Source: an uncultured Pelagibacteraceae bacterium | Lineage (GTDB): Bacteria; Pseudomonadota; Alphaproteobacteria; Pelagibacterales; Pelagibacteraceae | DNA: 64,000 bases | NCBI GenBank assembly: GCA_902585415.1 | Contig: CACIDN010000001.1 | Span: 46,001 to 110,000 of the forward strand | Reading direction: 5' to 3' | Part shown: positions 1 to 64,000 of the stretch, in pieces | Numbering within the stretch: position 1 is the stretch's first letter | Layout: every line of letters starts with the position of its first letter | Program-made: the position numbers and the translations under genes | Notes under the pieces: generated by a model | Told to the model about the DNA's origin: nothing | The model's input: the letters and a program-made list of their open reading frames with translations, nothing else | Databases searched by the model: none

Positions 1-244
1 CATTGTTAGAAATACCTAAATTAGAAATACTTTTACTCCATCGATCCTCAGATGGTAACATATGAGGAAGGTCAGTATATTTTTCTGATGTATCTTCTAA
101 ATCAAAAAAAACAGAGTTTGGAATGTGACTCTCTTTATATTCTAAATAAGGATCTCTTTTTTCAGATGGTAAATGCCATGAGGCATCAATTATTTTAAAT
201 TCTTTTAAATTTTTCTCTGCAAGATCTGTTGATATTAAACTCAT
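1..244 (-). CDS. sseA: 3-mercaptopyruvate / thiosulfate sulfurtransferase, N-terminal part (cut by window edge)
   Basis: Not in the ORF track because it is open at the left edge. Reading the minus strand from ATG at 244 gives about 81 residues beginning MSLISTDLAEKN. The first rhodanese-domain signature is visible: IIDASWHLP, then HIPNSVFFDLE and LPHMLPSEDRW, which match the SseA family (HIPGAVFFD, LPHMLP in the E. coli protein). The family moves sulfur from 3-mercaptopyruvate or thiosulfate to an acceptor through a persulfide on a Cys in the second domain, which lies outside the window. The start overlaps the msrA stop as ATGA, so the two are probably translated together. Confidence 0.8.
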   Translation of the reverse strand, partial: MSLISTDLAEKNLKEFKIIDASWHLPSEKRDPYLEYKESHIPNSVFFDLEDTSEKYTDLPHMLPSEDRWSKSISNLGISNN

Positions 245-687
245 AAATTTTTCATAAAATATTTTTGATGATATTCCTCAGCCTTACAATAGTTTAAAAC
301 CTCACTAATTTTTGTAACAATCTTACCTTTAAAATCTACATTTCTTTTTTTTAAAACTTTTTCAGCAATTTTTTCTTGGGATTTGTTTGTGTAAAAAATT
401 TCACTTCTATACTGATTTCCTATATCTGGACCTTGTCGGTTAAGAGTTGTTGGATCATGAAAATCAAAAAATAAATTTATTATCCCCTCGTATGATATTA
501 TACTTTCATCAAAATCTATTTTTACGACTTCAGCATGTCCTGTGGTTCCAGTACAAACCTCTTGGTAAGTGGTTTCTTTATTCTTTCCACCACAATATCC
601 AACTTCGGTTTTAGTTACTCCCTTTATTTCACCAAATTTACTCTCTGGTCCCCAAAAACATCCTAAACCTAATATTGCAATTTCCAT
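241..687 (-). CDS. msrA: Peptide methionine sulfoxide reductase A
   Basis: 148 residues, a compact MsrA. The catalytic motif GCFWGPE sits at residues 9-15 with the nucleophile Cys10, followed by GVTKTEVGYCGG, the TGHAEVVKIDFD strand and the DPTTLNRQGPDIGNQYRS block, all diagnostic of the family. It reduces methionine-S-sulfoxide in proteins, repairing oxidative damage in the cytoplasm. The usual residue after GCFWG is Ala or Val; here it is Pro. The gene lies directly upstream of sseA (ATGA overlap) and is divergent from the DMT permease with a 43 bp gap that must hold both promoters. Confidence 0.93.
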   Translation of the reverse strand: MEIAILGLGCFWGPESKFGEIKGVTKTEVGYCGGKNKETTYQEVCTGTTGHAEVVKIDFDESIISYEGIINLFFDFHDPTTLNRQGPDIGNQYRSEIFYTNKSQEKIAEKVLKKRNVDFKGKIVTKISEVLNYCKAEEYHQKYFMKNL

Positions 688-730
688 TGATTATTAAATT
701 AAAGTATCTAAAAGTAGCGAAGTTAATCAT

Positions 731-1612
731 ATGCTCAGTAAAAATCAATTAGGTTTTTTGTACATGTTTCTATCAGTGTGCGCTTTTTCATTGATGGACA
801 TAATAGTCAAATGGACAGCTGATTACCCGCTAGGCCAAGTTTTATTCTTTAGGGGTTTTTTTGGAATAATTTTTTATTTCTTCATTATTCCAAAAAATAG
901 AATTAAAAATTTTTACCAAACAAAAAGGGCTTTATTACACCTTCTGAGATGTTTATCTGGCCTTATAGCTTTAATTGCTATTTTTATAGCTTTAAGAAAT
1001 TTACCTCTAGCAACAGTGGTTAGCATATCATTTGCTGCCCCGATTTTTACAACTTTTTTATCAATTTTTTTTCTAAGTGAGAAGGTCGGTTTATATAGAT
1101 GGTTAGCGGTCATAATTGGATTTATAGGAATTCTAATAATTACAGAGCCTGGTTTTGAAAGTTTGAACATTTATTATATTTTTCCTATAATATTTTGTAT
1201 TGGTTTGTCTTACGTAGCAATTGCTATAAGGCAACTCTCCTCAACCGAGCCCGTATGGTTAATTTCTTTAAATTTTTCAATTGCTATTACAATCGCTGGT
1301 CTATGTTCTTTGCCATTTGGATGGAAAATGCCAACTTATTTTGATTTTGTTATTTTATCCCTAGTGGGTTTTTTTGGAGGTGTTGCCAATCTGTGGTTAA
1401 GTCAATCATATAAATTTTCTGAAGTTTCTTTAGTAACACCATTGAAATATTTAGGTTTAGTATTCGCAATTTTTTTTGGATTTTTAATTTGGGGCGAGGT
1501 ACCATCTTTAAAATCATTATTTGGTGGTTTATTAGTTATTTTGTCTTCAATTATAATCTTTAGACGTGAACTAGTTGCAAAAAAACTATCTCCAGTACAA
1601 AGACATGAATAA
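731..1612 (+). CDS. DMT-superfamily (EamA) inner-membrane permease
   Basis: 293 residues with about ten hydrophobic helices arranged as two EamA repeats, the architecture of the drug/metabolite transporter superfamily. The first repeat runs from LGFLYMFLSVCAFSLMDI to about residue 140 and contains the LPLATVVSISFAAPIFTTFLS helix typical of alphaproteobacterial S-adenosylmethionine or amino-acid exporter-like members. The second starts near residue 150. The substrate cannot be told from sequence. It overlaps the start of the downstream glycosylase gene by 8 bp, so the two are probably one transcript. Confidence 0.8.
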   Translation: MLSKNQLGFLYMFLSVCAFSLMDIIVKWTADYPLGQVLFFRGFFGIIFYFFIIPKNRIKNFYQTKRALLHLLRCLSGLIALIAIFIALRNLPLATVVSISFAAPIFTTFLSIFFLSEKVGLYRWLAVIIGFIGILIITEPGFESLNIYYIFPIIFCIGLSYVAIAIRQLSSTEPVWLISLNFSIAITIAGLCSLPFGWKMPTYFDFVILSLVGFFGGVANLWLSQSYKFSEVSLVTPLKYLGLVFAIFFGFLIWGEVPSLKSLFGGLLVILSSIIIFRRELVAKKLSPVQRHE

Positions 1613-2231
1613 AAAACCAAAATATTGGTCTGAGGCGCTAAGATTTTTATCTAGAAAGGATGCTGTTATAAAAAAACTTATTTTAAAATATCAAGATAAA
1701 ACTCTATCAACCCGAAAGGATCTTTTTTACTCTTTATGTAAAAGTATTGTTGGCCAACAAATTAGTGTAGCGGCTGCAAACTCGGTTTTCAAAAAATTTT
1801 TGAAAATTTGTAAAGGAAAAATTAATCCGTTAAATGTTTTAATTTTGAGTAGTTATCAGCTTAAAAAATGTGGTTTAAGCAGACAAAAAGCAAAGGGTAT
1901 AAAAGAGCTAGCAAAAAAATTTAAAAATAAATCTTTCGATCCTAAAAAAATTACAAAAATGGGAGATGAAGAGGCAATAATCTATCTGTCTAATTTAAGA
2001 CAAATTGGAAGATGGTCCGCAGAAATGATTTTGATATTTAATCTTAATAGATCAAATATTTGGCCAATTCAAGATATTGGTCTTTTAAGAGCAATATCAA
2101 AAAATTATAAAACAAAATACCATCCTCCAAAAACTTTTGTGAAAAAGCTGAGTAAAAAGTTTACTCCTTATTGCACAGTGGCTACCTGGTATTTATGGAG
2201 ATCAATAGATGATGAACCAATTCAATATTAG
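1605..2231 (+). CDS. AlkA-like DNA-3-methyladenine glycosylase II (HhH-GPD family)
   Basis: 208 residues from ATG 1605; the ORF track extends to a TTG at 1575, but the ATG gives the usual N-terminus (MNKKPKYWSEAL). The HhH-GPD core is clear: SIVGQQISVAAA helix, the hairpin LRQIGRWSAEMILIF, and PIQDIGLLRA, whose Asp is the expected catalytic residue. The family cuts the N-glycosidic bond of alkylated purines as the first step of base excision repair. The bacterial short form lacks the N-terminal domain of E. coli AlkA. Its stop lies 1 bp from the stop of the convergent GT17 gene. Confidence 0.82.
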   Translation: MNKKPKYWSEALRFLSRKDAVIKKLILKYQDKTLSTRKDLFYSLCKSIVGQQISVAAANSVFKKFLKICKGKINPLNVLILSSYQLKKCGLSRQKAKGIKELAKKFKNKSFDPKKITKMGDEEAIIYLSNLRQIGRWSAEMILIFNLNRSNIWPIQDIGLLRAISKNYKTKYHPPKTFVKKLSKKFTPYCTVATWYLWRSIDDEPIQY

Positions 2232-2232
2232 T

Positions 2233-3126
2233 TTAATCTAACCAATCTTTAAACTTAATTTCATTTTCAATAACATAGGTCGGAAGATTTGCTTTTGGAT
2301 AGATAATTAGTTTTTTTTTCTTTTCAGAAAATTTTTTCTCCTTTTTATCTGCAAACATATCATAAATAGTCTCGTTATTTTTCATCAATCTCGTTATTTC
2401 TTTTAACTCAATATTTTCAACTTCAAAATCTCTGTGGTGCAAATAAGATTTTAATTTGATCTCTACATCGACTGGATTTTTCAAATTTGAAAAATGCCAA
2501 CCACCATTCTTTATATAAACTTTATTAATATATTTTTTTTCTGAAAAAAAAGTATCAAGTCTCCAAAAATTAAATTTTTTATTTTTTATATTTCTAAGCC
2601 ATTGGGGAGATTTTAAATTTTTTTTTTTACAAGCCTTACTACCATACCATATAAAACCCTCAAGATATCTATTCAATTTGTAGTAAAAAATATTCTGTTC
2701 AAAAATAATTATATTGTTTTGTACTATAGCAAAATTTAAACCATTTAAATTTGGTATTTCATCAACATCTGAAATAATTATTACGTCATCCTCACTCGCT
2801 TTACTTAAACCATTGACAATTAAATTTCTTTGAAAATTCTCTCTCTTGTGTGCGTTATAAATAAGCTTAGATGAGATTGTTCCTTCATTGTCATTTTTAC
2901 TAATTTTTTCTAAGTTTTGTAGTTCTTCATCATGAACAATATAGATTATTTTGTTTTTGAATTTTGAGTATTTATTTATGTCAAATTTTAAGTCCCTCTT
3001 TTTACCGTTATGATAGAACTTGCTTTCAACAATTACGAAATAATCAACAAAATTTTTTAAGGAATTTAATCTTATATCTAATACAATATCTTCGTCATAA
3101 AACATGAAACAATCAAAGATTCGCAT
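2233..3126 (-). CDS. Glycosyltransferase family 17 protein
   Basis: 297 residues. The N-terminus MRIFDCFMFYDEDIVLDIRL and the VESKFYHNGKKRDL and NAHKRENFQRN blocks are hallmarks of GT17, the family of eukaryotic beta-1,4-mannosyl-glycoprotein N-acetylglucosaminyltransferase and bacterial relatives. A DxD-type nucleotide-sugar site is visible as IIISDVDEIPN near residue 145. No membrane segment. The bacterial members are assumed to decorate surface polysaccharide; donor and acceptor are unknown here. It stands alone between a repair gene and a divergent phosphoribosyltransferase. Confidence 0.75.
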   Translation of the reverse strand: MRIFDCFMFYDEDIVLDIRLNSLKNFVDYFVIVESKFYHNGKKRDLKFDINKYSKFKNKIIYIVHDEELQNLEKISKNDNEGTISSKLIYNAHKRENFQRNLIVNGLSKASEDDVIIISDVDEIPNLNGLNFAIVQNNIIIFEQNIFYYKLNRYLEGFIWYGSKACKKKNLKSPQWLRNIKNKKFNFWRLDTFFSEKKYINKVYIKNGGWHFSNLKNPVDVEIKLKSYLHHRDFEVENIELKEITRLMKNNETIYDMFADKKEKKFSEKKKKLIIYPKANLPTYVIENEIKFKDWLD

Positions 3127-3185
3127 AAAATTGATTTCTAACTCATATATCTTGATATATAAATCTAAAAATTAAATAATTTTTG

Positions 3186-3716
3186 ATGAATAAAAAATTA
3201 ATTATTGATTGGAATATATATAATAGATCAATAGATCAGCTGGCTATTCAAATAAGTGAAAGTAGTTTTAAGCCTTCTTTTATAATTTGTATTGCCCGAG
3301 GCGGTTTGAGGGTAGGAGATGTTTTAAGTAGAATTTTTAATATAAAGTGTGGATATTTAGGTGTTGAAAGCTACTCGGCTGAAAAAGATAATCAAATTGC
3401 TAACAAACAAAGTGAATTAACTTTTGCCAGAGATCTTTCAACTACTACAAGAGAATATGGAGAAAATATACTAATTACAGATGATTTAATAGATACAGGC
3501 GTTACCCTTGAGAAAACTTTAACTTGGTTAAAAAATTATAAAGATTTCAAAGATAAAAAAATTAATTTCAAAACAGCTGTGCTTTATAAAAAAGAAAAAT
3601 CTAAATTTAAATCAGATTATATAGTTCATAATTTAAATAATAACCCCTGGATTGTTTTTCCATATGAACTAAGAGAATTGGTTTCAATAGATGATTTAAG
3701 AAAAGAATTAAAGTAA
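3186..3716 (+). CDS. Phosphoribosyltransferase (purine salvage type, Gpt/COG2236-like)
   Basis: 176 residues from ATG 3186 (the ORF track begins one codon earlier at TTG). The PRPP-binding loop ILITDDLIDTGVTL is near residue 100, and FIICIARGGLRVGDVLSRIF near residue 35 is the partner loop of type I phosphoribosyltransferases. The family joins a free purine base to PRPP to form the nucleotide. The convergent neighbour is a purine-base permease and they share a terminator, which supports a salvage role. Exact base (guanine, xanthine or hypoxanthine) cannot be settled from sequence. Confidence 0.75.
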   Translation: MNKKLIIDWNIYNRSIDQLAIQISESSFKPSFIICIARGGLRVGDVLSRIFNIKCGYLGVESYSAEKDNQIANKQSELTFARDLSTTTREYGENILITDDLIDTGVTLEKTLTWLKNYKDFKDKKINFKTAVLYKKEKSKFKSDYIVHNLNNNPWIVFPYELRELVSIDDLRKELK

Positions 3717-3742
3717 AGGGGCTGTTTTATTAGACAGCCCCT
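3717..3742. terminator. Bidirectional intrinsic terminator
   Basis: A GC-rich 9 bp stem, arms AGGGGCTGT and ACAGCCCCT, closes an 8-nt loop (TTTATTAG) directly between the convergent phosphoribosyltransferase and NCS2 permease genes. It is followed by CTCAAATTTT on the plus strand. One of the few obvious terminators in the window. Confidence 0.75.
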
Positions 3743-3750
3743 CTCAAATT

Positions 3751-5061
3751 TTACGCTATAAAAAAACTTATTACGCTCAATACTGATATCAACCAAATAG
3801 CTGGAGAAGTCGTGGATATTTTTCCAGTAAATATTTTAATTAAAGCATAAGATATAAAAGCCAAAGCAATTCCGTTACTTATGCTATAAGTGAGCGGCAT
3901 TGTTATCATTGCTACAATTGAGGGAGCAGATTCTGCTATATCATTCCACTCAATATCCGTAATGTTTCTTACAAAAAGAACAGCAACATATAGAAGTGCA
4001 GCTCCGTCAATTTCCTTAGGCAAACTTGTTGCAAGAGGAGAAAAGAATAAGCATGATAAAAACAGGACTCCAATTACTAAAGAGGTCATGCCCGTTCTCC
4101 CGCCCGCTTTAACACCAGCACCTGACTCTACATAACTTGTTACAGTAGTTGTGCCCATCATAGCACCAGCAACTGTAGCAACACTGTCAGACATCATGGC
4201 TTTATTTATATCTGTAACTCTACCTTTACTATCTACCTTTCCAGCAACATTAGCTACAGATGTTAATGTTCCTGCAGTATCAAAAAAATCAATAAATAAT
4301 AATGTGAAGACCACAGTTGACATACTTGCTGATAACGCCGCTTTTAAATCAAAATCAAATAAATATGTCATTGGCGGTGGTGAGCTTACTACTCCGTTAA
4401 ATTTTGCTAAGCCCGTTACCCATGCAATTATACTAAAAGCAATTATTCCAATTATAATATTTCCTTTAACTTTAAGTTTTTCAAGCACAACCATAGCAAC
4501 AAAAGCCAAGCACCCTAACAGTACTAAAGGATTTTTTAAATCACCGAGAGTTACTAAAGTAACCGGATGATCTCCAACAACTCCCATAATTTCCAATCCT
4601 ATTATGGCTAAAAACAGTCCTATACCTGCTCCAATTCCTAATTTTAAACTTTTTGGAATTGAGTTTATTAACCATGCTCTTAAAGGTGTAAGAGAAATAA
4701 TTAAAAATAATATTCCAGCTACTAAAACTGCACCTAAAGCAGCTTGTGGAGTGTAACCCATACCCGCAACTACACCAAAAGCTACAAAAGCATTTATTCC
4801 CATACCTGGAGCAAGTCCTATTGGCCATGTTTTTCCGTAAAAAGCCATTATGAAACAAGCAAGAGCGGTTGCTAAAATTGTAGCTGTAAATACTGCACCA
4901 AAATCAAAAAAACCTTTTTCAGGTCCAGCGAATTCCCCCGATAAAATAAAAGGGTTTAGGAACATTATATAAGCCATTGTTAGAAATGTAGTTAAGCCCG
5001 CAATAACTTCAGTTCTAAAATCTGTTTTATGTTTTTTATATTCAAAATATTTGTCTAGCAT
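3751..5061 (-). CDS. NCS2-family purine permease (AzgA/PbuG-like)
   Basis: 436 residues with about 12-14 hydrophobic segments. The opening RTEVIAGLTTFLTMAYIMFLNPFIL and the PIGLAPGMGINAFVAF segment are typical of the AzgA/PbuG branch of nucleobase-cation symporters, which import adenine, guanine or hypoxanthine. FIDFFDTAGTLTSVA and GTTTVTSYVESGAGVKAGGRTG are the other conserved transmembrane motifs. A strong Shine-Dalgarno (GGAGG at 5066-5070, minus strand) stands just before the ATG. I looked for a purine riboswitch in the 107 bp leader and saw none. It faces the phosphoribosyltransferase gene. Confidence 0.88.
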   Translation of the reverse strand: MLDKYFEYKKHKTDFRTEVIAGLTTFLTMAYIMFLNPFILSGEFAGPEKGFFDFGAVFTATILATALACFIMAFYGKTWPIGLAPGMGINAFVAFGVVAGMGYTPQAALGAVLVAGILFLIISLTPLRAWLINSIPKSLKLGIGAGIGLFLAIIGLEIMGVVGDHPVTLVTLGDLKNPLVLLGCLAFVAMVVLEKLKVKGNIIIGIIAFSIIAWVTGLAKFNGVVSSPPPMTYLFDFDLKAALSASMSTVVFTLLFIDFFDTAGTLTSVANVAGKVDSKGRVTDINKAMMSDSVATVAGAMMGTTTVTSYVESGAGVKAGGRTGMTSLVIGVLFLSCLFFSPLATSLPKEIDGAALLYVAVLFVRNITDIEWNDIAESAPSIVAMITMPLTYSISNGIALAFISYALIKIFTGKISTTSPAIWLISVLSVISFFIA

Positions 5062-5186
5062 AATTCCTCCAGTTAAAAAAAAAATATCAGATTAATAAAA
5101 TAATTCCTTAATTAAATATTCTTTATTAACAATATTCAACTATAAGTTTATTTTTAATAATTTCTCCTATGCTAATATTCAACTTA

Positions 5187-5498
5187 ATGAAAAAAATAAT
5201 TAATACATTTTTGATTTTGTTATTTGTTCTTTTATCGTCCTGTGAAACGGTACAGAATAAAGCTGATGAAGTTATTCAAAAAGAGGATAAGTATTTAATG
5301 AAATTTCTAAATAAAAAAAAAGACTTATTGATTGCAGAATTTGGATACCCAGATTTAACAATGCCAAATGATGGAGAGCCACCTGGTTCGGGAAAAATTA
5401 TATATATTTCAAAGAAATATGGGATTAAATGTCAAAGAAGTTTTGAAATTGATGAAAGTGATTTTGTTGTAGGTTATTCCTCAAAAGGATGTTTTTAA
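5187..5498 (+). CDS. Small predicted lipoprotein, function unknown
   Basis: 103 residues from ATG 5187; the ORF track start at 5169 adds six residues (MLIFNL) and cannot be excluded. MKKIINTFLILLFVLLSSC is a clean lipoprotein signal peptide ending in the lipobox LSSC, so the mature protein starts at Cys. The rest has a charged helix, then FGYPDLTMPNDG and a final CF. The pattern resembles small SAR11 outer-membrane lipoproteins, but I do not recognise a family. Confidence 0.6.
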   Translation: MKKIINTFLILLFVLLSSCETVQNKADEVIQKEDKYLMKFLNKKKDLLIAEFGYPDLTMPNDGEPPGSGKIIYISKKYGIKCQRSFEIDESDFVVGYSSKGCF

Positions 5499-5520
5499 CT
5501 TGTGGGTTTTACCCCACAAG
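5499..5520. terminator. Stem-loop terminator between lipoprotein and hsp20
   Basis: Arms CTTGTGGG and CCCACAAG form a perfect 8 bp stem with a 6-nt loop, starting 1 nt after the lipoprotein stop codon and lying between convergent genes. There is no long U tract on either strand, so it may act as a weak terminator or a 3'-end protector. Confidence 0.6.
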
Positions 5521-5531
5521 CAAGGTTTGGC

Positions 5532-5978
5532 TTATTTAATTTGAATTAATTTTTTTTTCTTAAAATCCGGAACTATTCTTTCGCATTCAATAGTTAAAAG
5601 CCCATCTTTCAAATTAGCTTCACCAACTTTTACGTCTTCAGCAATTTTAAATGATCTAGTAAATTGTCTTTGAGATATTCCTTTATGTATAATCTCTCCA
5701 TTTTCGACAGTGTTATCAGATTTTTCAACATGCTTAGTTCTTACAGTTAAAAGATTGTCTTCATATTCTACTTCGACATCTTTTTTGTTAAATCCAGCAA
5801 GAGCTACCTCAATTGAATATCTATCTTTACCAGTCTTCCTAATGTTATATGGCGGATAATTTGACTGAGTTGTCAAACTTCCATTTCCTAGCATGTTTTC
5901 AAATTGCTCAAACATATCATCAAAACCAACAGAAAATGGTCTTAATGAATTAAAGATTGATAGATCCTTACTTGTCAT
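5532..5978 (-). CDS. Hsp20-family small heat shock protein (IbpA-like)
   Basis: 148 residues from ATG 5978; the ORF track extends to 6026, but a perfect AAAGGAGG sits 4 nt before 5978 and fixes this start. The alpha-crystallin domain spans roughly residues 40-135: YPPYNIRKTGKDRYSIEVALAGF, then VEYEDNLLTVRTK and FTRSFKIAEDVKVGEANLKDGLLTIE, ending in a basic tail. An ATP-independent holdase that keeps unfolding proteins soluble. A sigma-32-like promoter lies upstream, as expected for a heat shock gene. Confidence 0.92.
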   Translation of the reverse strand: MTSKDLSIFNSLRPFSVGFDDMFEQFENMLGNGSLTTQSNYPPYNIRKTGKDRYSIEVALAGFNKKDVEVEYEDNLLTVRTKHVEKSDNTVENGEIIHKGISQRQFTRSFKIAEDVKVGEANLKDGLLTIECERIVPDFKKKKLIQIK

Positions 5979-5982
5979 TTTT

Positions 5983-5990
5983 CCTCCTTT
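5983..5990 (-). promoter_or_regulatory. Strong Shine-Dalgarno of hsp20
   Basis: AAAGGAGG on the minus strand is complementary to the 16S 3' end (CCTCCTTT near 63033). It sits 4 nt before the ATG at 5978 and decides the start. Confidence 0.85.
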
Positions 5991-6034
5991 GTTAGCAAGG
6001 TTATTTAGTGTCCCATAAGGCAACACATAAATTT

Positions 6035-6061
6035 ATATGGTAACTATTTTTTAATTTTCAA
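6035..6061 (-). promoter_or_regulatory. Candidate sigma-32-type promoter of hsp20
   Basis: On the minus strand TTGAAA (6061-6056) and CCATAT (6040-6035) are 15 nt apart. Aligned to the heat shock consensus CTTGAAA/CCCCATNT this is ATTGAAA-N13-TACCATAT. It lies about 57 bp upstream of the hsp20 ATG. The match is good but not perfect and the region is AT-rich. Confidence 0.4.
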
Positions 6062-6072
6062 TATGTAATTTT

Positions 6073-6996
6073 TTATTTATTTTGCTGTAATGCTTTAACA
6101 TGCTCGTCTACACTTTCTGCTAGAGCATTTAAATCATAACCACCTTCTAAGATCGAAACTACTTTTTTATTATTATATTTATTTGTTGCAAGAAGTGTTC
6201 TTCTTGTAATTTCATAAAAATCTTTCGATTTTAATTTAAATTGTGCAAGTGGGTCATCCTGATGTGCATCGAAACCCGCCGAAAAAATTATAAACTCAGG
6301 TTTAAATTCATCTAACTTTCTTAAAACATGATTATATGCGTCAAAATAATTTTCAGAAGATGTGCCTGCTGCCAAAGGTATATTGAATATATTATTAAAC
6401 TTGCCTTTCTCATTCTCAGATCCGGTTCCAGGATAAAAAGGATACTGATGAGTTGATATATATAAAACTTTTTTATTATCGTAAAAAATGTCTTGAGTGC
6501 CATTGCCATGATGAACATCAAAGTCTATGATACATACTTTATTATAATTATATTTTTCAATTAAATATTGAGCCCCTATTGCTGCATTATTAAAAATACA
6601 AAAACCCATAGCTTTATTTTTTTCACAATGATGCCCAGGAGGCCTTACAGCACAAAATACATTATTAAATTTTTTGCTCTCCACGCCATCTATTGCTTTA
6701 ATTATAGAACCTACAGCATCGTATGTTGCGCTCTTACTTCCAGGAGATATAACAGTGTCTCCATCTAAAAATTTTAAACCACTAGACGGAAAAGAATTTT
6801 CTATGTTATCAACATAATCAGACCCATGAACTTTTTTTAATATTTTAAGGTCAAACTTTTCTGACTTAACCCATAATAAATTTTTCCTCTTTTTTAATTT
6901 CTTTACAACTGCCAAAACTCTTTTTGGTTGTTCTGGATGACCATTTCCAGTAATGTGATATTTTGATGTATCGGATGTTACTATTGCAGTACTCAC
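6073..6996 (-). CDS. Histone deacetylase-family amidohydrolase (AcuC/APAH-like)
   Basis: 307 residues. The zinc-deacetylase signature is complete: VRPPGHHCEKNKAMGFC with the catalytic His pair, then IDFDVHHGNGTQDIFY with the metal-binding Asp and His, and FSAGFDAHQDDPL with the second Asp. Bacterial members remove acetyl groups from polyamines, acetyl-lysine or other amides; substrate unknown here. The start overlaps the dapE stop by 4 bp, so it is the last gene of the rpmH-to-dapE minus-strand block. Confidence 0.85.
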   Translation of the reverse strand: MSTAIVTSDTSKYHITGNGHPEQPKRVLAVVKKLKKRKNLLWVKSEKFDLKILKKVHGSDYVDNIENSFPSSGLKFLDGDTVISPGSKSATYDAVGSIIKAIDGVESKKFNNVFCAVRPPGHHCEKNKAMGFCIFNNAAIGAQYLIEKYNYNKVCIIDFDVHHGNGTQDIFYDNKKVLYISTHQYPFYPGTGSENEKGKFNNIFNIPLAAGTSSENYFDAYNHVLRKLDEFKPEFIIFSAGFDAHQDDPLAQFKLKSKDFYEITRRTLLATNKYNNKKVVSILEGGYDLNALAESVDEHVKALQQNK

Positions 6997-8150
6997 TTAA
7001 AGTATTCTTCTAATATTTCTGAATAAATTTTAGTTAAATTTTTTAAATCTTTTAAAGACACTGCCTCATCTATTTTATGCATAGTTTTGCCAACTAAACC
7101 AAACTCAAGGCAAGGTGATATCTTTCTTATATATCTTGCATCAGATGTGCCACCAGATGTTGACAGTTTAGGTTTAATTTTTGTATTCTTTTTAATAATA
7201 TTCTGAATTTTATAAACAAAACTACTCGGTTCACATAAAAATGCCTCTCCAGATACTTTATATTCAATTTCATGTCTAGATTTTTTCTTTCCACATATTT
7301 TTGAAAAAATAGTATTTAGTTTTTTCTTTAGAAATTTTGATTTATGTTTATTATTAAATCGTATATTAAAAGTGGCTTCCGCAGAACCTGGAATAATATT
7401 ATCTATATTGTTATTTATATTTATACTTGTAACTTCTAAGTTAGTTGGCTGAAAATTTTTTGTACCACTATCAAATCTTATATCTTTTAATTTTTTTAAA
7501 ATTTCTATTATAGTAGTAGACGGATTGTTGGCTCGATGTGGGTATGCAACATGCCCTTGAACACCCTTAACAACTAACTTTCCGGTTAAACTACCTCTTC
7601 TACCAATTTTAACCATCTCACCCAATTTATTAGGATTGGTTGGTTCCCCAACTAAACAAAAATTTATTTTTTCTTTTTTCTTTTTTAAATAATCTACCAG
7701 TTTTTTTGTTCCATTAACTGCATCGCCTTCTTCATCCCCTGTAATCAAAAAGCTTATTGAACCTTTAAAATTTTTATTTTTTATCAAAAAAATACTTACG
7801 GCAGATACAAAGGCTGCAATTGAACTTTTCATATCATTAGCACCCCTGCCAATTAAATGACCATTTTTAACTTTTGGTTTGAATGGGTTTACAGTCCAGT
7901 CATTTAAATTACCCGGAGGCACAACATCCAAATGTCCAGCATAACAAAAATTTGGACTTTTATTTCCCAATCTTGCATACAAATTTTTTACTGGTTTATG
8001 TTTTTTATCTTTAAAGATAATTATCTTGGTTCTAAAACCTAATTTTCTTAATTTTTTTTCAAGAAAATTCGTCACACCAGCGTCTATAGGTGTAATAGAT
8101 GGAAATCTAATTAGCTCTTTAGCTAACTCAAGCTCATTTATTTTTTGCAT
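6993..8150 (-). CDS. dapE: Succinyl-diaminopimelate desuccinylase
   Basis: 385 residues, the normal DapE length. M20 peptidase motifs: YAGHLDVVPPG (metal His and Asp, near residue 70), GRGANDMKSS, ITGDEEGDAVNGT (catalytic Glu) and VGEPTNPNKLG, then the SGGTSDARYI block near residue 335 that is specific for DapE. It removes succinate from N-succinyl-LL-diaminopimelate, giving the lysine and peptidoglycan precursor. It follows dapD by 2 bp in the same direction. Confidence 0.95.
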   Translation of the reverse strand: MQKINELELAKELIRFPSITPIDAGVTNFLEKKLRKLGFRTKIIIFKDKKHKPVKNLYARLGNKSPNFCYAGHLDVVPPGNLNDWTVNPFKPKVKNGHLIGRGANDMKSSIAAFVSAVSIFLIKNKNFKGSISFLITGDEEGDAVNGTKKLVDYLKKKKEKINFCLVGEPTNPNKLGEMVKIGRRGSLTGKLVVKGVQGHVAYPHRANNPSTTIIEILKKLKDIRFDSGTKNFQPTNLEVTSININNNIDNIIPGSAEATFNIRFNNKHKSKFLKKKLNTIFSKICGKKKSRHEIEYKVSGEAFLCEPSSFVYKIQNIIKKNTKIKPKLSTSGGTSDARYIRKISPCLEFGLVGKTMHKIDEAVSLKDLKNLTKIYSEILEEYFK

Positions 8151-8152
8151 TT

Positions 8153-8980
8153 TTATTCTCTTAAAAGTTCATTTACCGAAGTTTTGGATCTTGTTTTTTC
8201 ATCAACTTGTTTAATTATTACTGCGCAGTATAGTGATGCTGCTGATGAATTATTTTTATCCGGTAAAGTTCCTGGCACAACAACTGAGTAAGGAGGTATT
8301 TTACCATAAGATATTTTTCCTGACTTCCGATCTACAATTTTAGTTGATTGACCAATGTACATCCCCATGCTCAAAACCGATCCTTCGCCAACGATTACTC
8401 CTTCAACTACTTCGGACATTGCACCTAAAAAAACGTTATCTTCAATTATTGTAGGCAATGCTTGAGCTGGTTCCAAAACACCTCCAACACCAGAACCTGC
8501 GGATATATGACAATTTTTTCCAATTTGACAACAGCTACCAGCTCTTGCGAAGGTGTCAATCATTGTGCCTTCATCGATGAATGCACCAATGTTTACATAG
8601 CAAGGCATTAATACAGCATTTTTCCCAATAAAAGATCCCTTTCTAACTGGAGAATTAGGAACCATTCTAAAGCCAGCTTTTTCATGATCCTCTTTAGACC
8701 AACCAGCAGTTTTACCTTTTAACAAATGTGCTTTGTCATACCAACTACTATAAGGGCCATTCAAATTTTCCATTGGATATATTCTAAAACTAAGCATAAT
8801 TGCTTTCTTAATGTGTTGGTGAGCAATCCATTGACCACTAATTTTTTCAGCTGCTCTAACTTTTCCGCTATCTAAGTCTGCAATTATTTGATTAACCGCA
8901 TTTTTAAGTTTTTGATCTGAACTAGGGCTAATTTGATCCTTAATTTCCCAGGCATCGTTAATAATTTTTTCTAAAGACAT
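8153..8980 (-). CDS. dapD: 2,3,4,5-tetrahydropyridine-2,6-dicarboxylate N-succinyltransferase
   Basis: 275 residues, equal to the E. coli enzyme. The left-handed beta-helix is visible as hexapeptide-like repeats from about residue 110 to 215 (VLMPCYVNIGAFIDEGTMIDTFARAGSCCQIGKNCHIS is read in pieces). Conserved GGVLEP and NVFLGAMSEVVEGVIVGEG follow. It uses succinyl-CoA to acylate tetrahydrodipicolinate; dapE downstream removes the succinyl group two steps later. Gap to dapE is 2 bp and to the HAD gene 3 bp. Confidence 0.95.
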   Translation of the reverse strand: MSLEKIINDAWEIKDQISPSSDQKLKNAVNQIIADLDSGKVRAAEKISGQWIAHQHIKKAIMLSFRIYPMENLNGPYSSWYDKAHLLKGKTAGWSKEDHEKAGFRMVPNSPVRKGSFIGKNAVLMPCYVNIGAFIDEGTMIDTFARAGSCCQIGKNCHISAGSGVGGVLEPAQALPTIIEDNVFLGAMSEVVEGVIVGEGSVLSMGMYIGQSTKIVDRKSGKISYGKIPPYSVVVPGTLPDKNNSSAASLYCAVIIKQVDEKTRSKTSVNELLRE

Positions 8981-8983
8981 AAT

Positions 8984-9676
8984 TTACCTGTTTTTTAATA
9001 GCCTTATTTCTTTAAGAAATAAAGACAGATTTTCTATTTTATGAGAAATATAATCTTTATTAGAGTCTATCTTGCCAAAATGCTCATCATTAATCAGCCA
9101 AACTGTATAGCATCCTCTTTCATAACCAATACCTAAATTTTTTGCAATATCTTCAATATAGATCGTTTCTTTTGGATTTATCTTAAATTTATTGAGCATT
9201 AGATCAAAAGTCTTTGCCTCGGGTTTTGGGACATACCCAGCATCTTGAATATCGAATACTTTATCTCTTCCAAAAATGTCATATACTCCAAGGTGTGATA
9301 ATATGTTTTCAGCGTGTTCGGCACTCCCGTTAGTGAAAATAAACTTTTCCATATCTAAATTAATCAATTCATCTCTCATAATTTTATCTTCTTTCATAAA
9401 AGAGAGATCGATTGTGTGCACATATTTTAAAAATTCTTGAGGTGGTATGTCATGATGTATCATCAGCCCATTTAAACTTGTGTTATACTTATAAAAATAA
9501 TCAGTTTGTAATTTTTTTGCTTCATCTCGATTTATTTTAAGTCTTTCAGAAATAAATTGAGTCATACGATTGGATACTTGGCCAAATACTTTTTCTAATG
9601 AATAATTGTTATGTTTCCCGTAACATACTCCATCAAGATCTAATAATAGATATTTCATTTCTTTTAAATCTTTCAT
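8984..9676 (-). CDS. HAD-superfamily hydrolase, pyrimidine 5'-nucleotidase type
   Basis: 230 residues. HAD motif I is LLDLDGVCYG with nucleophile Asp13 and acid/base Asp15; motif II is FIFTNGSAEHAENIL near residue 113; motif IV is YIEDIAKNLGIG near 175. The helical cap and the TNGS motif match the pyrimidine 5'-nucleotidase (Ssm1-like) group usually written DLDNTLY in motif I, here DLDGVCY. In alphaproteobacteria this gene commonly lies between argB and dapD, as it does here. It overlaps argB by 4 bp. Natural substrate not known. Confidence 0.78.
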   Translation of the reverse strand: MKDLKEMKYLLLDLDGVCYGKHNNYSLEKVFGQVSNRMTQFISERLKINRDEAKKLQTDYFYKYNTSLNGLMIHHDIPPQEFLKYVHTIDLSFMKEDKIMRDELINLDMEKFIFTNGSAEHAENILSHLGVYDIFGRDKVFDIQDAGYVPKPEAKTFDLMLNKFKINPKETIYIEDIAKNLGIGYERGCYTVWLINDEHFGKIDSNKDYISHKIENLSLFLKEIRLLKNR

Positions 9677-10521
9677 TTTCTGATTAAAGTTCCTGATCCT
9701 TTATCTGAAAAAATTTCAAATAATATTGAATGTTTTTTTCTACCATCAATTATTGCAACAGCGGTTACTCCATTATTAATAGCGTCTAAACATGTATTAA
9801 TCTTTGGTATCATTCCCTCGGTTATTGTTTCATCTTTGATCATCTCTAGAATTTTGGAAGAGGAAACTTCTTGTATTAGCTTTTTATTTTTGTCTAAAAC
9901 TCCTTCCACATTAGTCATTAAAAGCAATCTTCTTGATTTGAGCGATTTAGCTATTGCCCCTGCAGCAGTGTCTCCGTTTATATTATAAGTTTGTAGATCT
10001 TTTCCTAATCCTAAAGGAGAAATTACAGGAATAAAATTTTCATTTAATATTTTATCAATAACATTAGTATCAATTTTTTTAGGCACACCTACAAAGCCCA
10101 ATTCACTTGACTCTGGGTCAACATAAATAATATTATTTTTTTTTGTATTAATTGAAACTCCTTTTGTCCCTTTTTCCTCTAATGATTTAACAATATCATT
10201 ATTAAAATCTATAAGAACATTTTCTACAATATTTATGATTTTTTTGTCTGTTACTCTTAAACCTCTTATAAACTTTGATTTAATGTTTGATTTATCTAAT
10301 TCTCTTTTTATTCTAGGACCTCCACCATGCACTATAATAACAGATAGCCTTAACTCGTTTAATATTTTTAAATCAGATATAAAATTATTAAAAATTTCTC
10401 TGTCAATAAATACGTTACCCCCGTATTTTATTACTATTAATTCATTTTTATATTTTTGAACGTATTTGTGAACTTCGTCAATAGGAGGACCATCTTTAGG
10501 TAAAATTTTTTCTAGTTCCAT
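9673..10521 (-). CDS. argB: Acetylglutamate kinase
   Basis: 282 residues. Amino-acid kinase fold with IVIKYGGNVF at residue 31, VIIVHGGGPRIKRELD at 60, and the C-terminal ITEGMIPKINTCLDAINNGVTAVAIIDGR. It phosphorylates N-acetylglutamate, the second step of arginine synthesis; argJ, argD and argF are elsewhere in this window. It directly abuts yidC with no gap. In many alphaproteobacteria the GTPase gene engB stands between yidC and argB; it is missing here. Confidence 0.95.
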   Translation of the reverse strand: MELEKILPKDGPPIDEVHKYVQKYKNELIVIKYGGNVFIDREIFNNFISDLKILNELRLSVIIVHGGGPRIKRELDKSNIKSKFIRGLRVTDKKIINIVENVLIDFNNDIVKSLEEKGTKGVSINTKKNNIIYVDPESSELGFVGVPKKIDTNVIDKILNENFIPVISPLGLGKDLQTYNINGDTAAGAIAKSLKSRRLLLMTNVEGVLDKNKKLIQEVSSSKILEMIKDETITEGMIPKINTCLDAINNGVTAVAIIDGRKKHSILFEIFSDKGSGTLIRK

Positions 10522-12198
10522 TTAAGAGGCGGTTTTAACAGTAGTTCTTTTCATAATTACATACTGTTGGGCCATAGTAAGAATATTGTTTGCGGTCCAA
10601 TACAGCACAAGTCCTGATGGAAAAGGAGCTAAAATTATTGTTAAAAATAATGGAAAAAACATAAAAATTTTTTTTTGTATTTCATCCTGAGGGGCCGGAT
10701 TTAGTTTTTGCTGCAGCCACATTGTAAAACCCATCATTACAGGAAGAGCCCCAATAATCATGAAAGATGGTGGATCCCATGGAATTAAACCAAATAAATT
10801 AAAAATTGAAGTTGGGTCCTTTTCAGACAAATCTTTTATCCATCCAAAAAAAGGCTGATGCCTCATTTCAATTGTTACAAATAACATTTTATAAATTGCA
10901 AAGAAGAAGGGTATAGAAATCAAAATTGGTAAACAGCCTGATACTGGATTAATGCCTTCTTTCTTATATAGTTGCATCATTGCCTGTTGTAACTTCATTT
11001 TATCATCTTTGTGAATTTCTTTTAGACGAGCCATCTCGGGTTGAACTAACTTCATACGGCTCATTGATTTAAAAGCATAATTATTTAATGGAAAAAACGC
11101 TAATCTTAAACAGACAGTTATTAGTATTATTGCAATTCCATAATTACCTGCGAGTTTAAAGAAATAATCATTTAAAAAAAATAGAGGTTTTACTATCCAA
11201 TAAAACCAACCCCAATCAATTACAAGATCAAACTTTTTAAGACCTAAACTTTCATTGTAACCATCAATAACATTTACTTCTTTTGCTGCAACAACTACAT
11301 TAATAAGATTACTAATTTGGGCATTCGGTTTTGAGTCATAGGAGTCTGTTTCTATATAGTTTACTTTGAATTTTTCGTTGTATTCAAAGTCAGCTCTAAA
11401 TTTTTTATTTTTTTGTGGAATTATACTTGTTAACCAATATTTATCAGTTATTCCTAAAAATCCGTCATTAGCATTTATTGAATATTTTTTGTCTAAGATA
11501 TCTTTGTAATCTTTTTCGATCAGTTGATCATCTAAAACTCCAAGTGGTCCCTCATGTAAAATAAAAAAGTCTATAATCTCTGGAATTTTAGTTCTAATAA
11601 TTTGTGCATATGGGTAAAAACTATAAATCTTATCTGAACTATTTTTAATTTTTTGTTCTATGGTGAATAAATATTGGTTGTCAATTTTTATAATCTTCTC
11701 AAAAGTTAATCCCTGACTATTTTTCCAAATAAGTGTCACGTCATCATTTGGTGTAAGTTTTGAATTACCCTCAATTTTCCAAATTGTTTTATTATTAGGA
11801 ATATCTATATTTTTATTGTTAGATGCCCAACCAGACTCAATATAATAGCCATTTGAAGTTGATTTGGGATTTAATAAAGTTACGAATTGATTGGAGTCAA
11901 GTTGAGTTTTATATTTTTTGAAAATTAAATCATCTATAGCTGCACCTTTTAATGAAACTGAGCCCTTAATACTTTCATTTTCGAAATAAAATCTGTCATT
12001 TAATTTTAATGCTTCTTCTCTAGATAGATTGGTAATTTTTTCAGTAGTGTCTATATTTGGAGCATCACTATTGTTAACAATTTTTTCTTTTTCTTTTCTT
12101 TCTTTTATTTTTTCCGGTGATGGTTGAAAAAATAGGCTCCACATCACTATGATAGCTAAACTAAGAGATATAGCGGCAATTATATTTTTTGTATCCAT
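10522..12198 (-). CDS. yidC: Membrane protein insertase YidC
   Basis: 558 residues. An N-terminal anchor (NIIAAISLSLAIIVMWSLFF), a Lys-rich linker, a periplasmic beta domain from about 60 to 330, and the conserved five-helix core starting near NYGIAIILITVCLRLAFFPL. The core includes KEGINPVSGCLPILISIPFFFAIYKML and a final FPSGLVLYWTANNILTMAQQ. It inserts and folds inner-membrane proteins, alone or with Sec; SecA is at 50-53 kb. It follows yidD by 2 bp. Confidence 0.96.
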   Translation of the reverse strand: MDTKNIIAAISLSLAIIVMWSLFFQPSPEKIKERKEKEKIVNNSDAPNIDTTEKITNLSREEALKLNDRFYFENESIKGSVSLKGAAIDDLIFKKYKTQLDSNQFVTLLNPKSTSNGYYIESGWASNNKNIDIPNNKTIWKIEGNSKLTPNDDVTLIWKNSQGLTFEKIIKIDNQYLFTIEQKIKNSSDKIYSFYPYAQIIRTKIPEIIDFFILHEGPLGVLDDQLIEKDYKDILDKKYSINANDGFLGITDKYWLTSIIPQKNKKFRADFEYNEKFKVNYIETDSYDSKPNAQISNLINVVVAAKEVNVIDGYNESLGLKKFDLVIDWGWFYWIVKPLFFLNDYFFKLAGNYGIAIILITVCLRLAFFPLNNYAFKSMSRMKLVQPEMARLKEIHKDDKMKLQQAMMQLYKKEGINPVSGCLPILISIPFFFAIYKMLFVTIEMRHQPFFGWIKDLSEKDPTSIFNLFGLIPWDPPSFMIIGALPVMMGFTMWLQQKLNPAPQDEIQKKIFMFFPLFLTIILAPFPSGLVLYWTANNILTMAQQYVIMKRTTVKTAS

Positions 12199-12200
12199 AA

Positions 12201-12443
12201 TTATTTTTTGTTTTTTAAAGGCCTGTAACCTTCTCCTCCACCTAAAAATTTAATTGGATGACAAGTTATTAGCCTTAGAAGGCCTTTAATAGATCCTTTT
12301 AGAGGACCATAAGTTTTTAAACAATCAATAAAGTAATCTGAACAAGATGGAAAATATCTACAATTGTTCCCTAACAAAGGGGAAATTAAATATTGATAAA
12401 ATTTGATAATTTTAATTAGTATTATATTAATAAATTTGATCAT
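12201..12443 (-). CDS. yidD: Membrane protein insertion efficiency factor YidD
   Basis: 80 residues. The signature [35 protein letters not shown] is near-diagnostic (quoted here as family pattern P-L-x-G-x-x-C-R-x-x-P-S-C-S), with the later RLITCHPI and GGEGYRPL motifs. A small amphipathic membrane-associated protein that helps YidC. Overlaps rnpA by 4 bp, in the standard rpmH-rnpA-yidD-yidC order. Confidence 0.93.
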
Positions 12444-12781
12444 AAAATTTTTTTAAAACTTACATGCATTGTTTCTTTAATATCACTGTACTTACTATCT
12501 AAAACATTTTTTTTAGCAATAATTAAGTATGAATATTTTAAATTTATTTTGATAGATTTTAGAATATAGTTTATTATGTTTTTTAATCTCCTTTTAATTT
12601 TGTTTCTTTGAACTGCTTTTCCAAGCTTTCTTTTAGTAATAATACTTAAATTTAATCTATTGTTATTTTTATTTGACAGTTTTTTAAAAAAAATTGTAGA
12701 ATAATAATTATTGATTTTCTTTCCAGATAAAATTTTTTTGAAATCTTCGTTTTTAGAAAGATTTAAAATTTTAATACCCAT
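12440..12781 (-). CDS. rnpA: Ribonuclease P protein component
   Basis: 113 residues, strongly basic. The family signature [21 protein letters not shown] is at about residues 51-71 (R-x-x-K-R pattern), followed by [17 protein letters not shown]. It binds the RNase P RNA and helps cut the 5' leader from pre-tRNAs. Its ATG overlaps the rpmH stop by one base (TAATG). Rather divergent outside the core motif, as usual for this protein. Confidence 0.92.
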
Positions 12782-12915
12782 TATACGGTTAGTTTTTTTC
12801 TACCCTTTTTCCTTCTCCTTGATAGTAGTTTTCTCCCACCTTTTGTTTTCATTTTAGATCTGAAGCCGTGACGCCTTTTTCTAACAAGTCTGCTTGGTTG
12901 ATATGTTCTTTTCAT
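12781..12915 (-). CDS. rpmH: 50S ribosomal protein L34
   Basis: Too short for the ORF track. Reading the minus strand from ATG at 12915 gives 44 residues starting [18 protein letters not shown], ending in KKGRKKLTV and TAA at 12783-12781. This is the near-universal L34 sequence, and its position before rnpA and yidD is the standard order. It is the first gene of the minus-strand block that runs to the histone deacetylase-family gene. Confidence 0.97.
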
Positions 12916-13001
12916 AGGTAATATTAAAATATTAGAATTTTCGGGTAGTTATAGAAAATATATATGTATAAGTACAGAAAATTTTTATAATACTTCAACA
13001 T

Positions 13002-13718
13002 ATGGAAAACACAAAAAAATTAAAAATTTATTTAGGTATTTCTTATATAATTTTGATATCCACATTCTTATATTATTTTTTTAGTAAATTTTCTTTACAA
13101 GAAGTATCAACTTATGAGTTTATAAAAAACAATGTAGACTACTTTTCTAATCTAAAAAGTAAAAATTACTTTACATTAATCATAACTTTTTTTTTCTTTG
13201 TAGTTATTTGGGTTTTGCTGCTGGGATTTGGTTCACCAGTCGCTTTAGCATCAGGTTTCATATTTGGAAAATGGATTGGCACAATCTTAATTGCGGTATC
13301 TATATCTATTGGTTCTTTATTACTATATTTAATTACTATTTTCTTTTTTAAAGATTTGGTTCACCAAAAACTTGGTGGTCGGATGGTTTTCTTAAAAGAG
13401 TTATTTAACAGAAATGAATTTTTATATTTTCTAGTTTATAGATTTGTTGGAGGAATACCTTTTTTTATAGCTAATACACTCCCTGTAATATTTAATATAA
13501 AAATAAAAAATTATTTTTTTGGAACTTTAATTGGCATGATACCTCAATTGTTTATTATGGTTTCAATTGGCAGTGGTCTTGAAAAAATTATTGATGCTAA
13601 TACTACTCCACCCTCATTTTTTGAAATAATTTTTTCTAAAGATATATATTTACCTCTTATAGCTTTCTTGTTCATAGTAATAATTAGCATTTTTTTAAAA
13701 AAGCAATTGTATAAATAA
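13002..13718 (+). CDS. TVP38/TMEM64 (DedA-like, SNARE-associated) membrane protein
   Basis: 238 residues with about six hydrophobic segments. The core LLLGFGSPVALASGFIFGKWIGTILIAVSISIGS and YRFVGGIPFFIANTLPVIFNIK match the VTT/SNARE_assoc domain (Gly-rich re-entrant loop, then an R-x-x-P type motif). Related DedA and TVP38 proteins are linked to lipid flipping and membrane homeostasis; no specific role can be given. Divergent from rpmH. Confidence 0.82.
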   Translation: MENTKKLKIYLGISYIILISTFLYYFFSKFSLQEVSTYEFIKNNVDYFSNLKSKNYFTLIITFFFFVVIWVLLLGFGSPVALASGFIFGKWIGTILIAVSISIGSLLLYLITIFFFKDLVHQKLGGRMVFLKELFNRNEFLYFLVYRFVGGIPFFIANTLPVIFNIKIKNYFFGTLIGMIPQLFIMVSIGSGLEKIIDANTTPPSFFEIIFSKDIYLPLIAFLFIVIISIFLKKQLYK

Positions 13719-13724
13719 AATAAT

Positions 13725-13800
13725 TGGTGCCCCTTGCCCGACTTGCACGGACGACTTTTTCCTTACCATGGAAATACTCTACTACCTGAGTTAAAGGGGC
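13725..13800 (-). tRNA. tRNA-Thr (GGT)
   Basis: 76 nt on the minus strand including the encoded CCA. The acceptor GCCCCTT pairs with AAGGGGC, D stem ACTC/GAGT, anticodon stem TTTCC/GGAAA with loop ATGGTAA (anticodon GGT, U33 present), and T stem GTCCG/CGGGC. Discriminator A. Confidence 0.93.
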
Positions 13801-13815
13801 TTTTTAGAAGTGATC

Positions 13816-13844
13816 AATTTACTGTATAAAATTAATTTTTTCAA
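13816..13844 (-). promoter_or_regulatory. Candidate sigma-70 promoter of tRNA-Thr
   Basis: On the minus strand TTGAAA (13844-13839), a 17 nt spacer, then TAAATT (13821-13816). A start about 9 nt before the mature tRNA end would follow. The -10 box is weak (4 of 6). Confidence 0.35.
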
Positions 13845-13898
13845 ATTATTGCCTTATTTTTTTTTTTTAATATAAGTATAATTTTGTTAAGGAAATTT

Positions 13899-14093
13899 AT
13901 GGGAATTCACTACGATTATAAATCTACAAGAGGCGCCAAGGCTATGGAGAAGCAAGCTAAAAGAGAAAAAAAGCTTGCTGAGAAAAGAGCAAAAAAACAA
14001 CTTAAGTCTGGCTTAAATAAAAAAGAGGATGAAACAATCCCTATTGATCAAGTAGTCACACTAGAACACTTAACAAATCCTGAAAAAAAATAA
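13899..14093 (+). CDS. Small basic conserved-looking protein, function unknown
   Basis: 64 residues from ATG 13899, preceded by AAGGA; the ORF track start (TTG 13884) is upstream of that site and less likely. The N-terminus MGIHYDYKSTRGAKAMEKQ is followed by a Lys/Glu/Arg-rich helix to about residue 40, then IPIDQVVTLEHLTNPEKK. No membrane segment. I do not recognise the family. It opens the plus-strand run that leads into dcd and murA. Confidence 0.55.
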   Translation: MGIHYDYKSTRGAKAMEKQAKREKKLAEKRAKKQLKSGLNKKEDETIPIDQVVTLEHLTNPEKK

Positions 14094-14098
14094 CAAGA

Positions 14099-14209
14099 AT
14101 GAATAACAAAAGAAAGCCCTCAAAGCTTGATCTTGAAAGGGCTTTACGTCAAAACTTAAGAAAAAGAAAAATTTTCAAAAAACCAAAAAAAAAAAATGAT
14201 ACTAAATGA
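14099..14209 (+). CDS. Very short basic ORF overlapping dcd (36 aa)
   Basis: Below the ORF-track cutoff. ATG 14099 to TGA 14207-14209 encodes MNNKRKPSKLDLERALRQNL followed by RKRKIFKKPKKKNDTK. It sits 5 bp after the preceding small gene, in the same direction, and overlaps the dcd start by 14 bp. Alphaproteobacteria often have a short protein with an ALRxNLxRRK-like segment near murA (from memory), which makes it plausible, but 36 residues is little evidence. Confidence 0.45.
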   Translation: MNNKRKPSKLDLERALRQNLRKRKIFKKPKKKNDTK

Positions 14210-14747
14210 TAAACAAATAAAAAAGTTATCTGAAGAAGAAGAAATGATAACACCTTTCGTCCCAGAAAGTATATCAAAAGGTATAAGTCACGGACTTAAC
14301 TCTTTTGGTTATGACTTAAGATGTGGCTCAGAATTTAAAATATTTACAAATATAAAAGGTGCTACAGCTGACCCAAAAAATTTTAGTGAGGATAATTTTG
14401 TGACAGTTAAAGGTGAAGAGTCCATATTAATACCTCCAAATTCATTTGCACTAGCAAGTAGTTTAGAATATTTCAAGATGCCAAGAAATGTCACAGGACT
14501 TGTTACAGCTAAATCTACTTATGCAAGATGCGGGTTAGGTACTCCTCCAACAGTTTTAGAAGCAGGATGGCATGGAAATTTAGTTTTAGAGTTTTCTAAT
14601 CACACAAGTAATTCTATAAAACTTTATGCCAATAGTGGCGCTGCACAAATATTATTTTTCAAAGGAGATCAACCGGAGGTTTCTTACTCAGATAGAAAAG
14701 GTAAGTATCATGGCCAAGTTGGAATTACTCTAGCAAAATCAAAATAA
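14196..14747 (+). CDS. dcd: dCTP deaminase
   Basis: 183 residues. Conserved blocks are SFGYDLRCGSEFKIF, FALASSLEYFKMPRNVTGLVTAKSTYARCGL, and VLEAGWHGNLVLEFSNHTSNSIKLYANSGAAQILFF, which carries the catalytic Glu of the dUTPase-like fold. It deaminates dCTP to dUTP on the way to dTMP. The longer alphaproteobacterial-type N-terminus (EEEEMITPFVPESI) is present. Directly followed by murA with no gap (TAAATG). Confidence 0.95.
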   Translation: MILNDKQIKKLSEEEEMITPFVPESISKGISHGLNSFGYDLRCGSEFKIFTNIKGATADPKNFSEDNFVTVKGEESILIPPNSFALASSLEYFKMPRNVTGLVTAKSTYARCGLGTPPTVLEAGWHGNLVLEFSNHTSNSIKLYANSGAAQILFFKGDQPEVSYSDRKGKYHGQVGITLAKSK

Positions 14748-16016
14748 ATGAAAAGATTTTTAATAAATGGCCCTAACAAAGGTGTTAAGGGTGAAATTAA
14801 TGTAAGTGGTGCTAAAAATTCTTGCTTGCCTTTAATGGCAGCTTCAATTTTGTTTAAGAAAAAAGTTATTTTAAGAAATGCACCCTTTGTGAAGGATGTT
14901 TTGACCATGAAAGATTTGCTTATATCTTTAGGTTCAAAAGTTGAGCTCATAAAAGAAAAAAAAATTATTAAAATAACAAATAACAAAAAACATAAATTAA
15001 TTGTTCCATACAATTTAGTTTCTACTATGAGAGCAGGCGTTTTAACAATGGGACCTTTATTAGCCAGATATCCAAAAAGTAAAATTAGAGTTGCTTTAGG
15101 TGGAGGTTGTGCTTTAGGTATTAGAGACACTTCTTGGCATCTTTCAGGATTTAAAAGTCTTGGTGCGGATAATACTCTTAACAGAGGTTATGTGAACATC
15201 TACTCAAAAAATGGTTTAAAAGGAAATATTTTTAAATTTCCAAAAGTTACTGTTACAGGAAGTTCAAATTTGATTATGGCATCAGTGCTTATAAAGGGAG
15301 AACACATAATCAAAAATATTTCAATAGAACCTGAAGTAAAAGATTTGATTAAGTTTTTAAATAATTCTGGGGCAAATATAAAGTTTATAGGAAAAAGATC
15401 TATAAAAATTCAAGGGGTTAATGAACTTGTAAATGGCGATCATACCATTATTGGTGATAGGATTGAAGCTTTTAGCTACTTATGTGTCGCTGCGATAACG
15501 AATGGAAAAATCAAGGTAAAAAAAGTTGATCCCAAATACTTAAATGCAGAATTAAGAATATTAAAAAAAATCGGATACAAAATAGAAACTAATGTGAATT
15601 CAATCATGATTTCACCAGGTAAAAAAACAAAACCTATATCAATTAAAACTGGTCCTTGGCCACAATTTGCCACTGACAATATGCCAATTATTCTCGCAGT
15701 TTTAACAAAGGTTTCTGGAAAAAGTGTAATTGAAGAAACAATATTCTCCAATAGATTTATGGCGGTCCCAGAGTTAAAAAGAATGGGCGCAAAAATATCA
15801 ATAAAAAAAAATAAGGCATTTGTTATTGGACAAAAAAAATTAAATGCTGCAGATTGTATTTCATCAGATTTGAGAACCACATTTTCAATAATCTTAGGAG
15901 CAATATCGGCCGAGGGATCTTCTACAATATCCAGAATTTATCATGGTTTAAGAGGTTATGAAAACTTAAAAATTAAGCTCAAAAAATTAGGTATTAAAAT
16001 CAAACTAAAAAAATAA
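14748..16016 (+). CDS. murA: UDP-N-acetylglucosamine 1-carboxyvinyltransferase
   Basis: 422 residues. The EPSP-synthase-like double domain shows SGAKNSCLPLMAASILF at the N-terminus (residue 20), TMRAGVLTMGPLLAR at 97, and the catalytic loop GGGCALGIRD near residue 120 with its Cys. FATDNMPIILAVLTKVSGKSVIEETIFSNRF follows near 305. It transfers enolpyruvate from PEP to UDP-GlcNAc, the first committed step of peptidoglycan synthesis. The loop normally reads CAIGxRPVDxH; here it is CALGIRDTSWH, so the Pro-Val-Asp part is changed although Cys and Arg remain. Confidence 0.95.
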   Translation: MKRFLINGPNKGVKGEINVSGAKNSCLPLMAASILFKKKVILRNAPFVKDVLTMKDLLISLGSKVELIKEKKIIKITNNKKHKLIVPYNLVSTMRAGVLTMGPLLARYPKSKIRVALGGGCALGIRDTSWHLSGFKSLGADNTLNRGYVNIYSKNGLKGNIFKFPKVTVTGSSNLIMASVLIKGEHIIKNISIEPEVKDLIKFLNNSGANIKFIGKRSIKIQGVNELVNGDHTIIGDRIEAFSYLCVAAITNGKIKVKKVDPKYLNAELRILKKIGYKIETNVNSIMISPGKKTKPISIKTGPWPQFATDNMPIILAVLTKVSGKSVIEETIFSNRFMAVPELKRMGAKISIKKNKAFVIGQKKLNAADCISSDLRTTFSIILGAISAEGSSTISRIYHGLRGYENLKIKLKKLGIKIKLKK

Positions 16017-16417
16017 TGCCCAAGAAATATTTAGCTAAAATTTTAGCAAGAGATTTGAATGGATTAAACCTGATTTCTTTATATTGTCACAAATCAATTT
16101 TAAAAGTATCAGACATTAAATTTCTAAAAAAAAATAAGATTTTTCTATTATCTTTACAGAGAAACTCAATTAAAGCCAAAAACAAAAATAAAGTATTGAG
16201 CATATGTAAATTCGAATTTATTGATCATGCTAGGTCAAAAAATATAAATCAATATTCATCAAAAGAAAACTTGTCACTTCTTGCTATAGATACTATTAAA
16301 ACAAAAAATTGCTTCGAATTTAATTTGTTATTTTCTAATAATGGCTTTATAACGTTATTCTCAGAAATTATAGAAGTTACACTTGAAGACTTAAAAGAAA
16401 TTAAAAATGATTTATAG
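16016..16417 (+). CDS. DUF2948 family protein
   Basis: 133 residues. In alphaproteobacteria a DUF2948 gene regularly stands between murA and hisD, and this one does; its start overlaps the murA stop by one base (TAATG) and its end overlaps hisD by 11 bp. The DLNGLNLISLYCHKSILKVSDIKFL opening and the LLAIDTIKTKN and FSEIIEVTLEDLKEI segments fit the family by length and position, although sequence conservation is low. Function unknown. Confidence 0.65.
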   Translation: MPKKYLAKILARDLNGLNLISLYCHKSILKVSDIKFLKKNKIFLLSLQRNSIKAKNKNKVLSICKFEFIDHARSKNINQYSSKENLSLLAIDTIKTKNCFEFNLLFSNNGFITLFSEIIEVTLEDLKEIKNDL

Positions 16418-17687
16418 ATTAAACGCAAATAGTAAAAATTTTCAAAAGGATCTAATTAAAAAAATAAATAAGAGGTCAGTTTTTTCTGATAAGGATTATA
16501 ATGTTGCAAAAAAAATCATTTCAGATGTAAAAAAAAATGGTGATAAAGCAGTACTTAAATATGAAAAAAAATTTAATAAAAATAACAAGCTTAAAACAAA
16601 TAATGACAATTTAATTAGAAATATTAAAAAATTAAATCCAAAAGTAAAAGATTCTATAGATTTCGCATTCCAAAGAATTCTATCATTTCATAAAAACCAA
16701 AAGTCAAAAGACATTAAATTTTCAGATAGATTAAATAACAGAATTGATTACAAGTACAAACCGTTGAATTCAGTTGGAATTTATATACCTGGTGGCAATG
16801 CAAGTTTTCCTTCTACAGTTTTAATGAATGCAATTCCCGCTATGTTGGCAGGTGTTAAGAGAATTGTTATTGCTAATCCCGTAAGAGGTAAAGATCAAAG
16901 TGCTGCTGTTTTATACGCTGCTAAAAAGTGTGGTGTAAAAGAAATTTATAGAGTAGGCGGAGCACAAGCTATAGCCGCTCTTACTTACGGAACAAAAACA
17001 ATCAAACGAGTAGATAAAATAGTTGGACCAGGCAATATTTATGTCGCAGCAGCGAAAAAAATAGTTTTTGGTGAAGTTGGCATTGATATGATTGCTGGTC
17101 CATCGGAGATAACAGTCGTTGCAGATAAAACCTCAAATATAAAATGGGTTGCAGCTGACTTAATTGGTCAAGCAGAACACGATATTAATGCTCAATGCAT
17201 CCTTATTTCAAAGAATAAAGAATTAATTGATAAAGTTCAAAAAGAATTAGTAATACAGTTACAAAGTTTGCCACGTAAAAAAATTGCATTAGGTAGCTTA
17301 AAAAAAAATGGTTTATTGATTTTTGCAAATTCAGATAAAAAAATTTCTGATACTATAAACATTATAGCACCAGAACACTTAGAACTTAGTTTAGATAAAT
17401 ATAAATCTATTTTAAAAAATATAAAAAACGCAGGCTCGATATGTACTGGGAAATATTCAGCGATGGCTGTGACAGATTATTGTGCGGGTAGCAATCATAC
17501 TTTACCTACACACTCCTCAGCAAAATTTTTCAGCGGGCTATCTGTATTTGATTTTTTTAAAAGAATTTCTTATATAAATTTATCAAAAAAGGGTATTGAA
17601 ACTATTGGTGAAAAAGTTATAAATCTTGCAACTTATGAAGGTTTAGATGGACACGCTAAATCAGTTAAATTAAGAATAGGAGAATAA
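16407..17687 (+). CDS. hisD: Histidinol dehydrogenase
   Basis: 426 residues. Motifs: GIYIPGGNASFPSTVLMNAIPA near 125, RVGGAQAIAALTYGT, VDKIVGPGNIYVAAAK, DMIAGPSEITVVAD, the catalytic GQAEHDINAQ, APEHLEL and NHTLPTHSSA. It oxidises L-histidinol to L-histidine in two NAD+ steps with zinc. The hisS-hisZ-hisG genes are 1 kb downstream, separated by infA, a tRNA and a cold shock gene. Confidence 0.96.
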   Translation: MIYRLNANSKNFQKDLIKKINKRSVFSDKDYNVAKKIISDVKKNGDKAVLKYEKKFNKNNKLKTNNDNLIRNIKKLNPKVKDSIDFAFQRILSFHKNQKSKDIKFSDRLNNRIDYKYKPLNSVGIYIPGGNASFPSTVLMNAIPAMLAGVKRIVIANPVRGKDQSAAVLYAAKKCGVKEIYRVGGAQAIAALTYGTKTIKRVDKIVGPGNIYVAAAKKIVFGEVGIDMIAGPSEITVVADKTSNIKWVAADLIGQAEHDINAQCILISKNKELIDKVQKELVIQLQSLPRKKIALGSLKKNGLLIFANSDKKISDTINIIAPEHLELSLDKYKSILKNIKNAGSICTGKYSAMAVTDYCAGSNHTLPTHSSAKFFSGLSVFDFFKRISYINLSKKGIETIGEKVINLATYEGLDGHAKSVKLRIGE

Positions 17688-17690
17688 TAT

Positions 17691-17906
17691 TTGACAAAAC
17701 AAGACTCTTTAGAATTTAAAGGAAAAGTTATTGATCTTTTACCAAATGCAATGTTTAGAGTAAAGTTGGAGAACAACCATATTGTAACTGCTCACACCGC
17801 AGGAAAGTTAAGAAAAAATAGAATTCGGGTTTTGCAAGGAGATAATGTTACAGTAGAAGTCACCCCTTATGATTTAACAAAAGGGCGTATCATATTTAGA
17901 TTTTAA
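17691..17906 (+). CDS. infA: Translation initiation factor IF-1
   Basis: 71 residues, an S1/OB-fold protein: [28 protein letters not shown], then the conserved [22 protein letters not shown] end. The start is TTG at 17691, preceded by AGGAG inside the hisD tail; no ATG is available in the right place. It binds the ribosomal A site during initiation. The tRNA-Phe gene begins 2 bp after its stop. Confidence 0.95.
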
Positions 17907-17907
17907 T

Positions 17908-17982
17908 GGCCTTGTAGCTCAGTAGTAGAGCAGTACCCTGAAAAGGTATGTGTCGTAAGTGCGATTCTTACCAAGGCCACCA
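17908..17982 (+). tRNA. tRNA-Phe (GAA)
   Basis: 75 nt with encoded CCA. Acceptor GGCCTTG/CAAGGCC, D stem GCTC/GAGC, anticodon stem GTACC/GGTAT with loop CTGAAAA (anticodon GAA), T stem GTAAG/CTTAC. Likely processed from the hisD-infA transcript because it starts 2 bp after infA. Confidence 0.95.
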
Positions 17983-18089
17983 CCAAAGTGACATTAAGTC
18001 AATTTAAATTACTTGCATTAAATTTAGAAATCTAATAACAACCTTTTAGCTTAATTAAGCTTAAGTATAACAAACAAAGAAAGAGTAAA

Positions 18090-18299
18090 ATGAGTCTAAA
18101 AGGTAAAGTAAAGTGGTTTAATGGAAAAAAAGGTTATGGTTTCATTGAACGAGAAGACAAAGAAAAAGATGTATTCGTACATGCTTCAGCTGTAAGAGAA
18201 GCAGGTTTAAGATTCTTAAACGAAGGTGACGAGCTTACATTTGAAGTTGAAGACGGAGATAAAGGTCCTGCCGCAGTAAAACTGCAAAAAACCTCTTAA
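18090..18299 (+). CDS. Cold shock domain protein (CspA family)
   Basis: 69 residues. RNP1 is KGYGFIE and RNP2 is DVFVHAS within [23 protein letters not shown] single OB-fold nucleic-acid chaperone. Preceded by AAAGAG as a ribosome site and a leader of about 107 nt after tRNA-Phe. A long hairpin follows about 18 nt after the stop. Whether it is cold-induced cannot be told. Confidence 0.95.
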
Positions 18300-18533
18300 T
18301 TCTAATTCATCAAATTAATTGTATAGGGATAAAAAAGCAAATGAGCTTCTAATATTCCTATACAATCAACTGTTGATTTATTTGATTAAACTGTTAATAA
18401 AATCGCAATGATTAAGATTGTTAAAAACTTAGTATTATCTCACAGACACCATTTTCATGCTGGCTGCACGCTAGCTATTTAATCATTATATAAATTTAAA
18501 AATATCCACAATTAGTATAAAACAAAGATAGGA
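18300..18533. other. Intergenic region between csp and tRNA-His
   Basis: 234 bp without a gene, one of the longest gaps in the window. It holds the long hairpin at 18318-18366, then AT-rich sequence, then a short GC-rich patch (CATGCTGGCTGCACGCTAGC, about 18457-18476). A possible -10 (TATAAA, 18516-18521) lies 12 nt before tRNA-His. I see no ORF of worth. Confidence 0.6.
18318..18366 (+). terminator. Long stem-loop after the cold shock gene
   Basis: Arms ATTGTATAGGGAT (18318-18330) and ATTCCTATACAAT (18354-18366) pair over 13 bp with one G-T wobble, around a 23-nt loop that holds a small AAGC/GCTT inner hairpin. No U tract follows, so it may be a terminator, an RNA-stabilising 3' end, or part of a small RNA. 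Confidence 0.5.
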
Positions 18534-18610
18534 GCACGGGTAGCTCAGTTGGTTAGAGCAGCGGTTTGTGGAACCGAAGGTCGACAGTTCGAATCTGTCC
18601 CCGTGTACCA
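18534..18610 (+). tRNA. tRNA-His (GTG), with A73 and no encoded G-1
   Basis: 77 nt with encoded CCA. Acceptor GCACGGG/CCCGTGT (first pair is G1-U72), D stem GCTC/GAGC, anticodon stem GCGGT/ACCGA, loop TTGTGGA (anticodon GTG), T stem GACAG/CTGTC. The discriminator is A and the base before G1 is A, so the usual G-1:C73 pair is absent. hisS starts 4 nt after the CCA. Confidence 0.95.
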
Positions 18611-18614
18611 AAAA

Positions 18615-19949
18615 ATGGAAAAGAAAAAAAAAATAAAACCTCTAAAAGAATTACCTTCAGGTTTTGAAGATAGAAAAGAAAAAGAACTTTTAATCAGAGA
18701 CTTCATAATTTTAAAGATTAAAGATGTAATGGTTAAGTATGGCTTTCAATATCTTGAAACACCAAGTTTTGAGTATACTGAAAGTATAGGTAAATTTTTA
18801 CCTGATAAAGAAAGACCTGGAGAAGGTGTATTTTCTTTTAAAGACGAAAACAAGTGGTTGTCTTTACGTTATGATTTAACAGCACCCTTGGCGAGATATG
18901 TTGCGAAAAATTTTAATGAAATACCAAAACCTTTTAAACGCTATCAATTAGGAACCGTATGGAGGAATGAAAAACCTGGACCAGGAAGATATAGAGAGTT
19001 TCTTCAATTCGATGCTGATTACGTAGGTACAAAAAATTTACAAGCAGATGCAGAACTATGTGTAATGATATCAGAAATCTTAGAAAATTGTGGCTTAACT
19101 AAAGATGATTACACAGTCAAAATATCATCTAGGACAATCACTGATGAATTATTTAAAAAACTAAAAATTCAGTCAAAGGAAAAAATTTTTATAATTCTTC
19201 GAGCTTTAGATAAAATAGATAGGTTAGGGTGGATAGAAGTAAAAAAATTGTTGGGTGAAGGTAGAAAAGATAAATCTGGAGATTATACAAAAGGAGCAGA
19301 ATTAGGCGATGATCAAATAAAAGCTATTGAAAGCTCTTTGAATGTTAACTCACCTCAGAGCGAGGATTTAAAACAAATAATAAAAATCTTTAGAGATTAT
19401 GAATTTGATAACTATAAGTTCGATCCTTCAGTAATAAGAGGTCTAGAGTACTACACAGGCCCAATATTTGAAGTTAATCTAAATTTCAGCGTAAAAAATT
19501 TAAAGGGACAAGTTATTCAATTTGGATCAATAGGTGGTGGAGGGAGATACGATAATTTAGTAAGCAATTTTGGCAATCTTGATTATCCGGCAACCGGCAT
19601 ATCAGTAGGTATAGATAGACTTGTGTTTGCACTGATGCAAAAAAAAGAATTTGATTTAAAAGTTGAGCGCCCTGTAATGATTAGTGTCTTTGATCAAAAT
19701 AATATGAAAAAATATATAGAAATACTTAAGAAACTAAGATCAGAAAATATCAGTTCAGAGATTTACCCTGGTGAGGGAAAAATAAAAAAGCAAATGGAAT
19801 ATGCTAATAGAATTAATTCTCCGTGTGTAATTTTTGCTGGCGAGGAAGAAATTAAAAACTCACAAATAAAAATAAAAGATCTTAAAACTGGGAAGGAAAC
19901 TAACATTAAAAATGAGAACATGGTCAATGAAATCAAAAAAATTATCTGA
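18615..19949 (+). CDS. hisS: Histidyl-tRNA synthetase
   Basis: 444 residues from ATG 18615. The ORF track starts at 18549, but that part is the tRNA-His gene, so the upstream start is wrong. Class II motifs: motif 1 region near YLETPSFEYTES, motif 2 RYQLGTVWRNEKPGPGRYREF, histidine site RGLEYYTGPIFE, motif 3 PATGISVGIDRL. The motif 2 loop differs from the E. coli type (RHERPQKGRYRQF) and fits the divergent alphaproteobacterial enzyme that goes with tRNA-His lacking G-1. A C-terminal anticodon-binding domain follows. Overlaps hisZ. Confidence 0.95.
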   Translation: MEKKKKIKPLKELPSGFEDRKEKELLIRDFIILKIKDVMVKYGFQYLETPSFEYTESIGKFLPDKERPGEGVFSFKDENKWLSLRYDLTAPLARYVAKNFNEIPKPFKRYQLGTVWRNEKPGPGRYREFLQFDADYVGTKNLQADAELCVMISEILENCGLTKDDYTVKISSRTITDELFKKLKIQSKEKIFIILRALDKIDRLGWIEVKKLLGEGRKDKSGDYTKGAELGDDQIKAIESSLNVNSPQSEDLKQIIKIFRDYEFDNYKFDPSVIRGLEYYTGPIFEVNLNFSVKNLKGQVIQFGSIGGGGRYDNLVSNFGNLDYPATGISVGIDRLVFALMQKKEFDLKVERPVMISVFDQNNMKKYIEILKKLRSENISSEIYPGEGKIKKQMEYANRINSPCVIFAGEEEIKNSQIKIKDLKTGKETNIKNENMVNEIKKII

Positions 19950-20979
19950 AAATATATTAAAGTCAATAAGATCAGAAGGTTTTAAGTATATTAATCTAGA
20001 TACAGTAATACAAACTAATCACATTGTTGAAAGATCTGGCGAATCATTTAGACGTTTCATTTTTTCTTTTAACGATCAGAAAGGTAATGAAATTTGTCTT
20101 AGACCAGACTTAACAATTGCATCATGCTTAAAATATTTACATGAGAAAAATAAAGTAGCCAAAAAAGTATTTTACAGTGGACAAGCTTTTAGAAAAACTC
20201 AAAAATTATCAGATAATATAATAAGAAATCAAATTGGTTTTGAAATTATTGGCTCAAACAAGGAAAAGTATGATGATAAAAAAATTATCAATACAGCTGT
20301 TAAATCATTATCGAAATTAAAATTTTCATCGGGTGTTTTGACCATTGGAAATATCGAAATATTTAAACTTCTATTGACTAAATTGGATATCCCTAAAAGA
20401 TGGAGATTGAGACTCCAAAGACATTTTTGGAGAGAAAAATATTTTAACGATTTATTAAAAAGACTAGAGACTAATTCTGACGTTGATCCAACTATTGTTG
20501 AAATAGATAAAAAAAAATATGAGGTAATGCTTAAACAAAAACAATCAAAAATTATTGCGGGGAGATCACTAAATGAGATTCTAAAGAGATTTAACGATAA
20601 AATAAATGATCCAAGAAGGCCTCGAAAAGGTAAAAATGTTGTAAAAATAATCAAAGAATTTCTAAAAATAGATTGTCCAATCAGTGAAGCATTTAAGAAA
20701 TTAAACCTTTTTTTTAAAAAATATAAAATTAATTTAAGAGTAGAAAAAAATTATTTTCCAATCTCTAAAAATAAATTTTCAAGATTAAATATAAAATATT
20801 CAGCTTCTTTTGGAAGGCAATTAGAATATTACACAGGTTTAGTCTTCAAAATTGATATTAAAATCAATTCAAATAAGATTAACATTATTAATGGTGGGAG
20901 ATACGATAACCTTATTAGCGATCTTGGATCGAATAAAAAAATACCAGCAGTTGGAGCAGCTATAAATTTAAATGATTAA
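19912..20979 (+). CDS. hisZ: ATP phosphoribosyltransferase regulatory subunit (HisS-like)
   Basis: 355 residues from ATG 19912; a second ATG at 19927 (MKSKKLSENIL) is equally possible. HisRS-like catalytic-domain fold without an anticodon domain: FIFSFNDQKGNEICLRPDLTIASC near residue 50, and FGRQLEYYTGLVFKIDI plus GGRYDNLISDLG near the end. It is needed to activate the short form of HisG, which follows with an 8 bp overlap. The hisS-hisZ-hisG order is characteristic of alphaproteobacteria. Confidence 0.9.
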   Translation: MRTWSMKSKKLSENILKSIRSEGFKYINLDTVIQTNHIVERSGESFRRFIFSFNDQKGNEICLRPDLTIASCLKYLHEKNKVAKKVFYSGQAFRKTQKLSDNIIRNQIGFEIIGSNKEKYDDKKIINTAVKSLSKLKFSSGVLTIGNIEIFKLLLTKLDIPKRWRLRLQRHFWREKYFNDLLKRLETNSDVDPTIVEIDKKKYEVMLKQKQSKIIAGRSLNEILKRFNDKINDPRRPRKGKNVVKIIKEFLKIDCPISEAFKKLNLFFKKYKINLRVEKNYFPISKNKFSRLNIKYSASFGRQLEYYTGLVFKIDIKINSNKINIINGGRYDNLISDLGSNKKIPAVGAAINLND

Positions 20980-21655
20980 TATCGGAATTCCCAGCAAAGG
21001 TAGATTAAGAAAAGATATATTGAAAATTTTTTCAAAAAATAGTTTACAACTTATATCTGAAAGAGGAGAAAGAGACTTGTTAGGGTCTGTCAAAGGATAT
21101 AAAAAAATAAACATTACTTATTTACACGCAAGAGAAATCGTTGAAAGATTAGGGGACGGAACTTTGGATATTGGTTTTTCAGGGTTTGATTTATTAAAAG
21201 AAAGTGCAATTAATGTGCAAAAAAAAATAGTAGTAAAACAAAAATATACTTTCGGTAAAGCCAATTTAGTAATTGCTATTCCCGATGATTGGATTGATGT
21301 TCAAACAATAGCTGATTTGGAAGAAATCGCATTTGAATTCAAAGAAAAAAAAAAAACTAGATTAAGAGTAGCAACAAAGTATCCAAATTTAACAACAAAT
21401 TTTATGTTTGAAAGAGGTGTTACACAATTTAAAATTGTAAAAAGTCTAGGTGCAACAGAAATATATCCATTCACAGGTTCTTCAGAAATTATAACGGATA
21501 TAACTTCTACAGGTGAAACTTTAAGAGCTAATAATTTAAGAATATTAAAAGACGGAGTGATGCTTAAATCTCAAGCATGTTTAATGATTTCCCAAAAAAG
21601 TCAAAAAAAGAGAGGTATTTTTAATATTATAAATAAACTTAATAAAATTGTATAG
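20972..21655 (+). CDS. hisG: ATP phosphoribosyltransferase, short form
   Basis: 227 residues, lacking the C-terminal regulatory domain, so it needs HisZ. Motifs: IGIPSKGRLRKDIL at the start, GDGTLDIGFSGFDLL near residue 65, ATKYPNLTTNFM near 135, and the PRPP loop ATEIYPFTGSSEIITDITSTGETL near 162. It couples ATP and PRPP in the first step of histidine synthesis. Confidence 0.95.
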   Translation: MINIGIPSKGRLRKDILKIFSKNSLQLISERGERDLLGSVKGYKKINITYLHAREIVERLGDGTLDIGFSGFDLLKESAINVQKKIVVKQKYTFGKANLVIAIPDDWIDVQTIADLEEIAFEFKEKKKTRLRVATKYPNLTTNFMFERGVTQFKIVKSLGATEIYPFTGSSEIITDITSTGETLRANNLRILKDGVMLKSQACLMISQKSQKKRGIFNIINKLNKIV

Positions 21656-21662
21656 TGTGAGC

Positions 21663-22712
21663 ATGGATTCGTTAATTATAATTTTAATTATTATCTTGCT
21701 TCTAGCTAACTTCTTAGCATTTGCACTTCTAATTAAGCGTAAACAACCTGAGCCAGTTAACAATGAACAAATTTTTAAAGACGAATTAAGTTCTTTAAAA
21801 AATACATTTAGCCTGTCTTTTGGGTCTATGAGCAAAGAAATAGCAAAAGATATGACCGGAGCTCTGACAAAAGTTGATGAAAAAGTATCAGTTTTTAATC
21901 AACAAGTAAGCGAGTTAAACAAAAGTCAAGATAACTTTAGTAGAATTTTGAGTGGAGTAAAATCATATGGAACTCTTGCGGAATTCGGATTAGGTGCACT
22001 TCTAAAAGATTTGTTACCAGCATCTCAATATATCGCAAATGCAAAAATGAAAGAGGATACTTCAGAAACAGTAGAGTTCGCTATTAAACTTCAAGATGTG
22101 ATGTTGCCAATTGATAGTCACTGGCCTGTTGAAAAATATAAAGCAATTGATGATGCATATAACGCCAATGACAAAGATGCACAAGCAGAGGCAAGGAAAG
22201 ATTTAGCATCAGCTTTTAGGTTAAAAGCTAAAACTGTTAACGCAAAATATATATCACCTCCAAAAAGTACAGATTTTGCAATTGTTTACGTTCCTACTGA
22301 GGGATTATTCTCAGAACTCTCTAGTTATAGAGACCCTAAAACTAAAGAGCTACTTTTACAGGAATTAAGAACTAAATATAAAGTTACAATTTCTGGCCCT
22401 AATACTTTATCTGCTTTATTACAATCCTATCATTTAGGATTTCAAACACTTAAAGTTCAGCAACATGCTACACAAATTTATGGTGATTTAAGAAATATAA
22501 GCTCAAGATTCGAAAAACATTTTGATGGAATAAAAGAACTTAGAAAAAAATTGGAACAAGCCATGCAAGTTACTGATAGTTTTGGAAGAGATGCAAGATC
22601 TATAATGAATACACTTAGGAATATTAAACATCCCGAACAAGTTGAAATAGTATCAAAAAATGAGAATGTTGAAAAATTAAATATACCAACCTCAAAACAA
22701 GCTAAAAATTAA
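21663..22712 (+). CDS. rmuC: DNA recombination protein RmuC
   Basis: 349 residues from ATG 21663 (the ORF track begins at a TTG 15 bp earlier). An N-terminal membrane anchor (LIIILIIILLLANFLAFALL) is followed by a coiled-coil to about residue 100. The RmuC domain then shows GTLAEFGLGALLKDLLPASQY, VMLPIDSHWPVEKY, FAIVYVPTEGLFSEL and TISGPNTLSALLQSYHLGF, the last three being diagnostic. RmuC limits inversion and rearrangement at short repeats. It opens a run of three DNA-processing genes. Confidence 0.92.
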   Translation: MDSLIIILIIILLLANFLAFALLIKRKQPEPVNNEQIFKDELSSLKNTFSLSFGSMSKEIAKDMTGALTKVDEKVSVFNQQVSELNKSQDNFSRILSGVKSYGTLAEFGLGALLKDLLPASQYIANAKMKEDTSETVEFAIKLQDVMLPIDSHWPVEKYKAIDDAYNANDKDAQAEARKDLASAFRLKAKTVNAKYISPPKSTDFAIVYVPTEGLFSELSSYRDPKTKELLLQELRTKYKVTISGPNTLSALLQSYHLGFQTLKVQQHATQIYGDLRNISSRFEKHFDGIKELRKKLEQAMQVTDSFGRDARSIMNTLRNIKHPEQVEIVSKNENVEKLNIPTSKQAKN

Positions 22713-22747
22713 TTTAAATTTTTTTAAATAGCTCTATAAACGATTTG

Positions 22748-23431
22748 ATGAAGTGGAACACCAAATTTGTCTATCCAAAATCAACAAGATCTTTGGTAAA
22801 AGGTTCAAGACATTATTTTTTAGATGGATCAAGTTTACCCTCAGTTACAACAATTTTATCAGCTACTAAAAGTGAAGAAGACAAAGCAGCAATTCTTGCC
22901 TGGAAACAAAGAGTAGGCAATGTTGAAGCAGAAAGAATTAAGAAAGAGGCCTCAGCTAGAGGTAGTTCAATGCACTCTTATCTAGAGCAGTTTTTATACG
23001 GAAAATTAAATCAAGAATTATTAGAAGACAACAATAAATCTAAAAAAATGGCAGAAGAAATTATTGATAATGGATTAAAAAATAAATTGCTAGAGATATG
23101 GGGTTCAGAAGCTACAATATATTATCCTGGTAAATACGCAGGTACTGCAGATTGTATAGGAGTTTATGAAGGCAAAGAATCAATTCTAGATTTTAAACAA
23201 AGCAATAAACCAAAAAAAGAGGAATATATAGAAGATTACTTTTTACAAATTGGAGCTTATTCTTTAGCTCATAATATTGTTTATAATTCTAATATTACCC
23301 AAGGCGTAATTTTATTATGTACTGTAGACAGGTTATTTCAAGATTTTAAAATTGAAGGTAATGAACTAATTAATTTTCAAAACAAATTTCTTGAGAGAGT
23401 TGAAAAATTTTATCACTTAATTAATAAATAA
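22748..23431 (+). CDS. PD-(D/E)XK nuclease, MGME1-like single-strand exonuclease
   Basis: 227 residues from ATG 22748. Motifs in order: LPSVTTILSATKSEEDKAAI near residue 30, RGSSMHSYLEQFL (GxxxH motif) near 76, KYAGTADCIGVYEGKESILDFKQSNKPK (Asp, then the D-x-K core) near 135-160, and DYFLQIGAYSLAHN (Q-x-x-x-Y) near 168. This order is that of the mitochondrial exonuclease MGME1 and its phage and bacterial relatives in the PD-(D/E)XK superfamily. It lies between rmuC and exonuclease I, suggesting a role in processing single-strand ends. Family level is solid, function inferred. Confidence 0.7.
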   Translation: MKWNTKFVYPKSTRSLVKGSRHYFLDGSSLPSVTTILSATKSEEDKAAILAWKQRVGNVEAERIKKEASARGSSMHSYLEQFLYGKLNQELLEDNNKSKKMAEEIIDNGLKNKLLEIWGSEATIYYPGKYAGTADCIGVYEGKESILDFKQSNKPKKEEYIEDYFLQIGAYSLAHNIVYNSNITQGVILLCTVDRLFQDFKIEGNELINFQNKFLERVEKFYHLINK

Positions 23432-23529
23432 TTATTTGACTTTACTTAAAATTAATATACTAAAAACTTACTTGCTACTTGTTTAGATGCGAGCCTTCAC
23501 ACCTTCCAAATAGCATTTATTTATAAATT
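23432..23529. other. Short spacer before the exonuclease I gene
   Basis: 98 bp with a TTGACT close to its 5' end (about 23436) and a GC-richer patch (GCGAGCCTTCACACCTTCC, about 23489-23507) that stands out in this AT-rich sequence. I cannot assign it. Confidence 0.4.
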
Positions 23530-24960
23530 ATGAACATTGTAATTTGGGATATAGAATCTTCAAGCTCAAGCACAGACTTTGGAAGTATTATTGAAATTGG
23601 TGGGATTTTAGTAGATGAAAACTTAATAGAAAAAGAGAGATTTAATTTAAGATGTAGACTTCCAGAAGGAGAAATTCCCCAATGTATGGCTCTTCTTGTA
23701 AACAAAACTGATGTTAACATGCTAACAAAAGCAAATCTAAGTCATTACCAAATGTTATCTCAAGTTGAAATGATTTTTAAAAAGTGGAGCCCTGCTATAT
23801 TCTTAGGCTGGTCCAATATAGGCTTTGACGATGAAATGATAAGAAAAGAGTTTTTCAAAGGCTTAAGATATCCATACATCACGAATTCTTCCCCTAACAA
23901 AAGACACGATGGGTTAAATATTGCTCGTGGTGCTTTTGCTTTGGATAACAAAATACTAAAAACTGAGACAAATATTAAAGGGAATGCTGTAATGAAGTTA
24001 GAGTCTTTAGCTAGGATGAACGGTTTTGAGACTAAAGGGGCTCATAGCGCATTATTTGATGCAGAACTTACACATAAAGTTTTAGGACTAATAAAGAATA
24101 AACAACAAGATACATGGGACAATTTTTTAAAGACCTCAAATAAGCTTGATACAGAGACGATGATAAAAAAAGAAAAAATTATTACACTTAACGAGTACTT
24201 TTATGGAAAATCAAGACTTTATCTTTGTGCTCCTCTTCATCCAAAATTTTGTATTCATCCAATATACCAATGGGGCCAGGCTGTCGACTTAAGAGTTGAT
24301 GTAGAACCTCTCCTGAAAATGTCTATCAATGAATTAAAATCTGAGATGAAAAAAACACCAAAATTTTTAAGGACTATTAGATCAAATAAAGCACCAATAA
24401 TAATAGGTAAAGAATATGGTATGAAAGTTGAGCCCTATAGCGCTATGGATATCTCTTTAATTAATAAAAGAGCAGAATTAGTAAATACTAATGAAAAATT
24501 TTCTGAGAATATCTTAACTGCGTTAAGAGAAATTGCTGAGGAAAAAGAGCAATCAAAATCTCAAGAAGATATAGAGCCAGAAGAAAGTATTTATGTAAAA
24601 TTTACCCCAAACAAAGACACAAATCTATTTCAAAAATGGCACGAAGCAGCATGGAACGATAAATTAAGATTACTAGATAAATTCGAGGATCAAAGAATGG
24701 TGGGATTTGGAAAAAAAATAATATTTCAAGAAGCCCCTCATGTATTACCTGAGTCTATGTTAAAAAAAATTAAGATAAAAATTGCAAAACGAATATTAAG
24801 TGAAAAAAAGGAAAAATGGTGGACTTGTAAGGAGTTCTACCACGAATGCGATAACCTTAGGGACAAATTTACTAATGAGTCTAACGAGGAAAGTTTAAAA
24901 TTTTTGGATCAACTTAATAATTATGTGATGTCAATTGAAAAAAAATATAAAAATGTTTAA
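23530..24960 (+). CDS. sbcB: Exodeoxyribonuclease I
   Basis: 476 residues. DEDDh exonuclease domain: motif I VIWDIESSSSSTDFGSIIEIG (E. coli has HDYET), motif II GWSNIGFDDEMIRKEFF, motif III GAHSALFDAELTHKVLGL with the catalytic His. The C-terminal part, from about residue 200, has the ExoI-type SH3-like and helical extension (YLCAPLHPKFCIHPIYQWG). It degrades single-stranded DNA 3' to 5' in recombination and mismatch repair. Follows the MGME1-like nuclease. Confidence 0.88.
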   Translation: MNIVIWDIESSSSSTDFGSIIEIGGILVDENLIEKERFNLRCRLPEGEIPQCMALLVNKTDVNMLTKANLSHYQMLSQVEMIFKKWSPAIFLGWSNIGFDDEMIRKEFFKGLRYPYITNSSPNKRHDGLNIARGAFALDNKILKTETNIKGNAVMKLESLARMNGFETKGAHSALFDAELTHKVLGLIKNKQQDTWDNFLKTSNKLDTETMIKKEKIITLNEYFYGKSRLYLCAPLHPKFCIHPIYQWGQAVDLRVDVEPLLKMSINELKSEMKKTPKFLRTIRSNKAPIIIGKEYGMKVEPYSAMDISLINKRAELVNTNEKFSENILTALREIAEEKEQSKSQEDIEPEESIYVKFTPNKDTNLFQKWHEAAWNDKLRLLDKFEDQRMVGFGKKIIFQEAPHVLPESMLKKIKIKIAKRILSEKKEKWWTCKEFYHECDNLRDKFTNESNEESLKFLDQLNNYVMSIEKKYKNV

Positions 24961-25026
24961 TGTGGATAAAATAATTTAAATAATATTAAAACTTGAATAT
25001 ATAATAAAAATTTATATAAATAATTT

Positions 25027-25344
25027 ATGTCAACAATTAATATCACAGATAAAAATTTTGAGTCTGAGGTGATAAAGTCTGAAAAGCCAGTTGTTGTAGA
25101 TTTTTGGGCTGAATGGTGTGGACCTTGCAAACAAATAGGACCTATTCTAGAAGAAATTTCTGATGAATTGTCAGAAGTAGTTATAGCTAAACATAATATT
25201 GATACTGAACCAAACACCCCAACCAAGTATGGTGTAAGAGGAATTCCAACTATGCTACTTTTTTCTAAAGGTCAGCTAAAAGCAACGAAAGTTGGAGCAA
25301 CTACAAAATCTAACATTGTAGCCTGGATTAAAGAAAACATTTAA
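25027..25344 (+). CDS. trxA: Thioredoxin
   Basis: 105 residues. The active site is WAEWCGPCKQIGPIL, and the cis-Pro loop is GIPTMLLFSKG. General disulfide reductant of the cytoplasm. It converges on folC; if the folC frame is corrected, their stop codons overlap as TTAA (4 bp). The folC-trxA adjacency is common in alphaproteobacteria. Confidence 0.95.
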   Translation: MSTINITDKNFESEVIKSEKPVVVDFWAEWCGPCKQIGPILEEISDELSEVVIAKHNIDTEPNTPTKYGVRGIPTMLLFSKGQLKATKVGATTKSNIVAWIKENI

Positions 25345-26605
25345 TTAAGATTTAAAACCTCACCAGCTAAATAAAGACTTCCTGCACAAAGAAATATACA
25401 ATCTTCATCTTTATTATTTATTAATAAAGACTCTTCAATGCTTCCAGCAGTGTGAATATTTCCTTTACCAAGTTTTTTTTAAATTCTTCTTTAGAGATTG
25501 AACTTTCTTGATTAGGAATGTCTACTAGAGTTATTGAGGATACGGAATTTTCAAACTGATTAACAAACTCTTTATGTGGTTTGTCACTCATCATTCCACA
25601 AATAAGATGTACTTTTTCGTTTTGTTGTCTAACCCATTTAGAAATTGAAATTGCAGAGTTGATATTATGACCTCCGTCTATGATAAGCCTATTTTTACCA
25701 ATTAAATTTTTTAATCTACCTACTTTTATTTCTTCTAAACGTCCTTTTAATCTCATTTTTTTCATACTGTTTTTGATATTTGCATTAGGTATATTAAATA
25801 TTTTTCTACTAGCAGCTATCGAGGTGCTTATATTATAAATTTGGTGATCACCAATTAAATTAGGCTGTGGTAATATTATTTCACCTAATTCATCTTGATA
25901 ATGAATAAAATTATTTTCAGATTTTGTTACATTAAAGTCATCACCAAAGAAATATTTTTTAGATTTATTTTCTATTAAAGATTTTTTAATTTTTGTTTTT
26001 ATTTCTGAATTCATTTGATTGTTGATGAATATATTAGATATCGGTAATGAACTAGTTTTTTCATAAATTACACCCTCTATCGTTTTATTATTCAACCAAT
26101 TTAAATGATCTAAGTGAATTACTCCTAAAAGAGTAAGCAAATTTTGTTTAAATACATTTGTACTGTCAAATCTGTGAAATAGACCAGCTTCAATAATATT
26201 TACATTATCCCTGAAATTTTCAGCATATTTTATAAAGGCGCATGTCAATATTTCAAAAACTGTAGCATTATCATCACCTAGAATTCTATCTACGTCCTCT
26301 AGAAGAATAGCGAGATCGTTTTCATCGATTTCTTTATTATTAAAAACAAATCTCTCCGTATACGATTGTAAATGAGGGGAAGTATATAAATTGTATTTGT
26401 AGCCTGATTCTTTTAAAATAGTGCTAAGAGCAGTGGCCATAGAAGCTTTGGAATTCGTTCCTACTACAGTTACAACATTTTTAAGTTTATTTTGTGGATT
26501 ACCTAATTTATTTAATAAATTAAAGGTTCTGTCTAGTGAGAGATCGATCTTTTTACTATGACGCTTCTCTATTTTCGATATTATTTTCTGAAGTTTTGTC
26601 ACCAT
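25341..26605 (-). pseudogene. folC: Folylpolyglutamate/dihydrofolate synthase with a -1 frame break near the 3' end
   Basis: The ORF track gives 394 residues ending at 25421. Mur-ligase-type motifs are present: NVVTVVGTNSKASMATAL (P-loop, GTN-x-K), LLGVIHLDHLNWLN, and LIIDGGHNINSAIS. The last 18 codons after EEFKKN do not look like FolC. Reading the -1 frame instead gives LGKGNIHTAGSIEESLLINN, then FLCAGSLYLAGEVLNLN and TAA at 25343-25341, the normal FolC C-terminus. The break is at an A8 run (25473-25480). Either an indel error, a real frameshift, or programmed slippage; I annotate the full span as a possibly interrupted gene. Start overlaps accD by 50 bp. Confidence 0.75.
25472..25478 (-). 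other. A_AAA_AAC slippery heptamer in folC
   Basis: In the folC zero frame the codons read TTT AAA AAA AAC TTG. This is the classical -1 slippery pattern X_XXY_YYZ. A -1 slip here, or one extra A in the mRNA, restores the family-like C-terminus. Confidence 0.5.
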
Positions 26606-27488
26606 CTTTTATTTTTACCTCAGTTTGTTTTTTTAGCAAGATAGATAACAAAATACCGATTTTTTCTGGCAAATCTTTTCTTTGAATTATTATGTCAACA
26701 AAACCACAGGCTTGAACGTGCTCTGATTTTTGAAAATTTTCTGGTAACTCTTCTTTAACAGTTCCCTCAATTACCCGTCTTCCCGCGAAAGCAATTAAAG
26801 TGCCTGGTTCAGCAATATGAATATCACCTAACATTGCATAAGATGCTGTAATTCCACCAGCAACAGGATCAGCAAACAAAACAATATAAGGAATTTTTCT
26901 AGCCTTTAACTCATTTATAGCAAGAGTTGTTCTTGTCATTTGATTTAAAGAAATTATAGATTCTTGCATTTTCATACCACCACCTGATGCAACAACTAAT
27001 AAAGGTTGTCTATTTTCGATTGAGTGTTGAGCAGCAAACAAAAAGGCTTCACCCTCCGCTGCACCAATGCTTGCTCCCATGTAATTAAAATCAGATGCAA
27101 TAACTGTTAATTTTATTTTATTTATAGATCCATCTGCTACTATCATACTACAATTTAATCCAGTTTTTTTTCTAGCACTACTCAATCTATCCTTATAAGA
27201 CTTAGAGTCAGTGAAATTTAATGGATCATCTGGGGGCATTGGTGTTCTTAAAATTTTATAATTTCCTTTACCAAATAATAAATCAAATCTTTGTTTAGGA
27301 TTAATCCTAAAATGTTTATGACATGGACCTGGGCATACCCATAAATTTTCCTCTAAATCTTTTTTTAAAATTGGACCTTTGCAGCAAGACGTCCAGTCAC
27401 TTTCCTCCATATCTTGAACCGTAGGTCTTTTCTTTAGTAGTTTTTTTATTTTTTGCCCAAAATCTAATGTTTTTTTTAACCAATTCAT
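26556..27488 (-). CDS. accD: Acetyl-CoA carboxylase carboxyltransferase subunit beta
   Basis: 310 residues. After an N-terminal zinc-ribbon-like segment the crotonase-fold domain shows GASIGAAEGEAFLFAAQ, VVASGGGMKMQESIISLNQM, ADPVAGGITASYAMLGD and GRRVIEGTVKEELPENFQ. With AccA (at 49 kb) it transfers the carboxyl group from biotin to acetyl-CoA. The zinc ribbon is odd: Cys35-Cys36 adjacent and Cys52/Cys56, instead of two CxxC pairs. The C-terminal tail overlaps folC, and the start overlaps the trpA stop by 4 bp. Confidence 0.94.
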   Translation of the reverse strand: MNWLKKTLDFGQKIKKLLKKRPTVQDMEESDWTSCCKGPILKKDLEENLWVCPGPCHKHFRINPKQRFDLLFGKGNYKILRTPMPPDDPLNFTDSKSYKDRLSSARKKTGLNCSMIVADGSINKIKLTVIASDFNYMGASIGAAEGEAFLFAAQHSIENRQPLLVVASGGGMKMQESIISLNQMTRTTLAINELKARKIPYIVLFADPVAGGITASYAMLGDIHIAEPGTLIAFAGRRVIEGTVKEELPENFQKSEHVQACGFVDIIIQRKDLPEKIGILLSILLKKQTEVKIKDGDKTSENNIENREAS

Positions 27489-28285
27489 AAAATTTTGTAT
27501 TTTAATTTTTTTACCATATTGCTGACCTTTGTGACAGGATTTTGTTTTTTTTTTAAACTATTAGTTATTTCCCTACAAATAGCACTTCCTACAACTAGCC
27601 CATCTGCAGCTTTCAAGTTTTTTATATTGTTTTTTGTAATACCAAAACCAATTACACAATTTTTAGAAGGGTTGATCCTTTTTATTTTTTTATAATTTGA
27701 AATTATTTTAAAAGGTGAAACTTTAAGCTTTCCCCCGGTTGTAGATAACATAGAAATATAATAAACCATTTCATGGGAGTCTCTAATAATTGATTTTAAT
27801 CGATTTTTCGAAGTAGTAGGTGAAATTAGCTGTACAAAAGAGATTGAATTTTTCTTGCATTTTTTTGCAAATTTTTTATTTTCTGGCCAAGGCAAATCTA
27901 CAACTATTAAACCGTCAACTCTATTTTTTTTACAATCTTTTAAAAATTTTGATTCCCCATATTGTAAAATCATATTAAAATAACCCATTAAAATTATTGG
28001 CTTTGAAAACTTGCTTTTTTTAAAATTTTTTACAATTTTTAATACATCTTTAAATTTAGTACCATTTTTTATAGCTCTATAAGAACTTGTCTGAATTTGT
28101 CCTCCATCAGCAATAGGTGTGTTATGTGGAAATCCAAGCTCACAAATATCAGCATGTTTAGATATAGATTTTAGAATTTCTAAAGAATTTTTTTTGGTGT
28201 TATCTCCAGCAACCGTATATGTTAACAATGCAGGTCTATTCTCTTTTTTTGCAAAACTAAACGCTTGCGAAATTGAACTAATCAT
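27485..28285 (-). CDS. trpA: Tryptophan synthase alpha chain (divergent)
   Basis: 266 residues. TIM-barrel landmarks: ALLTYTVAGDN, the catalytic Glu49 in CELGFPHNTPIADGGQIQ with catalytic Asp60, LMGYFNMILQYG, DGLIVVDLPWPE, and VIGFGITKNNIKNLKAADGLVVGSAI. The loop GIPFSDPLADGP of the family is changed to GFPHNTPIADGG, so Asp56 (which bridges to the beta chain) is Thr, and the phosphate loop SRxGVTG is SMLSTTG. It cleaves indole-glycerol phosphate to indole and G3P. Overlaps trpB and accD by 4 bp each. Confidence 0.88.
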   Translation of the reverse strand: MISSISQAFSFAKKENRPALLTYTVAGDNTKKNSLEILKSISKHADICELGFPHNTPIADGGQIQTSSYRAIKNGTKFKDVLKIVKNFKKSKFSKPIILMGYFNMILQYGESKFLKDCKKNRVDGLIVVDLPWPENKKFAKKCKKNSISFVQLISPTTSKNRLKSIIRDSHEMVYYISMLSTTGGKLKVSPFKIISNYKKIKRINPSKNCVIGFGITKNNIKNLKAADGLVVGSAICREITNSLKKKQNPVTKVSNMVKKLKYKIL

Positions 28286-29514
28286 AATGAAACACCTAAT
28301 TTTTTTTTTAAAATTTTTCGATCTTTGTATGCATCACCACAACTATTGACAATGACAATAGTATCCTTAGAAAATTTTTTAGACTCAGAAATTGCAACAG
28401 AAAAAGCATGACTTGGTTCGAGCGAGGGTCTTATGCTTTCATATTTTGATACAATTTTAAAAGCCATGAGAGCATCTTCATCACTTGCAGCTGTGTATCT
28501 TGCACGTTTAGTGTCTTTTAAAAAACAATGAAGAGGAGAGACTCCTGGATAATCTAAACCAGCAGAAATTGACTCTGTTTCCTCGATTTGACCTTCATTG
28601 TTTTGATTAACATATTGTGCCGCGCCATGCAAAATACCGATTTTTGATCTATAAGTTAGTGGCGCAGCATGTTTCTTACTTTTAGATGGTCCACCTGCTT
28701 CAACTCCTATAAATTCAACTTGTTTTTTATCATAATCCATAAATTCATTCCAAAAACCAAAACTTGAACTACCTCCTCCAACACAATTATAAAGTTTTAA
28801 CTTATTCGGTATTGTTCCAAATTCCTCTATAATTTGACTTTTTAATTCTCTAGAGATTTGACTAGTGGACCATCCACAAATTTTTACAAATATATTTGGA
28901 CCAACGGTAGAACCTACACACATCGCCGTAGTATCACAATTAGCAACCCAAAATCTCATACATTCAGAGACAGCATCTACTAAAGTCTGACTACCTGAAT
29001 AAACAGGAATAATTTCTGCTCCATTTCTTCTAATTGCCTGCACATTTGGTTGTTGCCTTTTAATGTCTTTTACACCCATAAATATTTTACACTTTAAACC
29101 AAACTTTTTTGCTGCCATGCTTAGCATTTTACCAGCGTAACCAGCTCCTGTATCTCCGCAAATAATTTTTTTACCTGATTTTTTTGCTAATAGACAATGT
29201 ACTGTTGCGTTATATATTTTGTGAGCACCTCCATTAGCATCTGAAACTACTTTTGACCATATTTCAGCTCCTCCTACAAATTTTGTTAAATTATTTAATT
29301 TTATAAATCTTGTAGGAACACCAACCCAATTTTTAAAATATTTATCCCTCTCACTTAAGAATTTTTTATCATTTTTAAGTTTATTGAATAAAATTTCTAA
29401 GTCGTGAATTGGTTTTTTTAAGGTTTCCGGAACAAAATTTCCACCAAATTTACCTCCCCAAAATCCAAATTTATCGTGTTGATCTAGAATGGATATTTTT
29501 TTTTTTAATTTCAT
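28282..29514 (-). CDS. trpB: Tryptophan synthase beta chain (divergent, altered active-site motifs)
   Basis: 410 residues, alignable along its length to TrpB: FGGNFVPETL near 24, the PLP lysine Lys99 in GGAHKIYN, CVGGGSSSFGFW (phosphate-binding glycines), ISAGLDYPGVSP and LEPSHAF. Several normally invariant positions differ: ETGAGQHG is DTGAGYAG (Asp121 for catalytic Glu109), the SGSxTLKD lysine is Val179, and LSGRGDKD is SCGDAYKD (Cys392 for Ser377). It should condense indole with serine. Synteny with trpF and trpA supports the assignment, but activity may be altered. Confidence 0.85.
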   Translation of the reverse strand: MKLKKKISILDQHDKFGFWGGKFGGNFVPETLKKPIHDLEILFNKLKNDKKFLSERDKYFKNWVGVPTRFIKLNNLTKFVGGAEIWSKVVSDANGGAHKIYNATVHCLLAKKSGKKIICGDTGAGYAGKMLSMAAKKFGLKCKIFMGVKDIKRQQPNVQAIRRNGAEIIPVYSGSQTLVDAVSECMRFWVANCDTTAMCVGSTVGPNIFVKICGWSTSQISRELKSQIIEEFGTIPNKLKLYNCVGGGSSSFGFWNEFMDYDKKQVEFIGVEAGGPSKSKKHAAPLTYRSKIGILHGAAQYVNQNNEGQIEETESISAGLDYPGVSPLHCFLKDTKRARYTAASDEDALMAFKIVSKYESIRPSLEPSHAFSVAISESKKFSKDTIVIVNSCGDAYKDRKILKKKLGVSL

Positions 29515-30128
29515 GCTTTATTTATTTCATTTAAAAATTCATTAATTTTAATTTTACTTTTTTTTCCAGAAATATCCTCCAATCCTCCACTTATATCAAT
29601 AATATATTCTTTGTTTTTGAAATTCAAAATATCCTCAATTTTAATATTTCCGGCAATCATTTTTTTAAAATCAGAGGGCACATCCTCCAGTAAATTATGG
29701 TCAAAACCCATAGATTTTTCATAACCCTTTGAGTCAAATAAAATTATTTCTGAAAAGGGCAAGAATTTCTTATAACTATTTAAATCTTGATTATTACCTA
29801 TAGTGATAGCAGATATAATTTTCTTTCTATATTTTTCTTTTATTTGTTTTATCTCATCAGGAGAACAATCATAAACTTGATAGTAATCAAAATTTAAATA
29901 TTTTATTTCTTCTAATGTGTTTTTTGATGGTTTGACTAGTACCGCGACAAATTTAGATTTTTTTTTATCAATGTCTATTAATTTTTTCAGTTTATCTATT
30001 TTTACAAAACGTTTAGATTTTGAATAGTTTACAATAAAGCCAACATATTGAGGTGGAAATCTATGATTAACAATAAAGTTCAAAATTTCTGTATCAGAAA
30101 CACCACAAATTTTACATTCTAGTGTCAT
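29511..30128 (-). CDS. trpF: Phosphoribosylanthranilate isomerase (divergent)
   Basis: 205 residues. Catalytic Cys in LECKICGVSD and catalytic Asp in EIILFDSKGYEKSMGFD are both present, as is the final EYIIDISGGLED (family DxSSGVE). The family motif QLHG is replaced by QVYD and the AGGL segment by AGNI, so it is a divergent member. It isomerises PRA in tryptophan synthesis. Overlaps trpB and pyrF by 4 bp each. Confidence 0.85.
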   Translation of the reverse strand: MTLECKICGVSDTEILNFIVNHRFPPQYVGFIVNYSKSKRFVKIDKLKKLIDIDKKKSKFVAVLVKPSKNTLEEIKYLNFDYYQVYDCSPDEIKQIKEKYRKKIISAITIGNNQDLNSYKKFLPFSEIILFDSKGYEKSMGFDHNLLEDVPSDFKKMIAGNIKIEDILNFKNKEYIIDISGGLEDISGKKSKIKINEFLNEINKA

Positions 30129-30796
30129 CTATTTAAATGATCACTTAAAATTTTGAAATTTCTTTTAATATTTCCCTTTGTTAAATCTCTACCAATAACA
30201 AGCCAATCGCTACCTTGATTAAAGGCTGCCTTAGGAGTCATAACTCTTTTTTGATCATCAACTTTCGAGGAAATCCTTATTCCAGGTGTTATAATCTCTT
30301 TATTAAAAATTTTTTTTATAAACCTAACTTCATGAGGACTACAAACAATTGCATCAAGTTTAGCTTGTTTTGCTAATTTCGTCTGCGATATTACGATTTC
30401 TTTTAAATGTCTATTATAACCAATACTTTTTAAATCCTTATTATCTAAAGATGTTAATGTTGTAACGCCTACTAATTTAATTTTACCGGATACTTTTTTT
30501 AATTTTTTCAAAGCCTTTAAGCCTGAAGATACATGAACTGTTAAATAATTAATTTTTAAATCTTTTAAAGCTAGTAAAGCAGAAGACATTGTATTTGGAA
30601 TATCATGTAGTTTTAGGTCAAGAAAAATAATTTTGTTTTTTAGTTTTGATATGAATTTTCTACCATTTTTTGAATTTAAAAATTCTAATCCAAATTTATA
30701 ACCTATTTTGAAATTATCTATTTTACTATTTTTAATAATTGACATTGCTCTTTTCTGAGATTTTGTGTCTATAGCAATAAAAATTTTATTTCTCAT
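30125..30796 (-). CDS. pyrF: Orotidine 5'-phosphate decarboxylase
   Basis: 223 residues. The catalytic tetrad is visible: FIAIDTKS, FKIGYKFGLEFL, and FLDLKLHDIPNTM (D-x-K-x-x-D). The C-terminal phosphate-binding region shows ITPGIR and DDQKRVMTP, then WLVIGRDLT. It makes UMP. The start overlaps the ihfB end by 11 bp, and the pyrF-trpF pairing is a common alphaproteobacterial order. Confidence 0.95.
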   Translation of the reverse strand: MRNKIFIAIDTKSQKRAMSIIKNSKIDNFKIGYKFGLEFLNSKNGRKFISKLKNKIIFLDLKLHDIPNTMSSALLALKDLKINYLTVHVSSGLKALKKLKKVSGKIKLVGVTTLTSLDNKDLKSIGYNRHLKEIVISQTKLAKQAKLDAIVCSPHEVRFIKKIFNKEIITPGIRISSKVDDQKRVMTPKAAFNQGSDWLVIGRDLTKGNIKRNFKILSDHLNR

Positions 30797-31073
30797 TTAT
30801 TTTTTTAAATAACTCACTACTCATTTTAAAGTAAATATTTTTTTTTTGGGGAGAAATAATTTTGTCTCCGGTTTTGGGATTTCTTGAGTTCCTACTTTTT
30901 TGAACTTTTGGATAAAATATCCCCCATCTTCTTAATTCAACTCTTTCATTATTTTTTATGGCTTTCATAACCTCATGAAGAAAAATATTTATAAACTTTG
31001 ATAAGTCTTTTTTTAAGATATTTGGATATGTTTTTGATAATTGATTTAATATTTCTGACTTATTTACTGGCAA
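30786..31073 (-). CDS. ihfB: Integration host factor beta-type DNA-bending protein
   Basis: 95 residues of the HU/IHF family: NKSEILNQLSKTYPNILKKDLSKFINIF, then the beta-arm region VELRRWGIFYPKVQKSRNSRNPKTGDKI, whose NPKTG tip holds the intercalating Pro. Position directly after rpsA is where ihfB sits in most proteobacteria, which favours IhfB over HU. Confidence 0.88.
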   Translation of the reverse strand: MPVNKSEILNQLSKTYPNILKKDLSKFINIFLHEVMKAIKNNERVELRRWGIFYPKVQKSRNSRNPKTGDKIISPQKKNIYFKMSSELFKKINEK

Positions 31074-31088
31074 TTGATTATGTTTATA

Positions 31089-32816
31089 CTATTTTTTTTC
31101 TTTTTTACCGCTCAACTTATCAGACAATGACGAAAAAGGTAAGTTTTTTCCAGAAAGAGGAGAGCTAAATTTAGAAACTGCCTCTTTATTTTGTATCTCT
31201 TCTAAAAGTTTTATACTTAATGAAACCTTTCTTTTTTCCATATTAAGTTCTGAAATTGCAGCGTCTATTCTTTCACCACCAACAAACCTAGATGGCCTTG
31301 CATCTGAAGATGAAACTGCAATTTGGGATTTTTTAATTTGTAAGGTGATATCGCATCCTTCAGGCTGAACAATTAATCCTTTATTGTCCGATGTAAGGAC
31401 TTTTACTGTTACGGTGTCATTAATTTTTTTATCTTTAAAATAATTAAATGGATCTTTTTTTGTTTGCTTTAAACCAACTCTAACTTTTTGAACTTCTTTT
31501 TTAATTTCTAATATTTTCACTTTTAACTTATCTTTTATTTTATAATTCTTTGAGGTTTCCTCTGGATTTCCTGTGTAGCTTAGATCATTAAAGTGAAGAA
31601 ATGCGTCTATTTCATAATCATCTAACTTTAGATAGATTGCGTAGTCATTCATGCTATTTATAACTCCTTCAATTTCAGATCCTACAGGATATTTCTTTTC
31701 TAGAGCATCAAAAGGATTTTCCTTTGTGAGTCTATGAGAAATTGCTATTCTTCTTTTCTCCTTATCAATTTCTGTTATAACGCAGTCTATTTTGTCACCA
31801 ACTTTAAAAAATTTTTTGGGTGTAATATTTTTCCTTGACCAACTTATTTCACTTGAGTGCAATAATGTTGTTAAACCAGGTTCCAGTTCGCAGAAAGCAC
31901 CAAAATCCATAATTTTAATTACTTTAGCTTCATATTTTTTATTAAGCTCATAATTGGAAATTTTTTCAAATGGATCGGGTGATAGTTGCTTAATGCTGCA
32001 ACCAATTTGTAGTTTTCCTTTGTCAACAGAGATAACAAGTAAGTCATGCTTATCTCCTATATTAAAAACTTCTTCAGGATGGTTAACTCTTGAATAACTA
32101 ATTTCTTGTAAATGTACTAAACAATCAAGCTCATTGTTAACATTAAAAAAACAACCAAAAGAGCTATAGCCCTTTACTACTGCATTTTTAATTATTTGAC
32201 CTTCTTTATACTTTTCGATTATTTTTGCTTTATCTTCTTTTTTATAAGTTGAGATAATTTGTCTTCTAGATACACATGCGTTACCTCTTACTCTATCCAT
32301 TTTAATTAAAGCAAATTTTTGTGGCTCGTTTATAAGATGAGAAATATCTTTTAGAGGTGTATCAGAAATTTGAGAACCAGGACAAAACATTAAAGAGCCA
32401 GTGTCGATATGCTCTACTATTACTCCGCCTTTACATTTACTTGTTATTTTACCCATAATAGGTTCATTACTCTCAAACGCTTTAACCAATATATCCCAAC
32501 CTTTTATTTTTTGGGCTTTACTAGCTGAAACTAAAACTTCTCCATTTTTATCTTCTATTCTCTCTAAAAGAACTTGTATTTTTTCACCTATTTCAACTTT
32601 ATTACTTAATCCTAAAGTTTTTAATTCATTTAAATCGATTATTGGTTCTGATTTAAGACCCTCAATAAATAAAAAAACGTATTTTTCGCTGACTTTAGTT
32701 ACAATACCCTCAATTATTTTACCCTCAACTAAATTTTTTGTTTTAGAAATTTGATTATTAAGAAGTTTTTCAAATTCTTTATTTCTGTCTGAGTTGGTAT
32801 CTTTGTATATTTCCAT
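31089..32816 (-). CDS. rpsA: 30S ribosomal protein S1
   Basis: About 575 residues from the ATG of MEIYKDTNSD near 32816; the ORF track starts 13 codons earlier at TTG. Six S1/OB repeats can be picked out, with typical segments such as GKIIEGIVTKVSEKYVFLFIEGL, VVKGYSSFGCFFNVN, VIKIMDFGAFCELEPGL and SGRKNI-like SWSRKNITPKKFF. S1 binds mRNA leaders and helps initiation, which matters here because many genes lack a clear Shine-Dalgarno. The cytidylate kinase gene that normally precedes rpsA is absent; aroA is directly upstream. Confidence 0.94.
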   Translation of the reverse strand: MEIYKDTNSDRNKEFEKLLNNQISKTKNLVEGKIIEGIVTKVSEKYVFLFIEGLKSEPIIDLNELKTLGLSNKVEIGEKIQVLLERIEDKNGEVLVSASKAQKIKGWDILVKAFESNEPIMGKITSKCKGGVIVEHIDTGSLMFCPGSQISDTPLKDISHLINEPQKFALIKMDRVRGNACVSRRQIISTYKKEDKAKIIEKYKEGQIIKNAVVKGYSSFGCFFNVNNELDCLVHLQEISYSRVNHPEEVFNIGDKHDLLVISVDKGKLQIGCSIKQLSPDPFEKISNYELNKKYEAKVIKIMDFGAFCELEPGLTTLLHSSEISWSRKNITPKKFFKVGDKIDCVITEIDKEKRRIAISHRLTKENPFDALEKKYPVGSEIEGVINSMNDYAIYLKLDDYEIDAFLHFNDLSYTGNPEETSKNYKIKDKLKVKILEIKKEVQKVRVGLKQTKKDPFNYFKDKKINDTVTVKVLTSDNKGLIVQPEGCDITLQIKKSQIAVSSSDARPSRFVGGERIDAAISELNMEKRKVSLSIKLLEEIQNKEAVSKFSSPLSGKNLPFSSLSDKLSGKKEKK

Positions 32817-32915
32817 TTTTTTAGAACTTTTAATTAAATTTAATAAATTAATCAAGAAACAAAAATAATTATGAGCAACGTATAATTCGCGATTTTTCTT
32901 AAAAAAAACGATTTT

Positions 32916-34247
32916 TTAGATTAAAGTGTATTTTGATCCAATTTTTTTTAGTAATTTCAAGAAAGAAGGGAAAGAACTTTTATACGAGTCTACATCATGG
33001 ATTATCCATTTACCCCCAAAACATAATGCAGCTATTACAGAGGTCATAAAAATTCTGTGATCTTTATAAAAATTTTTTACAGTTATATCATTTTCAATAG
33101 ACAATTTAGGGTTTCCAAATATCTTTAACGAACCATTTTTTTGAATAGTTTTTACACCCATTTTATTTAATATTTTAGAACCTAATTTAAGTCTTGGACT
33201 TTCTTTTTTATTCAATTCATTTAAATTTGTGAAATTAGATACTCCAGATGCTTTAGATGCTAATAAAAAAATGATCAAAAATTCGTCTATTGCATTACTA
33301 TTCAAACTTGATGGACAGTCGATAGCTTTCAATTTACTTTGGCTTTTTACAAAAACATCCCCAATCGCTTCTCCGTGTTTAATTCTTTTATTCAATATTT
33401 TAATCTTAGCACCCATTTTATTAGCTATTTTTATAAAACCAATTCTTGATGGGTTAATGTTTACATCTTTTATTTTTAATTTTGAATTACTTGACAATAA
33501 AGTAATGACTATAAAAAAAGCGCTTGAGCTAATGTCGCCAGGTATATTATATTTAAACGATTTAAATTGACATTCACCTTTTATTTTGATGGTGTCAAAG
33601 TTTTTATTTCTAATAATATTAATTGGTAATTTTAAATATTTAAAAAACTTTTCAGTGTGATCTCTGGATTTTTTAGCTTTAATAATGGTCGTGCCTGGTG
33701 AATTTAACGCAGCCAACATTACCGAACTCTTACATTGCGCAGACCCTTTTTGTTCAAAATAATTTATTGGTCTAACGTATTCTGAGCCTAATATTTTTAA
33801 AGGAAGTTTTGCACTACCATTGTTATAAAAACTTGCACCAAACTCACGTAAGGGTAAAGTTACCCTTTGAAAATCTCTTCGAGATAAACTTTTATCACCT
33901 ATAATCTTAATTAGGTTAGGAGTTTTAATTAATAATCCTAACAACAGTCTTGCGAAAGTTCCTGAATTACCTGCATTTATAATTATATTTTTTTTAAAAT
34001 CAAAACTGTTTAAACCTTTGCCATAAATGCTACATGATTTCCCTTTAATTAATATTTTTACTCCAAGTTTACGAAGTCCTAGAATAGTGCTTATTATGTC
34101 ATCTGATTTAGGAAGATTATCTATTTTACATATTCCATATGACTGAGATCCAATTAATAATGATCTAATTGATATGCTTTTGTCACCATCTACGGAGATT
34201 ACTTGATTAAAATTATTTATTTTATTTTCAACGACTATCTTTGCCAT
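32916..34247 (-). CDS. aroA: 3-phosphoshikimate 1-carboxyvinyltransferase (EPSP synthase)
   Basis: 443 residues. Motifs: VDGDKSISIRSLLIG (family DKSISHR), NAGNSGTFARLLLG, GDKSLSRRDFQRVTLPL, the PEP-site SRDHTEKFF, IPGDISSSAFF, NAIDEFLIIFLLASKASG and DHRIFMTSVIA. The KESDRL motif reads KESPRL and the KSISHR His is Arg, so it is divergent but keeps the key Lys, Asp and Glu residues. Shikimate pathway, feeding trpA/B/F and pheA. 5 bp after lptB in the chain order. Confidence 0.94.
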   Translation of the reverse strand: MAKIVVENKINNFNQVISVDGDKSISIRSLLIGSQSYGICKIDNLPKSDDIISTILGLRKLGVKILIKGKSCSIYGKGLNSFDFKKNIIINAGNSGTFARLLLGLLIKTPNLIKIIGDKSLSRRDFQRVTLPLREFGASFYNNGSAKLPLKILGSEYVRPINYFEQKGSAQCKSSVMLAALNSPGTTIIKAKKSRDHTEKFFKYLKLPINIIRNKNFDTIKIKGECQFKSFKYNIPGDISSSAFFIVITLLSSNSKLKIKDVNINPSRIGFIKIANKMGAKIKILNKRIKHGEAIGDVFVKSQSKLKAIDCPSSLNSNAIDEFLIIFLLASKASGVSNFTNLNELNKKESPRLKLGSKILNKMGVKTIQKNGSLKIFGNPKLSIENDITVKNFYKDHRIFMTSVIAALCFGGKWIIHDVDSYKSSFPSFLKLLKKIGSKYTLI

Positions 34248-34252
34248 CTAAT

Positions 34253-35029
34253 TTAATTAAATTTAAAAGAATCTCCAAAGTAAGCTAACTTCGCATTTTG
34301 ATTTTTAACTAACTCTGATGGCGAACCTTTTGCTATAACTTTTCCATCTGACAGAACCATTGCAACGTCTACGCAAGTTAGTAGGTCTCTTGCTTGGTGA
34401 TCACATATGCAAATGGTTATCTTATTTTCAAACTGCAAGTTAACTATAATTTGTTGAAGCATTTTTATGGTCATTACATCTAAAGCAGCAAAACATTCAT
34501 CTAATAGAAGCAATTCAGGTTCTCCCAATAAAGCCATTGCAATCACCAATTTTTTTTTTTGCCCACCAGATAAAAATCTAGCTTTAATATCTGTGATTTG
34601 ATTTAACTCAAACTTAGATACTAAGTAATTAATTTTTTCAGCCCTTTTTCTGTGGTCATCAACTAAAACTTCTGCAACAGCATTTAAATTTTCAAGTAAA
34701 GTTAGGTCGTAAAAATAACCACCATACTGTGGAACATATCCAATTTTAAATTTTGATGTTCTTAAATAAATTGGATATTCATTTACTTCCTCATTGTTGA
34801 TAAAAATTTGACCATCGTCTGGTTTAATTAAACCAGTAATTAAATTAAATATAGTAGATTTACCAACACCATTTGGACCCAACATTCCAAATATTTCACC
34901 TTCATTAATATCAAAGCTTATATTTTCTAGTATTTGTCTTTTTTTAAATGATAAGCTAATATTTTTTAAGCTTAATATACTTTTTTTATTTTTAAAACTT
35001 TTAATACGAAATTTTTTAATTATTCCCAT
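34253..35029 (-). CDS. lptB: LPS export ABC transporter ATPase
   Basis: 258 residues. Walker A GPNGVGKST, Q-loop YVPQYGGYF, signature LSGGQKKKL, Walker B LLLLDECFAALD (usual DEPFAGVD), H-loop ICDHQARDLL. The last, DHQARDLL, with the LptB-like C-terminus GKVIAKGSPSELVKN, and the overlap with lptC make this LptB. It powers LPS extraction with LptFG. A basic N-terminal extension of about 17 residues precedes the normal start. Confidence 0.92.
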   Translation of the reverse strand: MGIIKKFRIKSFKNKKSILSLKNISLSFKKRQILENISFDINEGEIFGMLGPNGVGKSTIFNLITGLIKPDDGQIFINNEEVNEYPIYLRTSKFKIGYVPQYGGYFYDLTLLENLNAVAEVLVDDHRKRAEKINYLVSKFELNQITDIKARFLSGGQKKKLVIAMALLGEPELLLLDECFAALDVMTIKMLQQIIVNLQFENKITICICDHQARDLLTCVDVAMVLSDGKVIAKGSPSELVKNQNAKLAYFGDSFKFN

Positions 35030-35618
35030 TATTAATTACACTTTTAACCAAAATATTCTTATTTTTATCATCCATCAGGAACTTTGTACTCATATTCAAA
35101 AAATCAAAAAATATTATATCTGCTATTAATTCACTATTTCTATTTTTATAAACAACTTGATTATATAATTTTGCTTGCTGATTTTCGAAAGATAATTCTA
35201 AATTTTCTGAGTCTATAGAATGGTAAATATATTTCATTTTAACTGAACCTTGAAAAAAAGTATCAAAGTTTTCATTATTATACTTTGCTTTTTTTGATGA
35301 AATATAAATCTTTTCTCCATTAATAAGACTAATTTCAGCAGTTACATTATTCATAATTATAACATTTTTATCTTCCGAAGTGATTTCACCTTCTTTTGAC
35401 TCAATTTTGTATTTATTACCTTTTCTGTCAACAGATGAATATACTAAATCACTTATAAGGTCCTTTGAAGTTTTAGGTAAGCTTTTTTCTATTTTCTTGA
35501 TATTATTAGTATTTTTAATTTCCTCGACAGAAACTCTAAAATAATTAAAGTAAATGTAACTTATTAAAAATAGTACAACTAATAAAATCGCGTATTGAAT
35601 TAAACCTTTTTTGTCCAT
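35016..35618 (-). CDS. lptC: LPS export protein LptC
   Basis: 200 residues: a single N-terminal anchor (GLIQYAILLVVLFLISYIYFNYF) and a periplasmic beta-jellyroll with repeating segments such as GKIYISSKK-like YISSKKAKYNNENFDTFFQGSVKMKY and YKNRNSELIADII. This matches LptC/DUF1239 by size and context. Overlaps lptB by 14 bp and starts next to kdsD by one base. The lptA gene usually found between lptC and lptB is missing. Confidence 0.85.
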   Translation of the reverse strand: MDKKGLIQYAILLVVLFLISYIYFNYFRVSVEEIKNTNNIKKIEKSLPKTSKDLISDLVYSSVDRKGNKYKIESKEGEITSEDKNVIIMNNVTAEISLINGEKIYISSKKAKYNNENFDTFFQGSVKMKYIYHSIDSENLELSFENQQAKLYNQVVYKNRNSELIADIIFFDFLNMSTKFLMDDKNKNILVKSVINNGNN

Positions 35619-36598
35619 TATTGAATATTATTTTCAAGTAAATTGTGAATATGTACAACACCAATGGTCCTATTTTTGTTGGTATCTTTATGAACACATA
35701 GTGAAGTAATTCTTTTAGCGTTCATTAATGATAATGCTTTCGCAGCCAAGGTATCTTTGTTGACACTTATTGGATTTCTAGTCATTACTGTTTTAACTTT
35801 GAGATTATCTAGGTTACCCACTTTTTCATTTGTCCTTCTAATTTGCCCGTCAGTTATTATTCCACTAGTTTTTTTTAAGTTATTTTGCACAACCAATATG
35901 CCTAAATTTTTTTTTGTTATTATTCTAAGAGCTTTTTGCATATTCACGTTCTCGTTTATAAAAGGTATTTTTTTACCCTTTAGCATCAAATCTTCAACTG
36001 TTTTTAATTTTGCTCCAAGACTACCAGAGGGATGAAATTTTTTAAATTCTTTTTCACCAAATTTTTTTTGTTTCATTGTAGATATGGCAATTGCATCTCC
36101 AATAGCTAGTTGCATTATGGTTGACGATGTTGGAACAATATTCCCTGGTCCAGCTTCTTTAACTTCTGGCAGTAAAATTTTAATATCTGAGTTTCTATAC
36201 AATAATGAATTTTTCTTTGACACTATACCTACTAAAGTTATATTTTTATTTCTATTAGTATACTGAATTATATTTTTTAATTCAGCGGACTCTCCACTAT
36301 TACTTAATAATATTACAACATCGTATGAACTTATTTGACCTAAGTCTCCGTGAGAGCATGAGCTAGCATCCACAAAAAATGAGGGGGTTCCTACTGAAGA
36401 AAGAGTCGATGATATTTTTTTTGCAATTATTCCTGATTTACCAACACCTGAAAGTATTACTTTTCCTTTTTTACAATTTAATATTAAGTCTATTACTTCT
36501 TTAAAATTTTTATCAATCGATGATTTTAATTTTTGTAGTGATTTGATTTCCTCGTTTATTACATTCTTTGCAATTTTTTTGAATTTATTTTCTACCAT
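35618..36598 (-). CDS. kdsD: D-arabinose 5-phosphate isomerase
   Basis: 326 residues from ATG 36598 (MVENKFKKIAKN), which overlaps the rnd stop as TAATG; the ORF-track start 12 bp upstream is less likely. SIS domain: VILSGVGKSGIIAKKISSTLSSVGTPSFFVDASSCSHGDLG, VILLSNSGES, and PTSSTIMQLAIGDAIA. Two C-terminal CBS repeats from about residue 205. It makes arabinose 5-phosphate for Kdo; kdsB at 42.6 kb acts later in the same pathway. Confidence 0.93.
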   Translation of the reverse strand: MVENKFKKIAKNVINEEIKSLQKLKSSIDKNFKEVIDLILNCKKGKVILSGVGKSGIIAKKISSTLSSVGTPSFFVDASSCSHGDLGQISSYDVVILLSNSGESAELKNIIQYTNRNKNITLVGIVSKKNSLLYRNSDIKILLPEVKEAGPGNIVPTSSTIMQLAIGDAIAISTMKQKKFGEKEFKKFHPSGSLGAKLKTVEDLMLKGKKIPFINENVNMQKALRIITKKNLGILVVQNNLKKTSGIITDGQIRRTNEKVGNLDNLKVKTVMTRNPISVNKDTLAAKALSLMNAKRITSLCVHKDTNKNRTIGVVHIHNLLENNIQ

Positions 36599-37203
36599 TA
36601 ATGTGACCAAATATCGTCAGTAATATAATTGAAGTCTAATTTTACCCTTGTACCTAAAAATTTTAAACATTCTTTATACAGTTCTAATCTATTTTCTCTT
36701 TTTAGCATATTATTTAACAATTCATTTATTTTATGTAAATATATTACATCGTTCGCACAATACTTAATTTGTGCGTTAGAGAGCTCCCCACCAAAATCTG
36801 ATGTCTGTTGTTGTTTGCTTATATCTACACCAATAAACTCTTTAATTAAATCCTTCAATCCGTGCTTGTCTGTGTATTTTCTAATTATTTTAGATTGTAA
36901 TTTTGTATCCTCAATATTAACAACGTCAATTTGTAAATATTTTTTTATGAATAATAAATCAGCTCTCGCATAATGAAATATTTTTATGGTTGTGTTATTA
37001 GACAAAACTTTTTTTAGGTTTGGCGCTTCATATTTTGATCTATCTAATTGGACAATGTGTGCATCAGATTTACCAGAGGATATTTGAACTAGACACAACT
37101 TATCTCTTAAAAAGTTTAGACCTAAAAATTCACAATCTATTGCAATCTTGTTGCCAAATTCTAAATCTTTTGGTAAATCATTTTTGTGAAGCTTGATATC
37201 CAT
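36598..37203 (-). CDS. rnd: Ribonuclease D-type 3'-5' exonuclease (exonuclease domain only)
   Basis: 201 residues. DEDDy motifs: AIDCEFLGLNF, IFHYARADLLFI, and NDVIYLHKINELL with the final Tyr region QIKYCANDVIYL. It lacks the HRDC domains of E. coli RNase D, as is usual for the alphaproteobacterial short form. Trims tRNA or other RNA 3' ends. First gene of a 13-gene minus-strand chain that ends at folC. Confidence 0.87.
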   Translation of the reverse strand: MDIKLHKNDLPKDLEFGNKIAIDCEFLGLNFLRDKLCLVQISSGKSDAHIVQLDRSKYEAPNLKKVLSNNTTIKIFHYARADLLFIKKYLQIDVVNIEDTKLQSKIIRKYTDKHGLKDLIKEFIGVDISKQQQTSDFGGELSNAQIKYCANDVIYLHKINELLNNMLKRENRLELYKECLKFLGTRVKLDFNYITDDIWSH

Positions 37204-37230
37204 AATTTTTACTAATACTTAAATATATAT

Positions 37231-38187
37231 ATGAAACCAAAAAATTGTCTAATTTTTGGCTCAAGTGGTCAAATTGGTCGAACGTTGATAAGAAAGCTCA
37301 CCCAGAAAAATTTAAAAGTTACTGCAGTCACAAGAAATTTACATCAAAAGGGTTATATATTAAAAACACAAGCAAATCCAGGATATTTAGATATTGTAGA
37401 AACAAATATATTCGATCTAAACAAAATTGATTTGTTAATAAAAAAAGCAGATGTATGTATAAATTTAGTTGGAATATTATTTGAGAAAGGTTCAAACAAT
37501 TTTACCAATATACATGAAAAATTCCCTAGCATGATTTCCAATCTTTGTGAAAAGCATAAAATTAGTAAATTTATTCACCTTTCAGCACTAGGTATTGAAA
37601 ATGCAAAAGACTCAAAATACGCTGCAAGTAAAATAAAAGGTGAAATTGAAGTTCGTAAACACTTTAAGAATGCTATTATTTTAAAACCATCCATTATCTA
37701 TTCTGTAGACGACAATTTTACAACTATGTTAATGAGTTTACTAAATTTGTCACCAATTTTCCCGTTGTATTATGGAGGTAAAACCAAATTTATGCCTTTG
37801 CATTGTGTGGATATATGTAATTTGATTTTTGACTTAATTGAAAGTGATGTAGAAGAAAAAACTATTGAATGCATTGGGCCAGAGGTATTTACTTTTAAAC
37901 AAATTATCGAAAAATTATTAAAATTAATAGAAAAAAAAAGATTTTTTGTACCTTTACCATTGTTTGTTGCAAATACAATGGCATTTTTTTTTCAACTTTT
38001 ACCCAAACCTTTGATTACAAAAGATCAAATAAAACTACTTTATTATGATAATATTCCATCAGGAAAATACAAAACAAACTTTGAAATTGGTAAAAAATTT
38101 GAACTTAATTTTGAAAAAGAAGTTGAAAAATATTGCTATATGTGGAAACAATCAGGCGAATATTCAAGAAAAAAACGAAAATTATGA
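37231..38187 (+). CDS. NDUFA9-like NAD(P)-binding protein (complex I-associated)
   Basis: 318 residues. An N-terminal Rossmann motif IFGSSGQIGRTLIRKL, then ADVCINLVGILFEKGSNNFTNIH, FIHLSALGI (family S-x-x-G), SKIKGEIEVRKHFKNAIILKPSIIY and MPLHCVDICNLI. This pattern is that of the NDUFA9 group of short-chain dehydrogenase-like proteins, the alphaproteobacterial homologue of a mitochondrial complex I accessory subunit; role in bacteria unclear. Only 27 bp from divergent rnd. Ends overlap the SHOCT gene as ATGA. Confidence 0.85.
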   Translation: MKPKNCLIFGSSGQIGRTLIRKLTQKNLKVTAVTRNLHQKGYILKTQANPGYLDIVETNIFDLNKIDLLIKKADVCINLVGILFEKGSNNFTNIHEKFPSMISNLCEKHKISKFIHLSALGIENAKDSKYAASKIKGEIEVRKHFKNAIILKPSIIYSVDDNFTTMLMSLLNLSPIFPLYYGGKTKFMPLHCVDICNLIFDLIESDVEEKTIECIGPEVFTFKQIIEKLLKLIEKKRFFVPLPLFVANTMAFFFQLLPKPLITKDQIKLLYYDNIPSGKYKTNFEIGKKFELNFEKEVEKYCYMWKQSGEYSRKKRKL

Positions 38188-38441
38188 TTAGTTGGATTAT
38201 ATACATCTTGGTAACTTTTATACTTTTTTTTGTGTTATTTATAGCTTCTCAGGGAATCAATAGAGGCATAAAGGCAAAAAATCTAAATAATAAAAACCAT
38301 GATGATCCAAAGAGCAACAATCAAAATCTATCAGGTAAAATAAGTATTACCAACGAATTAACCAAACTCAATAAATTACATAGTGACGGTGTGTTAAATA
38401 AAAAACAATTTGAGGCAGCTAAAAAAAAAATATTAGGCTGA
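38184..38441 (+). CDS. Single-span membrane protein with SHOCT domain
   Basis: 85 residues from ATG 38184, which overlaps the preceding stop (ATGA); the ORF-track start at 38133 is inside the upstream gene. One N-terminal helix (WIIYILVTFILFFVLFIAS), a polar linker, and the C-terminal SHOCT helix-turn ELTKLNKLHSDGVLNKKQFEAAKKKIL. SHOCT domains are short oligomerisation or regulatory helices. Converges with gcrA and overlaps it by 9 bp. Confidence 0.78.
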   Translation: MISWIIYILVTFILFFVLFIASQGINRGIKAKNLNNKNHDDPKSNNQNLSGKISITNELTKLNKLHSDGVLNKKQFEAAKKKILG

Positions 38442-38921
38442 CTTAATTTTTTTTTGTATAAACTTTGGGACCTCGGTGTCTTTTTCAATTACGTCTTCTT
38501 TTTTATTTTTAGGCTGAAATGCGTATAAAAGATGAAGCTTGCAATAGGAAAAATCTTTTAAAGAAGTTCTTCCGCAAAAATAGAAATTTTTTTCATCTGG
38601 ATGTCCAATTGGCCATTTACAAGAATTTTCATCCAACTCCTCAAGTTGTTTGGGATTTTCTGGTTCAAAATCTTTTTCTATGATCAGTGATTTAAATTTT
38701 CCTCTTTTAGTCCTTCTTGTATTTGAATTTTTTAATTTATTTGTTTGTTTACAATTTGAGATTTTTTTTGTTATAATTTTCCCTGATAAATTTAGTCTGT
38801 GAGCTTTTCCTATTACAGCATTTCTACTAACACCACCTAATATCCCTGCAATTTGGCTTGCTGTATTGCCTTTACCCCAAAGTGCTTTTAATTTTGCGAC
38901 CTTTTCCTCAGTCCAACTCAT
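38433..38921 (-). CDS. gcrA: GcrA cell cycle regulator
   Basis: 162 residues. The N-terminal signature SWTEEKVAKLKALWGKGNTASQIAGILGGVSRNAVIGKAHRL (helix-turn-helix) is nearly invariant in GcrA. The C-terminal region with SCKWPIGHPDEKNFYFCGR and SYCKLHLLYAF is the RNA-polymerase-binding part. In Caulobacter GcrA works with sigma-70 and GANTC methylation to drive cell-cycle genes. Divergent from the ABC permease, with the gcrA-argD-argF order of alphaproteobacteria conserved. Confidence 0.93.
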   Translation of the reverse strand: MSWTEEKVAKLKALWGKGNTASQIAGILGGVSRNAVIGKAHRLNLSGKIITKKISNCKQTNKLKNSNTRRTKRGKFKSLIIEKDFEPENPKQLEELDENSCKWPIGHPDEKNFYFCGRTSLKDFSYCKLHLLYAFQPKNKKEDVIEKDTEVPKFIQKKIKSA

Positions 38922-39043
38922 TTGCTATATTTGGTTAATTTTCTTAATATATACACAATATATAGATAAAACGGATTTTATTGTATAACAAGTAAATTTT
39001 TTTATTTCTTAACAGGTTTAATGCAATATTAAGATTTATATCA

Positions 39044-39856
39044 ATGGTTGAATTAAATTCAAAATATAAAATTGGAAAGAGGCGGTTTGGGCTTGTAAAT
39101 TGGATTGGCTTCATATCTTTATATAAAAAGGAGACTTTACGTTTTTTAATTGTATCAGGTCAAACAATTTTGGGACCAGTTCTTACAGGAATTCTATTTT
39201 TAATTGTTTTATCTATCGCTTGGGGCGAGGATAGAGGAGAAGTTCTAGGTTTACCTTTCATAGAATTTTTAGCGCCAGGGCTTATATCAATGCAAGTAAT
39301 TCAACAATCTTTTTCTCATTCATCCTCTTCGCTGTTAGGTGGTAAAATGATGGGAAGCATTATAGATTTAATTGGAAGCCCTCTTTCGGCAGGAGAGGTT
39401 ACAATAGCTATCATTTTGGCTTCAGTAACTAGAGCATTTATAATTTGTGTTACGTCAATTTTTTGTTTTAACTTTTTTGTAGAAATAAGCATATTAAATT
39501 ATTATCAATTCTTTATTTTTTTGATCTTTTCCTCTTTTTTAATGGGAGCATTAGGTTTCATAGCTGGAATATGGGCTGATAGATACGATAATATGGCAAC
39601 TATTACTAATTTTATAATAATACCTTTATCTTTTTTATCAGGAACGTTTTATTCAATTGAAAGACTTCCAAATATATTAAAAGAAATGAGTTTTTATAAC
39701 CCTTTTTTTCATATGATTGATGGCTTAAGATATTCAATGATTGGTATTAGTGACGGCTCCACAATGTTTGGACTAATTTATCTATTATCTTTTAATTTAG
39801 TCTTGTGGTTGGTCGCTTATTATTTATATAAAATAGGATATAAAATAAAAACATGA
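39044..39856 (+). CDS. ABC-2 type transporter permease
   Basis: 270 residues with six helices. ABC-2 landmarks: GPVLTGILFLIVLSIAWG, FIEFLAPGLISMQVIQQSF, SPLSAGEVTIAIILAS, and the FSGxFY-like PLSFLSGTFYSIERLP with FYNPFFHMIDGLRYSM. Such NodJ-like permeases normally have an ATPase encoded nearby; none is adjacent here, so the ATPase must be elsewhere. The gene precedes argD by a 4 bp overlap. Substrate unknown. Confidence 0.85.
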   Translation: MVELNSKYKIGKRRFGLVNWIGFISLYKKETLRFLIVSGQTILGPVLTGILFLIVLSIAWGEDRGEVLGLPFIEFLAPGLISMQVIQQSFSHSSSSLLGGKMMGSIIDLIGSPLSAGEVTIAIILASVTRAFIICVTSIFCFNFFVEISILNYYQFFIFLIFSSFLMGALGFIAGIWADRYDNMATITNFIIIPLSFLSGTFYSIERLPNILKEMSFYNPFFHMIDGLRYSMIGISDGSTMFGLIYLLSFNLVLWLVAYYLYKIGYKIKT

Positions 39857-41019
39857 GTAATTTAGCAAAAAATTATAATAGAAAGAAAATTTCGTTTAAA
39901 TATGGAAAAGGTGCCTATTTATTTTCAACTAATAAAAAAAAATATCTTGATTTCGTACAAGGTATAGCTGTAAATTCTTTGGGTCATGCCCACCCTAAAC
40001 TTGTATCGACTATTAGAAATCAATCACAAAAACTTTGGCACGTTTCTAACGCTTTCCAAATTCCAGAAGGCGAAAAATTAGCTCAAAAGTTATGTAAAAA
40101 AACTTTTGCGGATTATGTTATATTTCAAAATAGTGGTGCAGAGGCAACAGAAGCATCAGTTAAAGTGGCGAGAAGATATTTTTATTCTATTGGAAAACCA
40201 AATAAAAACCGGATTTTGTGCATTAAAAACTCATTTCACGGAAGAACATTAGCTGCAATTTTTGCTAGTGGTTCAAAAAAAATGACAGAGGGATTTGGAC
40301 CAAAGATAGCCGGTTTTGATCACTTCAAATTTGGTGATCATGAATCTTTAAAGAATAAAATAAATAAAAATACTGCAGCGATAATGATTGAAACTATTAT
40401 GGGAGAGGGAGGAATTAAAGTAATTCCAGACTGGTGTTTAAGAGAACTTAGAAAGTTGTGTGATAAAAAAAAAATTTTATTAATTCTTGATGAAGTACAA
40501 TGTGGAGTAGCAAGATCAGGTGATTTTTTTGCGTTCGAAAAATCAAAAGTTAAACCTGATATAGTTCCTATTGCTAAAGGAATTGGGGGTGGTTTTCCAA
40601 TAGGCGCAGTATTAATGAACAAAAAAGTTGCGACTGGTATAATCCCAGGATCCCATGGTTCAACTTTTGGAGGAAATCCATTAGCCATGTCTGTAGGCAA
40701 TACTGTGATGGATATAGTTTCTAATAAAAAATTTTTAAAAAACGTAAAGAATTTATCGAGATATTTTTTTTTAAATTTGAATAAAATTAAACACAAATAT
40801 CCAAACATAATTAAAGATATAAGAGGCAAAGGGTTGTTAATTGGAATTCAACTCTATAAAGATCCGAATATATTTATAAAAAAATTAATGGATAAAAGAT
40901 TGTTAACTATACGAGCAGCGGAAAATATTATTAGAATTTTACCACCTTTAAATGTTAAGAAAAAAGAAATAGATATTTCCATTAAAATCATATCAAAAGT
41001 TTGCGAGAACTTTAAATAA
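39853..41019 (+). CDS. argD: Acetylornithine/succinyldiaminopimelate aminotransferase
   Basis: 388 residues, class III PLP aminotransferase. FVQGIAVNSLGHAHPKL, FQNSGAEATEASVKVARRYF, SFHGRTLAAIFASG, LILDEVQCGVARSG, the PLP lysine in PIAKGIGGGFPIGAVL, and HGSTFGGNPLAMSVG. Transaminates acetylornithine; in many bacteria it also serves the dapC step, which would complete the dapD-dapE route in this window (inference). argF follows directly with no gap. Confidence 0.95.
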   Translation: MSNLAKNYNRKKISFKYGKGAYLFSTNKKKYLDFVQGIAVNSLGHAHPKLVSTIRNQSQKLWHVSNAFQIPEGEKLAQKLCKKTFADYVIFQNSGAEATEASVKVARRYFYSIGKPNKNRILCIKNSFHGRTLAAIFASGSKKMTEGFGPKIAGFDHFKFGDHESLKNKINKNTAAIMIETIMGEGGIKVIPDWCLRELRKLCDKKKILLILDEVQCGVARSGDFFAFEKSKVKPDIVPIAKGIGGGFPIGAVLMNKKVATGIIPGSHGSTFGGNPLAMSVGNTVMDIVSNKKFLKNVKNLSRYFFLNLNKIKHKYPNIIKDIRGKGLLIGIQLYKDPNIFIKKLMDKRLLTIRAAENIIRILPPLNVKKKEIDISIKIISKVCENFK

Positions 41020-41949
41020 ATGAATCATTTTTTAAATTTAAAAGATATTAAAGTTTATGATTTAAGAAAAATATTGGCAGACGCAAAAAAAAGAAAAAAT
41101 TTGAGAAAAAAAATGAATACTTTAGAAATTGACAATGGATCACCCTTAAAAGATAAATTATTGATTCAAATGTTTGAAAAATCAAGTTTAAGAACTAGAC
41201 TGAGTTTTTATTTAGCAATTAAACAACTAGGAGGAGGCGCTGTGACACTTCGATCAAATGAACTTCATCTAGGGCATGGCGGTGAAAGTATCGAAGATAC
41301 TGCTAAAATCTTATCAACTTTTGGTGATGGTTTTATGTTTAGAACAGATAGTGATAAAAAAGTAGAAAAGTTTAAAACATATTTGTCAATTCCTTTAATA
41401 AATGGTTTAAGCCCGTCATCTCATCCAACTCAAGTTTTATCAGACATATTTACGGTTGAAGAGATAAAGAAAAAATCTATATCAAAATTAAAAATTTGTT
41501 GGATTGGTGATTCTAATAACGTGTTAAACAGCTTAATTGCTGCTTCTGTAAAATTTTCTTTTAAATTAAGTGTAGGGTGTCCAAAAAAATTTGGACCGAA
41601 AAAAGAAATTATGCACTGGGTAAAAAAAAATAAGAAAAAAGTATATATTTATAATGACCCAAAAAAAGCAGTGCATGGAGCGGATGTGATATTCTCTGAT
41701 AAAGTCATTTCTATAAACGATAAGGGAAATAAAAAATTAAAAATGAAAGAATTTAAAAAATTTAAAATTACTAACAAATTAATGAATTATGCTAACAAAA
41801 ATTGTATTTTTTTACATTGTTTGCCACGCGGTAATGAAGTTACAAATGAAGTTTTCTTAGGTAAAAAATCACATGTTTGGTTGCAAGCATCAAATAGAGT
41901 GCATGTGCAAAAAAGTATTTTATTGTATTGCTTTGGTAAATTAGGGTAA
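41020..41949 (+). CDS. argF: Ornithine carbamoyltransferase
   Basis: 309 residues. Carbamoyl-phosphate loop FEKSSLRTRLSF (family STRTR, here SLRTR), GHGGESIEDTAKIL, HPTQVLSDIF and the ornithine-site FLHCLPRGNEV. Makes citrulline. Its stop and that of the convergent cytochrome gene share TTAGGGTAA, a 9 bp overlap. Family is secure; the STRT to SLRT change is worth noting because the Thr normally contacts phosphate. Confidence 0.94.
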   Translation: MNHFLNLKDIKVYDLRKILADAKKRKNLRKKMNTLEIDNGSPLKDKLLIQMFEKSSLRTRLSFYLAIKQLGGGAVTLRSNELHLGHGGESIEDTAKILSTFGDGFMFRTDSDKKVEKFKTYLSIPLINGLSPSSHPTQVLSDIFTVEEIKKKSISKLKICWIGDSNNVLNSLIAASVKFSFKLSVGCPKKFGPKKEIMHWVKKNKKKVYIYNDPKKAVHGADVIFSDKVISINDKGNKKLKMKEFKKFKITNKLMNYANKNCIFLHCLPRGNEVTNEVFLGKKSHVWLQASNRVHVQKSILLYCFGKLG

Positions 41950-42486
41950 AGGAAGAGGATTATCAGAGTATTTGTTCAAATATAAAATAACTGAAGCTCT
42001 ATCTTTTTCTTTCCTTAGACCAGCATAAGCCATTTTAGTACCCTTTATCCATTTTTGTGGTTTTATTAAAAAACCATTTAATTCCTCAAAAGACCAACTC
42101 TTTTCGTAATTCATCAGTGCTTTCGAATACTTATAATCTTCAATTGCCCCAATTTTTCTTCCGACAACATTATATAATGCAGGTCCTATGTTGTTGCCTC
42201 CACCAGCTTGTATGGAGTGACAAGCTGAACATTTTTTAAATACTTTTTCACCATGATTTATATCTGCTAAAGCCATTAAGGCAGAAATATCAATCTTTTC
42301 CTCAACTTGCTTAATTTTATCACCAACTACTTGCTTAATATCACCCTCAGGTATTTCAACTTTGTAAGCAGAACTCTCCAATTTTTCTACTTTAAATATA
42401 ACATTTGATATCTTACTAATCCCTATTATTAACAGCGCTACTAGAAGAATTGATGCTATAATTTTATTTAACTCAAATGAATCCAT
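41941..42486 (-). CDS. Membrane-anchored class I cytochrome c (CycM-like)
   Basis: 181 residues. An uncleaved N-terminal anchor (IIASILLVALLIIGISKISNVIF), a linker of about 50 residues, and a cytochrome c domain with heme site KKCSACHSIQAGGGNNIGPALYNVVGR, and the distal Met in KGTKMAYAGLRKEKDRASVILYL. This is the CycM/cytochrome c552 group, which passes electrons to the cytochrome c oxidase. Divergent from kdsB. Confidence 0.88.
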   Translation of the reverse strand: MDSFELNKIIASILLVALLIIGISKISNVIFKVEKLESSAYKVEIPEGDIKQVVGDKIKQVEEKIDISALMALADINHGEKVFKKCSACHSIQAGGGNNIGPALYNVVGRKIGAIEDYKYSKALMNYEKSWSFEELNGFLIKPQKWIKGTKMAYAGLRKEKDRASVILYLNKYSDNPLPLP

Positions 42487-42546
42487 TTCCTATATAATAC
42501 TAACATATAACATGTTAATTGAAAAAAATGCTAACAAAAAAAAGTT

Positions 42547-42563
42547 TGCGTCCCAAAGACGCA
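42547..42563 (+). other. Small hairpin in the kdsB leader
   Basis: TGCGTC and GACGCA pair around a 5-nt loop (CCAAA), 15 nt before the kdsB ATG. It is too close to the start for a terminator and may affect translation; otherwise unassigned. Confidence 0.35.
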
Positions 42564-42577
42564 CAACGTAACAAATT

Positions 42578-43318
42578 ATGTCTAAAACTATCATTTTAAT
42601 ACCATCCAGATTAAGCGCAAATCGTTTACCAAATAAACCTTTGCTTAAGATCAATGGTTTATCAATAATCCAGCATGTTTATAATAGAGCTAAAGAGTCA
42701 GGCGTTGGTAAAGTTTATGTTGCAACTGGTGACAAAAATATAGCTGAGGATATTAAAAAAATTAATGGCAAATGTATTATAACTAAAAGAAACCACAAGA
42801 CTGGCACAGATAGAATATTTGAGGCATACAAAAAAATTAGACATAAAGTTGATTGTGAGTACATAATTAATTTGCAAGGAGATGAGCCATTTATAGATCC
42901 ACTTGATATAGTTAATTTAAACAATAAGATTAAAAGTAAAAATTCTGACATTGGCACACTTGCCAGTAAAATTAAGAAAGAGCAATTTTCCGATATTAGT
43001 ATTGTAAAAGTTATCACCGAGCAAAACATAGTAAAAAAAAAAATATCTAAAGCAAAGAAATTTGCTCGAAATTGTAAATTTAATAAAAACAATAATATCT
43101 ATGCACATATTGGAATATATCAATACAAAACGTTAATTTTAGAAAAATTTATAAACTTTAAACAATCAAAAAAAGAGATCAAAAATAGACTTGAACAATT
43201 AAGAGCACTTGATAATGGTTTAAATATTGATGTAGTCTATACTAAAAATAACTCATTAGGCATAGACACAGTAAAGGATTATGTAGAAATAAAAAAAATT
43301 ATGGAATATAAAATTTAA
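42578..43318 (+). CDS. kdsB: 3-deoxy-manno-octulosonate cytidylyltransferase
   Basis: 246 residues. Nucleotidyl-transferase opening IILIPSRLSANRLPNKPLL, then VYVATGDKNIAEDI, the NLQGDEPFIDP active-site block near residue 95, and a conserved EQLRALDNGLNIDVVYT near the C-terminus. Activates Kdo with CTP for lipid A inner core. pheA follows 3 bp later. Confidence 0.95.
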   Translation: MSKTIILIPSRLSANRLPNKPLLKINGLSIIQHVYNRAKESGVGKVYVATGDKNIAEDIKKINGKCIITKRNHKTGTDRIFEAYKKIRHKVDCEYIINLQGDEPFIDPLDIVNLNNKIKSKNSDIGTLASKIKKEQFSDISIVKVITEQNIVKKKISKAKKFARNCKFNKNNNIYAHIGIYQYKTLILEKFINFKQSKKEIKNRLEQLRALDNGLNIDVVYTKNNSLGIDTVKDYVEIKKIMEYKI

Positions 43319-43321
43319 CAT

Positions 43322-44155
43322 ATGAAAATATTTTATCAAGGTTCTCCTGGAGCGTACTCACATTTAGCTGCTAAAAAAATTCATCCAAATAATGAATTTA
43401 TTCCATGCAAAACATTTGAAGAGTGTTTTAAAAATTGTAATCAAAATTCAAATTATAAGACTATAATACCTGTAGAAAATTCTATAGCAGGTAGAGTTGC
43501 TGATATTCAGTATTTAATTAATAAATATAAACTACAAATTTATGCTGAGCATTTTGAGGAAATAAAACATAATCTTATGGCAATAGAAGGTGTAAAAATA
43601 AAAAACATAAAATCTGTTAGATCTCACTCGCAAGCAATATCACAATGTCAGAAAATTATTAATGAATTCAAATTTGAGCCAATTATTGCTGCTGATACTG
43701 CTGGCAGTGCTAGGTTTTTGAGCGAAAACAAAATACGTAATGAGGCTGCAATAGCATCTGAGTTAGCTGCAAAAATATATAAATTAGAAATAATAAAGAG
43801 CAATATCGAGGATAATCATGGTAATGTTACAAGGTTTTTAATAATGGGAAAAAATGCAATTCATCCTGAATTTAAAAATAAAAATTATATTACAAGTTGT
43901 ATATTTAAAGTTAAAAATAAACCTGCTGCTCTGTATAAATGCTTAGGTGGCTTTGCTACGAATAATGTAAATCTGAGTAAATTAGAAAGTTTCTCAGATC
44001 AAAACAGTTTTGAGCAATATTTATTTATTTGTGAAATGTATGGACATATAGAGGATCCAAGAATTCAAAAATCCCTTGAGGAATTAGCTTTTCACACAGT
44101 ATCTTTAGATATATTGGGGGTTTACGAAGCAAGCAGATATAGAAACATAAAATAG
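43322..44155 (+). CDS. pheA: Prephenate dehydratase
   Basis: 277 residues, monofunctional (no chorismate mutase domain). YQGSPGAYSHLAA at the start, TIIPVENSIAGRVADI near residue 58, AADTAGSARFL, DNHGNVTRFLIMG (catalytic Thr), and an ACT domain from about 195 with the KLESFSDQNSFEQYLF motif for phenylalanine feedback. Makes phenylpyruvate. The SRP RNA promoter lies just downstream. Confidence 0.95.
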   Translation: MKIFYQGSPGAYSHLAAKKIHPNNEFIPCKTFEECFKNCNQNSNYKTIIPVENSIAGRVADIQYLINKYKLQIYAEHFEEIKHNLMAIEGVKIKNIKSVRSHSQAISQCQKIINEFKFEPIIAADTAGSARFLSENKIRNEAAIASELAAKIYKLEIIKSNIEDNHGNVTRFLIMGKNAIHPEFKNKNYITSCIFKVKNKPAALYKCLGGFATNNVNLSKLESFSDQNSFEQYLFICEMYGHIEDPRIQKSLEELAFHTVSLDILGVYEASRYRNIK

Positions 44156-44168
44156 ATAAAAACTTTTC

Positions 44169-44198
44169 TTGTGGACTAGAAAATATTACTGTTATAAT
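44169..44198 (+). promoter_or_regulatory. Sigma-70 promoter of the SRP RNA
   Basis: TTGTGG (44169-44174), an 18 nt spacer, and a perfect TATAAT (44193-44198). Transcription would begin 6 nt later at the first G of the SRP RNA (44204). The best -10 box I saw in the window. Confidence 0.7.
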
Positions 44199-44203
44199 AA
44201 TTT

Positions 44204-44291
44204 GGGGGCCAATCAGGTGGTATTGCCATGAATTCCCCCAGGCTTGAAAAAGAGCAAGGGTAATGAGTATTTTCCAGGTTGGTTGGTCTCC
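44204..44291 (+). ncRNA. ffs: Signal recognition particle 4.5S-type RNA
   Basis: About 88 nt immediately upstream of dnaX, the usual place for bacterial SRP RNA. The core of helix 8 is complete: CAGG and AGCA strands of the symmetric loop on either side of a CTT-GAAA-AAG stem with a GNRA-type tetraloop (CCCCCAGG ... AGCAAGGG). The ends GGGGGCCAATC (44204-44214) and GGTTGGTCTCC (44281-44291) pair over 11 positions, allowing G-U. It ends 5 nt before the dnaX ATG. It binds Ffh and directs membrane targeting. Confidence 0.88.
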
Positions 44292-44296
44292 TTTAA

Positions 44297-45973
44297 ATGG
44301 AAATAAACAAAAAAATACTCGCAATTAAATATAGACCTCAGATCTTTGAAGACTTGATTGGTCAAGATATTATAGTTGAGGCGTTAAAAAAATCTATTAA
44401 ACAAAACTCCATACCAAATGCTTACCTCTTCACTGGCATTAGAGGTGTTGGTAAAACTACTGTTGCAAGAATTCTAGCAAAATCTTTAAATTGTCTTAAT
44501 AGACAAATTAATGATTGCAAAACTAACAAATGTAATAATTGTGAAGAAATTTCAGAGTCAAGACATATAGATGTTTTAGAGATTGATGCAGCAAGCAAAA
44601 CAGGAGTAGAAGATGTTAGAGATTTAATTGAATTTTCAAGATACCCGCCCACATCATCCAAATTTAAAATTTTTATAATTGATGAGGTACACATGTTAAG
44701 CAAGCAAGCGTTTAATGCATTATTAAAAACTCTTGAAGAGCCACCTAAATATTTAAAATTTATTTTTGCAACCACCGAAGTTACTAAAATACCAATTACT
44801 GTTCTTTCGAGATGCCAGCGATTTGATTTAATGAGAGTTGAATTTGATATACTCTTAAAGTTTTTAAAAGATGTTTTGAATTTTGAAAAAAACAACTTAC
44901 CAGATGATGTTATTAAATTGATAATTAAAATTTCCGAAGGCTCTGTAAGAGACGCGCTGTCGCTAATGGACAGAATTTTATTAAACACGTCAGAAGATAA
45001 TAAAAATGTTGATTTAAAATTGGCTTATGAAGTATTTGGTTATCTAGATAAAAGCTATTTGATAGACTTGTTAGAAAAACTATTAAAAGGTGATGAGGCT
45101 AATGTGATATCACAGTATAGAAATATTTATAACAAGGGTATTGAACCAAAACTTTTTTTAAATAATTTTTTAGAAATTATCTATTATTTAAAAAATTTAA
45201 AAAACTTTAAGAAAGAGTCATTTAGAGAATTAAATAATAATGAGTTCGAAAGTTTAGAAAAATTGTATGAAAGAGTTGATAATAAAACTTTATTTTTATT
45301 CTGGCAATTTACTGTTGATGCTATAAGTGAAATTAATCTAGTATCTAATCAAAATTTGTCGGTCGAAATGTTTTTAGTAAGATTATTATATCTAAAAGAT
45401 CATAATAAAAGTCCAAATGATAACTCTAATAAAATAATAAAGGGGATCGAAAATTTGGAAAAAAACAATCAAACTTTAGAGACAGATAAAAAAAAAGAAA
45501 ATTTAATGAATAATAACCAAGCCATAAATCAAATCAAAATTTCATCTCAGAAATTGACCGAAACTGATTTAAAAAAAAAAAATTTTGAAAGTAAAAATAA
45601 AATACAATCTATGTCTGATTTAATTGAAATATGCTCAAAGAAAAAAGAAATTGGGTTGAAATTTGAATTAGAAAATAACGTAAATTTAGTCAGTTTTAAA
45701 AGTAATCAAATTGAAATATCGTTTAATGATAACCTTGACAAAAATTTCGTAAAAAATTTAACGTCAAAATTGTCGGATTGGACTGGCGAAAGGTGGATAA
45801 TTACTTTATCAAAAAAAAGGGGCTCTCAATCAGTTAATGAAATTAAATTACAAAAAGATAAAAAAAAAATTAAAGAACTCGAGCAAAATAGCTCTTACAA
45901 AAAAATGTTAAAATTTTTTCCAGATGTTGAAATTGTAACAATTAAAAGTCTAGAAGAGGAACACGATGAATGA
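44297..45973 (+). CDS. dnaX: DNA polymerase III subunits tau/gamma
   Basis: 558 residues. Walker A GIRGVGKTTVARILA, zinc cluster Cys residues in LNCLNRQINDCKTNKCNNCEE, Walker B IIDEVHMLSKQAF, sensor FATTEVTKIP and SRCQRF, sensor 2 GSVRDALSLMDR. The clamp-loader domains I-III end near residue 370, a Lys/Asn-rich linker follows, and the tau-specific C-terminus begins near 440. A run of 12 A falls at codons 425-429 (see finding). ybaB overlaps its end by 8 bp, then recR, the common dnaX-ybaB-recR order. Confidence 0.95.
   Translation: MEINKKILAIKYRPQIFEDLIGQDIIVEALKKSIKQNSIPNAYLFTGIRGVGKTTVARILAKSLNCLNRQINDCKTNKCNNCEEISESRHIDVLEIDAASKTGVEDVRDLIEFSRYPPTSSKFKIFIIDEVHMLSKQAFNALLKTLEEPPKYLKFIFATTEVTKIPITVLSRCQRFDLMRVEFDILLKFLKDVLNFEKNNLPDDVIKLIIKISEGSVRDALSLMDRILLNTSEDNKNVDLKLAYEVFGYLDKSYLIDLLEKLLKGDEANVISQYRNIYNKGIEPKLFLNNFLEIIYYLKNLKNFKKESFRELNNNEFESLEKLYERVDNKTLFLFWQFTVDAISEINLVSNQNLSVEMFLVRLLYLKDHNKSPNDNSNKIIKGIENLEKNNQTLETDKKKENLMNNNQAINQIKISSQKLTETDLKKKNFESKNKIQSMSDLIEICSKKKEIGLKFELENNVNLVSFKSNQIEISFNDNLDKNFVKNLTSKLSDWTGERWIITLSKKRGSQSVNEIKLQKDKKKIKELEQNSSYKKMLKFFPDVEIVTIKSLEEEHDE
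45571..45582 (+). other. A12 homopolymer in dnaX, possible frameshift site for gamma
   Basis: The codons read TTA AAA AAA AAA AAT (residues 425-429). In the -1 frame the following codons are AAA TTT TGA, so a one-base slip gives a protein ending after residue 430. E. coli gamma ends at residue 431 after a -1 shift. Confidence 0.6.
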
Positions 45974-46283
45974 TTTTAGTAAAATACTAGAAAAGGCAAA
46001 AGAAATTGAAACTAAAGTTAAAGAGAGTCAACAAAAAATAAAAAATATTAAAGCAGAGGGAGTGTCAGGAGGTGGATCTGTAAAAATAATCTTAAATGGC
46101 GATGGAGAAATAGAAAAACTTCAATTATCAGATCAGATCTTAAAAGAAGATAAAAATTTTATTGAAGATCTAATAGTAGCTGCACACAATAATGCAAAAA
46201 ATAATTTAAAATCCAAAACTTCAGATGAACTTTCCAAAGTCACTGGTGGATTTGGTATTCCTGGATTTAAGTGGCCATTATAA
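45966..46283 (+). CDS. ybaB: YbaB/EbfC nucleoid-associated protein
   Basis: 105 residues: an N-terminal helix (FSKILEKAKEIETKVKESQQKI), the strand region EGVSGGGSVKIILNGDGEIEKLQLSDQIL and the C-terminal KTSDELSKVTGGFGIPGFKWPL. Binds DNA as a dimer and is usually next to recR. Part of the dnaX-ybaB-recR unit. Confidence 0.93.
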   Translation: MNDFSKILEKAKEIETKVKESQQKIKNIKAEGVSGGGSVKIILNGDGEIEKLQLSDQILKEDKNFIEDLIVAAHNNAKNNLKSKTSDELSKVTGGFGIPGFKWPL

Positions 46284-46286
46284 ATC

Positions 46287-46892
46287 ATGATGGAACTGAA
46301 AGAAATTGAACTATTAATAAAAGCTATATCTAAATTTCCGGGTTTAGGGCCAAAATCAGCAAAAAGAATTATTTTAAAACTGATTAATAATAAAGATGAG
46401 ATAATGAAGCCCACCATAAATGCTATGGCCAATGTATACAAAAATATTTCACGGTGTAATTATTGTGGTGCTTTAAAGTCTTTTAAAGATGGTTGTTCCG
46501 GCTATAAAAATTGTGAAAATTTACAAAAAAAATTTACTAAGATTTGTGTTGTTGAAAATGTTGCTGATCAATGGTGTATTGAAAGTACCAATATTTTTAA
46601 AGGTTATTTTCATATACTTGGTGGAACTATATCTGGATCTATCGAGAAAGAGCAAAGATTGATAATTGCCTCTTTAGTAGAAAGAGTGAAAAAACAAAAT
46701 ATAGAGGAAGTTATTGTTGCTACCAGTGCAACCGTTGAAGGCCAAACAACAGCCTTCTTTATAGAAGAAACTCTAAAAAACATAAATGTAAAAATATCTA
46801 AGTTAGCCCAAGGTTTGCCAGTGGGAGGTGAAATTGAAAGTTTAGACGATGGCACATTATTTTCGGCTTTTAAAAATAGGACAAAGCTTTAA
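46287..46892 (+). CDS. recR: Recombination protein RecR
   Basis: 201 residues. Helix-hairpin-helix FPGLGPKSAKRIILKL, zinc finger CNYCGALKSFKDGCSGYKNCENL (four Cys), Toprim strand ICVVENVADQWCIE, and the end GLPVGGEIESLDDGTLFSAFKNR. Helps RecO load RecA at gaps. Start at the first of two tandem ATG codons. The stop overlaps that of glcB (TTAA). Confidence 0.95.
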   Translation: MMELKEIELLIKAISKFPGLGPKSAKRIILKLINNKDEIMKPTINAMANVYKNISRCNYCGALKSFKDGCSGYKNCENLQKKFTKICVVENVADQWCIESTNIFKGYFHILGGTISGSIEKEQRLIIASLVERVKKQNIEEVIVATSATVEGQTTAFFIEETLKNINVKISKLAQGLPVGGEIESLDDGTLFSAFKNRTKL

Positions 46893-49045
46893 TTTTTTTT
46901 TATACAACGGTTAGCATGTAGTAATGGCTCAGTGTATCCAGACGGTTGATCTTTCCCTTTGAAGATTAAATCACAAGCTGTCTTAAAAGCAACAGATTTA
47001 TCAAAATTTACTGACATTTTTTCATATTCTGGATCACCTTTGTTTTGATCGTCTACTATTTTTGCCATTTTTTTTAAAGTGTCTAAAACTTGAACAGATG
47101 TACATATATTATGGTGTAACCAATTAGCTATATGTTGAGAAGATATTCTTAATGTAGCCCTGTCCTCCATCAGTCCGATATTATTAATATCTGGAACCTT
47201 GGAGCAGCCTACACCACTATTAATCCATCTAACTACATAACCTAAAATTCCCTGGCAATTATTCTCGAGTTCGTTTCTAATTTCATCAACCGTCCAATTT
47301 GGTTTCGATATAATAGGAATAGATAGCAATTTATTTAAGTCAAATTTGATTTTTTTTTTAATTTTTTTGTGAATATCAAAAACATTTACTTTATGATAAT
47401 GCATAGCATGCAATGTTGCTGCAGTGGGCGATGGTGTCCATGCACAATTAGCTCCAGATTGGGGATGGCCTATTTTTTGCTTTAACATATCTTGCATTTT
47501 ATCTGGGGCAGCCCACATACCTTTTCCAATTTGTGCCTTACCAGAAAAACCACAATCCAAACCAGTTTTTACATTATTATTCTCATATGCGTTTATCCAG
47601 GCTGAATTTTTCATATCACCTTTTTTCATCATTGGTCCAGCTTCCATAGATGTGTGCATTTCATCTCCAGTTCTATCAAGAAATCCCGTGTTAATAAAAA
47701 CCACCCTTTTTTTAACCTTTTTTATACACTGTTTCAAATTAACACTTGTTCTTCTTTCTTCATCCATTATTCCTATTTTAATAGTGTTTTTTTTCAGTTT
47801 TAAAACTTCTTCAACTTTAGAAAAAATTTCATCAGAAAATCCTACTTCATCTGGCCCATGCATTTTAGGTTTTACAATATAAATAGATCCAGCTCTTGAA
47901 TTTCTCTTACTATTTATATCGTGTAGAGAAGCTGCAGAGGTTATAAATGCATCAAGTATACCTTCAGGTACAGGAGTTTTATCAGAGAATAGTATTGCTG
48001 GAGTTTTCATTAAATGCCCGACATTTCTATTAAGAAGTAAAGCTCTGCCATGTAATTTTAAATTTTTTCCATTTGAAGAAATATAGTTTCTATCTGAATT
48101 CAAAAATCTTTCATATTTTTTTCCTAACTTCGAAAACTTAACTTTTAAATTTCCTTTCATTAATCCTAACCAATTTCTGTAACCTAAAACTTTATCTTCA
48201 GCATCTACAGCAGCCACACTATCTTCATGGTCAACTATTGTTGAAACTGCAGACTCTATTACCAAATCACTTAGTCCAATTGGGTCATTATTGGCACTAA
48301 ATGCATATGGATTAATAATTAACTCTACGTGAAGATTATTGTTTATTAACAAAACACCTTTCAATTTTTTCTTATCCGATCTGTATCCTTTATATTGCTT
48401 ACTATTTTTTAGCTGAATGATTTTATTATCAATTTTTAAAACTAATTTATGATTTTGTATTTTAAGAGTATTTATTTTTTTCCATGAACCCGTTTTCAAA
48501 GGAAAAATTTCGTCAAGGAAATCTCTACAGTAACTTATTACTTTTCCACCCCTTATAGGATTATACCTGTTATCTAATTTTTCAGACCCTATGGCATCAG
48601 TTCCATAAAGCGAATCGTATAAACTGCCCCATCTAGCATTTGCAGCGTTTAAGGCATATCTAGCATTTGATATTGGGACAACTAATTGTGGTCCAGCAAT
48701 TTTGGATATTTCTTCATCAACACTTTTGGTCTGAATTCTAAAATTAGCAATATTTTTTTTTAGATAACCAATATCTAAAAGAAATTTTTTATATTTATTT
48801 ATATTAAATTTTTTTAATTTATTTTTTAAATGCCACTTATCTATTGAATTTTGAAATTCTTCTCTAATTTGTATTAATTTTTTATTTTTCTCTCTTAGAC
48901 TATAAAACGACCTGTCTAAACCAACCCAAAACTTGTTCGGACTAACTTTCGTTTTCTTTAAAAGTTCTTTATTAACAAAATTAAATAAAATTTTGCTAAC
49001 GAATAATTTGCCAATTTTTTTATAATTTTTTTTTATTTTATTCAT
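46889..49045 (-). CDS. glcB: Malate synthase G
   Basis: 718 residues, the normal length for the G isoform (about 720). Conserved elements: DSLYGTDAIG, NNDPIGLSDLVIESAVSTIVDHEDSVAAVDAEDKVLGYRNWLG, the acetyl-CoA-site MHGPDEVGF, GIMDEERRTSVNLK, FINTGFLDRTGDEMHTSMEAG and AWTPSPTAATLHAMHYH, all read as short pieces. Joins glyoxylate with acetyl-CoA. In described SAR11 strains this gene can carry a glycine riboswitch; I see none in the 105 bp leader. Confidence 0.95.
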   Translation of the reverse strand: MNKIKKNYKKIGKLFVSKILFNFVNKELLKKTKVSPNKFWVGLDRSFYSLREKNKKLIQIREEFQNSIDKWHLKNKLKKFNINKYKKFLLDIGYLKKNIANFRIQTKSVDEEISKIAGPQLVVPISNARYALNAANARWGSLYDSLYGTDAIGSEKLDNRYNPIRGGKVISYCRDFLDEIFPLKTGSWKKINTLKIQNHKLVLKIDNKIIQLKNSKQYKGYRSDKKKLKGVLLINNNLHVELIINPYAFSANNDPIGLSDLVIESAVSTIVDHEDSVAAVDAEDKVLGYRNWLGLMKGNLKVKFSKLGKKYERFLNSDRNYISSNGKNLKLHGRALLLNRNVGHLMKTPAILFSDKTPVPEGILDAFITSAASLHDINSKRNSRAGSIYIVKPKMHGPDEVGFSDEIFSKVEEVLKLKKNTIKIGIMDEERRTSVNLKQCIKKVKKRVVFINTGFLDRTGDEMHTSMEAGPMMKKGDMKNSAWINAYENNNVKTGLDCGFSGKAQIGKGMWAAPDKMQDMLKQKIGHPQSGANCAWTPSPTAATLHAMHYHKVNVFDIHKKIKKKIKFDLNKLLSIPIISKPNWTVDEIRNELENNCQGILGYVVRWINSGVGCSKVPDINNIGLMEDRATLRISSQHIANWLHHNICTSVQVLDTLKKMAKIVDDQNKGDPEYEKMSVNFDKSVAFKTACDLIFKGKDQPSGYTEPLLHANRCIKKN

Positions 49046-49150
49046 AACTTATAATATTTTAGTTTATTCTATATTTACAAGGTTTATTTATATAAATATT
49101 ACCACAATGATTATGTTGCCTTTTTTTAAATATAATGAATATTAATATAT

Positions 49151-50260
49151 ATGAAAAATTATTTAAAATTCGAAAATGAAATAAAAAATATGGAAGCGGA
49201 AATAGATAAATTAAAAGATCCTTTTAATAATGAGGGTATATCAACTGTTGATACTGTTAAAATTGATAAACTACAATCAGAACTTGATAAGAAGTTAAAA
49301 AAAATATACTCAAATCTTGATGCGTGGCAAACAACATTAGTGGCACGTCATGAAGAGAGACCAAAATCAAAATTTTTTATTGACAATCTCTTTGACAATT
49401 TTTTTCCGTTATCCGGCGACCGATTATTTGGAGAGGATAAATCCTCTATTGCGGGGTTGGCTAATTTTAACGGAAATTCAGTGATGGTAATTGGTCAAGA
49501 AAAAGGAGATGACTTAGATAGTAGGATTATAAGAAATTTTGGAATGATGAGACCAGAGGGATATCGAAAATCTATAAGACTTATGAAAATTGCTGATAAG
49601 TTTGGATTACCAGTGATAATGTTTATTGATACACCAGGTGCCTATCCAGGAGTAGGCGCAGAGGAAAGAGGACAAGCAGAGGCAATTGCTAAATCAATTG
49701 AATGCTCATTGTCTTTAGGAGTTCCAAATATTTCAATTATAATAGGTGAGGGTGGTTCAGGCGGGGCGATTGCGTTAGCGTCGTCTAATAAAATTTTAAT
49801 GTTTCAAAACGCTATTTACTCAGTCATTTCCCCTGAGGGATGTGCATCTATATTGTGGAGAGACCCAAAGAAAACTTTAGAAGCTGCTACTGCAATGAAA
49901 CTTACATCTAAGGATTTGCTAGAACTTGAAATTATAGATGAAGTTATTATGGAGCCTAGCGGCGGGGCTCACAGAAACAGAGATGAAATTCTATCAAAAC
50001 TTAAAGAGTCTTTAATTAATAATTTAAATGAATTAACTATAATGTCCAGACAGGAAATAATAACTCATAGAAAAAACAAATTTTTAAATATCGGAAGAAA
50101 TCAGACTATCTCTAATGGAAATTTATCGTCAGACGAATTATTTTCGGTGAATGTTAATAAAATTTTTAATATTAAAAACAAAATTAAAAGTAAAAAAATT
50201 TATATATTTGGACTAATTGTTGTAACTTTGATTTTATTTTTGTTGTTTATACAATCATAA
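49151..50260 (+). CDS. accA: Acetyl-CoA carboxylase carboxyltransferase subunit alpha with a C-terminal membrane segment
   Basis: 369 residues; E. coli AccA is 319. Normal AccA to about residue 315: WQTTLVARHEERPKSKFFID, FPLSGDRLFGEDKSSIAGLA, MMRPEGYRKSIRLMKIADKFGLPV, FIDTPGAYPGVGAEERGQAEAIA, GEGGSGGAIALASSNKILMF, SVISPEGCASILWRD. A basic linker (IKNKIKSKKI) then leads to a hydrophobic stretch, YIFGLIVVTLILFLLFIQS, that ends the protein. This could anchor the enzyme to the membrane. Converges with secA, stops overlap by 6 bp. Confidence 0.94.
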   Translation: MKNYLKFENEIKNMEAEIDKLKDPFNNEGISTVDTVKIDKLQSELDKKLKKIYSNLDAWQTTLVARHEERPKSKFFIDNLFDNFFPLSGDRLFGEDKSSIAGLANFNGNSVMVIGQEKGDDLDSRIIRNFGMMRPEGYRKSIRLMKIADKFGLPVIMFIDTPGAYPGVGAEERGQAEAIAKSIECSLSLGVPNISIIIGEGGSGGAIALASSNKILMFQNAIYSVISPEGCASILWRDPKKTLEAATAMKLTSKDLLELEIIDEVIMEPSGGAHRNRDEILSKLKESLINNLNELTIMSRQEIITHRKNKFLNIGRNQTISNGNLSSDELFSVNVNKIFNIKNKIKSKKIYIFGLIVVTLILFLLFIQS

Positions 50261-52834
50261 TTTAGATAAAGATCCACAACAATTTTTGTATTTTTTTCCA
50301 GTTACTTGACATCTATCATTTCTAGATATTTTTTGATTTTTTTTTAAAACTAAAAGACAATTAGGATTATTTGAAATTTTAGAATTTTTTTTGTGATTTT
50401 TTTTTAGATCATATCCCTCAGTCACTCTAATATTAAGCAATAAAGTTATTGTGTCCTGTCTAATTTTCTCTAACAAATTTTCAAATAGATTAAACGTCTC
50501 TTTTTTATATTCAATTAGTGGATCTCTTTGTCCGTAGGATCTCAATCCAATCACTTGTCTTAGTTGTTCCAAATATTGAATATGGTTTTTCCAATTAAGA
50601 TCTATAATTTGTAAAAATATTTTCCTTTCTAGTTCATTGTTTCCAGCCTCAGTTAATACAGCTATTCTTTGTTTTCTTTTGTCATCAAATTTTTTTTTGA
50701 TAATATTTATTATTTCATTTTGTTTTAAGGATAATATTTCATTTAGATAACTTTTATCTTGGTTTTGAAGCAAATTTTCGAACTTATTTTGAAGAACTTT
50801 ATCTTTTTCAAGATTTAAGGAATCGTTTTTTTCTCTAATAATTTGATCAACTTCATCGTCAAGCAATTTATCCACAAAAATATATATATCTTTTGTGCTT
50901 AAAACTTTTTTTCTTTGGCTGAAAATTACTTGTCTTTGATCATTTAAAACATTATCAAATTTGAGCAGTGATTTTCTAATGTCAAAATTCCTAGCCTCAA
51001 CTTTTTGCTGTGCTCTCTCAAGTGCTTTATTAATCCATGGATGGTCAATACTCTCGCCATCTTTTAATCCTAGTTTTTCTAACATATTATTAATAGACTC
51101 AGATCCAAATATTCTCATCAAATCGTCCTCTAAACTAACAAAAAAAACTGAGTTTCCTTCGTCTCCTTGTCTTCCAGATCTACCTCTAGCTTGGTTATCA
51201 ACTCTTCGAGACTCCATTCTTTCTGTACCTATGACATATAGACCGCCAAGAGACTTAACTTTATTTCTCTCTTTATGTATTTCTGTATTTTTTAAACTGA
51301 TATTATCTTTTTCTTTGCCACCAAGCTTAATATCTACCCCCCTTCCAGATATACTAGTAGTTATTATCACAGAATTTAACTTTCCTGCATTTGCTATTAT
51401 TTCAGCCTCTCTTTGATGGTTTTTCGCATTTAAAACAGTATGCTCAATTTTATTCCTTTTCAAAAGTTTTGAATAAACCTCAGATTTATCAACACTAGAT
51501 GTAAAGACTAATAAAGGTTGACCTTTTTTATTACACTCTACAATTAAATTAATAATTGCATTTTGTTTTTCCTTCTCGGTTCTAAAAATTTGGTCGTTAA
51601 AATCTTTTCTTATCATTGTTTTGTTAGTTGGAATTGATATTACTTTTAAATTATAAATTTCAAAAAACTCTTGGCTTTCAGTTAATGCTGTACCGGTGCA
51701 ACCTGCAAGTTTATCGTATAATTTAAAATAATTTTGATATGTTATTGAAGCAAGTGTTTGATTTTCAATTTCAATGTCTACATTCTCTTTTGCTTCTATA
51801 GCCTGATGAAGACCGTCTGCGTAACGTCTACCTTCTAATATTCTACCAGAAATTTCATCTACAATTTTAATTTTCTTATCAACTAGAACATAGTCTTTAT
51901 CCTTTTTAAAAATAAAAATTGCTTTTAATGCTTGGTTCACATGATGAACTATATGTAAGTTCGCAGGATCATAAAAATTATTATTTTTAAGAATAGCAGA
52001 TTTTTTTAAAGTATTTTCTATATTATCTATTCCATCATTTGTTAAAATTATAGATTTGTCCTTTTCGTCAATTTCATAATCTGAAGATGATAAATTTTTT
52101 ACAACATTATTTATTGATTTATATTGCATGCTTGTATCCTCAGCTTGCCCAGAAATTACTAAGGGGGTTCTTGCCTCATCTATTAAACAAGAGTCGATTT
52201 CATCTACAATAGCATAATAACGTCCATTTTGAACAATTTGATTTAAAGAAAGCTTCATATTGTCCTTCAAATAATCAAAACCAAGCTCACTATTAGTTGC
52301 ATAAGTAATATCACAACTGTAATTTTTTAATCTCTCATTATCATTTTGATTATTATTAATGTAACCGCAACTTACTCCTAAGTAGTTATAAATTTTCGAC
52401 ATTTCATCACAATCTCTTTTAGCCAGATAATCATTTACAGTAACTATATGCACGCCTTTGCCAAAAAGTGAATTTAGATAAGCTGCTAAAGCAATTGTTA
52501 TAGTTTTTCCCTCGCCTGTCTTCATTTCAGCAATTTTTCCTTGATGTAAAACTATCCCACCGAGTATTTGTACATCGTAGTGTCTTTCTCCCCTTTTTCT
52601 TTTAGAAGCCTCTCTTACTAATGCGAAAGCCTCACAAATAATATCTTCTGTTAAATTACCTTGTCTTAATTTTAATTTTAACTCTTTGGTCTTCTCAGGG
52701 AATTCCTCGTCATCTAGCTTTTCAATTGTTTTCTCAAGGTTATTTACTTTTTTTAAAAGATATTGAATTTTATCAATTTCATTTTGGTTACTACTCTTAA
52801 AGATTTTACTTATAAAACTTATTGGATTTAGCAT
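50255..52834 (-). CDS. secA: Preprotein translocase ATPase SecA
   Basis: 859 residues. Walker A region MKTGEGKTITIALAAYL, VNDYLAKRD, the DEAD-like box YAIVDEIDSCLIDEARTPLVIS, GRRYADGLHQAIEAKE, TGTALTESQEF, GRGVDIKLGG and TERMESRRVDNQARGRSGRQGD. Drives proteins through SecYEG. The C-terminal zinc tail usually reads CPCGSGKKYKxCCG; here it is RCQVTGKKYKNCCG, so one of the four metal ligands is gone. Divergent from argJ. Confidence 0.96.
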   Translation of the reverse strand: MLNPISFISKIFKSSNQNEIDKIQYLLKKVNNLEKTIEKLDDEEFPEKTKELKLKLRQGNLTEDIICEAFALVREASKRKRGERHYDVQILGGIVLHQGKIAEMKTGEGKTITIALAAYLNSLFGKGVHIVTVNDYLAKRDCDEMSKIYNYLGVSCGYINNNQNDNERLKNYSCDITYATNSELGFDYLKDNMKLSLNQIVQNGRYYAIVDEIDSCLIDEARTPLVISGQAEDTSMQYKSINNVVKNLSSSDYEIDEKDKSIILTNDGIDNIENTLKKSAILKNNNFYDPANLHIVHHVNQALKAIFIFKKDKDYVLVDKKIKIVDEISGRILEGRRYADGLHQAIEAKENVDIEIENQTLASITYQNYFKLYDKLAGCTGTALTESQEFFEIYNLKVISIPTNKTMIRKDFNDQIFRTEKEKQNAIINLIVECNKKGQPLLVFTSSVDKSEVYSKLLKRNKIEHTVLNAKNHQREAEIIANAGKLNSVIITTSISGRGVDIKLGGKEKDNISLKNTEIHKERNKVKSLGGLYVIGTERMESRRVDNQARGRSGRQGDEGNSVFFVSLEDDLMRIFGSESINNMLEKLGLKDGESIDHPWINKALERAQQKVEARNFDIRKSLLKFDNVLNDQRQVIFSQRKKVLSTKDIYIFVDKLLDDEVDQIIREKNDSLNLEKDKVLQNKFENLLQNQDKSYLNEILSLKQNEIINIIKKKFDDKRKQRIAVLTEAGNNELERKIFLQIIDLNWKNHIQYLEQLRQVIGLRSYGQRDPLIEYKKETFNLFENLLEKIRQDTITLLLNIRVTEGYDLKKNHKKNSKISNNPNCLLVLKKNQKISRNDRCQVTGKKYKNCCGSLSKL

Positions 52835-52902
52835 TTTCTAATTTTTCGTATACATTAGTATTTAAATAATTATATAGTTATAAAATAATTAATTTAAATA
52901 TC

Positions 52903-54204
52903 ATGGCCATAAATTTAAGCAATTTCTTGATTTCCAAAAAAGACAGCTCAAAAATGGCTGACTTTCAAGACTTAGATCATTTAGATGGACTATCAATATC
53001 TGTTACATCTGCAAATTTATACAATAATAATAGGGACGATCTTGTCCTATTTTATTTTAGAAATGGAGCAGAATATGCATCAGTCTATACTCAGTCAAAA
53101 GTAATATCTGAAAATATTAAATGGAATAAATCAATCAAGGGTAAAAAAATTAAAGCACTTATAGTAAACTCACGTAATGCTAACTGTTTAACTGGCTCAA
53201 GAGGTTATAACTCCCTAAAGGAAATTGCTGAGGAAACTTCAAAGTTATTAACCGATAAACAAAAAAAAGATGAAGATGACCCAAAAAAGATAAAATCTAG
53301 TGATATCATATTCGGTTGCACCGGAACCATTGGTGAGCCTTTCCCTTTAAATAAAATAAAATCGTCGGTTAAAGATTTAGTTGATAAAATAAAATATACT
53401 CAAAATAAATACATATGGATTAAAGCTGCAATGAGTATTTTAACAACTGACTTAAAACCAAAGCTAGCTATGGAGGAGTGTAAAATAGGAAATACAAAAA
53501 TTAAAATTTACGGTATAGCAAAAGGATCTGGCATGATTTTTCCTAATATGGCAACAACCTTAGCTTACCTCTTTACAGACGCAAATTTACCTTCAATAAC
53601 TCTTAAAAAAATATTAAAAAAAAATATTAATAACACCTTTAATGCAATCACTTGCGATGGGGATACAAGCACTAATGATATGATTACATTCTTCTCTACT
53701 GGTAGCGCAAAAAATAAGCAAATAACTAACACCAACGATAAAAAATTAAAAGAATTTGATAAATGTGTAAATAGTGTACTTTTGAATTTAGCTAAAAGAG
53801 TAGTAAGTGATGGTGAAGGAGCATCAAAATTTATTCAAATAGATGTATTAAAATGTAAAAGTGAGAATGATGCAAAAAAAATAGCTTTTTCAATAGCTAA
53901 CTCCCCTTTAGTTAAAACTGCTTTTGCTGGAGAGGATGCCAATTGGGGAAGGATTATGATGGCAATTGGAAAAACAAATATTGATATGAACTCTGATAAT
54001 ATAAGTTTATCATTCGGTGACCATAAAATACTAGAAAAAGGACAGCAAGTTAAGTTTTTGTCCGAGGAAAATTTAGGGAAGTATATGAAAAATGATAACA
54101 TTCATCTAGTTGTCGAGATGAATAACGGAAAAAAAAGTTTTACATGTTATACGATGGATTTTACAAATAATTACATCAATATTAACAAAGATTACAGAAC
54201 GTAA
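52903..54204 (+). CDS. argJ: Glutamate N-acetyltransferase / ornithine acetyltransferase
   Basis: 433 residues. The self-cleavage region is KGSGMIFPNMATTLAYLFTDA (family MATML, so the nucleophilic Thr is kept). Others: NSRNANCLTGSRG, IFGCTGTIGEPFP, FNAITCDGDTSTNDM, SDGEGASKFIQI, NSPLVKTAFAGEDANWGRIMMAIG. It recycles the acetyl group in arginine synthesis, working with argB, argD and argF elsewhere here. The DUF1178 gene follows directly. Confidence 0.95.
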   Translation: MAINLSNFLISKKDSSKMADFQDLDHLDGLSISVTSANLYNNNRDDLVLFYFRNGAEYASVYTQSKVISENIKWNKSIKGKKIKALIVNSRNANCLTGSRGYNSLKEIAEETSKLLTDKQKKDEDDPKKIKSSDIIFGCTGTIGEPFPLNKIKSSVKDLVDKIKYTQNKYIWIKAAMSILTTDLKPKLAMEECKIGNTKIKIYGIAKGSGMIFPNMATTLAYLFTDANLPSITLKKILKKNINNTFNAITCDGDTSTNDMITFFSTGSAKNKQITNTNDKKLKEFDKCVNSVLLNLAKRVVSDGEGASKFIQIDVLKCKSENDAKKIAFSIANSPLVKTAFAGEDANWGRIMMAIGKTNIDMNSDNISLSFGDHKILEKGQQVKFLSEENLGKYMKNDNIHLVVEMNNGKKSFTCYTMDFTNNYININKDYRT

Positions 54205-54636
54205 ATGATTAAATATAAATTAGATTGCTCAGATTGTAATAAAGATTTTGACAGCTGGTTTTCAAATTCAAAGGAATATGAGAGATTAAAACGGAGAAAT
54301 TTAATCAGCTGTCATTTTTGTGGATCCAAAAAAATTAATAAATCTATAATGGCTCCGAATGTAAATAATATTATTAATAATAATAAAACTGAATTGTTAG
54401 CATCAAAAAGAAAGAGGGACATTAAAAGAAAAATTGAAAATTTCCAAAACTTTATAAAAAACAATTTTGAGGATGTAGGAAATAATTTTGCTTATGAAGC
54501 TAGATCATTGCACTATAATACGAAGGGATATAAAAAAGGCATTTTTGGTAGTGCTTCGAAAAAACAGATTAAAGAGCTTAATGATGAAGGTATAACGACT
54601 CAAATATTTCCATGGATTGAAAAAAAAGATAACTAA
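54205..54636 (+). CDS. DUF1178 family protein
   Basis: 143 residues. N-terminal zinc-ribbon-like YKLDCSDCNKDFDSWFSNSKEYERLKRRNLISCHFCGSKKI with two CxxC pairs, then the family's MAPNV and a C-terminal EARSLHYNTKGYKKGIFGSAS (family EAR..HYGE..R.IYG). Function unknown; small and cytosolic. It abuts argJ and overlaps the convergent ubiG stop by 4 bp (CTAA). Confidence 0.87.
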   Translation: MIKYKLDCSDCNKDFDSWFSNSKEYERLKRRNLISCHFCGSKKINKSIMAPNVNNIINNNKTELLASKRKRDIKRKIENFQNFIKNNFEDVGNNFAYEARSLHYNTKGYKKGIFGSASKKQIKELNDEGITTQIFPWIEKKDN

Positions 54637-55358
54637 AATTTTTTAAATTTTGCTAAATAATTAACAGAGGTATCATTTGAAATTTTCCACTCTCTAGTAA
54701 TGACATTAAATTTAACACCTTTTAAATCCTCTAACCTTAATAGGTTCTTTTTGCATATATTTATTAAGTCAATAGGCTCTACAAACATATTCCAATTATG
54801 TGTACCTATAGGAAGCCATCTAAGAACATATTCGGCCCCTACTATTGCAAATATAAAAGATTTAAGTGTTTTATTTAACGTTGCTATTATCATTATTCCA
54901 TTTTTTTTCAGGAATTTTGAACTTTTATTTAAAAATAAATCTACATTATCTACATGTTCAACTATTTCCATATTTAGTACAACATCAAATTTTGACTTAA
55001 ATTTGAAATTTTCAGGGGTTGCACAATAATAATTTATTTTAAGCTTACTTTTTTTTGCGTGAGCCTTGGCTATTTTGATATTTTTTTCTGAAGCGTCTAT
55101 TCCAATTACTTTTGCACCAAGTTTTGTTAAAGGCTCACATAAAAGGCCACCTCCACAACCAATATCTAAAATTCTAACATTTTTTAATGGCCTACTATTT
55201 GGCTTCATATTTTTGTTCATTAAAGTGTTTTTAATATAACGTAATCGCACTGGATTAAACTTATGCAAAGGTTTAAATTTACCTTCAGGGTCCCACCATT
55301 CCGAAGCTAACTTTGAAAACTTATCAATTTCTTTTTTGTTTATAGTTATATTTTTCAT
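54633..55358 (-). CDS. ubiG: Ubiquinone biosynthesis O-methyltransferase
   Basis: 241 residues from ATG 55358; the ORF-track start at 55376 is TTG. FSKLASEWWDPEGKFKPLHKFNPVRLRYI is the family N-terminus; the SAM site is ILDIGCGGGLLCEPL, then VIGIDASEKNIKIAKAHA, MEIVEHVDNVDLFL and the GTHNW segment LPIGTHNWNMF. Does both O-methylations in ubiquinone synthesis. Divergent from lysC with a gap of 64 bp. Confidence 0.94.
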   Translation of the reverse strand: MKNITINKKEIDKFSKLASEWWDPEGKFKPLHKFNPVRLRYIKNTLMNKNMKPNSRPLKNVRILDIGCGGGLLCEPLTKLGAKVIGIDASEKNIKIAKAHAKKSKLKINYYCATPENFKFKSKFDVVLNMEIVEHVDNVDLFLNKSSKFLKKNGIMIIATLNKTLKSFIFAIVGAEYVLRWLPIGTHNWNMFVEPIDLINICKKNLLRLEDLKGVKFNVITREWKISNDTSVNYLAKFKKF

Positions 55359-55422
55359 TGGTTGTTGACTTTGCAAATAAGATGTATTTTATCTGAATAT
55401 AAAAATTAAATAAAAATTATCA

Positions 55423-56640
55423 ATGAAAATAATAGTTATTAAATTTGGTGGTACTTCAGTTGGAAATTTAAATAGAATAAAGAAAGTAGCAAACATTATT
55501 ATTTCTTATATCAAAAGAAAATATAAGGTTATTGTTATTTCTTCAGCGATGAGTGGTGTGACAAATGAACTGTTACTTAAGATTGAAAAAATTGCAAAAG
55601 AATTTCCTGACGCTGAAAAAGATGTAATTTTATCTACTGGTGAACAAGTTGCTAGTGCATTAATTGCGGGCAAATTAAATGAATTAGGATATATATCTAG
55701 ATCTTGGTTATCTTGGCAAATTCCTATATTGACCGAAGGTAAATATAATTCGTCAAGAATAACTAATATATACAAAAATAAAATTTTAAGTTATTTAAAA
55801 AAAGGTGGGACTCCTATAATTGCTGGGTTTCAAGGCGTTAATTCTGACAATAGATTAACAACTCTTGAAAGAGGTGGATCAGATGCAAGCGCAATAATGT
55901 GTGCAAAATTTTTTAAAGCCAAGGAGTGTATTATTTATACTGATGTTGAGGGTGTTTTTACTACGGATCCAAGATTAATAAAATCTGCAAAAAAAATTAA
56001 AAAAATTTCATACGAGGAGATGCTTGAAATGGCGTCATTAGGATCAAAAGTTATGCAACCAGCTTCGATTCAAGATGCAAGACTTAATAGAATTGATGTT
56101 AAAGTTAAGTCATCATTTAAAAAAAAAAGTGGAACATTAATTACCAAAAAAAAAAAAATTTTTAACAATAATGTTATTAGAGGCATCTCTTTTACTAAAA
56201 ATGATGCAAAGTTCACATTAGTTGGAATTAAAGATAGACCTGGTGTAGCAGCGGCTATTTTTAAACCTTTATATGAAAATTCGGTTAATGTAGATATGGT
56301 TGTACAAAATATATCTGGAATTGGAAGAGAAACTGATTTGACTTTTACAATTAAAATTGACGATCTTTACAAAACAGAAAAACTAGTAAAAAAGAATAAA
56401 TCGATTAAATTCAAAAAACTAATTATTGATAAAAATGTATCAAAAGTTTCTATTATAGGTGTCGGCATGATTACAACACCAGGTGTAACTTATAAAATGT
56501 TTCAAGCATTAGCACAAAAAAAAATAAATATTGAGGTAATTTCTACCTCTGAAATTAAAATATCTGTTCTTGTAAATAAAAAAAACCTAAAAAAATCAGT
56601 TGAAACACTGCATAAAGAATTTAAATTAGATAGCTTATGA
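55423..56640 (+). CDS. lysC: Aspartate kinase
   Basis: 405 residues. [20 protein letters not shown] at the start, [72 protein letters not shown] (catalytic core), and two ACT domains in the C-terminus ([27 protein letters not shown] and [31 protein letters not shown]). First step from aspartate to lysine, threonine and methionine. Overlaps ispG by 4 bp. Confidence 0.95.
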
Positions 56641-57734
56641 GTTTACGACCTTATAGAGATATAATTAGAAAGAAAACTAAAGAGATTAAAGTTGGAGATG
56701 TTAAAATAGGAGGTCTTAATCCTATTTCAGTTCAATCTATGACAAACACAATTACATCAGACACTTTTTCAACCTTAAAACAAATTGAAAACTTGGTAAA
56801 TGAAGGTGCCGACTTAGTTCGTATATCTTGCCCTGATAAAGACTCTACAAAAGCATTAAAAGAAATATGCAAACAATCAGAGGTGCCAATAATTGCCGAT
56901 ATTCATTTTCATTACAAACGTGCATTAGAAGCCGCTGATAATGGCGCAAAATGTTTAAGAATCAATCCTGGCAATATTGGAAGTAAAAATAAATTAAGTG
57001 AGGTAATTAAAGCTGCAAAAAATAATGATTGTTCAATTAGGATAGGTGTGAATGCAGGTTCTCTAGAAAAAGATATACTCAAAAAATTTAGAGAACCTTG
57101 TCCAGAGTCTTTAGTTGAAAGTGCTCTGAGAAATATAGAATTAATTGAAGAAAATAACTTTAATAACATCAAAATTAGCGTTAAGTCATCTGATGTCTTT
57201 TTATCAATAGCTGCTTATAGGCAACTGTCAAAAAAAACTGATTATCCATTACATTTAGGAATAACCGAGTCAGGAAGCTTTATACCTGGAAGTGTAAAGT
57301 CCTCGATTGGATTAGGTATATTGCTTCTAGATGGTATTGGAGATACTTTAAGAGTTTCTCTTTCAGATGATCCTGTCAAAGAAATAAAAATTGGTAATGA
57401 AATTTTAAAATCATTAAATCTGAGATCTAGAGGTGTTACTATAATTTCTTGCCCATCATGTGCAAGACAAGGTTTTGATGTTATAAAAACAGTGAAAAAA
57501 CTTGAAGATGAATTATCGCATATAAGAACACCTATTACACTCTCAATTATTGGGTGTGTTGTTAATGGGCCAGGAGAAGCGGCCCAAACAGAAATCGGTA
57601 TTACTGGAGGAGGCAACGGAAGTAGCATGTTGTACCTTAGCGGAATTCAAAATAAAAAAATCGATAACAAAGATATGATTTCAAAAATAGTTTCTTTAGT
57701 AGAAAAAAAAGAAAAAGAAATTAAAGATAAATAA
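56637..57734 (+). CDS. ispG: 4-hydroxy-3-methylbut-2-enyl diphosphate synthase (flavodoxin)
   Basis: 365 residues. [50 protein letters not shown] and [10 protein letters not shown] in the TIM barrel; iron-sulfur ligands in [12 protein letters not shown] and [10 protein letters not shown]. Non-mevalonate isoprenoid pathway, feeding ubiquinone and lipid carriers. Followed by prfA 10 bp later. Confidence 0.95.
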
Positions 57735-57744
57735 TAACGTAATC

Positions 57745-58839
57745 ATGATACCTATAGATAAAGTGAGAGATATAGTCACTAAACATAGTGTATTAGAAAA
57801 AAAATTATCATCAAAAACAATAGATAAAAAAAACTTTGCTAAAATTTCTAAAGAATATTCGAATTTAGGTTCAATTCTGACGGTCGCAAAACAATATTTA
57901 TCTTTTGATAAAACTAAAGAAGATTTAGAAAGGATTTTGTCAGACGATGATAATGATCAAGAAATTAAGGATTTAGCTAATTTAGAGTTAGATCAGTTAT
58001 GTGAAAATAGATCCATAAATGAAAAAAAATTAAAATTATTTTTACTTCCAAAAGATGAAGCAGATACGAAAAATGCAATTATCGAAATTAGAGCTGGAAC
58101 TGGAGGATTAGAAGCAAGTCTATTCGCTGCAGACCTATTTAAAATGTATGAAAAAGTTAGTAACAAAAAAAAATGGTTTATTGAAATTATAAGTATTTCC
58201 AAAAGTGATGCAGGGGGATTAAAAGAGGTAATTGCAACAATAAAAGGAGAAAATATATACTCTTCTCTTAAATTTGAAAGTGGGGTACATAGAGTTCAAC
58301 GTATCCCAGACACAGAAACCCAGGGCAGAGTTCATACTTCCGCGGCAACAGTTGCTGTTTTGCCTGAAGCTGAGGAGGTCGATTTAAAAATTGAGGATAA
58401 AGATTTAAGAATTGACGTATTCAGAAGTAGTGGGCCGGGAGGTCAGAGTGTTAATACCACTGACTCTGCTGTGAGGATAACCCATATACCCTCCGGAATA
58501 GTCGTTAGCCAGCAAGATGAAAAGTCACAAATTAGAAATAAAGAGAAAGGATTAAAAATCCTTAGGTCAAGATTATATGAATTAGAAAGAAAAAAAATAG
58601 ATGAAGCAAGATCAAAAGATAGGAAGAAGAAGATTGGGACTGGAGATAGATCCGAGAGAATAAGGACTTATAATTTTCCTCAAGGAAGAGTTACTGATCA
58701 TAGAATAAACTTAACACTTCATAAGCTAGATGAATTCATGGAGGGTGAGATATTTGATCAAATGATCGAAAATCTAAGTTTGCATGCCCAGGAAGAAGAT
58801 TTAAAAAATTTGAAAGATGAATTTAGTAGAAACTCTTAA
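57745..58839 (+). CDS. prfA: Peptide chain release factor 1
   Basis: 364 residues. GGQ loop [24 protein letters not shown] near residue 230, the [15 protein letters not shown] and [26 protein letters not shown] segments, and a C-terminal [16 protein letters not shown]. Reads UAA and UAG stops. The downstream prmC, which methylates the GGQ Gln, starts within the last 23 bp. Confidence 0.97.
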
Positions 58840-59662
58840 TTTAGGTTATAAAATTCTAAAAAAAAAAAATATTATTTCTTATAAAATAGATTCAGAAATT
58901 TTATTATGTGGTATTTTAAAAATTTCTAAAGAAAAAATGATGCTTAATTTAGAAAAAAAAATTAATAACAAAAATTTAAATAATTTTATATATCTTATAA
59001 ATAGACGTAAAAAAAACGAACCAGTTGCTTATTTGTTAAATAGAAAAGAGTTTTGGAAAAATCAATTTTTTATAAACAAGGATGTTTTAATTCCAAGACC
59101 AGAAACAGAACATTTAGTTGAAGCTGTTTTAAAATTAATTAACAAAAGAGAAAAAAAAAAGATATTAGAAATTGGAGTTGGATCTGGATGTATTCTTGTC
59201 TCTATTTTAAAAGAACGTGCTTTATGTAGTGCTATTGGGATAGATTGCTCTAAGAAAGCAGTAAAAATTGCACAAATTAATGCAAATTTACATCAAATTA
59301 ATAATAGAATAAAAATTATCAAATCAGATGTTGACAATTTTAAATCATATAAATATGATTTAATAATTAGTAACCCTCCATATATTGATAAGCATAATTT
59401 AAAATATTTGGGTGTAAGTAAATATGAGCCCAAAGTAGCTCTTGACGGAGGAATTAATGGAATTGAAATGTTAATGAAAGTAATAAAAAAATCCTCTTTT
59501 TTATTAAAAAATAATGGTAAATTAATTATTGAAATTGGGATAAATCAAAAATACAAATTAGTAAATTTTTTAAAAAAGAATAATTTTTTTATTAATAATG
59601 TTATAAAAGATTTAGCAAAACGTGATAGATGTATTGTTGCAACAAAAATTCTTAAACAATGA
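58817..59662 (+). CDS. prmC: Peptide chain release factor N5-glutamine methyltransferase
   Basis: 281 residues. SAM site [16 protein letters not shown], the NPPY motif in [14 protein letters not shown], and the N-terminal [30 protein letters not shown] that marks PrmC/HemK. Overlaps prfA by 23 bp, so the writer and its target are translated together. Confidence 0.95.
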
Positions 59663-59973
59663 GAACTTTTAAAAATAATCAAAAAAGATATAGAAATAGG
59701 GGTGTTCAAGATAGACCTTTTAAAAGATCCACAGACATAAACAGTCTTAATTCTGATTTTGGAAATAGAGACAACGGTTTCAGAAGAAAAAATAATAGAA
59801 ATAACGGCAATGTAGAAAAATTAATAACCAAATACAATGAATTAGCTAGGGAGGCTCTGTCAAATGGTGATAAGATATTGTCTGAAAACTATTATCAGTT
59901 TGCAGATCATTTTTTGCGAATATTTACTGAGCAAAAAGAAAAATTGAAAGAAAAAAATTCAAATATTTCTTAG
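59659..59973 (+). CDS. DUF4167 family protein
   Basis: 104 residues. Asn/Arg-rich N-terminus (KNNQKRYRNRGVQDRPFKRS) and the conserved helix KLITKYNELAREALSNGDKILSENYYQFADHFLRI, the mark of the family (ARDA..GDRV..EN..QHAEHYLRI in others). RNA-binding flavour but unknown role. In alphaproteobacteria it regularly follows prmC, as here. Overlaps prmC by 4 bp. Confidence 0.87.
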   Translation: MRTFKNNQKRYRNRGVQDRPFKRSTDINSLNSDFGNRDNGFRRKNNRNNGNVEKLITKYNELAREALSNGDKILSENYYQFADHFLRIFTEQKEKLKEKNSNIS

Positions 59974-59979
59974 ATATCT

Positions 59980-61272
59980 TCAAAATTTTTCTATTAGATC
60001 CGACTTTAAAACATCTGTTTTTATTCTTACTATCTCAAAATATTCTCTATTCAATCCTTTTAAAGATTTCCCTGGGGGTAGCTTTAACAATTGTGAGTTT
60101 ATTTTTTTTCCATTTTCAATAACTTCGTAGTGTAAATGGGGACCTGTAGATAAACCTGTGGATCCAACGTATCCTATAATTTGTCCTTGCTTTATTCTTT
60201 TACCAGGAATTGCAATTTTTGAAAAATTTTTCATATGAGCATAAATAGTTTGATAAGTTTTATTGTGTTTTATTTTTACACAATTTCCACCACCTCCACA
60301 CCATCCAGCTTTAATTATTGTACCATCTCCTGACGCCATTATAGGTGTGCCTTCAGGTGCAGCAAAGTCTGTGCCTCTATGCATTTTATTATAACCTAGT
60401 ATTGGGTGCTTCCTCATTCCAAAAGATGATGATAATCTAGCACCATTAATTGGTGTTTTCATCAACGCTTTTTTTATACTTTTGCCGTTTTCATCGTAAT
60501 GTCCAATAAAATTTTTTTTTTGAAAATAGTAGAGTTGATTATTTTGCCCGCTCAACATTAAATTCGCATAAATTATATTCCCGTTACCATAAACTTTATT
60601 GTTTTTATCAACTAAAACTTCGTAAACTATTTGGAAAGTATCATTTTTTCTTATATCCCTTTGAAAATCTACTTGAAAACCGTATAATCTAGCAAAATCT
60701 ACTATAACATTTGGACTTATATTTTGATCTGTTGCACTTTTGTATAAACTCGATTTGATTGTGCCTTCCTTAAAAACTATTTTTTTAATTAAATTTGTAA
60801 TTATTATATTTTCTACGAATTCATCAAGTAAATTATCTCTTGATATTTCTAATTGTCTAGTACTAGATAAAGGAATAAGAACTTTCAATATTTTAATTTC
60901 TTTACCAGTATTTTCTAATTTTAAACTTAGTACTTGATTTTCTTTTATTTTATTTGTTTTAATTACTTCAGAAATTTTCTTTGTGTCTTTTTCAGATACT
61001 GAAAATTTTCTCAAAATCTTAACTATGTTATCCCCAGGCTTTACTTGATATTCTATATCCTTATATTTTGGGTTAAGATTTGAAAACCAAAAATTTAAAG
61101 ATTTTTTAAAATAAGTATTATTTATTACTTTAATATAATCGTTTTGTACCCTTTTTAGGTTGAAATTGTAAATTTGGGTTATAAATATTGAGATAATTAG
61201 TAAAAGAACTAAAAAAAATATCTCCAGATTACTTTTAAAAAAATTGACAATTTTAAGTTGAATAAATTTCAT
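59980..61272 (-). CDS. M23 family peptidoglycan endopeptidase
   Basis: 430 residues. An N-terminal membrane segment (NLEIFFLVLLLIISIFITQI), an OapA/LysM-like region near 95-160 (YQVKPGDNIVKILRKFSVS), and the LytM domain with zinc motifs HRGTDFAAPEGTPIMASGDG and TGLSTGPHLHYEVIENGK (HxxxD and HxH). It cuts cross-links in peptidoglycan during growth or division. Divergent from the rRNA operon; the 294 bp gap carries the rRNA promoter. Confidence 0.9.
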   Translation of the reverse strand: MKFIQLKIVNFFKSNLEIFFLVLLLIISIFITQIYNFNLKRVQNDYIKVINNTYFKKSLNFWFSNLNPKYKDIEYQVKPGDNIVKILRKFSVSEKDTKKISEVIKTNKIKENQVLSLKLENTGKEIKILKVLIPLSSTRQLEISRDNLLDEFVENIIITNLIKKIVFKEGTIKSSLYKSATDQNISPNVIVDFARLYGFQVDFQRDIRKNDTFQIVYEVLVDKNNKVYGNGNIIYANLMLSGQNNQLYYFQKKNFIGHYDENGKSIKKALMKTPINGARLSSSFGMRKHPILGYNKMHRGTDFAAPEGTPIMASGDGTIIKAGWCGGGGNCVKIKHNKTYQTIYAHMKNFSKIAIPGKRIKQGQIIGYVGSTGLSTGPHLHYEVIENGKKINSQLLKLPPGKSLKGLNREYFEIVRIKTDVLKSDLIEKF

Positions 61273-61360
61273 TATTTTTTAATTTTTTATTTCATTTTAA
61301 AAATTATGCAAAAAAACCCAAAAAATATGGCTTTTTTAACTGTTTTTTTAATCAAAATTC

Positions 61361-61388
61361 TTGATTTAGGTTGAATTTGTACTATAAG
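61361..61388 (+). promoter_or_regulatory. Candidate rRNA operon promoter
   Basis: TTGATT (61361-61366), 16 nt, TATAAG (61383-61388), followed by CACTTT. A start near 61395 would leave a leader of about 170 nt before 16S rRNA. It is the best box pair in the region. Confidence 0.45.
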
Positions 61389-61459
61389 CACTTTCTCCAA
61401 ACAATATAATTATTGTTATTATTAGGGCTTTACCTAATTAGCTATTTTAAAAGTAAATT

Positions 61460-61484
61460 TAAGAAGAGAAGTGTGGACGGTTAA
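61460..61484 (+). other. 16S rRNA processing stem, 5' arm
   Basis: Pairs at all 25 positions with 63095-63119 (22 Watson-Crick pairs and three G-U). This is the expected long stem cut by RNase III around pre-16S rRNA. Confidence 0.8.
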
Positions 61485-61504
61485 GGTTACCAAAATTTGT
61501 CGTA

Positions 61505-61555
61505 CACACTTTAAACACATATAAATTATTCTTAGTTTATATGAAAGCTAGTGTG
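61505..61555 (+). other. Leader hairpin just before 16S rRNA
   Basis: CATATAAA (61518-61525) pairs with TTTATATG (61536-61543), and outside it CACACT (61505-61510) pairs with AGTGTG (61550-61555). Probably part of the pre-rRNA fold. Confidence 0.5.
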
Positions 61556-61566
61556 CGCCGTTTTTA

Positions 61567-63041
<1,475 letters not shown>

Positions 63042-63094
63042 TAAGGATGAATAAAGTTTCAAAAATTTTATTCTAAATATTTAACAGGTTAATG

Positions 63095-63119
63095 TTGACC
63101 GTCCGCATTTCTCTTCTTA
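63095..63119 (+). other. 16S rRNA processing stem, 3' arm
   Basis: Partner of 61460-61484. Lies about 54 nt after the 16S 3' end and 32 nt before tRNA-Ile. Confidence 0.8.
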
Positions 63120-63150
63120 CATTTTTTTGTGTTTCTCTTAAATACAATGA

Positions 63151-63227
63151 GGGCCGGTAGCTCAGTTGGTTAGAGCACACCCTTGATAAGGGTGGGGTCG
63201 ATAGTTCGAGTCTATCTCGGCCCACCA
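63151..63227 (+). tRNA. tRNA-Ile (GAT)
   Basis: 77 nt with encoded CCA. Acceptor GGGCCGG/TCGGCCC, anticodon stem CACCC/GGGTG with loop TTGATAA (GAT), T stem GATAG/CTATC. In the 16S-23S spacer, as usual. Confidence 0.97.
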
Positions 63228-63236
63228 AACTTATCT

Positions 63237-63312
63237 GGGGGATTAGCTCAGCTGGGAGAGCGCCTGATTTGCATTCAGGAGGTCAGCGGTTCGATCCCGC
63301 TATCCTCCACCA
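63237..63312 (+). tRNA. tRNA-Ala (TGC)
   Basis: 76 nt with encoded CCA. Acceptor GGGGGAT/ATCCTCC, anticodon stem CCTGA/TCAGG with loop TTTGCAT (TGC), T stem AGCGG/CCGCT. Nine bases after tRNA-Ile. Confidence 0.97.
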
Positions 63313-63370
63313 AGAAACACTTAGCTATTTTATTTGTAAATTTTTATAATAATTATCAATATCTATATCC

Positions 63371-63394
63371 GATTGTTCGAATAGATGAACAATC
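63371..63394 (+). repeat. First spacer hairpin before 23S
   Basis: GATTGTTC (63371-63378) and GAACAATC (63387-63394) form a perfect 8 bp stem with an 8-nt loop. It directly precedes the larger palindrome. Confidence 0.7.
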
Positions 63395-63396
63395 AT

Positions 63397-63420
63397 GAAT
63401 GTTCATTTAAATGAACATTC
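63397..63420 (+). repeat. Perfect 24 bp palindrome before 23S
   Basis: The arm GAATGTTCATTT is followed at once by its exact reverse complement. As RNA it makes a near loop-free hairpin; as DNA it could be a dimeric protein site. It shares the GTTC/GAAC core with the hairpin 2 bp upstream. Confidence 0.75.
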
Positions 63421-63437
63421 TAAAAAATTTGATTCAA

Positions 63438-63457
63438 ACACAGAATTTTTTTCTGTG
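63438..63457 (+). other. Small hairpin just before 23S
   Basis: CACAG and CTGTG pair around a T-rich loop about 6 nt before the mature 23S start. Probably part of the 23S processing region. Confidence 0.4.
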
Positions 63458-63462
63458 CATAA

Positions 63463-64000
<538 letters not shown>

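Follow-up and report, generated by a model that had tools for sequence, protein, structure and literature searches.

A 227-residue nuclease encoded between rmuC and sbcB in Pelagibacter is a fixed chromosomal gene of one genus of SAR11 and its nearest solved relative, as judged by sequence and predicted fold, is human MGME1. It is a domesticated phage exonuclease, and while the MGME1-like family to which it belongs was already known the chromosomal member is new. The explanation that we favor, and consider likely as a whole, is that a phage gene was captured a single time into an rmuC-sbcB-trx neighborhood and kept as a host gene, the product serving as an MGME1-like exonuclease of single-stranded DNA (ssDNA) together with exonuclease I (ExoI) and RmuC and perhaps covering for exonuclease VII (ExoVII). 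SAR11 bacteria, including Pelagibacter, are the most abundant in the ocean, and the gene illustrates cleanly how an enzyme with which phages process DNA has settled for good in the chromosome of a bacterium that is both streamlined and ecologically dominant.

The window, that is the whole stretch of 64,000 nucleotides that was analyzed, comprises positions 46001-110000 of contig C1 from a SAR11 genome (G000) of 1.04 Mb that is 82% complete. The features of interest are listed below.

20972..21655, + strand: hisG, left-hand limit of the conserved neighborhood
21648..22712, + strand: ORF of rmuC (RmuC family; Pfam RmuC E 1.8e-45), directly 5' of the nuclease gene
22748..23431, + strand: MGME1-like PD-(D/E)XK (RecB/Cas4-type) nuclease gene, ATG start, 227 aa
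23432..23529, + strand: nuclease-sbcB intergenic leader, with a promoter-like start and a near-invariant 17-mer
23436-23461, + strand: promoter-like TTGACT-N14-TATACT
23474-23490, + strand: 17-mer core GCTACTTGTTTAGATGC
23530..24960, + strand: sbcB, exonuclease I (DEDD 3'-5' ssDNA exonuclease), 476 aa
25027..25344, + strand: thioredoxin gene (trx), right-hand limit of the conserved neighborhood

The initial annotation had placed a 227-residue PD-(D/E)XK nuclease between rmuC and sbcB on one strand and this is confirmed by the ORFs at 21648-22712, 22748-23431 and 23530-24960, which are separated by 35 nt (rmuC to nuclease) and by 98 nt (nuclease to sbcB, 23432..23529). An in-frame TTG lies one codon 5' of the nuclease ATG, and the real ATG of rmuC is probably at 21663. 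Membership of the sbcB product in the ExoI family follows from Pfam RNase_T and Exonuc_X-T_C matches above cut-off (E 2.5e-15 for Exonuc_X-T_C); the match to NCBIfam exodeoxyribonuclease I (PRK11779, E 3.7e-36) is nevertheless under the NCBIfam equivalog cut-off of 260 bits.

When the PDB was searched with the nuclease as a single sequence MGME1 was found with E 1.2e-9 and no other entry was close; with a 59-row profile the MGME1 match covers ∼196 positions with E 2.9e-28, the second entry being at 0.36. An AlphaFold model, obtained from a 41-row alignment with pLDDT 95.7 and pTM 0.90, was compared with the PDB using Foldseek and the nine best matches were all MGME1 (TM 0.74/0.84, E 3e-12), with a DinG protein, RecE and Cas4-like proteins as runners-up far behind. 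The predicted helices 43-56 and 58-83 form the counterpart of the MGME1 arch, and W52 aligns with arch Trp152. The 41-row alignment shows no variation at H76, E121, D135, D148, K150, Q167 or Y171, and the catalytic residues do not vary across 59 sequences either; Q167/Y171 make up motif IV. The first five residues named align with H180, E223, D238, D251 and K253 of MGME1, for which metal binding or active-site importance has been described (PMC6237815). The MGME1-like character proposed at the outset is thus borne out in motifs and fold by the five active-site residues, the profile match and the Foldseek comparison. A full-length profile match is also obtained to PHROG 298 (exonuclease; E 6.7e-49, residues 12-222). 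Pfam PDDEXK_1 remains below threshold for the nuclease (18.9 bits against 22), and a search of the window's own genome with this family gave no match. Identity as Cas4 was considered and rejected, since TIGR00372 gives 15.6 bits versus a cut-off of 65 and there is no cysteine in the conserved columns, hence no conserved cysteine cluster.

Of 248 genomes of the family that were surveyed, the nuclease is present in 135 of the 146 that belong to the genus of the window (g1) and in one genome of another genus. Eleven g1 genomes are without it: four have no detected sbcB or folC, in two the sequence stops at the locus or close to it, and the remaining five are assembled across the locus but do not contain the gene, so that the nuclease is not essential. 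In all of the 135 loci examined nuclease and sbcB occur together, and 55 long loci preserve the complete order hisS-hisZ-hisG-rmuC-nuc-sbcB-trx-folC-accD-trpA. A divergent, second-type rmuC (rmuC-B) lies between nuclease and sbcB in ten loci (gap 1.1 kb), and in three divergent genomes (L168-L170) the pair is arranged tail to tail. Other SAR11 genera (L179, L180, L183, L184, L187) carry rmuC-sbcB-trx beside folC-accD-trpA but no nuclease and sbcB is widespread, occurring in 231 of the 248 family genomes and in all ten sampled genera, which argues that the repair neighborhood is the older and that the nuclease entered it later. The suggestion that the rmuC/nuclease/sbcB neighborhood is kept therefore holds, and with it the idea of a DNA-end processing set is supported. 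The nuclease-sbcB adjacency may stem from plain vertical inheritance and is not by itself proof of a functional complex.

Median pairwise dN/dS values are 0.093 for the nuclease, 0.096 for hisG, 0.122 for rmuC and 0.038 for sbcB, and the nuclease is under purifying selection, like hisG. Taken with the catalytic residues, which do not vary in 59 sequences, and with the constant position of the gene, the low dN/dS puts its conservation well past what chance would give. These values bear on whether the gene is a phage or prophage remnant devoid of host function, as its overwhelmingly viral relatives might suggest. Such an explanation is extremely improbable, in that selection and synteny already contradict it: the gene has a fixed position in one genus, intact frames and a dN/dS of 0.09, and within the window the hisG-trx interval holds no other phage genes.

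Relatives of the nuclease are found in 972 of 50,697 phage records and on at least 593 viral contigs, the phages in question infecting cyanobacteria, enterics, Pseudomonas, Agrobacterium and Vibrio; a plasmid search returned two remote cyanobacterial matches. Among 387 alphaproteobacterial genomes full matches outside SAR11 are confined to two contigs of one genome, one further match being partial and weak, and 398 genomes drawn from the phylum (Pseudomonadota) gave no further nuclease match. The two contigs belong to a draft genome (G570; L162, L163) and contain nearly collinear stretches in which the nuclease is accompanied by a tail fibre with Mtd_N and a ribonucleotide reductase. Because of these adjoining genes the contigs are phage-like, and the stretches are probably phage contigs that were binned with the genome.

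In a tree of 75 rows (IQ-TREE), 23 of them cellular and 51 viral, the cellular rows form one clade with support of 100/87. The larger clade that encloses it (99/99) is mixed and has 53 rows, 30 of them viral, and more phages branch outside of that. The nearest viral relatives adjoin terminase small-subunit genes, an arrangement like that in pelagiphage HTVC027P and phage 023Pt_psg01, and the donor was probably a relative of pelagiphages. Since the cellular clade is nested in viral rows and the gene is nearly missing from other Alphaproteobacteria and Pseudomonadota while being common in phages, the sequences argue that the ancestor of the genus acquired it from a phage, once and long ago. Transfer in the opposite direction, in which phages acquired the gene from the Pelagibacter genus, would agree with the cellular rows making up one side of one branch, and an unrooted tree alone leaves direction unset; we consider it very unlikely because the viral relatives have widely differing hosts, show greater diversity than the cellular rows and branch around these stepwise. 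The phage-to-host direction is a strong inference and not proof, as the root of the tree rests on long-branched outgroups. A search for phage-borne sbcB gave one weak match only, in a 2.2-kb record, and there is accordingly no sign that nuclease and sbcB moved jointly from phages. Phage origin, at first raised as a mere possibility, is now the best reading. The initial annotation had set nesting within phage proteins, combined with no conserved location, against its proposal; the nesting is found whereas the location is conserved, pointing to a gene that was captured from a phage and has since become fixed in the host.

The same surveys speak to a mitochondrial connection, for which a link between Alphaproteobacteria and mitochondria had been invoked. 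That part of the initial annotation is not supported, in view of what the 387 alphaproteobacterial genomes yield outside SAR11, namely the phage-like contig pair in one genome and a weak partial match. Given this near-absence, vertical descent from a mitochondrial ancestor is without support, and descent in the mitochondrial lineage likewise found no backing in the class (387) and phylum (398) surveys taken together. An ancient alphaproteobacterial gene that was the direct bacterial ancestor of mitochondrial MGME1 would fit the fold and residues, and in an AU test the grouping of MGME1 with the cellular clade was not rejected (p 0.17). With the cellular clade nested in phages, and no copy of the gene in other SAR11 genera or elsewhere in the samples of class and phylum, we attach next to no probability to this scenario. 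Enzymes of the MGME1 type belong in the main to phages, a distribution relevant to the source of the mitochondrial enzyme.

Returning to capture from a phage, the sequence of events and the function that we envisage are as follows. The ancestor of genus g1 (Pelagibacter/Pelagibacteraceae) would have captured a PHROG 298/MGME1-like exonuclease gene once, the gene being placed in the pre-existing rmuC-sbcB-trx neighborhood and then retained. The product would be a metal-dependent exonuclease acting on free ssDNA ends, with the strand threaded beneath the helical arch as in MGME1, and would probably degrade from both 5' and 3' ends; according to PMC11551736 MGME1 itself is bidirectional as an exonuclease of ssDNA. 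Together with ExoI (3'-5' on ssDNA) and RmuC it would remove ssDNA tails or flaps that arise from repair, recombination or phage attack, and it may do the job of ExoVII, which is missing from the nuclease-bearing genomes. The most likely function, on this analysis, is that of an exonuclease that depends on metal, degrades ssDNA, probably in both directions, and works alongside RmuC and ExoI. The gene, its predicted fold and catalytic residues, the selection on it, its synteny, its nesting in phages and the missing xseA are shown by the data; ssDNA specificity, polarity, the ExoI/RmuC partnership and replacement of ExoVII are all properties that we infer.

ExoVII is itself a bidirectional ssDNA exonuclease. 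Its xseA gene is present in none of the 136 nuclease-bearing genomes and in 15 genomes of four other genera, all without the nuclease, a correlation that is suggestive of replacement and not proof of it and that carries no statistical weight because the capture was one event. Genera g5, g6 and g7 are without ExoVII and, bar one genome, without the nuclease as well, so that loss of ExoVII does not on its own call for the nuclease and its displacement is offered here as a hypothesis and not as a result. In the family survey (genomes G000-G300) xseA is missing from most of the SAR11 family and kept in four genera only. RecJ, present in 12 of 15 genomes checked, was rejected as the enzyme that the nuclease generally replaces: 9 genomes with the nuclease were checked and 6 of them have RecJ as well. 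Three complete genomes from the genus of the window gave no RecJ match. Among the papers searched none ties RmuC and exonucleases, or ExoVII, to Pelagibacter. The nuclease offers a testable reason for the nuclease-bearing genomes doing without ExoVII.

The hisG-trx interval is an insertion hotspot for defence-like genes (L165, L168-L170, L173, L176-L178, L186) and the neighborhood swaps between two RmuC types. In divergent members the interval contains DrmB, a methyl-directed REase, MzaC/Z1, RNase_H_2-helicase fusions and a second RmuC, and for this reason a primary role in anti-phage defence, with the enzyme taken from phages directed against the DNA of incoming ones, stays a live rival. DrmB and the methyl-directed REase are found beside nuc-sbcB in L165, MzaC/Z1 in L170 and an MkoA-like helicase with RmuC in L176, and the gene does derive from phage. 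Most genomes, however, hold just rmuC-nuc-sbcB-trx in the interval, selection and synteny resemble those of housekeeping genes, and the sole PADLOC match of the nuclease is a weak one to Cas4, leaving a mainly defensive role unlikely.

The nuclease-sbcB gap contains an element of its own. The spacer of TTGACT-N14-TATACT is shorter than that of a standard sigma-70 promoter and a consensus scan did not flag it. The core GCTACTTGTTTAGATGC is found with ≤3 mismatches in most loci having a gap of ∼100-130 nt and is missing where nuclease and sbcB almost touch; in loci with an intervening rmuC-B it precedes rmuC-B-sbcB, and in L185, which comes from another genus and has no nuclease, it precedes rmuC-sbcB. 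Tandem duplicates occur in L021/L186, L165 and L166, and in a complete genome of 1.34 Mb (G012) the core is present at the sbcB locus only, as a tandem pair. The leader is tied to the rmuC/sbcB unit and not to the nuclease. One subgroup retains a hairpin in which the core pairs with a complement on its 3' side, and a few of the changes there are compensatory; an Rfam search of the leader gave no match. The leader is a candidate for an RNA that regulates the (rmuC-)sbcB unit in cis. The fuller proposal, that the phage-derived MGME1-like enzyme displaced ExoVII as bidirectional ssDNA exonuclease and that the sbcB unit is under a new class of structured leader, is put forward tentatively, being in our estimate less probable than its negation by a clear measure. 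If true, displacement of ExoVII would parallel mitochondria, whose replication genes include phage-like parts.

A separate observation concerns sbcB, whose reading frame is broken by an insert in two Pelagibacter genomes, at one shared codon immediately 5' of the catalytic FDD motif (L071:7089-7134, L164:7114-7160). The insert, of 46-47 nt, is an out-of-frame GC-rich hairpin with a compensatory stem change. Relatives of L071 with 98-99% identical SbcB are without it, the sequence on either side of it shares just 73% identity between the two carriers, and no other copy was found in 238 family genomes or in viral contigs. Possible identities are a mobile element, a bypass-like one or one removed in some other way.

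Among known systems MGME1 (Ddk1/C20orf72, mitochondrial genome maintenance exonuclease 1; PDB 5zyt-5zyw, 8xa9) has in common with the nuclease the predicted fold, the five catalytic residues, the arch tryptophan and the lack of an Fe-S cysteine cluster. The nuclease gives a bacterial model of MGME1. It differs in that identity is 22-25%, there is no mitochondrial leader region, the gene is bacterial and chromosomal in a repair neighborhood, and the activity is predicted. PHROG 298 phage exonucleases, including those of pelagiphages HTVC027P/HTVC023P, phage 023Pt_psg01, T4-like cyanophages and jumbo phages, are homologous over the full length, proteins of uncultured marine phages being up to ∼59% identical to members of the cellular clade. 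Unlike these phage genes the Pelagibacter nuclease is chromosomal, with a fixed position and one genus-wide cellular clade; that of the window is not phage-encoded, lying between hisG/rmuC and sbcB/trx with core genes as flanks, and the family is shared by descent. The nuclease domains of Cas4, RecB and AddB belong to the same PD-(D/E)XK superfamily and have the H, D, DxK and QxxxY motifs in common with the nuclease, but the matches are much weaker (TIGR00372 E 0.011; Foldseek E ∼1e-5 or worse). To ExoVII (XseA/XseB), finally, the likeness is in the proposed role only, the protein family being unrelated.
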